From contig JAFIEF010000026.1 in assembly GCA_020832655.1 (NCBI GenBank), forward strand, positions 1-41,872: a DNA stretch of 41,872 nucleotides, in the 5' to 3' direction. The position numbers and the translations under genes are program-made. Under the pieces are notes generated by a model, which was given only the letters and a program-made list of their open reading frames with translations, searched no databases and had not been told where the DNA came from. Every line of letters starts with the position of its first letter. Position 1 is the first letter of the stretch. This stretch comes from Paracoccaceae bacterium. GTDB lineage: Bacteria > Pseudomonadota > Alphaproteobacteria > Rhodobacterales > Rhodobacteraceae. Below are positions 1-41,872 of the stretch, piece after piece.

Positions 1-52
<52 letters not shown>

Positions 53-70
53 CTCGGGATGGAGTGACAC

Positions 71-394
71 ATGCTATTGATTACCTGCCCCTGCTGCGGC
101 GTCACTGCCGAAGAGACCGAATTCGCCCCCGGCGGCGAGGCGCATCTGAAGCGCTTCGGCCCCGGATCGTCGGATGCGGATTACGAATCCTACATGTTCA
201 ATCGCAAGAACCCGCGCGGGGTGCATTTTGAACGCTGGCGCCATGCCTATGGCTGCGGCAAATGGTTTCTGGTCGCGCGCGATACGGTAACGCTGGAAGT
301 CTTTGCCAGCTACCCGGCGCAAACCCATCGACCGCCCGAAGAGATTGTCAATAAAATCAAGGAAAAACGCCCGGAATGGGAGGGCTTTGCATGA
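71..394 (+). CDS. soxD: Sarcosine oxidase delta subunit
   Basis: Small subunit (107 residues) of heterotetrameric sarcosine oxidase, a cytoplasmic enzyme. The complex oxidatively demethylates sarcosine to glycine, passing the methyl carbon to tetrahydrofolate and releasing H2O2. The N-terminus holds the CPCC cluster (residues 6-9) and a later YGCGKWF motif supplies another cysteine; these form the zinc site of the SoxD family. Length is normal for the family. A GGAG ribosome site (61-64) lies 6 bases before the ATG. The stop overlaps the soxA start (ATGA), indicating translational coupling. A TGA at 65-67 could be the stop of the missing soxB, but too little sequence remains to prove it. Confidence 0.95.
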   Translation: MLLITCPCCGVTAEETEFAPGGEAHLKRFGPGSSDADYESYMFNRKNPRGVHFERWRHAYGCGKWFLVARDTVTLEVFASYPAQTHRPPEEIVNKIKEKRPEWEGFA

Positions 395-3300
395 GCCATC
401 GTCTGGCCAGTGGCGGGCGTCTGATCGACCGCGCCAAGCCGCAGAACTTCACTTTCAACGGCAAAAAGCTGCAAGGCTATGCTGGCGACACGCTTGCCGC
501 CAGCCTGCTGGCGCAAGACCGGATGCTGGCGGGACGGTCGTTCAAATATCACCGTCCGCGTGGTATAGTGGCCTCCGGCGCGGAGGAACCCAATGCGCTG
601 GTCAGCCTTGGTCGTGGCGATCATTTTGAACCCGATATCCTGTCCACGACCACCGAGTTGTTTGACGGCTTGCAGGCAGAAAGCCAGAATCACTGGCCCA
701 GCCTTGAGCGGGATCTTCTGGCCATCAACAATCTTGTGCCGCAATTCCTGACCGCGGGCTTCTATTACAAGACCTTCCTGCGCCCGCGCGCCTTCTGGAA
801 ACATGTCTATGAGCCGATCATCCGCCGCTCGGCGGGGTTGGGCAAGGCGCCCGACACACAGGCGCGTGACCCCGACCGCTATGAGCAGATCTATGCCTTT
901 TGCGATGTGCTGGTCATTGGCGGCGGCATTGCCGGGCTGCAAGCGGCGTTGAGCGCCGCGCAGACCGGTGCAGCCGTCACGCTGTGGGAACAGACCCCGC
1001 ATTGGGGCGGGCGGGCTCCGGTGGATGGGGTGGAAGTTGACGGCAAGGCTGCCGATGAGTGGATCAAGACCACGTTTCAAGCCCTTGAAACCATGCCGAA
1101 TGTAAAGCTGCGCACCCGTTGCATGGGGGCGGGGGTGCATGATCATGGCTATGTGCTGGGATATGAGCGCCTTTGCGATCATCAGCCCGAAGCGGGCGGC
1201 CCGCGCCACCGGCTGTGGCGCATGCGCGCAGGGCGCGTGATCACCGCGACCGGCGCGATCGAGCGGCCCTTGTCATTTGCCGGAAATGATGTGCCGGGGG
1301 TGATGCTGGCCTCGGCCTTGCGCGATTATATCGTCAATTTCGCCGTGGCACCGGGCAAGCGCGTGGTGGTGGTCACGAATAATGACGACGCCTATCGCAG
1401 CGCGATTGTCGCGAAACAGGCCGGGCTGGATGTGCCCGCCATTATCGACCCGCGCGACCGTGTCATCGGCGCGCTGCCCGATCAGGCGCGTGCGCTGGGG
1501 ATCGAGGTGCTGGAAGGCCGCGCGATCCGCAAGGTCAAGGGGGGCAAGCGTGTCACGGGCGTTGAAATCTGCCGTCAGGACAGCACCGGCGGCGCGGTTG
1601 AGCGCCACATCCCCTGTGATGCCGTGGCGATGTCGGGGGGCTGGTCGCCGGTGGTGCATCTGTGGTCGCATTGCGGCGGCAAGCTGCTTTGGGATGACGC
1701 GCAATCCTGTTTTCGCCCCGATCCCGCACGCCCGCCGCTTGGGGTGGACGGGCAGGGCATGGTGCTGGCCTGCGGGGCGGCCAACGGCCATCTGGGCGAG
1801 GTTCTGGGCGATGCGCATCAGGCGGGCTTGGCGGCCGGAAAGGCCACAGGCGGGGCGAAGACCCCCGCAGATCCGGCACGCGATCAGGTGGCCCAACTGG
1901 CCCCGATGCAGCCGATCTGGCTGATGCCGGCGATGGCGTCCTATGATCTGCGCATGAAGATGTGGCTGGATTTCCAGAATGATGTGAAGGTCTCGGACAT
2001 TCAACTTGCCGCGCGCGAGGGCTATCAATCGGTTGAACATGCCAAGCGCTATACCACGCTGGGCATGGCCACTGATCAAGGTAAGCTTAGCAATATCAAC
2101 GGCTTGGCGATCCTTTCTGATGCACTTGATCAGCCGATTCCGGTCACTGGAACCACCACCTTCCGCCCGCCCTATACACCGATTTCCTTCGGTGCCATCG
2201 CGGGCGAGGCGCGCGGGGCGCTGTTCCAGCCCTTGCGGCGCACGCCCTTGCATGACTGGCACGAGGCGCATGGCGCGGATTGGGAGCCGGTGGGTCAGTG
2301 GCGGCGTCCCTTCACCTATCTGCGCGCAGGCGAAAGCCGTCATGATGCGGTCAATCGCGAGGTGACGAATGCGCGCCAGAATGTCGCGCTGCTTGATGCC
2401 TCGACCCTGGGCAAGATCCTTGTCAGCGGGCCGGATGCGCCGCGCTTCATGGACATGCTTTACACAAACATGATGAACACGCTGAAACCGGGCAAATGCC
2501 GCTACGGGCTGATGTGCAATGAAAACGGCTTTTTGATGGATGACGGGGTGGTGGCGCGTCTGGAAGATGGCAGCTTCCTGGTCCACACCACATCGGGCGG
2601 GGCCGATCATGTGCATGGCTGGATGGAAGACTGGCTGCAATGCGAATGGTGGGACTGGAAGGTTCACACCATCAACCTGACGGAACAATTCGCGCAAATC
2701 GCCGTGGTCGGGCCGAAATCGCGCCAGCTTCTGGAACGGCTGGGAGGTATGGATCTGGGCCGCGAGGCGCTGAAATTCATGGAATGGGCCGAAGGGCGTC
2801 TGGGCGGGTTTGATGCGCGCGTCTTCCGCATCAGCTTTTCGGGGGAACTCAGCTATGAAATCGCGGTGCCCGCCAGCCAGGGTCGCGCCTTCTGGGACCG
2901 GCTGATGCGCGAAGGGGCGGATCTGGGCATCCAGCCCTATGGCACCGAAGCGCTGCATATATTGCGCGCCGAAAAGGGCTTCATCATGATCGGCGATGAA
3001 ACCGATGGTACGGTGATCCCGCAGGATCTGAACCTTACTTGGGCGATCAGCAAGAAGAAGGAAGATTTCCTTGGCAAGCGCGGGATGGAGCGCAGCGCCA
3101 TGACCGACCCAGAGCGCTGGAAGCTGGTGGGGCTGGAAACGCTGGATGGCTCGGTCCTGCCGCATGGCGCGCTGGCGATCACGGGGGACAAGAACGCCAA
3201 TGGGCAGGCCGTGACCGAAGGGCGCGTGACCTCGACCTATTATTCGGCCAATCTGGGCCGGGGCATTGCGATGGGGCTGGTCCGGCATGGCCCGGAGCGG

Positions 3301-3405
3301 ATGGGCGAGGTCGTGACCTTTGCAGGGCCGGAAGGCGCAGAGATCAAGGCGCGGATCATCGATCCGGTTCTGATCGACAAGGAAGGAGCCAAGCAGGATG
3401 TCTGA
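391..3405 (+). CDS. soxA: Sarcosine oxidase alpha subunit
   Basis: Large subunit (1004 residues), normal length for heterotetrameric enzymes. Order of domains: an N-terminal ferredoxin-like fold (about 1-100, Fer2_4 type), a dinucleotide-binding fold with the VIGGGIAGLQAA signature near residue 175 that binds NAD+, a linker, and a C-terminal GcvT/aminomethyltransferase-like half (about 610-1000) that binds tetrahydrofolate and accepts the sarcosine methyl carbon. I chose the ATG at 391, which overlaps the soxD stop, over the in-frame ATG at 376 because homologues begin at MSHRLASGG. It overlaps soxG by 8 bases. A long open frame on the opposite strand (1273-3903) is a GC-driven shadow. Confidence 0.96.
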   Translation: MSHRLASGGRLIDRAKPQNFTFNGKKLQGYAGDTLAASLLAQDRMLAGRSFKYHRPRGIVASGAEEPNALVSLGRGDHFEPDILSTTTELFDGLQAESQNHWPSLERDLLAINNLVPQFLTAGFYYKTFLRPRAFWKHVYEPIIRRSAGLGKAPDTQARDPDRYEQIYAFCDVLVIGGGIAGLQAALSAAQTGAAVTLWEQTPHWGGRAPVDGVEVDGKAADEWIKTTFQALETMPNVKLRTRCMGAGVHDHGYVLGYERLCDHQPEAGGPRHRLWRMRAGRVITATGAIERPLSFAGNDVPGVMLASALRDYIVNFAVAPGKRVVVVTNNDDAYRSAIVAKQAGLDVPAIIDPRDRVIGALPDQARALGIEVLEGRAIRKVKGGKRVTGVEICRQDSTGGAVERHIPCDAVAMSGGWSPVVHLWSHCGGKLLWDDAQSCFRPDPARPPLGVDGQGMVLACGAANGHLGEVLGDAHQAGLAAGKATGGAKTPADPARDQVAQLAPMQPIWLMPAMASYDLRMKMWLDFQNDVKVSDIQLAAREGYQSVEHAKRYTTLGMATDQGKLSNINGLAILSDALDQPIPVTGTTTFRPPYTPISFGAIAGEARGALFQPLRRTPLHDWHEAHGADWEPVGQWRRPFTYLRAGESRHDAVNREVTNARQNVALLDASTLGKILVSGPDAPRFMDMLYTNMMNTLKPGKCRYGLMCNENGFLMDDGVVARLEDGSFLVHTTSGGADHVHGWMEDWLQCEWWDWKVHTINLTEQFAQIAVVGPKSRQLLERLGGMDLGREALKFMEWAEGRLGGFDARVFRISFSGELSYEIAVPASQGRAFWDRLMREGADLGIQPYGTEALHILRAEKGFIMIGDETDGTVIPQDLNLTWAISKKKEDFLGKRGMERSAMTDPERWKLVGLETLDGSVLPHGALAITGDKNANGQAVTEGRVTSTYYSANLGRGIAMGLVRHGPERMGEVVTFAGPEGAEIKARIIDPVLIDKEGAKQDV

Positions 3406-3961
3406 GCGCGCAACTTCGGCCCTTCCGGGGACGCATTTCAAGGGCTTTGTCAGCGTGCAGGAAGCGGGCTTGCGCGGCATGGTGACGATCCGCTGCGATC
3501 TGGCGTCAATGAAACTGGCCGCAGCGCTGGAACCGCTGGGGCTGGCCGTGCCCGCACAGCGCAAGGTTGAAAGCGCGGGCGAGATGGCGCTGGCCTGGAT
3601 GTCGCCCGATGAATTGCTGCTGATGCTGCCGTATGACCGCGCAGAAGATATCGCGCAGCAACTGGTGCAGTCGCTGGAAGGTGAATTTGCCACCATCGCC
3701 AATGTGTCCGACGCGCGCGCCGTGTTCACACTGGAAGGCGCAGGGCTGCGCGATGCGCTGGCCAAGCTGTGCCCGGTGGATTTCAGCCAGATCGGGGCAG
3801 GCGATATCCGCCGCACCCGTGCGGCCCAGGTTGCCGCCGCGATCTGGTTCGAGGCAGAGGACCGCGCCACGCTGATCTGCTTCCGCTCGGTCGCGCAATA
3901 CATGTTTGACCTTTTGTCTGCCGCTGCTGCGCCGGGGTCGGAACCCGCGCTTTATTCCTGA
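3398..3961 (+). CDS. soxG: Sarcosine oxidase gamma subunit
   Basis: Gamma subunit (187 residues) of heterotetrameric sarcosine oxidase, related to the GcvT/YgfZ fold and thought to help position folate at the alpha subunit. It starts with an ATG inside the end of soxA (8-base overlap), so soxD-soxA-soxG form one coupled operon. Features matching the family include the central AGEMALAWMSPDELLLMLP segment and the late ATLICFRSVAQYMFDLL segment. No folate-formate genes (purU, folD) follow in this window; the next gene is sodB. Sarcosine oxidase makes H2O2, so a neighbouring superoxide dismutase is thematically fitting, but there is no sign of co-transcription. Confidence 0.93.
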   Translation: MSERATSALPGTHFKGFVSVQEAGLRGMVTIRCDLASMKLAAALEPLGLAVPAQRKVESAGEMALAWMSPDELLLMLPYDRAEDIAQQLVQSLEGEFATIANVSDARAVFTLEGAGLRDALAKLCPVDFSQIGAGDIRRTRAAQVAAAIWFEAEDRATLICFRSVAQYMFDLLSAAAAPGSEPALYS

Positions 3962-3992
3962 TACCGGCGCGCATGTTTTTCTGCCCCGCCCC

Positions 3993-4020
3993 TTGACGGG
4001 GAAGGGGGGAAGGCTCTTAT
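3993..4020 (+). promoter_or_regulatory. Candidate sodB promoter
   Basis: TTGACG (3993-3998) matches the -35 consensus at five of six bases. TCTTAT (4015-4020) matches the -10 at four of six, with a 16-base spacer. It sits 40 bases before the chosen sodB ATG. The assignment is by eye only; a C/G-rich imperfect hairpin overlaps it. Confidence 0.35.
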
Positions 4021-4059
4021 TCAGGGCAGCCACCCATAATGACAGACGAGGACAAGAAC

Positions 4060-4659
4060 ATGGCATTTGAACTTCCCGATCTTCCCTACGCTCATGACGC
4101 GCTGGCCGATCTGGGCATGAGCGCCGAGACGCTGGAATTCCACCATGACATCCATCACAAGGCCTATGTCGACAATGGCAACAAGCTGATTGCCGGCACC
4201 GAATGGGAAGGCAAGGCGCTGGAGGATATCATCACCGGCACCTATCAGTCGGGCGCTGTGGCCCAGACCGGCATCTTCAACAATGCCAGCCAGCACTGGA
4301 ACCATGTGCAGTTCTGGGAAATGATGGGGCCGAACGGCAACGCAATGCCCTCAGAGCTGGAAAAGGCGCTGGTCGAAAGCTTCGGTTCTGTAGACAAGTT
4401 CAAGGAAGAATTTGCCGCCGCAGGCGCGGGCCAGTTCGGCTCGGGCTGGTGCTGGCTGGTGAAGGATCAGGACGGGTCGCTGAAGGTCACCAAGACCGAA
4501 AACGGCGTGAACCCGCTGTGTTTCGGGCAGACCGCGCTGCTGGGCTGCGATGTGTGGGAGCATTCCTACTACATCGATTTCCGCAACAAGCGTCCGGCCT
4601 ATCTGAGCAACTTCCTGGAAAAGCTGGTCAACTGGGAAAACGTCGCCTCGCGGATGTAA
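4060..4659 (+). CDS. sodB: Superoxide dismutase [Fe/Mn]
   Basis: Fe/Mn-family superoxide dismutase (199 residues) that converts superoxide to O2 and H2O2 in the cytoplasm. Metal ligands are recognisable: the His of LEFHHDIHH (residue 28), the His of HWNHVQFWE, and the Asp and His of GCDVWEHSYYIDF. The overall pattern resembles alphaproteobacterial iron enzymes, but metal choice cannot be settled by eye. The ATG at 4060 is preferred over the in-frame ATG at 4039 because family members start MAFELPDLPY and an AGGA site lies just upstream. A strong hairpin terminator follows at 4681. Transcribed alone. Confidence 0.96.
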   Translation: MAFELPDLPYAHDALADLGMSAETLEFHHDIHHKAYVDNGNKLIAGTEWEGKALEDIITGTYQSGAVAQTGIFNNASQHWNHVQFWEMMGPNGNAMPSELEKALVESFGSVDKFKEEFAAAGAGQFGSGWCWLVKDQDGSLKVTKTENGVNPLCFGQTALLGCDVWEHSYYIDFRNKRPAYLSNFLEKLVNWENVASRM

Positions 4660-4680
4660 GGCGCGCCAGAACATCATTGG

Positions 4681-4708
4681 AAAAAGGGGCGCTGCGGTGC
4701 CCCTTTTT
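4681..4708. terminator. Bidirectional rho-independent terminator (sodB/cmk)
   Basis: Perfect 10-bp stem: AAAAAGGGGC (4681-4690) pairs with GCCCCTTTTT (4699-4708) around an 8-base loop. The A-tract on one side and T-tract on the other let it work on both strands, between the convergent sodB and cmk genes. Confidence 0.9.
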
Positions 4709-4734
4709 ATTTTCAGGGCAAATCTGCCGGGGCG

Positions 4735-5334
4735 TCAGCCCTTTTCCGGCAGCTTCGCGTCAATCGCAGCGCAGGCCGCGCGGATCGCCTCGGGGATGCT
4801 CAGATCAGTGGTGTCCAGCATCACCGCGTCATCGGCGGGGCGCAGCGGCGCGTCACTGCGCCCCATATCGCGCGCATCGCGGGCGCGGACCTGTTCCAGC
4901 ACCGCGTCATAGCTGGTGCCGTCATCGGCTTCCAGCCAGCGCCGACGCGCGCGGGTCACGGCGCTGGCGGTGACAAACAGCTTCACCTGCGCGGCGGGGC
5001 AGATCACCGTGCCGATATCGCGCCCGTCCAGAACGGCCCCGCCCTCGCGCGCGGCAAAATCGCGCTGAAACGCCACCAGGGCTGCGCGCACATCGGGGTT
5101 TGTGGCCACGCGGCTGGCGGCTTCACCGGCTTGCAGGCTGCGCAGATCAGGGCGTGCCAGATCAGCTTGTGTCAGCGCGCGCGCCGCGGCGGCAGGGTCG
5201 CCCCCCTTCATCCCGACCGCACGATACAGAAGCCCGGTATCAAGATGCGCAAAGCCGTAATGCTGCGCCACAGCCTTGCTGATCGTGCCCTTGCCCGCCG
5301 CCGCCGGCCCGTCAATCGCCACGGTAAACTGCAT
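4735..5334 (-). CDS. cmk: Cytidylate kinase
   Basis: Phosphorylates CMP and dCMP with ATP to give (d)CDP. The 199-residue protein starts with the P-loop [11 protein letters not shown] (about residues 7-17), followed by the [11 protein letters not shown] substrate-binding motif, the [13 protein letters not shown] motif and a typical LID region rich in Arg (TRARRRWLE). It is slightly shorter than the 210-230 residues common in the family, through a compact insert domain. In many proteobacteria cmk sits next to aroA and rpsA; here it stands alone, converging on sodB and divergent from the MipA-like gene. Confidence 0.95.
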
Positions 5335-5519
5335 CCCGCCCCGCTATCCTGCTGCATCATCTTGCCGCGCTTCTAGCCTGCACAGCGCAGAAACTGCAAC
5401 TCCTGTCACCAGATTTCGCGCTTTTGAACACGCGCGAGAAATTATTGATCCAACAGGGTTGCCTTCGACGCATAACTGTGCACGAGACATGTCATATTAC
5501 AATTGAGGAGAGAAACGGT

Positions 5520-6311
5520 ATGAGATTGCGCCGCCGCGCCGCCAGGTTTTTGATACCCGTCATTGCAAGTGGCGCTTTGGCCAGTCTGGCAGCGCCCGTG
5601 CTGGCGCAGGAGCGCGCGCTGGCCTTTTCGCTGACCGGCGGGGTCAGCCTGGCCCCGGAGTATTTCGGCGCCGACAGCACCCGCATCGGCCCGGGCGGTG
5701 GTTTCGGCTTTGGCGGGGTGCGGTTGGGCCGGGTTGCGCTGGGTGATCCTGATGCGCCGCGCCTCTTTGCCCCCGGCACCGGGCTGCGCGGATCGTTCCG
5801 CTATATCCCCAGGCGCGCGGGCAAGAATGAGCTTGCCGGGCTGGAGGATGTGAAGGCATCGCTGGAACTGGGCCTCGGGCTGCACCACACTGCGGAGAGC
5901 TGGCAGGTCTTTGCCGATCTGCGCTATGGCGCAATCGGCCATAAGGGCATTGCGGGCGAGCTGGGCGCGAATGCCATCTATCGCGGCTCGGGCGGGCTGG
6001 TGCTGCATGGCGGGCCGCGCGCAAGCTTTGGTAATGCCCGCTTCGCGCGCAGCTATTTCGGCATCACGGCAGCAGAGGCCGCAGCCGCCCCGAATTTCCC
6101 GGCAGCCTATCGTCCCTCTGGCGGGATGCATGCGCTGGGCCTGGAAGTGGGGGCGTATCAGCCGCTGAATGACCACTGGGGCGTTAGCGCGACGCTGCGC
6201 TATGACCGGCTGCGCGGGGATGCCGCGCGCTCGCCCATTGTGCAGCAGGGTAGCCGCGACCAGTTCAGCGCCTCTATCGGGCTGACGCGGCATTTCAATT
6301 TCCGCTTCTGA
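5520..6311 (+). CDS. MipA/OmpV family outer-membrane protein
   Basis: A 263-residue predicted outer-membrane beta-barrel of the MipA/OmpV family. The start at 5520 follows a good GAGGAGAG site; it gives a basic N-terminus (MRLRRRAARF) and a hydrophobic signal peptide ending near APVLAQ. The mature part shows the family features: an early SLAPEYFGAD segment, Gly-rich alternating strands, a late GLEVGAYQPLNDHWGVSATLRYDRL segment and a terminal aromatic residue (HFNFRF), as expected for barrel assembly. E. coli MipA scaffolds murein synthase and hydrolase; whether that holds here is unknown. Monocistronic by position. Confidence 0.85.
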   Translation: MRLRRRAARFLIPVIASGALASLAAPVLAQERALAFSLTGGVSLAPEYFGADSTRIGPGGGFGFGGVRLGRVALGDPDAPRLFAPGTGLRGSFRYIPRRAGKNELAGLEDVKASLELGLGLHHTAESWQVFADLRYGAIGHKGIAGELGANAIYRGSGGLVLHGGPRASFGNARFARSYFGITAAEAAAAPNFPAAYRPSGGMHALGLEVGAYQPLNDHWGVSATLRYDRLRGDAARSPIVQQGSRDQFSASIGLTRHFNFRF

Positions 6312-6384
6312 TTGCGCGGCTGATCTGGCCATTGCAGTTTCGGCGCGCTAGGTTTCGCGCAGAACCCAAACTGCCGGAGCCGCC

Positions 6385-7848
6385 ATGTCATCCTTCGCCA
6401 CGCCCGAATTCCTGCCTTTTGCGCTTGACCCCATCGCCAGCCACACCGGGCGTGTCGTGGTGTTTAACGATGCGGATACCCCGCTGCCGCGCGCGGCAAA
6501 GCGCGCTGACAAGCTGACGCGCGGGGCGGTGGCGCGGGCGGTGGCAAGCGCCGCTTTCGGCAAGCTCAAGCCGGGGCAGGGGCTGGTGCTGAACTGGCCC
6601 GCCGGAATGCAGGCAGAGGCGCTTCAGATCATCCGCCTGCCGCGCAAGCCGCAACCGGCAGAGCTGCGCAAGGCGGGGCTGAGCATTGGCAAGGCCGCGA
6701 CTGAATCGGCCACGCTGATTTGCCTTGACGCCCTGCCGCCCGCGCAGCTTGTCCAAGCCGCGCTGCTGCGCGCCTATCAGTATCAGGCGCAGAAATCGCA
6801 GCCCAAACCGCCCTTTGGGGCGTTCCAGATCATGGTCAAGGAAGCTGACGCGGCAAGCGACGCCTGCACCGGCGCGCTGGCGCGCGCCCGCGCGGTGCAT
6901 CTGACCCGCGATCTGGTCAATGCGCCCGCCAATGTGCTGACCACCGAAAGCTTTGCCGCGCAGATCAGGGATATGGCGGCGCTGGGGCTGGAGATCACGA
7001 TTCTGGACGAACCTGCGTTGGAACAGGCCGGGCTGCGCGCGCTTCTGGCGGTGGGGCAAGGCTCTGCCAGCCCGTCGAAACTGGCGATCCTGCACTGGAA
7101 GGGGGCTGAAGGCGCGCCTCTGGCCGTGGTTGGCAAGGGAGTGATGTTCGACACTGGCGGGATTTCGTTGAAACCTGCTGCGGGCATGGAAGAAATGACA
7201 ATGGATATGGGCGGCGCGGCGGTCACTGTGGGGCTGATGCAGGCGTTGGCTGAACGCCGCGCCCGCGCCAATGTGGTGGGGCTGGTCGGGCTGGTTGAAA
7301 ACATGCCCGACGGCACCGCGCAGCGCCCCGGTGATGTGGTGCGTTCGATGAAGGGCGACACGATCGAGGTCATCAATACCGATGCCGAAGGGCGTTTGGT
7401 CCTGGCCGATGTGCTGTGGTATGCGCAGCAGAATTTCAAGCCGCGCGCCATCATCGATCTGGCCACGCTGACCGGGGCCATCATCATCGCGCTGGGGCAT
7501 GACAAGGCGGGTGTGTTTTCCAATGATGATGCGCTGGCCGCGCAATTCCTGCGCGCCGCCGAAAGCGTGGGCGAGGGCGCGTGGCGTATGCCGCTTGGCG
7601 CGGCCTATGACAAGCAGATCGACTCGCGCATTGCCGATATGAAGAACACTGGCGGCAGGCCCGCTGGCGCGATTACGGCGGCGCAATTCCTGCAACGCTT
7701 CGTGGAACCTGATACGCCCTGGATGCATCTGGATATTGCCGGTGTGGCGCTGACGAAATCCGATTCAGCCCATGCGCCCAAAGGCGCGTCTGGCTGGGGG
7801 GTGTTGGCGCTGGATGCGCTGATCGTGGCAGAATTCGAAAGCGGTTAG
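6385..7848 (+). CDS. pepA: Leucyl aminopeptidase (M17 family)
   Basis: Cytosolic two-metal aminopeptidase that removes N-terminal residues from peptides (487 residues, usual length). The C-terminal catalytic half carries the M17 signatures: VGKGVMFDTGGISLKP with the metal-binding Lys and Asp, MTMDMGGAA, and the NTDAEGRLVLAD motif with its metal ligands and catalytic Arg. The N-terminal half is the variable regulatory domain. An AGCCGCC-preceded GGAG site supports the ATG at 6385. The holC start lies only 4 bases past the stop, a conserved pepA-holC arrangement in proteobacteria, so the two are probably co-transcribed. Confidence 0.95.
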   Translation: MSSFATPEFLPFALDPIASHTGRVVVFNDADTPLPRAAKRADKLTRGAVARAVASAAFGKLKPGQGLVLNWPAGMQAEALQIIRLPRKPQPAELRKAGLSIGKAATESATLICLDALPPAQLVQAALLRAYQYQAQKSQPKPPFGAFQIMVKEADAASDACTGALARARAVHLTRDLVNAPANVLTTESFAAQIRDMAALGLEITILDEPALEQAGLRALLAVGQGSASPSKLAILHWKGAEGAPLAVVGKGVMFDTGGISLKPAAGMEEMTMDMGGAAVTVGLMQALAERRARANVVGLVGLVENMPDGTAQRPGDVVRSMKGDTIEVINTDAEGRLVLADVLWYAQQNFKPRAIIDLATLTGAIIIALGHDKAGVFSNDDALAAQFLRAAESVGEGAWRMPLGAAYDKQIDSRIADMKNTGGRPAGAITAAQFLQRFVEPDTPWMHLDIAGVALTKSDSAHAPKGASGWGVLALDALIVAEFESG

Positions 7849-7852
7849 GGCA

Positions 7853-8317
7853 GTGGTCAAGGCGCTGTTCTACCATCTGACGCGCAACCCCGCCGAGGTC
7901 ACGGCGCGGATGCTGCTGGCGCGCGCGCTTCAGACCGGCTGGCGCGTCACGCTGCGCGGGGGGGATGCGGCGCGGCTGGAATGGCTCGATCAGGCGCTGT
8001 GGCTGGGCGACAAGGCCAGCTTCCTGCCGCATGGGCTGGCAGGCGGGCCGCATGACGCTGATCAGCCGATCCTGCTGACCACGGGGCGCGATTGCCCCAA
8101 CAACCCCGCCTGCCTGATGCTGATGGACAAGGCCCAGGCTGACGCTGATGAACTTTCGGGGATGGAACGGCTCTGGGTGCTGTTTGACGGGCAGGATCAG
8201 GGCGCGGTCGCCCATGCCCGCGCCCAGTGGAAGGCGCTGACAGGGGCAGGCGTGGTCGCGGAATACTGGTCAGAAGAAACCGGACGCTGGCAGAAAAAGG
8301 CCCAAAGCAGCGGTTAG
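7853..8317 (+). CDS. holC: DNA polymerase III chi subunit
   Basis: A 154-residue HolC homologue. In the clamp-loader complex chi links the psi subunit to single-strand-binding protein. Family features are the N-terminal FYHLTRNP strand, [12 protein letters not shown], the [13 protein letters not shown] motif and the DQPILLTT strand. The start codon is GTG at 7853, 4 bases after the pepA stop; a partial AGGG site overlaps that stop. The family is weakly conserved in sequence, but the pepA neighbourhood strengthens the call. Confidence 0.9.
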
Positions 8318-8332
8318 CTGGCAGGGTTTTTT
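8294..8332 (+). terminator. Possible terminator after holC
   Basis: An imperfect hairpin overlaps the end of holC. AAAAA (8294-8298) and CCC (8301-8303) pair with GGG (8324-8326) and TTTTT (8327-8331), with an inner CAGC/GCTG stem around GGTTA, ending in a run of six T. The bulges make it less certain than the other terminators here. Confidence 0.45.
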
Positions 8333-8415
8333 CGCCCCAGCCGCGCCGATTGCGGTTTGCCCCGCCGCGCATTGGCGCTAGAAGGCGCGCGACACTCATG
8401 AAGAAGGGGCGGGCG

Positions 8416-9156
8416 ATGATCCTCTATCCGGCGATTGATCTGAAAGACGGCCAATGCGTGCGTCTTTACAAGGGCGAAATGGATCAGGCGACGGTGTTCA
8501 ATGATGACCCTGCCGCACAGGCCCGCGCCTTTGTCGGGCAGGGCGCGGAATGGCTGCATCTGGTCGATCTTAACGGCGCCTTTGCCGGCAACCCGGTCAA
8601 TGCGTCAGCGGTCGAGGCGATACTGGCCGCGGTTGACCTGCCCTGCCAGCTTGGCGGCGGTATCCGCGACATGGCCACAATTGAAGGCTGGCTGCAAAAG
8701 GGGTTGGCGCGGGTGATTCTGGGCACGGTCGCCGTGGAAGACCCCGATCTGGTGCGCGAAGCCGCGCGCGCCTTTCCGGGGCAGGTCGCGGTCGGGATCG
8801 ATGCGCGTGAAGGCCGTGTGGCCACCAAGGGCTGGGCCGAGGAAACCGATATCGAGGTCACCGAGCTTGCCCGCGCCTTTGAAGATGCAGGCGTTGCGGC
8901 CATCATCTACACCGATATCAACCGCGATGGTGCGATGCAGGGACCGAATGTCGCGGCCACCGCCGCACTTGCGCGCGCAACATCCATTCCGGTGATCGCC
9001 TCTGGCGGGGTGTCGCGGCTGGAGGATCTGATCGCGCTGCGCGATTGCGGGGTGGCGCTGAACGGCGCGATTTCGGGCCGCGCGCTTTATGATGGCAAGC
9101 TTGATCTGCAAGCGGCGCTGGAGGCGTTGAAACAAGGCGCAGCCCCGCGCGGCTAA
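8416..9156 (+). CDS. hisA: HisA, ProFAR isomerase
   Basis: 1-(5-phosphoribosyl)-5-[(5-phosphoribosylamino)methylideneamino]imidazole-4-carboxamide isomerase, the fourth step of histidine synthesis. The 246-residue TIM barrel starts [12 protein letters not shown] with the catalytic Asp at residue 8. Further signatures are [20 protein letters not shown] and [16 protein letters not shown] (second catalytic Asp and a phosphate-binding loop), plus ASGGVS near the end. I chose 8416 over longer in-frame starts because homologues begin here and a purine-rich AAGGGGC stretch lies upstream. hisH/hisF are not adjacent in this window; hisD is 12 kb away. Confidence 0.95.
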
Positions 9157-10400
9157 GCCCCGCGCCGCAACTGTTCCAAGAGCGCGGTCGAAGGCTGGCC
9201 GGTTACTTGCAGCCCGCGCGCGCGCTGATAGGCTTCGATCGCGGTTTGTGAATTCGGCCCGATCACTCCATCGACGCCCTGCGTGTCAAAGCCCGCGCGG
9301 GTCAGCAGGCGCTGCATTTCGGCGCGGTCGGCCAGCCGCAGCCCATGCCGGTCGGGCTGGAAATTGCCCCGGATCGGCCCGCCCCCGCGCAGCCGGTCGG
9401 CCAGATGGCCCACGCCGATGGCATAGAATTCCGAATTGTTGTAGCGCAGGATCACGCTGAAATTGCGATAGACCACAAACGCCGGGCCGCGCGGCCCGTC
9501 AGGCAGAATGACCGAGGCTGGCCCGTGATCAGCCAGCGCCCCGCCGCCCATGCGCGCCACGCCCATCGCCGCCCATTGGCTTGCGCTGCGGGTGGTGCCG
9601 CGCCCGGCAAGGCCCGTGTTGAAGCCTTCGGGCAGGCGCACTTCCAGCCCCCAGGCCTGCCCCTGCTGCCAGCCCATCCGTGCAAGGTAATTCGCCGCCG
9701 AGGCCAGCGCGTCGCTGGGATCATCGGCCCAGATATCGCGCCGCCCGTTGCCGGTGAAATCCACCGCGTAATCCTGATAGGTGGTCGGGATGAACTGGGT
9801 ATGCCCCATTGCGCCCGCCCAAGAGCCGCGCATATTGGCCGCAGTGGTGTCGCCGCGTTGCACGATGCGCAGCGCGGCCAGAAGCTGGCTTTCGAAAAAC
9901 GCGCCGCGCCGCCCGTCAAAGGCCAGTGTCGCAAGCGCCGAGATCACAGGCACATCGCCGCGCTCGGCGCCATAGCGCGATTCCAGCCCCCAGATGGCAG
10001 TTACCGTAGCGGCATCGACGCCATAGCGCGCCTCAATCGCGCGCAAGGTGCCGGCATGGCGGGCCATTGCCGCGCGCCCGGCCGCCAGACGTTCATCGGT
10101 GACGGCGATGGCGGTGATGTAGTCTTCGAATGTGCGGGTGAACTCGGCCTGCCTGCGGTCGCGCGCGACAACATCGGGCAGAAACCCTGCGCCCCGCAAA
10201 GCCGGGTCCAGCACTTCAGGGCGAATGCCTGCGGCCACCGCGCGGCTGCGAAACCGGGTTTTCCACGCGTCAAAGGCGGGGTTGGGCTGGGGGCGCATTT
10301 GCGCGGCGGGGCGCGTGCTCATCCCAACACCCCCGCCCATGCAGGCCGAAAGCGACAGGGCCGACAGCCCGAAAACACATACGCGTCTGGTAAGATACAT
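9153..10400 (-). CDS. MltB-family lytic murein transglycosylase, copy 1
   Basis: A 415-residue periplasmic lipoprotein predicted to cleave the glycan strands of peptidoglycan. A lipobox (LSLSAC, Cys20) ends the signal peptide when translation starts at the ATG at 10400. The MltB catalytic domain spans about residues 35-330; the catalytic Glu is in [10 protein letters not shown] (residue 140), followed by [17 protein letters not shown] and the [11 protein letters not shown] segment. A C-terminal PG_binding_1 domain (about 350-410) contains [18 protein letters not shown]. The stop overlaps that of hisA in convergent orientation. A paralogue is transcribed divergently at 10562. Confidence 0.93.
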
Positions 10401-10561
10401 GGCACCGCTCGATCCCGTTATGTTTTGCGCCAATGATACCGGTTTTGCGCATGGCCGGGAAGTGGTGCGTTACACGCAAAGCGGCAATGTGAACAAAGCC
10501 CTTGGGTCGCGTGCAGGGCGGGGCTAGCATGGGCCAGCTTCTTTCATAAATGGAATTGCCG

Positions 10562-11791
10562 ATGCTGCGCGCCTTGCTTGTACCCCTGTTCCTGCTGTTA
10601 CCGGGTTGTCTGGCCGCGAATGTCGAAACCTCGCCCCGGCCAAACCCGCGTCCGGCAGATGCGCCGGCGCCGGTGGGCGATACGCGCATGGCCGCCTGGT
10701 GGCAGGGGTTTGAAGCGCGCGCGCAGGCTGCGGGTGTCGCCCCGGCGACATTGCGGCGCGCCTCCGCGCATATCCGCCATCTGCCCGACACGGTCGCGCT
10801 GGATCGGCGCCAGAGCGAATTTGCCGCGCGGGTGTGGGAATATTTGGACAATGCCGTCACGCCCGCGCGCATCCGTGACGGGCAGGCGGCGCTGCGCCGA
10901 CATGCAGCAGTTCTGGGGCGGATCGAGGCGCGCTATGGCGTGGCCCCGGAAACTCTGGTCGCGATCTGGGGGATAGAGACCTCTTACGGGACGAATCGCG
11001 GGCGCACCAGCACTCTGGCAACGCTTGCAACACTGGCGCGGGACGGGCGGCGCGCCGATTTCTTCGAGCAGGAGCTGATGGCCGCGCTGCGCATGATCGA
11101 GCGCGGCGATGTCGCGCCAGAGGCCATGATCGGGTCATGGGCCGGGGCGTTCGGGCATACGCAATTCATGCCCACCAGCTATCTGCGTTATGCCGTCGAT
11201 TTCACCGGCAATGGGCGGCGCGATGTCTGGGGCAGCGACCCGACCGATGCGCTGGCCTCGGCTGCGAATTACCTGGCCGAACGTGGCTGGCAGCGCGGAG
11301 CGCCTTGGGCGGTCGAGGTGGTTCTGCCGCAAGGGTTTGATCTGAACCTGACCGGGCAGCGGCGCGATGCGTCGGGCTGGGCCAGCGCAGGGTTGCGCCC
11401 GGCAGCGGGGGGGCAGCTGGCGCGCGGGCCATCGCGGCTGATCCTGCCTGGCGGCGCGCGCGGTCCGGCCTTTCTGGCTTATGGCAATTATGATACGCTG
11501 AAGGAATATAACATCTCTGACGCCTATGTACTGGCGGTAGGTCATCTGTCGGACCGGCTGCGCGGGGGCGGTGCGCTGCGCACCGGCTGGCCACGCGGGG
11601 ATCGCCCCCTGACGCTGGCCGAACGCACCGAATTGCAGCGCCGCCTGAACGCGATGGGCCATGACACGGCGGGGATTGACGGGCGCATCGGCCCGGCCAC
11701 GATTGCCGCCGTGCAGGCATGGCAGCGCGCGCAGGGCTTGCCGCCCGATGGTTATGTGAATGCCGATCTTCTGGCCCGCTTGCGGCGGTGA
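10562..11791 (+). CDS. MltB-family lytic murein transglycosylase, copy 2
   Basis: A 409-residue paralogue of the divergently oriented gene at 9153-10400, with the same design: lipobox LLPGC (Cys16), MltB domain with catalytic Glu in AIWGIETSYG (residue 139), [28 protein letters not shown], and a C-terminal PG_binding_1 domain with GIDGRIGPATIAAVQAWQ. The ATG at 10562 is preferred over 10550 because a GGAA site is correctly spaced for it. The two copies share about 160 bases of intergenic DNA, which must hold both promoters. The glycan-binding domain differs more between copies than the catalytic core. Confidence 0.93.
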   Translation: MLRALLVPLFLLLPGCLAANVETSPRPNPRPADAPAPVGDTRMAAWWQGFEARAQAAGVAPATLRRASAHIRHLPDTVALDRRQSEFAARVWEYLDNAVTPARIRDGQAALRRHAAVLGRIEARYGVAPETLVAIWGIETSYGTNRGRTSTLATLATLARDGRRADFFEQELMAALRMIERGDVAPEAMIGSWAGAFGHTQFMPTSYLRYAVDFTGNGRRDVWGSDPTDALASAANYLAERGWQRGAPWAVEVVLPQGFDLNLTGQRRDASGWASAGLRPAAGGQLARGPSRLILPGGARGPAFLAYGNYDTLKEYNISDAYVLAVGHLSDRLRGGGALRTGWPRGDRPLTLAERTELQRRLNAMGHDTAGIDGRIGPATIAAVQAWQRAQGLPPDGYVNADLLARLRR

Positions 11792-11804
11792 TCACACCGC
11801 CGCT

Positions 11805-11987
11805 TTACCCGCCCGAACAATGCGCCCCGCTAGGGGCTTCCCCGGATCCCAGCGCGACGGGGGCAGGAGCGGTGAACAGATCGGGCATACCGCTGCGCGC
11901 CAGATCCAGCGCCAGTATCAGCGCCAGTGCAATCAAGGCCAAAGAGCCTACAAGCGGGCGGGGCAGGGTGCTGAAACGCTGTGTCAT
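11805..11987 (-). CDS. Small predicted membrane protein in sulfur module
   Basis: A 60-residue protein I do not recognise. It has a short basic N-terminus, one hydrophobic helix (about residues 13-29, LVGSLALIALALILALD) and a Pro/Ala/Gly-rich tail ending with a single Cys (HCSGG). Its ATG overlaps the stop of the YeeE-like gene (ATGA), so it is translationally coupled to it and is probably real. A role alongside the transporter is an inference from position only; the lone C-terminal Cys is notable beside proteins that handle sulfane sulfur. Confidence 0.6.
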   Translation of the reverse strand: MTQRFSTLPRPLVGSLALIALALILALDLARSGMPDLFTAPAPVALGSGEAPSGAHCSGG

Positions 11988-13102
11988 GCACTTACCTGTG
12001 TGGATGTCGGCGCGGCGCGCAGCACCAGCGGGCGCAGCCGGATGCCAAGGGTTGAACCCGCAAAGGCCGCGACCAGCCAGACCCAGCCATGCAGTGAACC
12101 CGTGGAAATGCCGCTGAAGAACGCCCCCACATTGCAGCCAAAGGCCATCCGCGCCGAATAGCCCAGCACCAGACCGGCGGCGATGACCGCCAGATAGCTG
12201 CCTGCGCGCAGGGGTTGTGCGGGATCACCGGGGCTGGCGCGCCAGCGCATCACGGCAAATGCGCCCACCAGCAGCCCGATACTGGTCAGCGAGGTGACAT
12301 CTGTCAGGATCGATTCCGCAAGCCTTTCGGCATTGCCGGACGCCGCCCAGAAGGCATTGCCAGCCAGATCCGCACCGCCTGCCTGCGCAAGCTTCGCCCC
12401 CCAAAGCCCCAGACCGTAGACAATGCCCCAGGGCTGCCCCGCCACCACCAGATTGGCCAGCGCCAGCGCGGCAATCAGCGCAGCAGCCCACCACAGCCGC
12501 GCGGGTGGCATGCGTTTTCCGGGGGCGGCGCGCAAAGCCGCAACAGCGATCAGCGCGGCCAGACCCGCCAACGTCACGACCAGCCCGGCCTGCGCGCCAA
12601 ACAGCCCTTGAAAGGAAATCACCGGCAGGCTGCCAAGCCCGGTCCACCAGCCCAGATGCAGGCTGCCTGCGAAACTGCCTGCAATGAAGCCAAACAGCGC
12701 CAGCAGCCCGACCAGATTGCCGCTGCCTGCATTGACCAGCGTCCCCGATCCGCAGCCCATGACAAGCTGCATTGCTGCGCCGAAAACAAACGCGCCCAGA
12801 ATCATCGCCAGCCCTACGGGCGCATGCGCGCCGCTAAGTTCCTGCGGGTTGGCGGCCAGCAGCGGGAAGGCCAGCGCCGCGACAAGTGCAATCGCGATGA
12901 ATTGCGCGATCAGCCCGCGCCCGTCGCGGTCGGTGACGATCATCCGCCACGGCCCGGCAAAGCCGAAGCGCAGCCCTTCCAGCACAAGCCCGAATCCCAA
13001 CCCGATCATCACCAGAAACCCGGCACGGGCACCGGCCATGACAAAGACAAACCCCGTCAGGCCCAATAGAAGGATCAGGATCGACAAGCGGCGCAGCAGC
13101 AT
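11984..13102 (-). CDS. YeeE/YedE family sulfur (thiosulfate) transporter
   Basis: A 372-residue inner-membrane protein with many hydrophobic helices. It belongs to the YeeE/YedE (TsuA-like) family, whose characterised members import thiosulfate through conserved cysteines. Two pseudo-repeated signatures are visible: MGCGSGTLVNAGSGN (Cys117) and FGCNVGAFFSGISTGS (Cys323). These are its only cysteines: where many relatives carry RFCF near the N-terminus, this protein has RFGF (Gly47). Upstream on the same strand is a secreted rhodanese, and downstream an overlapping 60-residue membrane protein. The substrate (thiosulfate or another sulfur compound) is inferred from the family. Confidence 0.88.
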   Translation of the reverse strand: MLLRRLSILILLLGLTGFVFVMAGARAGFLVMIGLGFGLVLEGLRFGFAGPWRMIVTDRDGRGLIAQFIAIALVAALAFPLLAANPQELSGAHAPVGLAMILGAFVFGAAMQLVMGCGSGTLVNAGSGNLVGLLALFGFIAGSFAGSLHLGWWTGLGSLPVISFQGLFGAQAGLVVTLAGLAALIAVAALRAAPGKRMPPARLWWAAALIAALALANLVVAGQPWGIVYGLGLWGAKLAQAGGADLAGNAFWAASGNAERLAESILTDVTSLTSIGLLVGAFAVMRWRASPGDPAQPLRAGSYLAVIAAGLVLGYSARMAFGCNVGAFFSGISTGSLHGWVWLVAAFAGSTLGIRLRPLVLRAAPTSTQVSA

Positions 13103-13127
13103 ATTCGGGAGCCTTTCATCATGCGGG

Positions 13128-13155
13128 AGGGGCGCGCTTCACGCTGCGCGCCCCT
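13128..13155 (-). other. Strong hairpin between rhodanese and yeeE genes
   Basis: AGGGGCGCGC (13128-13137) pairs perfectly with GCGCGCCCCT (13146-13155) around an 8-base loop. It lies in the 84-base gap within an apparent operon. No T-run follows on the minus strand, so it looks more like an mRNA-processing or stability element that sets different levels of the two products than a full terminator. Confidence 0.6.
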
Positions 13156-13186
13156 GACCAGTTCAAGCGTTAACGCGGCAAGCGGA

Positions 13187-14119
13187 TCAGAACAAGCCTT
13201 CTACCCAGCGCCGGGTCGAGCGCACCAGATAGGTCAGGCGGCTCGGTTCATTGTCCAGCGCATGCCCCTGTGCGGCATATTCGGCCATGCTGGCTGCGTG
13301 CAGGCGCACATCGTCTATCCCTGCAAGCTCGCTGAGCGCGAACCAGTTCAGCGCCGCCCAATGCCCGGTATTGCAGAAAGAGACCAGATCGCGCGCCTCG
13401 GTCAAGCCGCTTTCATCGGCAATGGCACGGGCGCGGCTGGCATCGACCATGCGATTGCCGTCAAAGAAGGCTTCGAATTCCAGATTCTCTGCCCCGCGCA
13501 CGGTGCCGGGGCGGGCAATCGACCATTGCAGCCCTTCGAAAAAGCCCGCAGGGCGGCTGTCCAGCAGCCTTGCAGCGCCGTTTTCGGCGCGGGTGGCGAC
13601 TTCATCAGTCGAGATATGCCAGGCATCCGACCACTCGGCCATGAAATCCGATGCCGCCGGTTCGACATTCTGGGTCGAAACGGGCAGGCCAGCCTCGGCC
13701 CAGGCGGCGAAACCGCCATTGAGCAGCGCCAGATCCTGAACGCCCAGCGATTTCAGTGTCCAGTAGACACGCGCTGCCGCGCCCATATCGGTGGCGTTGG
13801 CGCCCGCATGCACGACGACTGTCGGGATGTCGGCTTCCAGCCCGACGCGCGCGGCTTCAAGCTCGTAATCCATCTCATCCAGCAGAGCACCGGGGTTGTT
13901 CGGCCCGCCCCGCCACGCCGCATAGGGCGAAAACGCGGCACCGGGGATGTGGCCAGCCTCGAAATCCCCTGTGACATGGATGATGCGGATATCTTCCCCG
14001 GCCTGCAGGAAACCGGCCAGCTCGGCGGGTTCCAGCAGCGGGTTCCAGCCTTGCGGAGTGGCCGACGCAAGCGAGGGCAGGGCCAGCAGGGAAAGGCTAA
14101 GTGCAGTGCTGCGCAGCAT
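13187..14119 (-). CDS. Secreted rhodanese-like sulfurtransferase
   Basis: A 310-residue periplasmic protein with a Sec signal peptide (MLRSTALSLSLLALPSLASA) and two rhodanese-fold halves. The second half has the active-site loop CNTGHWA (Cys249), the residue that would carry a persulfide; the first half has no such Cys and is presumably structural, as in classical thiosulfate sulfurtransferases. The ATG at 14119 is chosen because GGAGACACCCC precedes it and because it yields a clean signal peptide. It is first in a minus-strand module with a YeeE-type transporter and a mini-protein, suggesting delivery of periplasmic sulfane sulfur to the importer. Confidence 0.87.
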   Translation of the reverse strand: MLRSTALSLSLLALPSLASATPQGWNPLLEPAELAGFLQAGEDIRIIHVTGDFEAGHIPGAAFSPYAAWRGGPNNPGALLDEMDYELEAARVGLEADIPTVVVHAGANATDMGAAARVYWTLKSLGVQDLALLNGGFAAWAEAGLPVSTQNVEPAASDFMAEWSDAWHISTDEVATRAENGAARLLDSRPAGFFEGLQWSIARPGTVRGAENLEFEAFFDGNRMVDASRARAIADESGLTEARDLVSFCNTGHWAALNWFALSELAGIDDVRLHAASMAEYAAQGHALDNEPSRLTYLVRSTRRWVEGLF

Positions 14120-14161
14120 GGGGTGTCTCCTTCGCGGAACGGGCAGACGGTGTTGCGTCAT

Positions 14162-14190
14162 GCAGTCACGATACTGCCCGTGTCACGATA
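14162..14190 (-). promoter_or_regulatory. Repeat cluster upstream of the sulfur module (possible operator)
   Basis: Two exact 9-base direct repeats, GTCACGATA, lie at 14165-14173 and 14182-14190, 17 bases apart start to start. The first is embedded in a dyad, GCAGT-N6-ACTGC (14162-14177). The cluster starts 43 bases before the rhodanese ATG, where a repressor or activator would bind. No family is assigned. Confidence 0.45.
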
Positions 14191-14398
14191 GCAGTTAGAA
14201 ACGGCTTGGGCTTCAGGCAAGCATCGGGGCAGGTGACTGCCGTTTCGCTCAGAGGTGCATCTTCCATGCGCCTGCGGGCGGGCGGGATGGCATTTGCCCG
14301 CGAAGCGCGGGGCGGGGAAAATGTTCTGATGTTCCAGGCATGGGGGGAAATAGTGATCTTATTTCTTCGATTTCCCCTGTCGGGCGACAACATCGTTT

Positions 14399-15325
14399 CT
14401 AAAGCGGTGTCTGGCGCGGTGATGTGCCGCGCGCCAGTTTCGATTCGCGCCACAGGATCAGCAGCCCCGACAGGATCACAAGAACCGCGCCCATAAGCGT
14501 GGCGCTGGTGGGCAGTTCGGCAAAGAACAGATAGCCTATCAGGCTGGCAAAGAGAAGCTGCACATACCAGAGCGGCGCAAGCGCCGAGGCGTCGGCAAAC
14601 CGGTAGCTTGCGGTCATCATCAACTGCCCGATCCCGCCCAGAACCCCGGCCGCGACCAGCAGTGCGGCGATGGGCAAGGGGGGGATCACCCAGCCGAAGG
14701 GCAGTGTCAGAAGCGCAAGGGCGCTGGCAGTGGTGGCGAACCAGAACACGATCGCCGGGGTGGTTTCGGTCGCGACCATGCGGCGCAGGACGATCTTGAC
14801 CAACGCCGCGCAGCAGGCCGACCCAAGTGCTGCCAGCGCGCCCAGCCGTGCGACAGTGTTCAGATTGCCGTCCAGTGACAGGTTTGGCCACACAACGATC
14901 ACCACACCGGCAAAGCCGATGGCCACGGCGGTCCAGCGAAACAGGCGCACCTTCTCGCCCAGCAGCAGCACAGCGAAAACCAGCGTCATCAGCGGGGCTG
15001 CAAAGCCGATCGTCGTGACTTCCGGCAGGGGCAGGCTGGCCAGCGCCAGAAAGTTCAGGCTAAGCGCAGCGGTGCCCAGCAGCCCGCGCAACAGGTGCTG
15101 GCGCGGCTGGGCCATGCGCAGCCCGTCCATCAGCGGGCCTTGCAGCGCGATCCAGATCAGGATCACCGGCAGGGAAAAGAAGGCGCGTGCAAACACGGCC
15201 TGCCCGGTCGGCACATGGTCAGAGGCCGCCTTGACCAGTGCGGCCATGCACATCAGCACGAACAGCGCCGCGACATTCAGCGCAATGCCCCTGGCTGGCC
15301 GTGCAGAAGTTTCGCGCGACAGCAT
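14399..15325 (-). CDS. DMT-superfamily (EamA) exporter
   Basis: A 308-residue inner-membrane protein with about ten hydrophobic helices and two EamA repeats, typical of drug/metabolite transporters. Family features include FARAFFSLPVI in the first repeat, the LPEVTTIGFAAPLMTLVFAV helix, and LAPLWYVQLLFASLIGYLFF with the following GAVLVILSGLLIL in the second. The start at 15325 is preferred over 15349 because AAGGAGCACGGG directly precedes it. Substrate unknown. The 280 bases downstream, before the rhodanese gene, hold no convincing gene. Confidence 0.9.
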   Translation of the reverse strand: MLSRETSARPARGIALNVAALFVLMCMAALVKAASDHVPTGQAVFARAFFSLPVILIWIALQGPLMDGLRMAQPRQHLLRGLLGTAALSLNFLALASLPLPEVTTIGFAAPLMTLVFAVLLLGEKVRLFRWTAVAIGFAGVVIVVWPNLSLDGNLNTVARLGALAALGSACCAALVKIVLRRMVATETTPAIVFWFATTASALALLTLPFGWVIPPLPIAALLVAAGVLGGIGQLMMTASYRFADASALAPLWYVQLLFASLIGYLFFAELPTSATLMGAVLVILSGLLILWRESKLARGTSPRQTPL

Positions 15326-15447
15326 CCCGTGCTCCTTGGTCTTGCACATGTTCAGTAAATCGGACGTGGTCCGGATGCAACCCGCAGGGCTTGTAAAACG
15401 CCCCTGGCAAGGCTAGCTGGCAGCCATCTGACAAAGGAGTGCCCGAT

Positions 15448-16230
15448 ATGGCCGACACCGTGCTTGATCTGGCCTATGCCGCAACCGAATCCGACCCGGA
15501 GGATGTAGGCGCAAGACTGCGCTTCTATGCGCGGCTGGTCGAGGGGGAGTTGTTCCTGCTGCTGGATGCCGAACCAACTGGCGAGCATATCAGCCCAAAG
15601 GTGTTTGATCTGGAAGACGGGCCGATCATCCTGGCCTTTGACACAGAAGCGCGGCTGACCGATTTCACCGGCATGCCCGCGCCCTATGCCGCGCTGCCGG
15701 GGCGGGCCGCAGTGCAGATGCTGGCCGGGCAATCCCTGGGGATCGGGCTTAACTTGGGGGTGGCGCCATCCTCGCGCCTGTTGCCGCCTGAAATCATCGA
15801 CTGGCTGGCCGAAACTTTGACCGAGCGCCCGCAGGAATTGCAGGTTCGCGCCGACCGCCTATATGCCCCAAAGGGGCTGCCGGAATTGTTGCTTGGTGCC
15901 TTGGACCAGCGCCTTGGGCGGATGGCAGGGTTGGCGCAGATGGCCTATCTGGTCGGTGTCGAGTATGAAGGCGGCAGATCGGGCCATATGCTGGCCTTTG
16001 TCGATGCGGTGGCAGAGGCCGAAGGCGCGCTGGCTAGGGCGGTGCAGGGGGCGCTGAGCCTGTCCGGGGTAGAGGCCGGGATGCTGGATGTGACTTTCAT
16101 CGCTTCTGATGACAGCCGCGCGGCGGAATTCGCGCGTGTCGGGTTGCGCTTCGATCTGCCCCAACCCCAGCAGTCTGTTGCGCCCATCGCCCCCGGCAGC
16201 GACCCTGCCGCCCCGCCGAAGCTGCGCTGA
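15448..16230 (+). CDS. SseB N-terminal domain-like protein
   Basis: A 260-residue, apparently cytoplasmic acidic protein. It resembles the SseB family: an N-terminal domain with FYARLVEGELFLLLDAEP and the LAFDTEARLTDFTGMPAPYAA stretch (about 25-90), and a C-terminal part of the SseB_C type. E. coli SseB overexpression gives enhanced serine sensitivity, but the biochemical role is unknown. AAGGAG at 15434-15439 fits the ATG at 15448; an in-frame GTG at 15439 would be too close. Divergent from the DMT exporter. The C-terminal 20 residues are Pro/Ala-rich and look disordered. Confidence 0.75.
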   Translation: MADTVLDLAYAATESDPEDVGARLRFYARLVEGELFLLLDAEPTGEHISPKVFDLEDGPIILAFDTEARLTDFTGMPAPYAALPGRAAVQMLAGQSLGIGLNLGVAPSSRLLPPEIIDWLAETLTERPQELQVRADRLYAPKGLPELLLGALDQRLGRMAGLAQMAYLVGVEYEGGRSGHMLAFVDAVAEAEGALARAVQGALSLSGVEAGMLDVTFIASDDSRAAEFARVGLRFDLPQPQQSVAPIAPGSDPAAPPKLR

Positions 16231-16268
16231 ATCCCGAACCGGCGTTGCAGGCGCGCGCCTGTACAGAT

Positions 16269-16290
16269 GCCCTGAGATGGCAATCAGGGC
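16269..16290 (+). terminator. Hairpin after SseB-like gene
   Basis: GCCCTGA (16269-16275) pairs with TCAGGGC (16284-16290) around an 8-base loop, followed by a short T-rich stretch. A 14-base perfect palindrome, CAGGCGCGCGCCTG, sits just before it at 16248-16261. Probably the terminator separating this gene from rplM. Confidence 0.45.
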
Positions 16291-16331
16291 GCTGTTTCAT
16301 GGATTTTATTTGGGGTATTATGATACCTAAA

Positions 16332-16360
16332 TTGTAACATCTTGTTTTTGCGTGTATATT
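16332..16360 (+). promoter_or_regulatory. Candidate rplM-rpsI promoter in AT-rich segment
   Basis: TTGTAA (16332-16337) and TATATT (16355-16360) with a 17-base spacer match -35 and -10 at four and five of six bases. The surrounding segment (about 16290-16410) is much richer in A/T than the rest of the window. A second candidate is TTGATC (16376-16381) with TAGAAC (16398-16403), spacer 16. Confidence 0.5.
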
Positions 16361-16413
16361 TGGCAAATAACAGGCTTGATCTTTGCTCCGATATAGGTAG
16401 AACACCCCGCACA

Positions 16414-16426
16414 CCCCCTTTGGGGG
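16414..16426 (+). promoter_or_regulatory. Hairpin in rplM leader
   Basis: CCCCC (16414-16418) pairs with GGGGG (16422-16426) around TTT, 30 bases before the rplM ATG and downstream of both candidate promoters. It would be in the 5' leader of the mRNA. Leader-mediated autoregulation of L13-S9 operons is known in other bacteria; whether this hairpin serves it is not shown. Confidence 0.3.
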
Positions 16427-16456
16427 CACAAATTCCAAATCTCTCAGGGTCTCATC

Positions 16457-16918
16457 ATGAAAACCTATACAGCCAAACCGGCAGAGATCGAAAAGAAATG
16501 GATCCTCATCGATGCCGAAGGCATCGTGCTGGGCCGTCTCGCCTCGATCATCGCCATGCGCCTGCGTGGCAAGCACAAGGCCAGCTTCACCCCGCATATG
16601 GATATGGGCGACAATGTCATCGTCATCAATGCCGACAAGGTGCAGCTGACGGGCAACAAGCGCAACAAGCCCAATTACTGGCATACCGGCTATCCCGGCG
16701 GCATCAAGTCGCGCACCACCGGCCAGATCCTGGAAGGCAAGTTCCCCGAGCGCGTGGTAATGCAGGCGGTCAAGCGCATGCTGCCCGGCGGGCCGTTGTC
16801 GCGCCAGCAGATGACCAATCTGCGCGTCTATGCAGGCGCGGAACACCCGCATGAAGCCCAGCAACCCGAGGTGCTGGATTTGCGGGCGATGAACAAGAAA
16901 AACACGCGGAGTGCATGA
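16457..16918 (+). CDS. rplM: 50S ribosomal protein L13
   Basis: Large-subunit assembly protein L13, 153 residues (family about 140-155). Signatures: [19 protein letters not shown] at the N-terminus, [16 protein letters not shown], the HTGYPGG motif and [12 protein letters not shown] toward the end. It is followed two bases later by rpsI, the universal L13-S9 pair. An AGGG ribosome site precedes the ATG. Codon use is strongly biased to C/G-ending codons, as for a highly expressed gene. Confidence 0.98.
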
Positions 16919-16920
16919 TC

Positions 16921-17400
16921 ATGTCTGACGATCTGAAAACCCTCGACGATCTGAAATCCGCCGTCACCCCCGAAGCAGAGGCCGCGCCCGCGCGTGAACC
17001 CATGCGCGACGCGCTGGGCCGCGCCTATGCCACCGGCAAGCGCAAGGACGCCGTGGCACGGGTCTGGGTCAAGCCCGGCTCCGGCAAGGTCACTGTCAAT
17101 GGCAAGGACATCAACGCCTATTTCGCCCGTCCGGTGCTGCAGATGATCCTGCGCCAGCCGTTTCAGGTGGCAGGCGTCGTTGACCAGTTCGACGTGATGG
17201 CCACGGTTGCTGGCGGTGGCCTGTCCGGTCAGGCCGGTGCCGTGAAGCATGGCATTTCGAAAGCGCTGCAACTCTATGATCCGGCACTGCGCCCGGCGCT
17301 GAAGGCCGCAGGCTTCCTGACCCGCGATTCCCGCGTGGTCGAGCGCAAGAAATACGGCAAGCCGAAGGCACGCCGCAGCTTCCAGTTCTCGAAGCGCTAA
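16921..17400 (+). CDS. rpsI: 30S ribosomal protein S9
   Basis: Small-subunit protein S9 (159 residues). It has an acidic N-terminal extension of about 30 residues common in alphaproteobacteria, then the S9 core: [18 protein letters not shown], the [13 protein letters not shown] segment, [15 protein letters not shown] and the basic tail RRSFQFSKR that reaches the P-site. An ATG at 16915 overlaps the rplM stop, but GGAG at 16908-16911 is properly spaced for the ATG at 16921. Co-transcribed with rplM; a strong terminator follows. Confidence 0.97.
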
Positions 17401-17425
17401 GCACTTCGATGCAACAGGCAATTGG

Positions 17426-17460
17426 ACCGCCCGGACGTTCTGTCCGGGCGGTTTGCTTTT
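17426..17460 (+). terminator. Rho-independent terminator after rpsI
   Basis: Perfect 11-bp stem: ACCGCCCGGAC (17426-17436) pairs with GTCCGGGCGGT (17442-17452) around GTTCT, followed by TTGCTTTT. It ends the rplM-rpsI operon. Confidence 0.92.
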
Positions 17461-17517
17461 GTCCTTTCCCTTGGGCGTCAGGCTTGCTTTACTGACACGC
17501 AACTGACGGAGGACCGC

Positions 17518-17931
17518 ATGTATAAACACCTGCTTGTTACAGTCGCCTATGATGAAGGCCATGACGCCAGCGCATCGCTGGAAGTTGCGCGCACGCTGGC
17601 CGATGAGGGCGCACAGATCACCCTGATCCATGTCATGGACCCGCCGCCCACCTTCGCGCTGAGCTATCTGCCCGAAGGCTGGCGCTCCGAGTTGCAAACC
17701 GCCATAGAGGCCGATTTGCAGGGGCTGGCCGAAGGTTGGGATGACAGCGCCGTGCTTGTCACCGAAGGGGCTGCCGCGCAGCAGATTCTGGAAGCGGCGG
17801 ATCTGCATGGCGTGGATTGCATCGTCATCGCCTCGCACCGGCCGGGCACGCAGGGGCTGTTTCTTGGCTCCACCGCGACCAAGGTGGTCTCGCGCGCGCA
17901 ATGCGCGGTGCATGTGGTGCGCCGGAAATGA
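17518..17931 (+). CDS. Universal stress protein (UspA family)
   Basis: A 137-residue single-domain Usp. It begins YKHLLVTVAYDEG (beta-1 and nucleotide-contact region) and ends with the family motif VIASHRPGTQGLFLGSTATKV and CAVHVVR, which resembles the ATP-binding glycine loop of MJ0577-type Usp proteins. The ATG at 17518 is preceded by a GGAGG site; an upstream in-frame ATG at 17422 lies inside the rpsI terminator and is discarded. Its stop overlaps the next gene (ATGA), so a stress-related role may be shared with the nucleosidase. Confidence 0.92.
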   Translation: MYKHLLVTVAYDEGHDASASLEVARTLADEGAQITLIHVMDPPPTFALSYLPEGWRSELQTAIEADLQGLAEGWDDSAVLVTEGAAAQQILEAADLHGVDCIVIASHRPGTQGLFLGSTATKVVSRAQCAVHVVRRK

Positions 17932-18581
17932 GCCTGACCCCATTGGGACCAGCAAGCGCGCTGTTCCTGATGGCGGCGGATGCCGAATACGGCCCGCATC
18001 TGCGACAGCGTTTTGTGCCGGTCTTTACCGGTGTTGGCCCGGTCGAAGCGGGCGTGGTGGCCGCCGGCCATCTGGCAGCGCTGGCACATGCGCAGGGCGG
18101 GTTGCCTGATCTGGTGGTCAGTATCGGTTCTGCCGGATCGGCGCGGCTGGAACATTGCGGTGTCTATCAGGCCCATAGCCTGGCTTACCGCGACATGGAT
18201 GCCACCGCGCTGGGCTTCGCGCCGGGGGTGACGCCGTTTCTGGACAAGCCCGCGATTCTGCCCCTGCCGCATCAGATCCCCGGTCTGCCCGCGGCCAGCC
18301 TGTCCACCGGGGCGGGGATCATCTCGGGGCCGCAATATGACGCTATCGCGCAAGACATGGTCGATATGGAAAGCTATGCCGTGCTGCGCGCCTGCCAGCG
18401 CTTCGGCGTGCCGCTGGTGGTGCTGCGCGGGATTTCGGACGGCAAGGCGGCGCTGAAGGGGCTGGCCGACTGGACCGCCTATCTGCACATCATCGACGAA
18501 AAGCTGGCCGAAGCGGTCGATCAGATGCGCGGGGCGCTGGACTCAGGCGCGCTGCAACTTGATGCTTCACGTCAGAAATAG
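17928..18581 (+). CDS. MTA/SAH nucleosidase-like protein
   Basis: A 217-residue member of the phosphorylase/nucleosidase superfamily, nearest to 5'-methylthioadenosine/S-adenosylhomocysteine nucleosidase, which cleaves adenine from these by-products of S-adenosylmethionine use. Visible features: an N-terminal MAADAEYGPHL (position of the catalytic acid), FTGVGPVEAG, the VVSIGSAGSA loop, and VDMESYAVLRAC with VVLRGISDGK, which match the ribose-binding Met-Glu and the catalytic Asp. Coupled to the usp gene by a 4-base overlap. It ends 8 bases from the convergent alr stop. Exact substrate unproven. Confidence 0.8.
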   Translation: MSLTPLGPASALFLMAADAEYGPHLRQRFVPVFTGVGPVEAGVVAAGHLAALAHAQGGLPDLVVSIGSAGSARLEHCGVYQAHSLAYRDMDATALGFAPGVTPFLDKPAILPLPHQIPGLPAASLSTGAGIISGPQYDAIAQDMVDMESYAVLRACQRFGVPLVVLRGISDGKAALKGLADWTAYLHIIDEKLAEAVDQMRGALDSGALQLDASRQK

Positions 18582-18589
18582 AAGGCAAG

Positions 18590-19633
18590 TCATTGATTTT
18601 GATAGATGCGCCTGTAGCGTGGCCCCAGAGAGGTCAGGATTTCATAGCCGATTGTGTCGATCAGATCAGCCAGATCATCCACCCCCTGATGCGGCCCCAG
18701 AAGGTCCAGCATTTCCGGGTCGTCAGGCAGGGCGCTGACATCGATTGTCAGCAAATCCATCGACACCCGGCCAACCAGTTTGCAGGGCGTGTCGCCATGC
18801 CACAGCGTGACCTTGCCCGACAGCGCACGATGCACCCCATCGGCATAGCCCGCCGAGATCGTCGCCAGCCGCATGTCGCGTGGCGCGACAAAACTGTTGC
18901 CATAGCCCACGCTTTCCCCGGCCCTGACAAGGCGAGTCTGGATCACCGGGATCGACACGCGCACCACAGGGCGGGCCTGCGCAAAGGGCCGGCCGCCATA
19001 AAGCCCGATGCCGGGGCGGGTCATGTCGAAATGATAGTCCGGTCCCAGCAGCACACCGCCTGTGGCTGACAGCGAGCGCGGCACGCCAATGCCGTCGGTC
19101 ATGCGCCGGAATTCGGCTAGTTGGCGGGCATTCATCGCGTGGTCGGGTTCGTCGGCGCAGGCCAGATGCGACATCACCAGACGGCACTCCCCCGCCAGAA
19201 GGTCAGCGGCCAGCGCCTGCCATTCATCGGCTTCCATCCCCAGCCGGTTCATGCCGCTGTCAAGCTGCACGCCAAAAGGGTGGTCGGGCAGGGCGGCACG
19301 GTGGCGGAGCACTTGCGCGGGCGAATTCAGCATCGGGACAAGCGCCGCTTCGGCGATCAGCGGCGCATCGCCTTCCATATGCCCGCCATAGACATGGATA
19401 GGCAGATCCGGCCCCAGTGCCGCGCGCAGCGCTGCGCCTTCCTCGGCCAGCGCCACGAAGAATCGCCGCGCCCCGGCCCGGGCCAGCGCGTGACCAACCT
19501 TGTCCGCGCCCAGCCCATAGGCATCGGCCTTGATCGTGGCGGCGGTTTGCACGCTCGCGCCCGAGGCCGCATCCAGCGCGCGCCAGTTATGCTGAACCGC
19601 AGAAAGATCGATCAAAAGCTGTGCCTGTGCCAT
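18590..19633 (-). CDS. alr: Alanine racemase
   Basis: PLP enzyme converting L- to D-alanine for peptidoglycan. The 347-residue protein starts [17 protein letters not shown], with the PLP-binding Lys35 in [10 protein letters not shown], the [10 protein letters not shown] region, and the opposite-face base Tyr in [23 protein letters not shown] marks the C-terminal beta domain. The frame stays open upstream to 19810, but that part runs through the tRNA-Thr gene, so the start at 19633 is used. It lies 53 bases downstream of that tRNA on the same strand and may share its transcript. Confidence 0.95.
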
Positions 19634-19686
19634 GACAGCCGATTGCGCCAAGCCGGGGCGAAAGGCAAGAGAGAAATCTGGGGAAA

Positions 19687-19761
19687 TGGTGCTGCTGGAG
19701 AGATTTGAACTCTCGACCTCTCCCTTACCAAGGGAGTGCTCTGCCCCTGAGCTACAGCAGC
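19687..19761 (-). tRNA. tRNA-Thr (anticodon GGT)
   Basis: A complete 75-base tRNA with encoded CCA. On the minus strand: acceptor GCTGCTG / CAGCAGC with A as discriminator, D arm GCTC-AGGGGCA-GAGC, anticodon arm CTCCC-TTGGTAA-GGGAG, variable AGGTC, T arm GAGAG-TTCAAAT-CTCTC. The anticodon GGT reads ACC and ACU threonine codons. All stems pair perfectly. Confidence 0.97.
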
Positions 19762-19857
19762 GTTGCCAGTGCGGCGATGGGCGGCTAGGTAGTCGGAAAT
19801 TCGCGGCCATGCAAGCCCAATCTGGACGCTTTTTCCAAACTGGGCTACGAAGCTTTC

Positions 19858-20034
19858 ATGAGCGCAGACAAGCAGACGCGAAATTCCGAACACGGCGCGG
19901 CGAAATCCGGCGCAGAGGCGCGCGCAGCACGGTTGAAAGCCGTGTTGAAAGCGAATATCGCCAAGCGCAAGGCGCAGGCGCGCGCCCGCGAGCAGTCGGG
20001 CGATGGCGCGCCCAGGCAAGATCAGGACACATAG
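19858..20034 (+). CDS. Small basic conserved-type protein upstream of murA
   Basis: A 58-residue open frame starting ATG at 19858. Its composition is unusual and coherent: rich in Lys, Arg and Ala, with the helical core [20 protein letters not shown] (residues 22-41) and a polar tail. I recall similar short Lys/Arg/Ala-rich peptides upstream of murA in other Rhodobacterales, but have not verified this. The stop is 16 bases before the murA ATG, consistent with one transcript. No domain is recognised; an amphipathic nucleic-acid-binding helix is a guess. Confidence 0.65.
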
Positions 20035-20050
20035 GGCAAGGCAAGAGCAG

Positions 20051-21319
20051 ATGGATTCAATCGTCGTTTCGGGCAATGGCCCTTTGAATGGTGTCATCCC
20101 GATTGCGGGGGCGAAGAATGCCTGCCTGACGCTGATGCCCGCCACGCTGCTGACCGACCAGCCGCTGACGCTGACCAATGCGCCGCGCCTGTCGGATATC
20201 CGCACCATGACTGAATTGCTGGAATCGCTGGGCGCGGAAGTGGCCAGCCTGCAAGGCGGCGAGGTGCTGGCGCTATCGAGCCATGACCTGACCAGCCACC
20301 GCGCGGATTATGAGATCGTGCGCAAGATGCGCGCCTCGATTCTGGTTCTGGGGCCGATGCTGGCGCGCGATGGCCATGCCGTGGTGTCCCTGCCCGGTGG
20401 CTGCGCCATTGGCGCGCGCCCGGTGGATTTGCATCTGCGCGCGCTGGAAGCGCTGGGGGCTGAGCTGGATCTGCGCGATGGCTATGTCCACGCCAAAGCT
20501 CCCGGCGGGCTGAAAGGCGCGCGGTTCGAATTTCCCATCGTCTCGGTCGGGGCCACGGAAAACGCGCTGATGGCGGCGACACTGGCGCGCGGGACCACAG
20601 TGCTGGAAAACGCCGCGCGCGAGCCGGAGATCGTGGATCTGGCGCAATGCCTGCGCCGCATGGGCGCGCAGATCGAGGGCGAGGGCACATCGACGCTGAC
20701 CATTCAGGGCGTGGGCAGTCTGGGGGGCGCCACCCATCCTGTGGTGACGGATCGCATAGAGCTTGGCACCTATATGCTGGCCCCGGCAATCGCGGGCGGC
20801 TCGGTCGAATGTCTGGGCGGGCGGCTGGATCTGGTGCAGGCTTTTGTGGAAAAGCTTGAACAGGCCGGGGTCGAGGTAGTGCAGACCGAAACCGGGCTGC
20901 GCGTCACGCGGGTTGTGGACCGGCTGCGCCCGGTCAATGTGGCGACCGAGCCTTTCCCCGGTTTCCCGACCGATCTGCAGGCGCAATTCATGGCCGCGAT
21001 GTGCACCGCCGATGGGGTGTCGGTGCTCGAAGAGCATATCTTTGAAAACCGTTTCATGCATGCGCCGGAACTGATGCGCATGGGGGCGAAGATCGATGTG
21101 CATGGCGGCACCGCCACTGTGACCGGGGTGGACCGGCTGCGCGGCGCGCCGGTCATGGCGACCGATCTGCGCGCCTCTGTCTCGTTGATCCTGGCCGGGC
21201 TGGGGGCAGAAGGTGACACAGTGGTCAGTCGCGTCTATCATCTGGATCGCGGCTATGAGCGGGTCGAGCAGAAGCTGGGGGCTTGCGGGGCGCGAATCGA
21301 ACGGATCAGGGCGTCATGA
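20051..21319 (+). CDS. murA: UDP-N-acetylglucosamine 1-carboxyvinyltransferase
   Basis: First committed enzyme of peptidoglycan synthesis: transfers enolpyruvate from PEP to UDP-GlcNAc. 422 residues, usual length, EPSP-synthase fold. The N-terminus [24 protein letters not shown] is characteristic; the catalytic and fosfomycin-reactive Cys is residue 118 in [13 protein letters not shown], so the enzyme should be sensitive to fosfomycin. [16 protein letters not shown] is the C-terminal signature. I use the ATG at 20051 rather than 20003, which lies inside the preceding small gene. The stop overlaps the next gene (ATGA). Confidence 0.97.
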
Positions 21320-21801
21320 GCGATGCACGGTTTGAAGACGGGGCAGATCGCCCGCTGCGGTTGCATGCTGTGGACGCGGATGATCTGAAGATCGTCTCGG
21401 CGCTGGTGCAGGATGCGGTTGTCCCGGCCAGCGAAATGGCCTGGGACGCGCGCAAGCGCGCCTTCGCACTGCTAATCAACCGCTTTCGCTGGGAAGATCG
21501 CGCGCGCGCAGAACAGGGCGGGGATTATGAGCGCGTGCGCGCGGTGCTGCTGATCAATGATGTGCTGGCCGTGGCCAGCCAGGGCTTTGATCGCAATGAT
21601 CCCGATCTGGTGCTGTCGATCCTTGCGCTGGAATTTCACCCCGGCCCCGATGGCACCGGCGATCTGTCGCTGGTGCTGGCGGGCGATGGCGAGATCCGGC
21701 TGTCGGTGGAATGCGTTGATGTGGTGCTGTCGGATGTCACACGCCCCTATCGCGCGCCTTCTGGCCGTGCGCCCCAACATGATCTGGACGGGGGCGCGTA
21801 A
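21316..21801 (+). CDS. DUF2948 family protein
   Basis: A 161-residue protein of the DUF2948 family, known mainly from alphaproteobacteria and typically located between murA and hisD, as here. Distinctive segments: [22 protein letters not shown] near the N-terminus, then [21 protein letters not shown], and the C-terminal [19 protein letters not shown]. No catalytic motif is apparent. It overlaps murA by 4 bases and hisD by 1 base (TAATG), so all three are translated in a coupled manner. Function unknown. Confidence 0.88.
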
Positions 21802-23102
21802 TGGCGGTTTTTCTGGACACGAGCAAGGCGGGGTTTGAAGATGCCTTTGCCGCGCTGTTGGGGGCCAAGCGTGAAGATGCGGTCGATGTCGATGACACTG
21901 TCGCCGCGATCATCGCCGATGTGCGCGCACGCGGCGATGCGGCGGTGATCGAACTGACGGAAAAATTCGACCGGCTGACCCTGACCCCCGAAACACTTGC
22001 CTTTTCGGCAGACGAGATTGATGCAGCGATTGCCACAGTGCCGCAGGAAGAACGCGCGGCGCTGGAACTGGCGGCAACGCGCATCCGCGCATATCACGAC
22101 CGCCAGCGCCCCGAAGACGCCCGCTGGCATGATGAGCATGGCGCCGAACTTGGCTGGCGCTGGGGGCCGGTTTCGGCGGCGGGCCTCTATGTGCCGGGGG
22201 GGCTGGCAAGCTACCCTTCTTCGGTGCTGATGAACGCGATCCCCGCGCAGGTGGCGGGGGTGGAACGGCTGGTGATCTGCGCCCCCACCCCCGATGGCAA
22301 GGTCAACCCGCTGGTGCTGCTGGCGGCAAGGCTGTCGGGGGTGGACAAGGTCTATCGCATTGGTGGCGCGCAGGCGGTGGCTGCACTGGCCTATGGCACT
22401 GAAACCATCGCGCCCGTGGACAAGATCACCGGCCCCGGCAATGCCTATGTTGCTGCCGCCAAGCGGCGGGTCTTTGGCCGGGTGGGCATCGACATGATTG
22501 CAGGCCCGTCCGAGATTCTGGTGATCGCGGATGCGGATAATGACCCCGACTGGATCGCGCTTGATCTGCTAAGCCAGGCCGAACATGACGAAAGCGCGCA
22601 ATCGATCCTGATCACCAATGATGCGGCATTCGGGCAGGCAGTTGTCGCGGCGGTAGAGGCGCGGCTGCAAACACTGGAACGCCGCGCCATTGCCGGGGCA
22701 AGCTGGCGCGATCATGGCGCGGTGATCGTGGTGCAGGATTTGGCGCAGGCGGCGCAGCTTTGTGACCGGATCGCGCCCGAGCATCTGGAACTGTGCGTGG
22801 CCGATCCAGAGGCGCTTTTTGCGCAAATCACCCATGCAGGAGCCGTGTTTCTGGGGCATTGGACGCCCGAGGCCATTGGCGACTATATCGGCGGCCCCAA
22901 CCATGTGCTGCCCACGGCGCGTTCGGCGCGGTTTTCGTCGGGGCTGTCGGTGCTGGATTTCATGAAGCGCACCACCATTGCGCGCATGACCCCGGCCGCG
23001 CTGGCGGCAATAGGCCCGGCGGCGGAACAACTGGCGCAATCCGAAAGCCTGCAGGCACATGGTCTGAGCGTGCGCGCGCGGCTGGATGCGCTGAACCGCT
23101 GA
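21801..23102 (+). CDS. hisD: Histidinol dehydrogenase
   Basis: Last two steps of histidine synthesis: NAD-dependent oxidation of L-histidinol to L-histidine, zinc dependent. 433 residues, usual length. Recognisable motifs: GLYVPGGLASYPSSVLMNAIPA, the RIGGAQAVAALAYGTETI signature, KITGPGNAYVAAAKR, AGPSEILVIAD, LLSQAEHDESAQ (metal and substrate binding) and APEHLEL, with GPNHVLPT near the end. It overlaps the DUF2948 gene by one base. A hairpin terminator follows and the next gene converges on it. Confidence 0.97.
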   Translation: MAVFLDTSKAGFEDAFAALLGAKREDAVDVDDTVAAIIADVRARGDAAVIELTEKFDRLTLTPETLAFSADEIDAAIATVPQEERAALELAATRIRAYHDRQRPEDARWHDEHGAELGWRWGPVSAAGLYVPGGLASYPSSVLMNAIPAQVAGVERLVICAPTPDGKVNPLVLLAARLSGVDKVYRIGGAQAVAALAYGTETIAPVDKITGPGNAYVAAAKRRVFGRVGIDMIAGPSEILVIADADNDPDWIALDLLSQAEHDESAQSILITNDAAFGQAVVAAVEARLQTLERRAIAGASWRDHGAVIVVQDLAQAAQLCDRIAPEHLELCVADPEALFAQITHAGAVFLGHWTPEAIGDYIGGPNHVLPTARSARFSSGLSVLDFMKRTTIARMTPAALAAIGPAAEQLAQSESLQAHGLSVRARLDALNR

Positions 23103-23142
23103 AACCGCCAAGGCGCCGCACGGCTTGCGGGCAGTCTTGAGA

Positions 23143-23170
23143 GCAAAGGGCGGAAAACCCCCGCCCTTGC
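23143..23170. terminator. Hairpin between hisD and the pseudo-protease gene
   Basis: GCAAAGGGCGG (23143-23153) pairs with CCGCCCTTGC (23161-23170) with one bulged A and a 7-base A/C loop. It lies between convergent genes and can serve both strands. Confidence 0.65.
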
Positions 23171-23188
23171 CAGTTCAGGCCGCGCCGG

Positions 23189-25051
23189 TCATTTCCAGCA
23201 CGACACCAGAACCGTCAGATCGCTGGACACACGGGTCAGGATTTCCGGGGGCATGACCACATCTTCGCGCAGCGTGCCGACCGAGACGCCATTGCCACTC
23301 AGAAAGCCACGGATCGCCCCTGCCGGGACAGCGAAATTCACCTCTGGCGGCAATTGGCGGTTGCCGGTTTCCGGCTGACCCAGCAACAGCCCGACAACCG
23401 CGCCATTGCTGCCAAAGACCGGGCCGCCCAGATCGCCGGATTTGATGTCGGCATTCAGGCGGATGCGGTTCTCTTCTCCGTCCAGCCCGGTCATGGATTC
23501 GATCCGTCCGAAGGTCAGAACCGGGCGCGTCAGCATGTCCTCGAAGGAAAAGCCGGAAATGGTGACATTTGCGTTCGGGTCAAGCCCGTCGGGCTGAAAC
23601 TGGGCAAAGGCCAGCGGGACCAGCGGGGTTTCGGGTTTCAGCACGGCAAGCCCCAGCGCAATGTCCTGCGCATGTATTCTGGCGTTATGCGCCTCGTCCA
23701 GCGTGATGCGTCCGCACCCGGCCACGGCATCATAGCTGGTCAGAACCGTACCCACCGCATCGACATAGAAACCAGAGCGCGAAAACTCGGGTCTGCGCAC
23801 GGTCAGCCCCGCAAGCAGCGCATCACTGTCCACAATGCTGGCCTGTCCGGTGGCATCGGGCAGGGTGCCGCCAAAGGTTGCAAAACTGTCCTGCATCATC
23901 GGCAGAACCCGCGCCATCTGTTCATCGCGTTCGGGGGGCCAGACCAGCGTGAAGCCCTTGATCTGTCCGCTGGAAAGACTTGCTTCGGTGTGCGAGCGCA
24001 AGTTGTCGTTCTGCCCGGTCAGCACGAAGCCGTTGCGCTGGCGCTCGCGCGCGCCTTCCAGCGGCACGATTTCCAGCGTCTGCATGATTTCATAAAGGCC
24101 AAACAGCGTGGCATGATTGCCCGATTGACTGATCAGCAAGACCTGCACGCCGCTGTCATCGCTTTCGCGAAACAGCGCAAAGGGGCTTTCATGACGGTCG
24201 AATTCGACCATCGCCATTGGCAGATCGATGCTGATGCCGGAAGCTTCATCGCGCCATGTCTGCATGCCGAGTGCGGCAAGCTCTTCCTTCCAGGTCTCGA
24301 CCAGCAGCGCGCGCTGGCGCGTGGTCAGAACCCCTGTCGGCTCGAACCCCAGTTCTTCCTGCCAGGCGCGCATTGCACGGCGCGTTCCGGGGCCGAAGGC
24401 TGCGTCAATTGCCATAGCGTAATGGCCGAACCATTGCAGGGCTATCTGCAACTCGGCGCGCTGATCGCGGTCCAGCAGGCGTTCGGACGCCTGAGCTTCG
24501 CGCGGGGTTTCCTCGGGTTCCGGCTCGGGCTCTGGTTCCGGCTCTGGTTCAGGTTCTGGCTCGGGTTCAGGTTCCGGCGTCGTCATCGCCTCTGCCAAGA
24601 CAACTTCTGCCGGGTCTGCTTCGATCAGATCTGACGATGGCTCTGCGATTTCTTCTGCGTTGTCTTGTGCGACTTCGGCAATCGCTTCCATCTCCGGCAG
24701 CGCCATGCCGTCGGGAAAGAACTGCGCCTGATAATTCGCGCCGCTGGTGACAAAGGCATCCAGCGGGATCGCGCGCTCTGCCCGCAACTGACGCCGGGTC
24801 GCGAAGGCATCTGCATCGCTGTCGAAGGGGCCGATGCTGATCGCGAACCAGTCGCTGGGTAGCTGGAACCCGCGGACACCATCGATGGCGGCATCATAGC
24901 TGCGGGCGGCTTCCAGCGCGATGTCAAGGTCGCGATGCGCCTCTACCTGCACCCAGCGGCGTTCCTGCCCCCACACAGCCTGCGCCGACAATGTGGCGCA
25001 GACAGACACGGTCAGGGCCAGATACGCTGTTTTCCCCAGAGTTGACGCCAT
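23189..25051 (-). CDS. Secreted trypsin-fold pseudo-protease with PG-binding domain
   Basis: A 620-residue exported protein. Order: signal peptide (1-28, ending VWGQ); a SPOR-like region (about 30-110) with FAISIGPFDSDADA; a linker containing eleven Pro-Glu repeats followed by an extra Glu; a PG_binding_1 domain (about 195-250, AIDAAFGPGTRRAMRAWQ); a middle domain; and a C-terminal trypsin-2 fold (about 425-600). The catalytic triad appears lost: the His of the usual NAHVV becomes Asp441 (SYDAV), the Asp of DLALL becomes Gly467 (LGLAVL), and the Ser of GDSGGP becomes Leu541 (GDLGGP). The ATG at 25051 follows AGAGG. Likely a binding or scaffold protein. Confidence 0.8.
   Translation of the reverse strand: MASTLGKTAYLALTVSVCATLSAQAVWGQERRWVQVEAHRDLDIALEAARSYDAAIDGVRGFQLPSDWFAISIGPFDSDADAFATRRQLRAERAIPLDAFVTSGANYQAQFFPDGMALPEMEAIAEVAQDNAEEIAEPSSDLIEADPAEVVLAEAMTTPEPEPEPEPEPEPEPEPEPEPEETPREAQASERLLDRDQRAELQIALQWFGHYAMAIDAAFGPGTRRAMRAWQEELGFEPTGVLTTRQRALLVETWKEELAALGMQTWRDEASGISIDLPMAMVEFDRHESPFALFRESDDSGVQVLLISQSGNHATLFGLYEIMQTLEIVPLEGARERQRNGFVLTGQNDNLRSHTEASLSSGQIKGFTLVWPPERDEQMARVLPMMQDSFATFGGTLPDATGQASIVDSDALLAGLTVRRPEFSRSGFYVDAVGTVLTSYDAVAGCGRITLDEAHNARIHAQDIALGLAVLKPETPLVPLAFAQFQPDGLDPNANVTISGFSFEDMLTRPVLTFGRIESMTGLDGEENRIRLNADIKSGDLGGPVFGSNGAVVGLLLGQPETGNRQLPPEVNFAVPAGAIRGFLSGNGVSVGTLREDVVMPPEILTRVSSDLTVLVSCWK
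24512..24577 (-). repeat. (Pro-Glu)11 coding repeat
   Basis: Eleven consecutive Pro-Glu codon pairs (66 bases) encode a stiff acidic linker. The codons vary among CCG, CCT, CCC and CCA and between GAA and GAG, so this is a protein-level repeat with decayed DNA identity, not a fresh microsatellite. Confidence 0.9.
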
Positions 25052-25186
25052 CAACAAAACCTCTTTGTAAGAACCATCACTGCTGCCAGCCCTTGTGCAA
25101 TCGGGGTTTATCCGTTGACCCTGCCTGACAGCTTGCCTATGCAGACGCAGCTTTAAGAAAAAGCACGCACAAGGCAAGGGTCAGTT

Positions 25187-26131
25187 ATGGCTGCAAGCAT
25201 TGAAAAAGGCGCGAAAAAGCCTGAAAGCTTTCAGGAAATCATCCTGCGGCTGCAATCTTACTGGGCGGCACGGGGCTGCGCGGTGTTGCAGCCCTATGAC
25301 ATGGAAGTGGGCGCGGGCACCTTTCATCCGGCCACGACGCTGCGCGCACTGGGCATGCGGCCCTGGGCTGCGGCATATGTCCAGCCCTCGCGCCGCCCCA
25401 CGGACGGGCGCTATGGCGAAAATCCCAACCGCCTGCAGCATTATTACCAGTATCAGGTGATCATCAAACCCTCGCCGCCCGACCTGCAAGCGCTTTATCT
25501 GGGGTCACTGCGCGCCATCGGCATTGATGACAGCCTGCATGACATCCGTTTTGTCGAGGATGACTGGGAATCCCCCACCCTTGGCGCCTGGGGGCTGGGC
25601 TGGGAGGTCTGGTGCGACGGGATGGAAGTGTCGCAATTCACTTATTTCCAGCAGGTGGGCGGGCATGATTGCCGACCGGTTTCGGGCGAGCTGACCTATG
25701 GTCTGGAACGTCTGGCGATGTATGTGCTGGGCGTCGATCATGTGATGGAGATGCCGTTTAACGCCCCCGACGCGCCGATCCCGCTGACATATGGCGACAT
25801 CTTCCGCCAGACCGAACAGGAATATTCGCGCCACAACTTCCACGCCGCCACGACCGAGATGCTGTTTGACCATTTCAAGGATGCAGAGGCCGAATGCCGG
25901 CGCCTGCTGGACATGCCCGCCGACGACCCTGCCACCGGCATGCGCATCATCATGGCGCATCCCGCCTATGACCAATGCATCAAGGCCAGCCATATCTTCA
26001 ACCTGCTTGATGCGCGCGGCGTGATTTCGGTCACCGAACGTCAGGCCTATATCGGGCGGGTGCGGGCGCTGGCGAAGCTGTGTGCCGACGCCTTTGTGCA
26101 GACAGAGGCCGGTGGCGGGCAGGCGGCCTGA
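25187..26131 (+). CDS. glyQ: Glycyl-tRNA synthetase alpha subunit
   Basis: Catalytic subunit of the bacterial alpha2beta2 glycyl-tRNA synthetase (314 residues). It opens [24 protein letters not shown], then [11 protein letters not shown], with class II motif 2 in [45 protein letters not shown] and the YGLERLAMY motif 3 complete the active site. It overlaps the DUF6446 gene by one base (TGATG), which separates it from glyS, an arrangement seen in Rhodobacterales. A RBS-like AAGG lies upstream of the ATG. Confidence 0.97.
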
Positions 26132-26631
26132 TGGGGCGGCTTCTGGTCATCCTGCTGCTGGGCATGACCCTGTTTGCGGGTGTGGGGGCTTGGTATTTTC
26201 AGGTCCACGCCTTCTATGATGAACTGCCCGCGCAAGACAGCGTGCGGCTGACGCCGATAGGGGCTGCGGCCCCGCAATCCTTCGCTGTCCGCGCGTTTCG
26301 CGGCATCGACAGCGCCAGCTCGCCCATTCGTTACCGGGCCTGCTTCACCATTGACGCCGATCCGGCCCAATTCACCCCGTATGAGCGCGCCACGCCGCTG
26401 AATGCGCCGGGCTGGTTTGACTGTTTCGATGCGGGCACGTTGACCCGCGCGCTGGAAGACGGGCGCGCCCAGGCCGTGCTGGGGGTGTCGAATATCGTCT
26501 ATGGCATTGACCGCGTGGTGGTGCTGTGGGACGGGCGCGGCTATGCGTGGCAGCAGATCAACCCCTGTGGCGAGGCGCATTTTGACGGCGACCCGGTGCC
26601 CCCCGGCTGCCCGCCCCCTCCTGAACGCTAA
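26131..26631 (+). CDS. DUF6446 family membrane-anchored protein
   Basis: A 166-residue protein of unknown function that I associate with the DUF6446 family, found between glyQ and glyS in Rhodobacterales. One N-terminal hydrophobic helix (about 3-22) anchors it or acts as an uncleaved signal; the rest is a soluble, probably periplasmic domain with cysteines in YRACFTID, GWFDCFDAG, INPCGEAH and PPGCPPPP that could form two disulfides. It starts inside the glyQ stop. Its link to glycine-tRNA charging, if any, is unknown. Confidence 0.8.
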   Translation: MGRLLVILLLGMTLFAGVGAWYFQVHAFYDELPAQDSVRLTPIGAAAPQSFAVRAFRGIDSASSPIRYRACFTIDADPAQFTPYERATPLNAPGWFDCFDAGTLTRALEDGRAQAVLGVSNIVYGIDRVVVLWDGRGYAWQQINPCGEAHFDGDPVPPGCPPPPER

Positions 26632-26640
26632 GGAAACGCA

Positions 26641-29046
26641 ATGGCTGACCTTCTGATCGAGTTGTTTTCCGAGGAAATCCCCGCGCGGATGCAGGCGCGC
26701 GCGGCCGGGGATCTGAAAAAACTGATGACCGATGGTCTGGTCGAGGCGGGCCTCACCTATGCCCATGCGCAGGCTTTCGCCACCCCCCGCCGCCTTGCGC
26801 TGGCGGTGCAGGGGCTGTCAGAACACTCGCCCACCACCCGCGAGGAGCGACGCGGGCCGAAAGTCGGCGCGCCGGACAAGGCGATCGAGGGGTTCTTGCG
26901 CTCCACCGGTTTGACGCGCGATGATCTGGAAATCCGCGACGACAAGAAGGGGCAGGTCTATATCGCGCAGATCACCACCCCCGGCCGCGCCGCGCCCGAG
27001 ATCGTGGCCGAAGTGCTGGAGCATACCATCCGCCATTTCCCCTGGCCGAAATCCATGCGCTGGGGGACGGGATCCTTGCGCTGGGTGCGCCCGCTGCATG
27101 CGATCTTGTGCATTCTGTCGGACGGGTCCGGCGCGCAGGTGGTGCCGCTGCAGGTTGACGGGATCGTTGCGGGTGACACCACGCGCGGGCATCGCTTCAT
27201 GGCGCCGGATACGTTTTCTGTAACAAGCTTCGATGATTACGCGGCGAAGCTCAAGCGCGCCAGGGTCATTCTGGACCCCGCCGAGCGTGCCGGGCATATA
27301 TGGAATGATGCGCGCCAGATGGCCTTTGCCCAGGGGTTGGAACTGGTCGAGGATAAGGGCTTGCTGGCAGAGGTCGCGGGGCTGGTCGAATGGCCAGTGG
27401 TGCTGATGGGGCGGATCGAGGACCAGTTTCTGGCCCTGCCGCCCGAAGTGCTGCAAACCAGCATGAAGGAACACCAGAAATTCTTTTCGCTGCGCGACCC
27501 CAAGACCGGGCAGATCACCGGATTTGTCACAGTGGCGAACCGCGAAACCGTGGATGGCGGCAAAACCATTCTGGCCGGGAACCAGAAGGTGTTGGCGGCG
27601 CGGCTGTCGGACGCAAAATTCTTCTGGCAGAATGACTTGCGCGTCGCGGCTGATGCGATGCGCGAATGGAAGGACGGGTTGGCGAGCGTCACCTTCCACA
27701 ACAAGCTGGGCTCGCAGTCCGACCGGGTGGCGCGGATCGAAGCCCTGGCGCGCGAAATCGCGCCGCTGGTGGGCGCGGATGCGGAACTGGCGGAACTGGC
27801 GGCACAGGCTGCACGGGTGGTGAAATCCGATCTGCGCTCGGAAATGGTGGGCGAATTTCCCGAGCTTCAAGGTCTTATGGGCAGCTATTACGCCCGCGCG
27901 GCGGGGCTGCCCGAGGATGTGGCCCGCGCCTGTGTGGAACATTACCAACCGCTGGGGCCATCGGATTCCGTGCCGACTTCGCCAGTGTCGGTGGCGGTGG
28001 CGCTGGCCGACAAGCTGGACACGCTGACCGGCTTCTGGGCGATTGACGAGAAGCCCACTGGCTCGAAAGACCCCTTCGCGCTGCGCCGCGCGGCGTTGGG
28101 GGTTATTCGGTTGGTGTTGGGGAATGGGGCTAAGCTTGATTTGTTTAGCATCTGCCTCTTGTCGGTTTTGCGGTTTCGGCGCGAGTTAGCGGAGAGAGGA
28201 AGGCTCGCCTCGTCACATACGATCAAGGAAAGCAGTTATGCTTACGGGAGAAAGAGACCCGGCAAAAATCTTGCTCTTGTTCCTTTCCGAGGCGAGGGAC
28301 AAAAGTTTGATGAAGTTCGCTTTGCTGAGGCAATTGAGATTGAAGGCGTTTACAAGACCGTCTGGTTTCCAGATGGGAAAACGACGTCTGAGCTTGAGGA
28401 GTTCAGATTTGATCCTCATGCTATTGTTTCAGACCTCCTCAGCTTCTTCCACGACCGCCTCAAGGTCCACCTACGCGACCAGGGCATCCGCCATGACGTG
28501 ATCGACGCCTGCCTCTATACTTCTGGTAGCGCGCCTTCAGGCGCGACGCCCGGCAATGACGACCTCACCCTGCTGGTCAAACGCGCGGAAGCGCTTAATT
28601 CAGTGCTTAGCACAGATGACGGAAGCAACCTTATTCAAGGGTTCAAGCGCGCAAACAAGCTCTGGGTGGATGAAATGAAAAAAGCTGGCTTCAACGACGA
28701 TCCTTCATTCCTGAAGGCGATCAGTGTTCTGGATGAAGCAGAGGCGCAAGATGGGGTTGAATATAGTTTTGGCCCTGATCCCAAATTCTTCGAGGATGAT
28801 ACGGAACACGCGCTATTAGAAGCGCTGGACTCGGCTGACGCTGTGATTACTCCCGCCATCGCATCGGAAGACTTCGCCACTGCCATGCAAGCGATGGCCC
28901 GCCTGCGCGCGCCGATTGATGCGTTTTTCGATGCCGTGCAGATCAATACCGACAACCAGATCCTGCGCCGCAACCGGCTGAACCTGTTGCACCGCATCCG
29001 CGAAACCTGCCTGCAAGTGGCCGATCTGACGCGGCTGGAAGGGTAG
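26641..29046 (+). CDS. glyS: Glycyl-tRNA synthetase beta subunit (mosaic 3' third)
   Basis: tRNA-binding subunit of glycyl-tRNA synthetase, 801 residues against roughly 690-750 in many relatives. The N-terminal two thirds are typical: LLIELFSEEIPARMQ, RGPKVGAPDKAIEGF, FFSLRDPKTGQITGFVTVAN and the SKDPFALRRAALGVIRL motif. From about residue 483 to 743 (28090-28870) the DNA changes sharply: sampled 60-base blocks have 45-53% GC against 75% in a block just upstream, and residues about 495-590 and 675-700 include sequence I cannot align to family members. The reading frame stays open, so the gene is probably functional. Co-transcribed with glyQ and the DUF6446 gene. Confidence 0.93.
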   Translation: MADLLIELFSEEIPARMQARAAGDLKKLMTDGLVEAGLTYAHAQAFATPRRLALAVQGLSEHSPTTREERRGPKVGAPDKAIEGFLRSTGLTRDDLEIRDDKKGQVYIAQITTPGRAAPEIVAEVLEHTIRHFPWPKSMRWGTGSLRWVRPLHAILCILSDGSGAQVVPLQVDGIVAGDTTRGHRFMAPDTFSVTSFDDYAAKLKRARVILDPAERAGHIWNDARQMAFAQGLELVEDKGLLAEVAGLVEWPVVLMGRIEDQFLALPPEVLQTSMKEHQKFFSLRDPKTGQITGFVTVANRETVDGGKTILAGNQKVLAARLSDAKFFWQNDLRVAADAMREWKDGLASVTFHNKLGSQSDRVARIEALAREIAPLVGADAELAELAAQAARVVKSDLRSEMVGEFPELQGLMGSYYARAAGLPEDVARACVEHYQPLGPSDSVPTSPVSVAVALADKLDTLTGFWAIDEKPTGSKDPFALRRAALGVIRLVLGNGAKLDLFSICLLSVLRFRRELAERGRLASSHTIKESSYAYGRKRPGKNLALVPFRGEGQKFDEVRFAEAIEIEGVYKTVWFPDGKTTSELEEFRFDPHAIVSDLLSFFHDRLKVHLRDQGIRHDVIDACLYTSGSAPSGATPGNDDLTLLVKRAEALNSVLSTDDGSNLIQGFKRANKLWVDEMKKAGFNDDPSFLKAISVLDEAEAQDGVEYSFGPDPKFFEDDTEHALLEALDSADAVITPAIASEDFATAMQAMARLRAPIDAFFDAVQINTDNQILRRNRLNLLHRIRETCLQVADLTRLEG

Positions 29047-29209
29047 GGCGCGCGTCGCCAGCCGCGCGATGGCCCAAGCCCGCGCCAGCGGCGGCCTGCG
29101 GCCTTTGCTGCGCGCCTTGGGGTGCCCAAGTGGGGCCGACAGGCCATAACAAAACCTTGAGTCTGACGCGCATCAGCCTATGCTGCGCCGCAGCCAGAAG
29201 GTAGCCCGA

Positions 29210-31753
29210 ATGCCCAAATATCTGAACCTGACCGAATATGCCCAGATCACCGGCTCTGCGCCGATCAAGCGGGGCACGCATGGCTGGCGCGCGAAATGTC
29301 TGCAACGTCTGGTGCGGCTGGACATGCCGGTGCCGCAAACCGTGGCGCTGTCGTTCAATGTGGTGCGTGAAATTGCCACCGGCGCGCAGATGAATTCGCG
29401 CAATCTGCTGGCGCATTTCCCGGCGGGCACACTGGTGTCTGTCCGCCCCTCGGCCGAGCACCCGGAATGGGGCGGGCCGGCGACGATCTTGAATATCGGC
29501 ATGAATGACGAAACCCATGCGCAGATCGCCGCAACCTATGGCGAGGCGGTGGCCACGGCGATGTATCTGCGTTTTGTGCAATCCTATGCCGAACATGTCG
29601 CGCATCTGGATGCCGATCTGTTCGATAGCGCGGCGCTTGGTCCTGATGCGCTGAAATCGGCGCTGCGGCTATATGAAGACGAGATGGAGGAACCCTTTCC
29701 CCAGACCGCCGCGCAGCAGTTGGCCGATGTGCTGCGCTCTATGGCGCGGGCGTGGGAAGGCACCTCTGCGCGGCTCTTGCGGCAGGCCAAGGGTGCGCCG
29801 CTTGATGCCGGGCTGGGGCTGGTGGTGCAGGCAATGGCGGGCGGCAGGGGCAAGGGGATCAGCGGCGCGGGGTTGATCCGCTTCATCGACAATGAAACCG
29901 GCGCGCCGCAAGTGACCGGGCGCTTCAAATCGCTGGGTCAGGATGGGGCAGAGGCGCTGAAGGCGGGCAAGGATGTGCTGTATCTGACCCGCGACAAGCG
30001 CGGCCCCTCGCTGGAAGATTGCTGCCCCGAGGCGTTTGCAGAACTGCTGGAACATGGCCGCAATGCCCGCAGGCGCCTGCGCGAGGAGATGGAGATCGAA
30101 TTCACCCTTGATGATGGCAAGCTGTGGGTGCTGGATGCGGTGACAGTGCCGCGCTCGGCGCGTGCGGCGGTGCGCGTTGTGGTCGATCTGGCCAATGACG
30201 ACATCATCCTGCGTGACGAAGCGTTGATGCGCATCCCCGCCAAGGCATTGGGCGAAATGCTGCACCGGCAGGTTGATCCGCGCGCCCGCCCCGAGGCACT
30301 GGCGCGCGGCATTGCCGCCAGCCCCGGCGCAGCCAGCGGGCGGATCGTGTTCAGCTCCAGCGCCGCGCAGGCCAGCGCCGCGCGCGAGGAACCCTGCATT
30401 CTGGTGCGGCGCGAAACCACGCCAGAGGATATTCGCGGCATGCATGTCGCCAGCGCCGTGTTGACCGAACGCGGCGGGATGACCAGCCATGCGGCCGTGA
30501 TCGGGCGCGGGCTGGGTGTGCCTTGCGTGGTCGGTGTGTCGGACATGCAGATCGATCTGCGCCGCAAGACGCTGAATGCCGGTGGACGCAGCTTGCACGA
30601 AGGCGATGTCCTGACAGTGGATGGCACCAACGGGCAGGTGCTGATCGGCGAGGTGCCGATGCTGGAACCCGCGCTGGATGACCGCTTCCAGACGCTGCTG
30701 GACTGGGCCGATGCGCGGCGCGACATCGATATCCGCGCCAATGCCGACACCCCCGCCGATGCACGAATTGCGCGCGATTTCAAAGCGCAGGGGATCGGAC
30801 TGTGCCGCACCGAGCACATGTTTTTCGAGGATGACCGCCTGACGCTGATGCGCGAGATGATCTTTGCCGATAGCAGCGAGGACCGGTCGGATGCGCTGGA
30901 GCGGCTATTACCGATGCAGCGCGCCGATTTTATCGAATTGTTTGACATCATGCAGGGCCAGCCGGTCTGTATCCGCCTGTTCGACCCGCCTTTGCATGAA
31001 TTCCTGCCCCATACCAAGGATGGTCTGCGCTTTCTGGCCGATGCGCTGGACAAGCCCTTGTCGGAAATCACCCGCCGGGCCGAGGCGCTGGCCGAATTCA
31101 ACCCGATGCTGGGGATGCGCGGGGTGCGGCTGGGGGTCACGATCCCTGAAATCTATGAAATGCAGGTCCGCGCGATTTTCGAGGCCACGATCGAAACCGC
31201 GCGCTGCGGCGCCGAAGTCATTCCTGAAATCATGATCCCGCTTGTGTCGGCCATGCGCGAGGTCGAACTTGTCAAGGCGCGCATTGATGCTGCTGCTGCA
31301 AAAGTGCGGTCGCGCACGGGGGCGGATTTCCATTACCGTTTGGGGGTGATGGTCGAAACCCCGCGCGCGGCGCTGCGCGCGGGCGATATCGCGCTGCATG
31401 CCGCCTTCCTGTCCTTTGGCACCAATGACTTGACACAGATGACCTATGGCCTGTCGCGCGATGATGCCGGACGTTTCATGTCCGACTATGTCCGACAGGA
31501 AGTGTTTCCCGAAGACCCGTTCCATACGCTGGATCTGGACGGCGTGGGCGAATTGCTGCGGTTCGGGGCCGAACGCGGGCGCGCGGCGCGCCCCGATCTG
31601 ACCTTGTCAATCTGCGGCGAACATGGCGGCAATCCCGAATCCATCCGCTTCTGCCGCACGCTGAATTTCGACTATGTATCGTGCTCGCCCTTCCGCGTGC
31701 CGGTGGCCCGACTGGCTGCGGCACAGCTTGCCATCAGCGATGCGTTGGACTGA
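29210..31753 (+). CDS. PPDK-like protein with degenerate ATP-grasp half
   Basis: An 847-residue homologue of pyruvate, phosphate dikinase (usually about 870-890). The swivelling phospho-His domain is intact (ERGGMTSHAAVIGRG, His427), as is the C-terminal PEP/pyruvate barrel: Arg533 in LCRTEHMF, Arg589 in CIRLFDPPLHEFLP, Glu716 in MVETPRA, Asn739-Asp740 in FGTNDLTQMT, and Cys802 in ICGEHGGNPES. The N-terminal ATP-binding half is eroded: GGKGANL becomes GTHGWRA, the usual SMPGMMDT loop becomes EHPEWGGPAT, and LWMLQTR becomes LWVLDAV. It lies 163 bases after glyS. AGAAGG precedes the ATG at 29210. Whether it is a true dikinase is doubtful. Confidence 0.85.
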   Translation: MPKYLNLTEYAQITGSAPIKRGTHGWRAKCLQRLVRLDMPVPQTVALSFNVVREIATGAQMNSRNLLAHFPAGTLVSVRPSAEHPEWGGPATILNIGMNDETHAQIAATYGEAVATAMYLRFVQSYAEHVAHLDADLFDSAALGPDALKSALRLYEDEMEEPFPQTAAQQLADVLRSMARAWEGTSARLLRQAKGAPLDAGLGLVVQAMAGGRGKGISGAGLIRFIDNETGAPQVTGRFKSLGQDGAEALKAGKDVLYLTRDKRGPSLEDCCPEAFAELLEHGRNARRRLREEMEIEFTLDDGKLWVLDAVTVPRSARAAVRVVVDLANDDIILRDEALMRIPAKALGEMLHRQVDPRARPEALARGIAASPGAASGRIVFSSSAAQASAAREEPCILVRRETTPEDIRGMHVASAVLTERGGMTSHAAVIGRGLGVPCVVGVSDMQIDLRRKTLNAGGRSLHEGDVLTVDGTNGQVLIGEVPMLEPALDDRFQTLLDWADARRDIDIRANADTPADARIARDFKAQGIGLCRTEHMFFEDDRLTLMREMIFADSSEDRSDALERLLPMQRADFIELFDIMQGQPVCIRLFDPPLHEFLPHTKDGLRFLADALDKPLSEITRRAEALAEFNPMLGMRGVRLGVTIPEIYEMQVRAIFEATIETARCGAEVIPEIMIPLVSAMREVELVKARIDAAAAKVRSRTGADFHYRLGVMVETPRAALRAGDIALHAAFLSFGTNDLTQMTYGLSRDDAGRFMSDYVRQEVFPEDPFHTLDLDGVGELLRFGAERGRAARPDLTLSICGEHGGNPESIRFCRTLNFDYVSCSPFRVPVARLAAAQLAISDALD

Positions 31754-31809
31754 TCTGACCACGCCGGTCTGTTGCTGGTGCAGGCTGATATGGGTATTGC
31801 GCAGGCGCT

Positions 31810-31854
31810 TGCGCTGCGCCGCAGCGCATTGTTATCGGCGGTTTTGTGCCGATA
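31810..31854. repeat. Tandem hairpins after the PPDK-like gene
   Basis: Two adjacent inverted repeats: TGCGCTGCG-C-CGCAGCGCA (31810-31828) and TATCGGC (31833-31839) paired with GCCGATA (31848-31854). They fall in the 210-base gap before the SleB gene. The first may act as a terminator, though it lacks a long T-run; the second could be a regulatory site for the downstream gene. Confidence 0.5.
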
Positions 31855-31963
31855 GAAGCCCGCTGTCTGGAACAATTTACGATTATTGAGTATGACTCTC
31901 ACGAATTCGTAACCGGGACTGCTGCCTTTCAGGGGTGCGTTCTGCCGACGCAGCCTTGCGGGA

Positions 31964-33040
31964 ATGGGTGTTGACTTGAAATCTGCTGTCAAACGACGTT
32001 GCGGCCTTCAGGGTGCGCGGGGCCATGATGCGGGGGCGCATCCTGCCCAAACGCCCGTCAGGCGCGGCGCGGTTGTGGCCGCCGTCTGGGCGGCTTCGCT
32101 GCTTGTGGCCTTGCCCAGCATGGGGTCACGGGTTGTCGATGGTACGATTAGCCATGACATGCACAAACATCTGACCGAGGCACCGCTGAACGAAGCAAAC
32201 CCGCTTTGGCGCAATGCGCTGACCCCGGCCAGGGGCGCGGATATCGACATGCCGCAGCCCCCCACCATTGCGGCTGCGCGTCTGAGCAGGGATGTCTCGG
32301 GGCTGTTTATGGGGCAGGGGCGTTCGGTGGATCTGTCGCAATTGACACGGATTGCGCGTGTGACTGCCTCGCCGCTTGGCGCTGACGCGTCGAGCTCTGT
32401 CACCTTGCCCCCGCAACTGCGTGAACAGGACATGGTTGCCCCGACCAGCCGTGACGATGTGTTCCTGCCTGCCAGCGGGGCGGTTGCCGCGCCGGTCGCA
32501 CCGGATGCGATGCTGGTGTTGCAAGGGGCCGCAAATGAGTACGCCCCGGTGGTGTCGGCCCGTCCGGCGCTGCGCCCGGCAGGGTTGGAGCGTCGGGTGG
32601 TGCAGTATACGAATCGCTGGCTGAGGCAGGTCGAACTGCGCGAACTGACCGAGCAGGAGCGTTGCCTTGCAACCGCGATCTACCATGAAGCGCGCGGTGA
32701 AAGCCTGAAGGGCCAGTTCGCCGTTGCCGAGGTTATCCTCAACCGGGTGGATTCGCGCCAGTTCCCGAACTCCATCTGCGGGGTTGTCTATCAGGGTGTG
32801 CGCGAAGGGAGGTTGGGTGGTTGCCAGTTCAGCTTTGCCTGCGACGGCCGGTCCGAGGCGATGCCGAACCGCACTGCCGCAAATCGTGCGCGCCGCATTG
32901 CGCAAGTCATCAGCGACGGGGCGCATCGCGGCCTGACACGCGGGGCATTGTATTTTCATACCACCGCAGTCAATCCGAACTGGGCCAACCGCTTCACCCG
33001 GACAACCCAGATTGGCGCGCATCTGTTCTATCGCGGGTAG
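31964..33040 (+). CDS. SleB-type cell wall hydrolase
   Basis: A 358-residue envelope protein. Residues about 35-51 form a hydrophobic membrane anchor or signal (VVAAVWAASLLVALPSM); a long low-complexity region follows; the C-terminal Hydrolase_2 (SleB) domain spans about 225-355. It contains the catalytic Glu242 in AIYHEARGES, then AVAEVILNRV, PNSICGVVYQ and QFSFACDG, the last with conserved aromatic and Cys positions. Relatives cleave peptidoglycan. The ribosome site is weak. The protein could act alongside the two MltB homologues in wall turnover. Confidence 0.9.
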   Translation: MGVDLKSAVKRRCGLQGARGHDAGAHPAQTPVRRGAVVAAVWAASLLVALPSMGSRVVDGTISHDMHKHLTEAPLNEANPLWRNALTPARGADIDMPQPPTIAAARLSRDVSGLFMGQGRSVDLSQLTRIARVTASPLGADASSSVTLPPQLREQDMVAPTSRDDVFLPASGAVAAPVAPDAMLVLQGAANEYAPVVSARPALRPAGLERRVVQYTNRWLRQVELRELTEQERCLATAIYHEARGESLKGQFAVAEVILNRVDSRQFPNSICGVVYQGVREGRLGGCQFSFACDGRSEAMPNRTAANRARRIAQVISDGAHRGLTRGALYFHTTAVNPNWANRFTRTTQIGAHLFYRG

Positions 33041-33153
33041 CATCGCGCGGTGCTGTGTCGGTTTCCTATGACCGCGCGCCGGGAATCAATCTTGAACATG
33101 GATGATTCCTTTGTAAGGACTGGGCATGACAGCCCTTATCAAGGCCCGCGCTC

Positions 33154-34074
33154 ATGAGTTCCGATATCCGTCTGGCATTTGCCCATCCCGAACAGCGCGC
33201 CGAAGCCTCGGCGCCAGCAGACCCGCGCGACCGCATCAGTCTGCGCGATCATGTGGTCGAGGTCGAGATCGGCGCGTTTCAGCCCGAACGCGGCCATACG
33301 CAGCGGGTTCGTTTCAACATCGTGGTCGAGACCCGGCCCCATCCGGAACCGGTGGATGATGATGTCGATCGCATCCTCTCTTATGACCGGCTGACCGAGG
33401 CAATCGCCGCAGAGCTGGCGGAAGAGCGGCTGAACCTGCTGGAAACCCTGGCCGAAAGGATCGCTGCGCGCATCCTGCTGGAGCCGCAGGCAATGCGCGT
33501 CTTCGTGCGTATCGAAAAGCTGGATCGTGGCCCCGGCGCGCTGGGGGTGGAAATCGTGCGCAACCGTGCCGCCCAGCCGCTGCGCGCGGTCGATGCCGCC
33601 GGGCAGGACAATGCCGTGCATCCGCTGGCGGTCTATCTGGACAATGACCAGATCGACGCGCCCGATCTGTCCGCGCGGCTGGACCGATTGCAAGCGCAGG
33701 GATTACCCATCATCATCTGTGTCGGCGCGCCGCCCCTGCCGGTGGTCGAGGTTGCCGCAAAAGCCGTGCAGCGTCGCATTGACCTGCTGGCGCTTGAACA
33801 GAATGCGTGGCGACTGGCCGCGCTGGACCGGCGCTGCATGGTTGTGGCCAGCCGGACAGAAATCGACTGGGCGATTAAGCAGGGGCAGATGATCGTCTGG
33901 GCACCGTCAAAGCTGATGCTCGATTCCACCGATGCACCCGATTGCAGCCCGCGCGACGGCATTGCCCTGGCGCTCTGGCTGGCCGAGCATGTGGCAGCCG
34001 ACCAGTTGCAGATCCCCGCAGGGCGCGCGGTTCCGGCAGGCAGCCATATGCGCGTGATAGAGATGGCGCGCTGA
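33154..34074 (+). CDS. folB: Dihydroneopterin aldolase fused to a C-terminal domain
   Basis: The N-terminal part (about residues 25-130) is a FolB domain: ISLRDHVVEVEIGAFQPERG and the YDRLTEAIAAELAEE, LLETLAERIAARIL stretches. FolB makes 6-hydroxymethyl-dihydropterin in folate synthesis. The 306-residue length is more than twice that of a normal FolB. The extra half (about 150-306) includes AVQRRIDLLALEQNAWRLA, VWAPSKLMLDST and DGIALALWLAEHVAADQ, resembling the C-terminal part of amino-acid-kinase-fold proteins. AAGG lies 9 bases before the ATG; an in-frame TGA at 33127 rules out a longer start. Followed by folP 122 bases on. Confidence 0.85.
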   Translation: MSSDIRLAFAHPEQRAEASAPADPRDRISLRDHVVEVEIGAFQPERGHTQRVRFNIVVETRPHPEPVDDDVDRILSYDRLTEAIAAELAEERLNLLETLAERIAARILLEPQAMRVFVRIEKLDRGPGALGVEIVRNRAAQPLRAVDAAGQDNAVHPLAVYLDNDQIDAPDLSARLDRLQAQGLPIIICVGAPPLPVVEVAAKAVQRRIDLLALEQNAWRLAALDRRCMVVASRTEIDWAIKQGQMIVWAPSKLMLDSTDAPDCSPRDGIALALWLAEHVAADQLQIPAGRAVPAGSHMRVIEMAR

Positions 34075-34196
34075 CGTATTTGGACCGGCTGGACAAGTTC
34101 AATTGGGGCGGGACAGGCGCGATTTCGTGCCGTTCAGGCCAGGCTGCTTGACGGCAGGGCTTGCCTGCCTGCGTGGAAAGAGGCACAGAGCCTTGC

Positions 34197-35213
34197 ATGA
34201 TCTATCGGTTTCCTTCCCCCAGCAGCGCGGCAACCGCGCCGCGTGACACGCCCCCATTGCGCGGCCAGAAGGCTTTGCGCATTGGTGCGATGATGCAGCT
34301 TGACCGCGCAGGCAGGCGCAGCCTGACTGCGCATGACCCGCAGCGCGATGCGGCGCTAACTGCGCAGCCCGCGCCCCTTGCCGGGCTGACGCTGGATCGC
34401 CCGCGCATCATGGGCATCGTGAATGTCACGCCAGACAGTTTTTCCGATGGTGGCCGGTTCGCTGATACTGCGGCGGCGGTGCGCCAGGGCTGCGCGCTGG
34501 TGGCAGAGGGGGCCGATATTCTGGATATCGGGGGCGAATCCACCCGCCCCGGCGCGCGCGAGATCCCGCTGGCCGAGGAAATCGCGCGCATCGCGCCGGT
34601 GATCGAGGGTTTGCGAGCACAGGGCGTCACGCAGCCCATTTCCATCGACACGCGCAAGGCGCGCGTGGCCGAAGCCGCGCTGGATGCGGGGGCGGATATG
34701 GTCAATGATGTCTCTGCCCTGACATGGGATCCCGAACTCGGCCCGCTGGTGGCGCAGGCGGGGGTTCCGATCTGCCTGATGCATGCGCAGGGCACGCCCC
34801 AGACCATGCAGGCAAATCCACGCTATGAGGATGTGCGCCTTGACGTGTTCGACTGGCTGATGGCGGCAATCGCGCGTGCTGTTCAGGCAGGGATTGCGCC
34901 CGAACGGGTTCTGGTCGATCCCGGCATAGGCTTTGGCAAGACAGTGGCGCATAATCTGGCGCTGATCCGGGATCTGGCGCTGTTGCACGCCACCGGCTGC
35001 ACGATTCTGCTGGGGGCGTCACGCAAGAGCTTCATCGGCCATATCAGCGGCGTGCAGGATGCCGCCGCGCGTCAGGCCGGGTCAATGGCGGTTGCGCTGC
35101 ACGGCGCGGGGCAGGGCGCGCAGATCGTGCGGGTGCATGATGTGGCCCAGACGCGGCAGGCGCTGGATCTGTGGCAGGCATTACACGACACAGCAGATAG
35201 GGATCAGCCATGA
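34197..35213 (+). CDS. folP: Dihydropteroate synthase
   Basis: Joins 6-hydroxymethyl-dihydropterin diphosphate to p-aminobenzoate; the sulfonamide target. 338 residues, with a non-conserved N-terminal extension of about 75 residues before the TIM barrel. Signatures: [59 protein letters not shown] and [10 protein letters not shown]. The start at 34197 (MIYRFPS) matches the usual start region in related bacteria, although no strong ribosome site is seen. The stop overlaps the glmM start (ATGA), a widespread folP-glmM pairing. Confidence 0.96.
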
Positions 35214-36553
35214 CACGCAAGATTTTCGGCACTGACGGGGTGCGCGGCACGGCAAACAGCTATCCGATGACCGCCGAAATGGCGCTGCGCATCGGCGCGG
35301 CGGTGGGGCGGCATTTCCGCCGTGACGGGCTGAACCGGCATCGGGTGGTGATTGGCAAGGATACGCGGCTGTCAGGCTATATGTTTGAAAATGCGCTGAC
35401 GGCGGGGCTGACCAGCACGGGCATGAATGTGCTGCTTCTGGGACCGGTGCCGACCCCGGCAGTGGGTTTTCTGACACGGTCTATGCGGGCGGATCTGGGG
35501 ATCATGATTTCGGCCAGCCATAACCCGTTCCATGACAACGGCATCAAGCTGTTCGGACCCGATGGCTTCAAGCTGTCGGATAATGACGAGATGGCAATCG
35601 AAGCCATACTGGAAGCCGAGATCAGCCCCAGCCAGCCTGCCAATATCGGGCGCGCCAGGCGCATTGATGACGCGGGCGGACGCTATGTCGAATATGCCAA
35701 GACGACCCTGCCGCGCGGCAGCGGGTTTCGCGGCATGAAGGTCGTGGTCGATTGCGCCAATGGCGCGGCGCATCGGGTGGCCCCGCAAGTGCTGTGGGAA
35801 TTGGGCGCAGAGGTCATTGCCATCGGCAATGCGCCCAATGGCCAGAACATCAATCTTGACTGCGGCTCCACCCATCCGCGCGCCTGTGCCGCAAAGGTTC
35901 TGGAAACCGGGGCCGATCTGGGCATCACGCTGGATGGCGATGCCGACCGGGTGATCATCATCGATGAACGCGGCCAGATCGCTGATGGCGACCAGATCAT
36001 GGCGCTGTTTGCCCGCCGCTGGGCCGAGATTGGGCAGTTGCGTGACGGGGTTCTGGTGGCCACGGTGATGTCCAATCTGGGGCTGGAAAGGTTTTTGACC
36101 GGGCGCGGCCTGCGGCTGGAACGCACTGCGGTGGGGGACCGCTACGTGGTCGAACGGATGCGCCAGGGCGGATGGAATCTGGGGGGCGAGCAATCAGGCC
36201 ATATCGTCATGACCGATTACGCCACCACTGGCGATGGCCTGATTGCGGCGCTACAATTCATGGCCATGATGGCGGAAACCGGAAAACCCGCCTCGATGCT
36301 GGTGCGCAGTTTCGAGCCTGTGCCGCAGATGTTGAAGAATCTGCGCTATGCACCGGGTACGGATCCGCTCTCGAAATCATCCGTGCAGGATATCATCGAA
36401 GACGCCAGGAAGCGGCTGGAAGGCACCGGGCGTTTGCTGATCCGAAAATCCGGCACCGAGCCGCTGATCCGGGTGATGGCCGAATGTGAAGATGAGGCGC
36501 TGATGGCCGAGATCGTGAATTCGGTACTGGCGGAAATGGAATCCTCTGCCTGA
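35210..36553 (+). CDS. glmM: Phosphoglucosamine mutase
   Basis: Converts glucosamine-6-phosphate to glucosamine-1-phosphate on the path to UDP-GlcNAc, the substrate of MurA. 447 residues, usual length. It starts [13 protein letters not shown]; the phosphoserine loop is [16 protein letters not shown], the Mg2+ loop is [12 protein letters not shown], the sugar loop GEQSGHIVM, and the phosphate-binding loop [13 protein letters not shown]. Coupled to folP by a 4-base overlap. A hairpin region separates it from the convergent DUF4139 gene. Confidence 0.97.
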
Positions 36554-36585
36554 TTGGCTCTGCTATTGCAGCGATGCGTGGTAAT

Positions 36586-36656
36586 GCGCCCGCAAGCGGC
36601 ACCCACCCGCCCGCCCATGCACCGCTTGCGGGCGCGCCTGATGCGGTGCCCGCATC
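36586..36656. terminator. Inverted repeats between glmM and the DUF4139 gene
   Basis: A perfect 14-bp stem, GCGCCCGCAAGCGG (36586-36599) with CCGCTTGCGGGCGC (36622-36635), encloses a 22-base C-rich loop. A second hairpin, GATGCGG / CCGCATC (36640-36656, 3-base loop), follows. Both sit between convergent genes. There is no T-run, so termination may depend on the stem strength or on Rho. Confidence 0.65.
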
Positions 36657-36668
36657 GGGCTGATCTTG

Positions 36669-38537
36669 TCACGGTGCGGCGCTGCGGATCAGATCGTGCA
36701 GCGCGTCTTCCAGCCGGTCCAGCTGGTCTGACGCTTCGCGGCGCGCGGCGCGGTTATCCTCTATCTGCGTGTCAATCGCGTCCACCCGCGCGCGCCGCTG
36801 GGCGGTTGCCGGGCTGTCATCGCCAAGCTGCACGATCAGCCCTGCCAGCCTGTCCTGATCGGCGATCAGTTCTGCCTCTTGGTCCTGAAGTCGCGCGATC
36901 TCGCGCCGGGTCTGGCTTTGCGCGCGGCGCAACTCTTGCAGGCGTGCCAGAAGCGCGATGGTGTCATCGTCACTGATGCGCTGCATCCAGATATCGAGCG
37001 CGGCATCATCGAGGTCGAGCAAGGCGATTCGGGTCTCGGTGATGCGGGTTTCCAGCACTGGAAAGGTCTTGATCCGGCCTTCCTCCAGCATCAGCGCGAA
37101 GCGGGTTTCCGCCAGCAAATCCGCGCCGCCTTCGGTTTCGATCTGCCAGCCCGCGCGGTGCGGATGCGCCAGCGTCAGCACGCGTGGCCCGTCCGCCGCC
37201 CCTTCGATGCGGTAGCTGGTGCGCCGCTCCAGCCGGGTCTGGGCAAGCAGCACCCCATCGACCACCCGTGCGCGCAGCACGGTCTGCGCGTCTTCGCTGT
37301 GTTCGCGCACGCGAATCGCGGTGTCGCGGGCAAATTCCACCATTTCGCGTGCGTTGGGCGGCAGTTCGGGGATCATTGCATCCCCGGCATGGCCGTGCCC
37401 GTCCTGATAGAGCGTCATGACCCCGGCGGGCAGACGCAGTGGCAGCGGGTTGATGATCTCGATGGCATGAACCGGGTGCATCTGCCCCTGTCCGCCGCGA
37501 TAGACGGTCAGCCACGCATCACGCAATGTATCGCGCAGAAAGGGCAGGCTGATCATCTCGCCCGCCTGCAATGTCACGGCCTGCGGCAGAGTGAAGCGCG
37601 AAAAGCTGGTGGTGTCCTCCATCTGGGGGGTGGCGATGTCGAAAGCGGCCTCGAACGCGGCGCTGCGCGCCATTGGCGCGGCGGCCAGCATTTCGGGTTC
37701 GATCATGGGCTCAGCCAATTTGCGCGGCGCTTCCAGCCGATCATAAAGCTGCACCTGAAGCGCCTGCACGGCCCCGGTGGCGAGTGTCAGCTCGATATCC
37801 CGCCAATCCTGCCCGGTGGTGTTTTCCAGCACTGCCCAGCCGGTCAGCTCCACCCCTTGGGCGGTGGTTTCCGCGCGCCATGCGGTTTTCCATACAGGCG
37901 CGGGTTGCAGCCAGCCAAGCGCGATCTCGCGCGGCTCTGCGATGCTGCCTGACAGCCGAAGCGGCACCATCTGGCCGCTGGTCCCTGCGCGCAGCGCTCT
38001 CAGCGCGCGCTCCAGCGCGGCATTGTCGGCGGCATCGGCAAAGCGCAGGCTGGTGGCTTCGTCCAGTGCGATCTGGCGCAGCGTGCCATCGGCCAGACGC
38101 AGGGTCAGCGCCGCGCAGCCGGCCTGCCCTTCGATGGTGCAGGGCACATCGCGGCTGCCCATGATCCGGCCCTCCAGCGCTGTGCCGCGCCGTTCTACCT
38201 GTGCGGGTGCGCCGGGCATGGCATCGATCAGGGCGCGCAGATCGGTCACGGCCTCTGGGCCGAAGGGCAGCGCGGCAAAGGTATCGGCAAGCCCGCCCGG
38301 CCCGGTCATGGTCAGCACCGGCACGCCCCCTGCCGGGTCCGACAGGCGCAGGGATTTCAGGAAATCATCGATATCGGCGCGTCGCACGGTCATTGACAGC
38401 CCGTCTGCATCCATCGGGGCCGTGGCGCTGATCAGGGCCAGCCCGGCGGTGGACAGCGTCACGGCGGTAATCTGTGGCTCGGCCTGCGCCATAGCGGCCA
38501 TGCCGGTTGCAACACAGGAAGCAATGATCACACGCAT
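36669..38537 (-). CDS. DUF4139 domain-containing exported protein
   Basis: A 622-residue protein with a Sec signal peptide (about 1-19, ending AMAQA). It matches the DUF4139 family, which is related to fungal mucoidy-inhibitor-A-like proteins. Visible parts: an N-terminal domain with VRRADIDDFLKSLRL; the LQPAPVWKTAWRAE region typical of the family; GWAVLENTTGQDWRDIELTLATG; and a long C-terminal coiled coil (about 540-620, RREIARLQDQEAELIADQD) ending DALHDLIRSAAP. Function unknown; a periplasmic or surface location is likely. Divergent from parC by about 165 bases. Confidence 0.85.
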   Translation of the reverse strand: MRVIIASCVATGMAAMAQAEPQITAVTLSTAGLALISATAPMDADGLSMTVRRADIDDFLKSLRLSDPAGGVPVLTMTGPGGLADTFAALPFGPEAVTDLRALIDAMPGAPAQVERRGTALEGRIMGSRDVPCTIEGQAGCAALTLRLADGTLRQIALDEATSLRFADAADNAALERALRALRAGTSGQMVPLRLSGSIAEPREIALGWLQPAPVWKTAWRAETTAQGVELTGWAVLENTTGQDWRDIELTLATGAVQALQVQLYDRLEAPRKLAEPMIEPEMLAAAPMARSAAFEAAFDIATPQMEDTTSFSRFTLPQAVTLQAGEMISLPFLRDTLRDAWLTVYRGGQGQMHPVHAIEIINPLPLRLPAGVMTLYQDGHGHAGDAMIPELPPNAREMVEFARDTAIRVREHSEDAQTVLRARVVDGVLLAQTRLERRTSYRIEGAADGPRVLTLAHPHRAGWQIETEGGADLLAETRFALMLEEGRIKTFPVLETRITETRIALLDLDDAALDIWMQRISDDDTIALLARLQELRRAQSQTRREIARLQDQEAELIADQDRLAGLIVQLGDDSPATAQRRARVDAIDTQIEDNRAARREASDQLDRLEDALHDLIRSAAP

Positions 38538-38701
38538 GACAGATTCCCTTCACCAAAACAGACTGCGATCAGGTTACGCCCCGGCACCGGCCCGCGACAA
38601 GCGATTACGCCGCGGCGCGCGGAAACTTGCCGTGATTGCGCCGCGCCCGATAGCGCCTGATAGCGCTGGACCTATGCCAGCACTGGCGCTATGCCAAGGG
38701 C

Positions 38702-41005
38702 ATGGCACAAGATGATGACCCCGCGCAGGATTTGCCCCTGTCCACAACCGAACCGCTGCGGCGCGCGCTTGGCACCCGCTATCTGCAATATGCGCTCTCG
38801 ACCATCATGCATCGCGCGCTGCCCGATGCGCGCGACGGGCTGAAGCCGGTGCATCGGCGCATCCTGTTTGCAATGCGCGAATTGAAGCTGTCGCCCACAG
38901 GCGGATTTCGCAAATCCGCCAAGATTACCGGCGATGTGATGGGCAATTACCACCCTCATGGCGATGCTGCGATCTATGATGCGATGGCGCGGCTGGCGCA
39001 GGATTTCAACATGCGCTACCCGCTGGTGGACGGGCAGGGCAATTTCGGCAATATCGACGGCGACAATCCCGCCGCCGCGCGCTACACCGAGGCGCGCATG
39101 GCCCCTGCCGCCGAGGCGCTGTTGCAGGGGCTGGCCGAAAATGCCGTGGATTTCCGCCCCAACTATGACGGCACGCTGGAAGAACCATCCGTTCTGCCTG
39201 CGGCGTTTCCCAACCTTCTGGCCAATGGTGCCAGCGGCATTGCCGTGGGCATGGCCACCAATATCCCGCCGCATAATCTGGATGAACTGATCGAGGGATG
39301 TCTGGCGCTGATCGCCGACCCTGATCTGGGTGATGCTGGCCTGGCGCGGCTGATCCCCGGCCCGGATTTCCCCACCGGCGGGATCATCGTGGAACCGCCC
39401 GAATCGATTCTGAACGCCTATGTCACCGGGCGCGGGGCGTTTAGGCTGCGCGCGCGCTGGCAGATCGAGGATCTGGGGCGTGGCCAGTGGCAGGTTGTGG
39501 TCACTGAAATACCGTTTCAGGTGCCCAAATCGCGCCTGATCGAGAAGCTGGCCGAAGTGATCCAGACCCGCAAGGTGCCGCTTCTGGCTGATGTGCGCGA
39601 CGAATCGGCGGATGATGTCCGCATTGTGCTGGAACCCAAAAGTCGCACAGTTGACCCGGATCTGATGATGGGGATGCTGTTCAAGCAATCCGATCTGGAA
39701 ACCCGCTTCAGCCTGAACATGAATGTGCTGATCGATGGCGTCACACCGCGCGTGTGCAGCCTGCGCGAGGTGCTGCGCGCCTTTCTGGACCACCGCCGCG
39801 AGGTGCTGACGCGCCGGTCCCGCCACCGGCTGGACAAGATCGACCACCGGCTGGAAGTGCTGGAAGGCTTCATCATCGCCTTTCTGAACCTTGATCGGGT
39901 GATCGACATCATCCGCTATGATGACGCCCCGCGCGCGGCGCTGATGCGCGAGGTCTGGGCGCGCGATTTCCCGCGCGCCTCCTCGGAAAAGGATTACCTC
40001 TCGCCGCCAGAGGGCGAGGGCGAGCTGAGCGAAGTGCAGGCCGAAGCGATCCTGAACATGCGCCTGCGCAGCCTGCGTCGCCTGGAAGAGCTGGAACTGA
40101 AGCGCGAACATGACGAATTGCTCAAGGAACGCGCAGAGCTTGAAGACCTGCTGGCCTCTGACAAGCTGCAATGGCAGCGTATCGGGGCAGAGCTGCGCGA
40201 TGTGCAGGGGCTGTTCGGCAAGGCCAGCGATGCAGGTCGCCGCCGCACCGATTTCGCCACCGCCACCGATGTCGAGGATGTGCCGCTTGAAGCCATGATC
40301 GAGCGTGAACCGATCACGGTGGTCTGTTCGAAAATGGGCTGGATTCGTGCCATGAAGGGCCATGTCGCGCTGGATCAGGCCTTCAAGTTCAAGGATGGCG
40401 ACGAAGGCCGCTTCGCCTTTCATTCCGAGACCACCGACAAGATCGTGTTGTTCGGCTCCAACGGGCGCTTCTATACCTTGCTGGCCGCCAATCTGCCCGG
40501 TGGGCGCGGCATGGGCGAACCCGTGCGCCTGATGGTCGATCTGCCCAATGAGGCAGAGATCGTGACCCTGTTCACCTGTCGTGCCGGGGCGAAGCTGGTT
40601 GTGGCCTCCAGCGCGGGGGACGGGTTTGTCGTGCCTGCCGATGACGTGATCGCGCAGACCCGCAGCGGCAAGCAGGTTCTGAACCTGAAAGACGGGGTGC
40701 GCGCGCTGATCTGCCGTCATGTCGCGGGCGATCATCTGGCCGTGGTCGGCGAGAACCGGAAATTGCTGATCTTCCCGCTGGGTGAACTGCCCGAAATGGG
40801 GCGCGGCAAGGGGGTGCGGTTGCAATCCTACAAGGATGGCGGGCTGTCGGATCTGACCACGCTGACCCTGGCGGACGGGTTGTCTTGGAAAGACCCGGCC
40901 GGGCGCACCCGACATGAGCCTGATCTGTCCGAATGGCTGGGCAAGCGCGCCAGTGCAGGACGCATGGCCCCGCGCGGCTTTCCGCGCGACAATCGCTTTT
41001 CCTGA
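38702..41005 (+). CDS. parC: DNA topoisomerase IV subunit A
   Basis: Breakage-rejoining subunit of topoisomerase IV, which separates linked daughter chromosomes. 767 residues. The active-site Tyr is residue 128 ([10 protein letters not shown]). The motif [12 protein letters not shown] and [15 protein letters not shown] mark the 5Y-CAP region; the C-terminal beta-pinwheel starts near residue 530. ParC rather than GyrA is supported by the short C-terminal domain without a GyrA box and by the [22 protein letters not shown] pattern. At the quinolone-region positions equivalent to E. coli ParC Ser80 and Glu84 it has Ala89 and Asp93. Its ribosome site is weak (AAGGGC immediately before the ATG). 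Confidence 0.93.
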
Positions 41006-41042
41006 GCACTGGCGCGATCAGGGGCCGCGATGGGGTTTGCCT

Positions 41043-41056
41043 GATCTGGCCAGATC
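41043..41056. promoter_or_regulatory. 14-base perfect palindrome before the lipoprotein gene
   Basis: GATCTGGCCAGATC is a perfect 14-base palindrome located 25 bases before the lipoprotein start and about 40 bases after the parC stop. It could be an operator, but a palindrome of this length can also arise by chance in GC-rich DNA. Confidence 0.3.
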
Positions 41057-41080
41057 GGCTAGACCTGCTGGTCAGGGATT

Positions 41081-41692
41081 ATGGGGATGACGCATATGGG
41101 ACCAGTTCCAAGGAAGCGCAGCATTGCCGGTCTGGCAGGGGTGGCGTTTCTGGCCGCCTGTGCCAGTGGCGCGCAACTGGGCGACGAACGCGCCGAGCTG
41201 GAGAATTTCCGCCTTGGCCATGCTGTGGTGGTGGCCTCTGAAGCGTCACTCGGTCCGGCCTCGCGCCGCGCCGCGCCGGAAGAGTGGGAAGAAACGCTGA
41301 CGCGCGAAATCAAGCGCCGGTTTGATCGATATGAAGGCGACAGGCTTTATCACATCGCGGTCAATGTGCAGGGCTATGTGCTGGCCATCCCCGGCATTCC
41401 GATTGTCGCCGCGCCGCGTTCAGTGCTGATCATCGGGGTCACAATCTGGGATGACGCCGCCGAAGCCAAGCTCAACAACAACCCGCATCGAATCACGGTA
41501 CTGGAAAGCATGTCCGGCGAGACTGTTGTCGGATCGGGGCTGACCCAGTCTTCCCAGCAGCAAATGCGCAACCTGTCACAAAATGCCGTGGCTGCCATAG
41601 AGCGCTGGATGGCGACCAAGCCCGAATGGTTTCCCGCGCCCGATATCGCGCAGGCTGAAAGCGCGCCGCAGGCGCAGGGCACAGCCCCCTGA
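41081..41692 (+). CDS. Predicted lipoprotein of unknown function
   Basis: A 203-residue protein with a lipoprotein signal: basic RKR, hydrophobic IAGLAGVAFLA and the lipobox LAAC about 25-27 residues in. The mature domain has TREIKRRFDRYEGDRLYHIAVNVQGYVLAIPG, then VLIIGVTIWDDAAEAKLN, the pattern of an alpha/beta domain with a central strand. I do not recognise a family. Starts at 41081, 41087 and 41096 are all in frame; AGGG at 41074-41077 is best spaced for 41087, so the true N-terminus is uncertain. It lies between parC and tuf and may be transcribed with parC. Confidence 0.75.
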   Translation: MGMTHMGPVPRKRSIAGLAGVAFLAACASGAQLGDERAELENFRLGHAVVVASEASLGPASRRAAPEEWEETLTREIKRRFDRYEGDRLYHIAVNVQGYVLAIPGIPIVAAPRSVLIIGVTIWDDAAEAKLNNNPHRITVLESMSGETVVGSGLTQSSQQQMRNLSQNAVAAIERWMATKPEWFPAPDIAQAESAPQAQGTAP

Positions 41693-41732
41693 CCCGGCCG
41701 GGGGGCAAATGCAGAAATCCGCTGAACCCTGC

Positions 41733-41761
41733 TTGATTTTTCGCGACTGACTGAGTAACAG
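41733..41761 (+). promoter_or_regulatory. Candidate tuf promoter
   Basis: TTGATT (41733-41738) with TAACAG (41756-41761), spacer 17, is a weak match to the sigma-70 consensus. It lies 57 bases before the tuf ATG, within a T-rich stretch that contrasts with its surroundings. Call is tentative. Confidence 0.3.
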
Positions 41762-41817
41762 GCGCGCGTGTCTTTTCGGGGCCGACGCATCGGCCAGCAA
41801 CAAAGGGTGCCGGAATC

Positions 41818-41872
41818 ATGGCAAAGCAAAAGTTTGAACGCAATAAACCGCATGTGAACGTTGGCACGATTG
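41818..41872 (+). CDS. tuf: Elongation factor Tu (5' end only)
   Basis: The last 55 bases encode MAKQKFERNKPHVNVGTI, the invariant start of EF-Tu just before its first GTP-binding loop (GHVDHGKT, beyond the window). The gene continues past the right edge. EF-Tu delivers aminoacyl-tRNAs to the ribosome. Upstream bases include AAAGGG, a weak ribosome site, at a distance of 13 bases. Confidence 0.95.
   Translation, partial: MAKQKFERNKPHVNVGTI

Follow-up and report, generated by a model that had tools for sequence, protein, structure and literature searches.

A Rhodobacteraceae homologue of pyruvate phosphate dikinase with a conserved PEP half and a probably re-specified ATP half

Introduction

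Pyruvate phosphate dikinase (PPDK, EC 2.7.9.1), represented by structures from Clostridium symbiosum, maize and Flaveria, is the described enzyme that comes closest to the protein presented here. Both have the same domain order, phospho-His domain and PEP site, both belong to a glyQ-glyS-ppdK locus, and a structure model predicts a shared fold. Nevertheless, Lys22, Gln335, Arg337, the MPGMM loop, the adenine hinge, Arg219 and Glu271 of PPDK are all replaced in the present protein, and the PF03618 regulator is absent. In Flaveria PPDK, Arg95 and Glu324, probably the equivalents of Arg92 and Glu323, were reported to be directly involved in ATP binding (PMC5507339), and in the C. symbiosum enzyme the triple mutant R219E/E271R/S262D (2R82) was designed to reach a second conformational state (PMC5371819). 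The PF03618 family (DUF299) regulates PPDK or PpsA through phosphorylation (PMC2817694), and a review places a DUF299 homologue in all bacteria with PPDK (PMC8100219).

PEP synthase, rifampin phosphotransferase and the two-component HpeHI share with this protein a swivelling His domain that moves between two sites. HpeH transfers phosphate on its own, in the absence of its ATP part (PMC12167813). PEP synthase and the small-molecule dikinases have kept the ATP-grasp and changed the acceptor side, whereas the protein described here has its PEP side preserved and its ATP side changed. PTS enzyme I and PtsP carry homologous His and PEP domains, and PEP as phosphate source is the mode that we propose below. 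However, the N-domain of our protein is PPDK-derived and gives no enzyme I N-terminal match, and a PtsP-like protein is encoded separately in the same genome. In the open-licence literature searched, as far as its accessible parts go, no report of a remodelled ATP site of this kind was met, which is not proof of its being unpublished.

Sequence sets and alignments

The window is a 41,872-nucleotide stretch of a Paracoccaceae bacterium (contig JAFIEF010000026.1). Altogether, 154 loci were aligned; rows at least 80% identical to a kept row or shorter than 700 aa were dropped, which left 90, and omission of L154 gave 89 rows in each of the alignments A1 and A2. In A1, 67 rows form the core, the window protein among them; 8 (L117-L124) are intermediates and 14 are canonical (L116 and 13 class-level ones). 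K22, R337, T453 and R219/E271/S262 are named in PDB titles, and R219, E271, S262 and R337 could be placed on solved chains. For the omega ratio, 23 non-overlapping pairs at 86-99.9% identity were taken from 258 candidates; in the per-domain estimates, pairs with dS outside 0.05-2.0 were dropped. Sequences were read for the fetched loci alone.

Gene and domain layout

The remodelled PPDK homologue is encoded at 29210..31753 (+ strand) and counts 847 aa. An upstream ATG at 29180 offers an alternative form of 857 aa, and the frame 29180/29210-31753 (+) is free of internal stops; residue numbers refer to the 847-aa form that starts at 29210. The N-domain (residues 1-345; 29210..30244, +) adopts a PPDK-like fold in the model, with a nucleotide site that appears re-specified. 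It is followed by the phospho-His swivelling domain (residues 369-490; 30314..30679, +; PF00391, E=1.2e-25) and by the PEP/pyruvate-binding domain (residues 500-846; 30707..31747, +; PF02896, E=2.2e-73).

The Pfam model PPDK_N gave zero matches at E<=1 in the window protein and scored 197.8 and 149.2 bits on two canonical controls. With the PPDK equivalog TIGR01828 the window protein reached 838.8 bits, below the cut-off of 843.45. Scores for PEP synthase (TIGR01418, 142.3 bits against an equivalog cut-off of 739.75) and for PTS enzyme I (TIGR01417, an equivalog_domain model, 113.9 bits against 341.7) stayed far lower, and the Pfam matches cover His and PEP parts only, with no enzyme I N-terminal domain. 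The nearest solved chains are PPDKs, the alignment beginning at residue 84 of the 857-aa form. The protein is a PPDK by descent; from the ATP-site features tested, it should not be filed as PPDK by function before an assay. This gene, usually named pyruvate phosphate dikinase in Rhodobacteraceae, probably does not encode the textbook enzyme.

The PEP and phospho-histidine half

The catalytic histidine lies in T425-S426-H427 (30482-30490, +) within the phospho-His domain. H427 and, in the PEP domain, R533, R589, E716, N739, D740 and C802 are all present in the window protein and invariant in 89/89 aligned rows, among which the 14 canonical PPDKs are counted. The PEP/pyruvate-site residues and the catalytic His expected of a PPDK are therefore in place, and the original prediction had rightly described the PEP-domain residues, His427 and Cys802 as intact. 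The same residues were found in six divergent family rows (L188, L189 and L191-L194, L191 being a fragment) with widely different ATP sites; L192 departs beside them, with DLPVH for DPPLH and SSH for TSH.

The ATP site

We take Arg92, Asp321, Glu323 and Gln335 to be ATP-site positions of canonical PPDK, Lys22 to be the lysine of its GGK motif and EDVVAGIRTP to be its adenine hinge. In the window protein, canonical LGGKGANLAEM is replaced by HGWRAKCLQRL (residues 24-34; 29279..29311, +), Arg27 taking the place of Lys22 (R in 67/67 core rows, K in 14/14 canonical ones). The MPGMM loop has given way to WGGP (residues 87-90; 29468..29479, +), with W87 in 67/67, G89 in 66/67 and P90 in 67/67 core rows. 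In the same way, LDAV (residues 308-311; 30131..30142, +) stands for LQTR, so that Gln335 becomes Asp309 and Arg337 becomes Val311; D309 is found in 67/67 core rows, and position 311 is V in 56, I in 6, L in 3, T in 1 and A in 1, with R in 0/67. The former adenine hinge (residues 247-256; 29948..29977, +) is lost in core members: R254 occurs in 4/67 core rows, 8/8 intermediates and 14/14 canonical rows, and P256 in 0/67, 8/8 and 14/14, respectively. Arg79 (29444..29446, +), equivalent to Arg92, is kept in 89/89 rows and Glu297 (30098..30100, +), equivalent to Glu323, in 66/67 core rows; these two alone remain out of five residues of the canonical ATP/Pi site. Among the divergent relatives, the Glu323 equivalent is lost in five of six and the Arg92 equivalent in L193.

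The original prediction had spoken of an eroded ATP site in which three motifs were replaced. The replacement of all three was borne out, and the loss of the SMPGMMDT loop, which reads HPEWGGPAT here, and the change of LWMLQTR to LWVLDAV are as had been claimed. The pairing of GGKGANL with GTHGWRA was out of register, since LGGKGAN pairs with HGWRAKC, and the Lys22 counterpart is Arg27 and not Thr or His. The site is indeed non-canonical; mere erosion does not describe it, since the new residues are equally fixed. It had also been asked whether the substitutions are conserved across relatives, and they are so family-wide, in 67/67 core rows at key sites.

Thirty-nine positions are of type II: the canonical rows have one residue fixed there (13 or 14 of 14), and the core has a different one that is nearly fixed (at least 60/67). 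Residues 1-345 hold 31 of them (naive hypergeometric p=5e-7, the sites not being independent). This argues for an ATP site that was rebuilt, beyond erosion, and on these comparisons the change exceeds what chance or decay would produce. The median omega was 0.042 over the 23 pairs; by domain it was 0.057 for the N-domain (22 pairs), 0.062 for the His domain (21) and 0.035 for the PEP domain (23), with no close canonical pairs alongside. The N-domain is thus under purifying selection, to a degree like that of the His domain.

Docking residues and structure model

Two of the three positions altered in the engineered mutant 2R82 are naturally changed here. Ser186 (29765..29767, +) corresponds to Arg219 and is S or T in 67/67 core rows, R in 14/14 canonical ones. 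Arg238 (29921..29923, +) corresponds to Glu271 and is R in 67/67 core rows and 8/8 intermediates, E in 14/14 canonical rows. The second change is identical to E271R; by contrast, Ser or Thr is found at 219 instead of Glu, the S262 position is variable, and many further changes are present. These natural substitutions at 219 and 271 suggest that the His domain may now dock differently on the N-domain.

An AF2 model with a mean pLDDT of 90.6 had PPDKs as its best PDB matches, with Foldseek TM values of 0.87 to 5jvl_C, 0.83 to 2r82 and 0.70 to 1dik. Its PEP-facing pose was considered as support for altered docking and was dropped, because a canonical control, L146, takes the same pose when modelled from the 89 rows used for the window protein (5jvl_A 0.91, 2r82 0.83, 1dik 0.77).

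A ladder of partial forms

In a tree built from the His and PEP domains only, the order runs from class-level canonical rows through L116, L123, L121 and L117 to five further partial forms (L118-L120, L122, L124) and then to the 67 core rows. The core clade is supported at 100/98 and the forks after L116, L123 and L121 at 99/74, 99/76 and 99/85; bootstrap is unsettled in this tree and L116 is a long branch. The N-domain loses its canonical residues in the same order. L116, from genome G113, has a canonical ATP site. L123 keeps Lys22 and Arg337, with Gln335 and the loop gone, and L121 and L117 keep Lys22 and carry Asp at 335. The five partial forms have Arg at 22, together with WGGP in four and WGGV in L124, and loss of the hinge is the step reached in core rows.

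A second, smaller tree included the divergent rows, whose places are weakly supported. There L193, itself without a canonical ATP site, branches off outside canonical L116 (15.9/71), against a perfectly clean ladder, so that more than one route of ATP-site loss is possible. As part of the explanation that we find probable as a whole, the window gene would be a vertical orthologue of alphaproteobacterial PPDK that was converted in place.

Locus and neighbours

Flanking genes were named by eye. The order glyQ-glyS-ppdK is formed by glyQ (25187-26131), the ancestral upstream neighbour glyS (26641..29046, +), which adjoins canonical and remodelled genes alike, and the present gene; a cell-wall-hydrolase-like gene (31964..33040, +) follows downstream. 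The gene had been supposed to hold a conserved place after glyS, and this is widely so: glyS adjoins in 71/80 loci of one set (8 not, 1 too short), in 30/30 of a further family set and in 11/14 class-level loci with the canonical gene. It holds less well in the window's own genus, where glyS was adjacent in 13/30 loci only and not adjacent in 12, the flank being too short in the other 5. Six of these 12 were viewed with wider flanks; glyS was adjacent in none and the downstream neighbour was kept in all 6.

A functional link to glyS was rejected, the link being broken in part of the own genus. The place is common to canonical PPDK loci, so it is ancestral with no special tie and gives no functional hint. 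The flanks were checked for ancestral neighbours; these alone were seen, and no partner gene was found beside the locus.

Distribution

A TIGR01828 match below 1e-100 was present in 236/248 family genomes (247 genera). The 12/248 family genomes without such a match include several incomplete ones, and in a few the match is absent or the copy very divergent. The cut-off was exceeded in 49/248 family genomes, which makes it indecisive, and all 8 intermediates pass it without a canonical ATP site, so the score is no test of that site.

When the 248 genomes were queried with a canonical N-domain, a full-length canonical PPDK was found, among the matches listed, in G113 alone (326 bits) and not in the other 247/248, some of which are incomplete. 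The eight intermediates scored 104.5-163.3 bits and the other matches listed at most 103. In G273, G183 and G121, separate proteins of 591-654 aa carry canonical ATP-grasp and TSHAA motifs and no GTNDL motif. Conversely, a core N-domain profile run on a class sample (n=385) gave 561-596 bits in 5 family genomes versus 196 for the best of 380 outsiders; the five best-scoring outsiders were canonical. The window's own genome encodes a PpsA (1095.6 bits), a 1033-aa PPDK_N frame and the PtsP-like protein; a separate canonical ppdK, for which the original prediction had advised looking, was not found there.

The PF03618 regulator

PF03618 gave no match in the window's own genome, which thus lacks a companion expected of PPDK, although not a strict one. 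It was found in 9/248 family genomes versus 251/380 non-family genomes of the class sample, and in 0/5 family genomes of that sample. None of the nine is of core grade: they are the canonical G113, the genomes of seven intermediates (G060, G063, G074, G116, G133, G160 and G269, with G142 lacking it) and G221, whose non-core fragment keeps GQRSP, which resembles the hinge, and groups weakly with intermediates. The family-wide absence probably reflects one loss on one branch; Fisher tests of the contrast leave this single origin out of account and treat genomes with unread sequences as core. Yet PF03618 was also without a match in 3/14 canonical class-level genomes (G037, G038 and G046; 81, 97 and 77% complete), so that the "all" of the review fails here, and in five family genomes of non-core grade (G142, G149, G152, G231 and G252). 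The regulator argument is for these reasons weaker than it looks. Though the regulator is gone, Thr persists at its target position beside the His, in 30/30, 79/80 and 28/29 rows of three sets.

Published physiology

In 13C experiments, no PEP was formed from pyruvate in D. shibae and P. gallaeciensis despite an annotated ppdK (PMC2761930). These cells grew on glucose, where a pyruvate-to-PEP flux is not expected. R. denitrificans showed a weak pyruvate-to-PEP flux and low RD1_1948 expression (PMC2749216). In the D. shibae model iDsh827, the PPDK reaction converts PEP into pyruvate under all states, and a pyruvate-to-PEP flux is unneeded (PMC3789786). SPO1359 of Ruegeria pomeroyi is annotated ppdK (PMC4334477). 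The Ruegeria and Leisingera rows in A1 are core; the 13C results would bear on the remodelled site if the orthologues of those three species are of core type.

Proposed function

The reading that we consider probable is that the protein retains the PEP/His half-reaction and has given up the ATP/Pi half, and that the rebuilt N-domain meets a new partner. Its parts do not stand equally firm. Loss of ATP turnover is very likely and retention of PEP/His chemistry likely; that the N-domain serves a new acceptor or partner has about an even chance. In such a cycle, His427 would be charged by PEP in the PEP domain (PEP + His427 <-> pyruvate + His~P), the conserved residues suggesting as much, and the swivelling domain would then turn to the rebuilt N-domain, where it would no longer find ATP/Pi. 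Finally, and this is the weakest step, the phosphate would be passed on, or a signal given, to a partner at the N-domain. The protein would act as a PEP-charged phosphotransferase or a PEP:pyruvate sensor, enzyme I-like in manner and energy source and not a member of that group. The acceptor that we favour is either an anionic group other than a nucleotide or else a partner protein, since the adenine hinge is gone and R79, E297, R27 and D309 are fixed. Some use of a nucleotide or of polyphosphate could still occur, because the Arg92 and Glu323 equivalents are kept and the changes of K to R and Q to D are mild. The original prediction of a phospho-carrier or regulator served by PEP only, or by an unusual donor, agrees with these findings.

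An unlikely alternative is a protein that binds PEP or pyruvate, may phosphorylate its own His and signals the state of PEP to a partner, without passing phosphate on. Strong conservation without the ATP half would fit such a regulator, and in B. subtilis the PEP-utiliser domain of PykA regulates replication apart from catalysis (PMC10427196). However, even the most divergent members read retain the catalytic PEP/His set together with Cys802, and this suggests a chemistry that is in use.

Less probable again is a dikinase with an unusual site, in which R79, E297, R27 and D309 would form a phosphate or metal site and PEP would be made or used with ATP bound otherwise, or with PPi or polyphosphate. 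The PPDK-like N-domain fold of the model and the retention of these four residues (R79 in 89/89 rows, E297 in 66/67, R27 and D309 in 67/67) speak for it; the loss of R337 in 67/67 rows and of the adenine hinge, the changes at Glu271 and Arg219, the absence of PF03618 from the own genome and the nil or weak published pyruvate-to-PEP flux speak against it. That an ordinary PPDK with a merely diverged N-domain is rightly named in databases is very improbable: the TIGR01828 scores do lie around the cut-off, but intermediates pass it without a canonical site and most N-domain catalytic residues are now other fixed residues. A decaying relic under relaxed selection, to which the lost ATP motifs and the few family genomes with no match or a very divergent copy might point, is the least probable of all in view of the low omega and of the near-universal TIGR01828 match in the family.

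For the preferred PEP-charged phosphotransferase, a wider reading may tentatively be put forward, at somewhat less than even chances: a new class of PEP-driven phosphotransferase, in which the ATP domain of PPDK became, step by step and in place, a site that receives a partner protein or an acceptor other than a nucleotide, and which persists as a Rhodobacteraceae core gene under the PPDK name.

Biological meaning

Roseobacters and related bacteria are abundant in the sea, and a PPDK reaction is part of the metabolic work done on them; for R. denitrificans, CO2 assimilation by way of PPDK has been proposed (cited in PMC2761930). Should the protein be unable to use ATP, the PPDK reactions of roseobacter models and this route would need another look. 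By these searches, about four in five of the 248 family genomes would lack both a full-length canonical PPDK, found in 1, and a PEP synthase scoring above the cut-off, found in 45 with the window's included. Moreover, the partial forms alive in the family can be read as a series: one half of a swivelling two-site enzyme was exchanged, and the other stayed fixed.

Remodelled PPDK homologues and their loci

The cut-off of the NCBIfam PPDK equivalog model TIGR01828 (843.45 bits) falls within the score range of the remodelled forms, in which the PEP and phospho-His residues are kept but the N-terminal ATP site is rebuilt; this overlap was noticed on protein rows L116-L145. The cut-off was passed by 49 of the 248 family genomes, and a query with the canonical N-domain found this domain at full length in one of the 248, among the matches listed.

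A small ORF lies between glyQ and glyS in the window (26080-26631). Its homologues adjoin glyS in family loci, and no match at E<=1e-8 was found in the 14 class-level canonical loci.

One remodelled PPDK (L101) is carried by record CP059262.1, titled 'Exiguobacterium profundum'. It nests among Rhodobacter-type rows in the tree of the His and PEP domains, and the record looks mislabelled.

Divergent and short proteins

Very divergent copies (41% identity) were observed in two genomes of 2.1-2.5 Mb, G149 (L192) and G231 (L194). Both retain the PEP/His residues and have an ATP site altered differently from that of the core rows.

In the window's own genome, a 1033-aa frame (L005; contig C33, 62286-66170) has a strong PPDK_N match (329.4 bits) and no PEP-utilizers_C match in the profile search; it is possibly a small-molecule dikinase.

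Finally, proteins of 591-654 aa from G273 (L167), G183 (L171) and G121 (L173) contain the canonical PPDK ATP-grasp motifs and the TSHAA phospho-His motif, and the GTNDL motif of the PEP domain was absent from the three sequences as read. Each genome also carries a remodelled-type match. These proteins are perhaps short or two-part dikinases.
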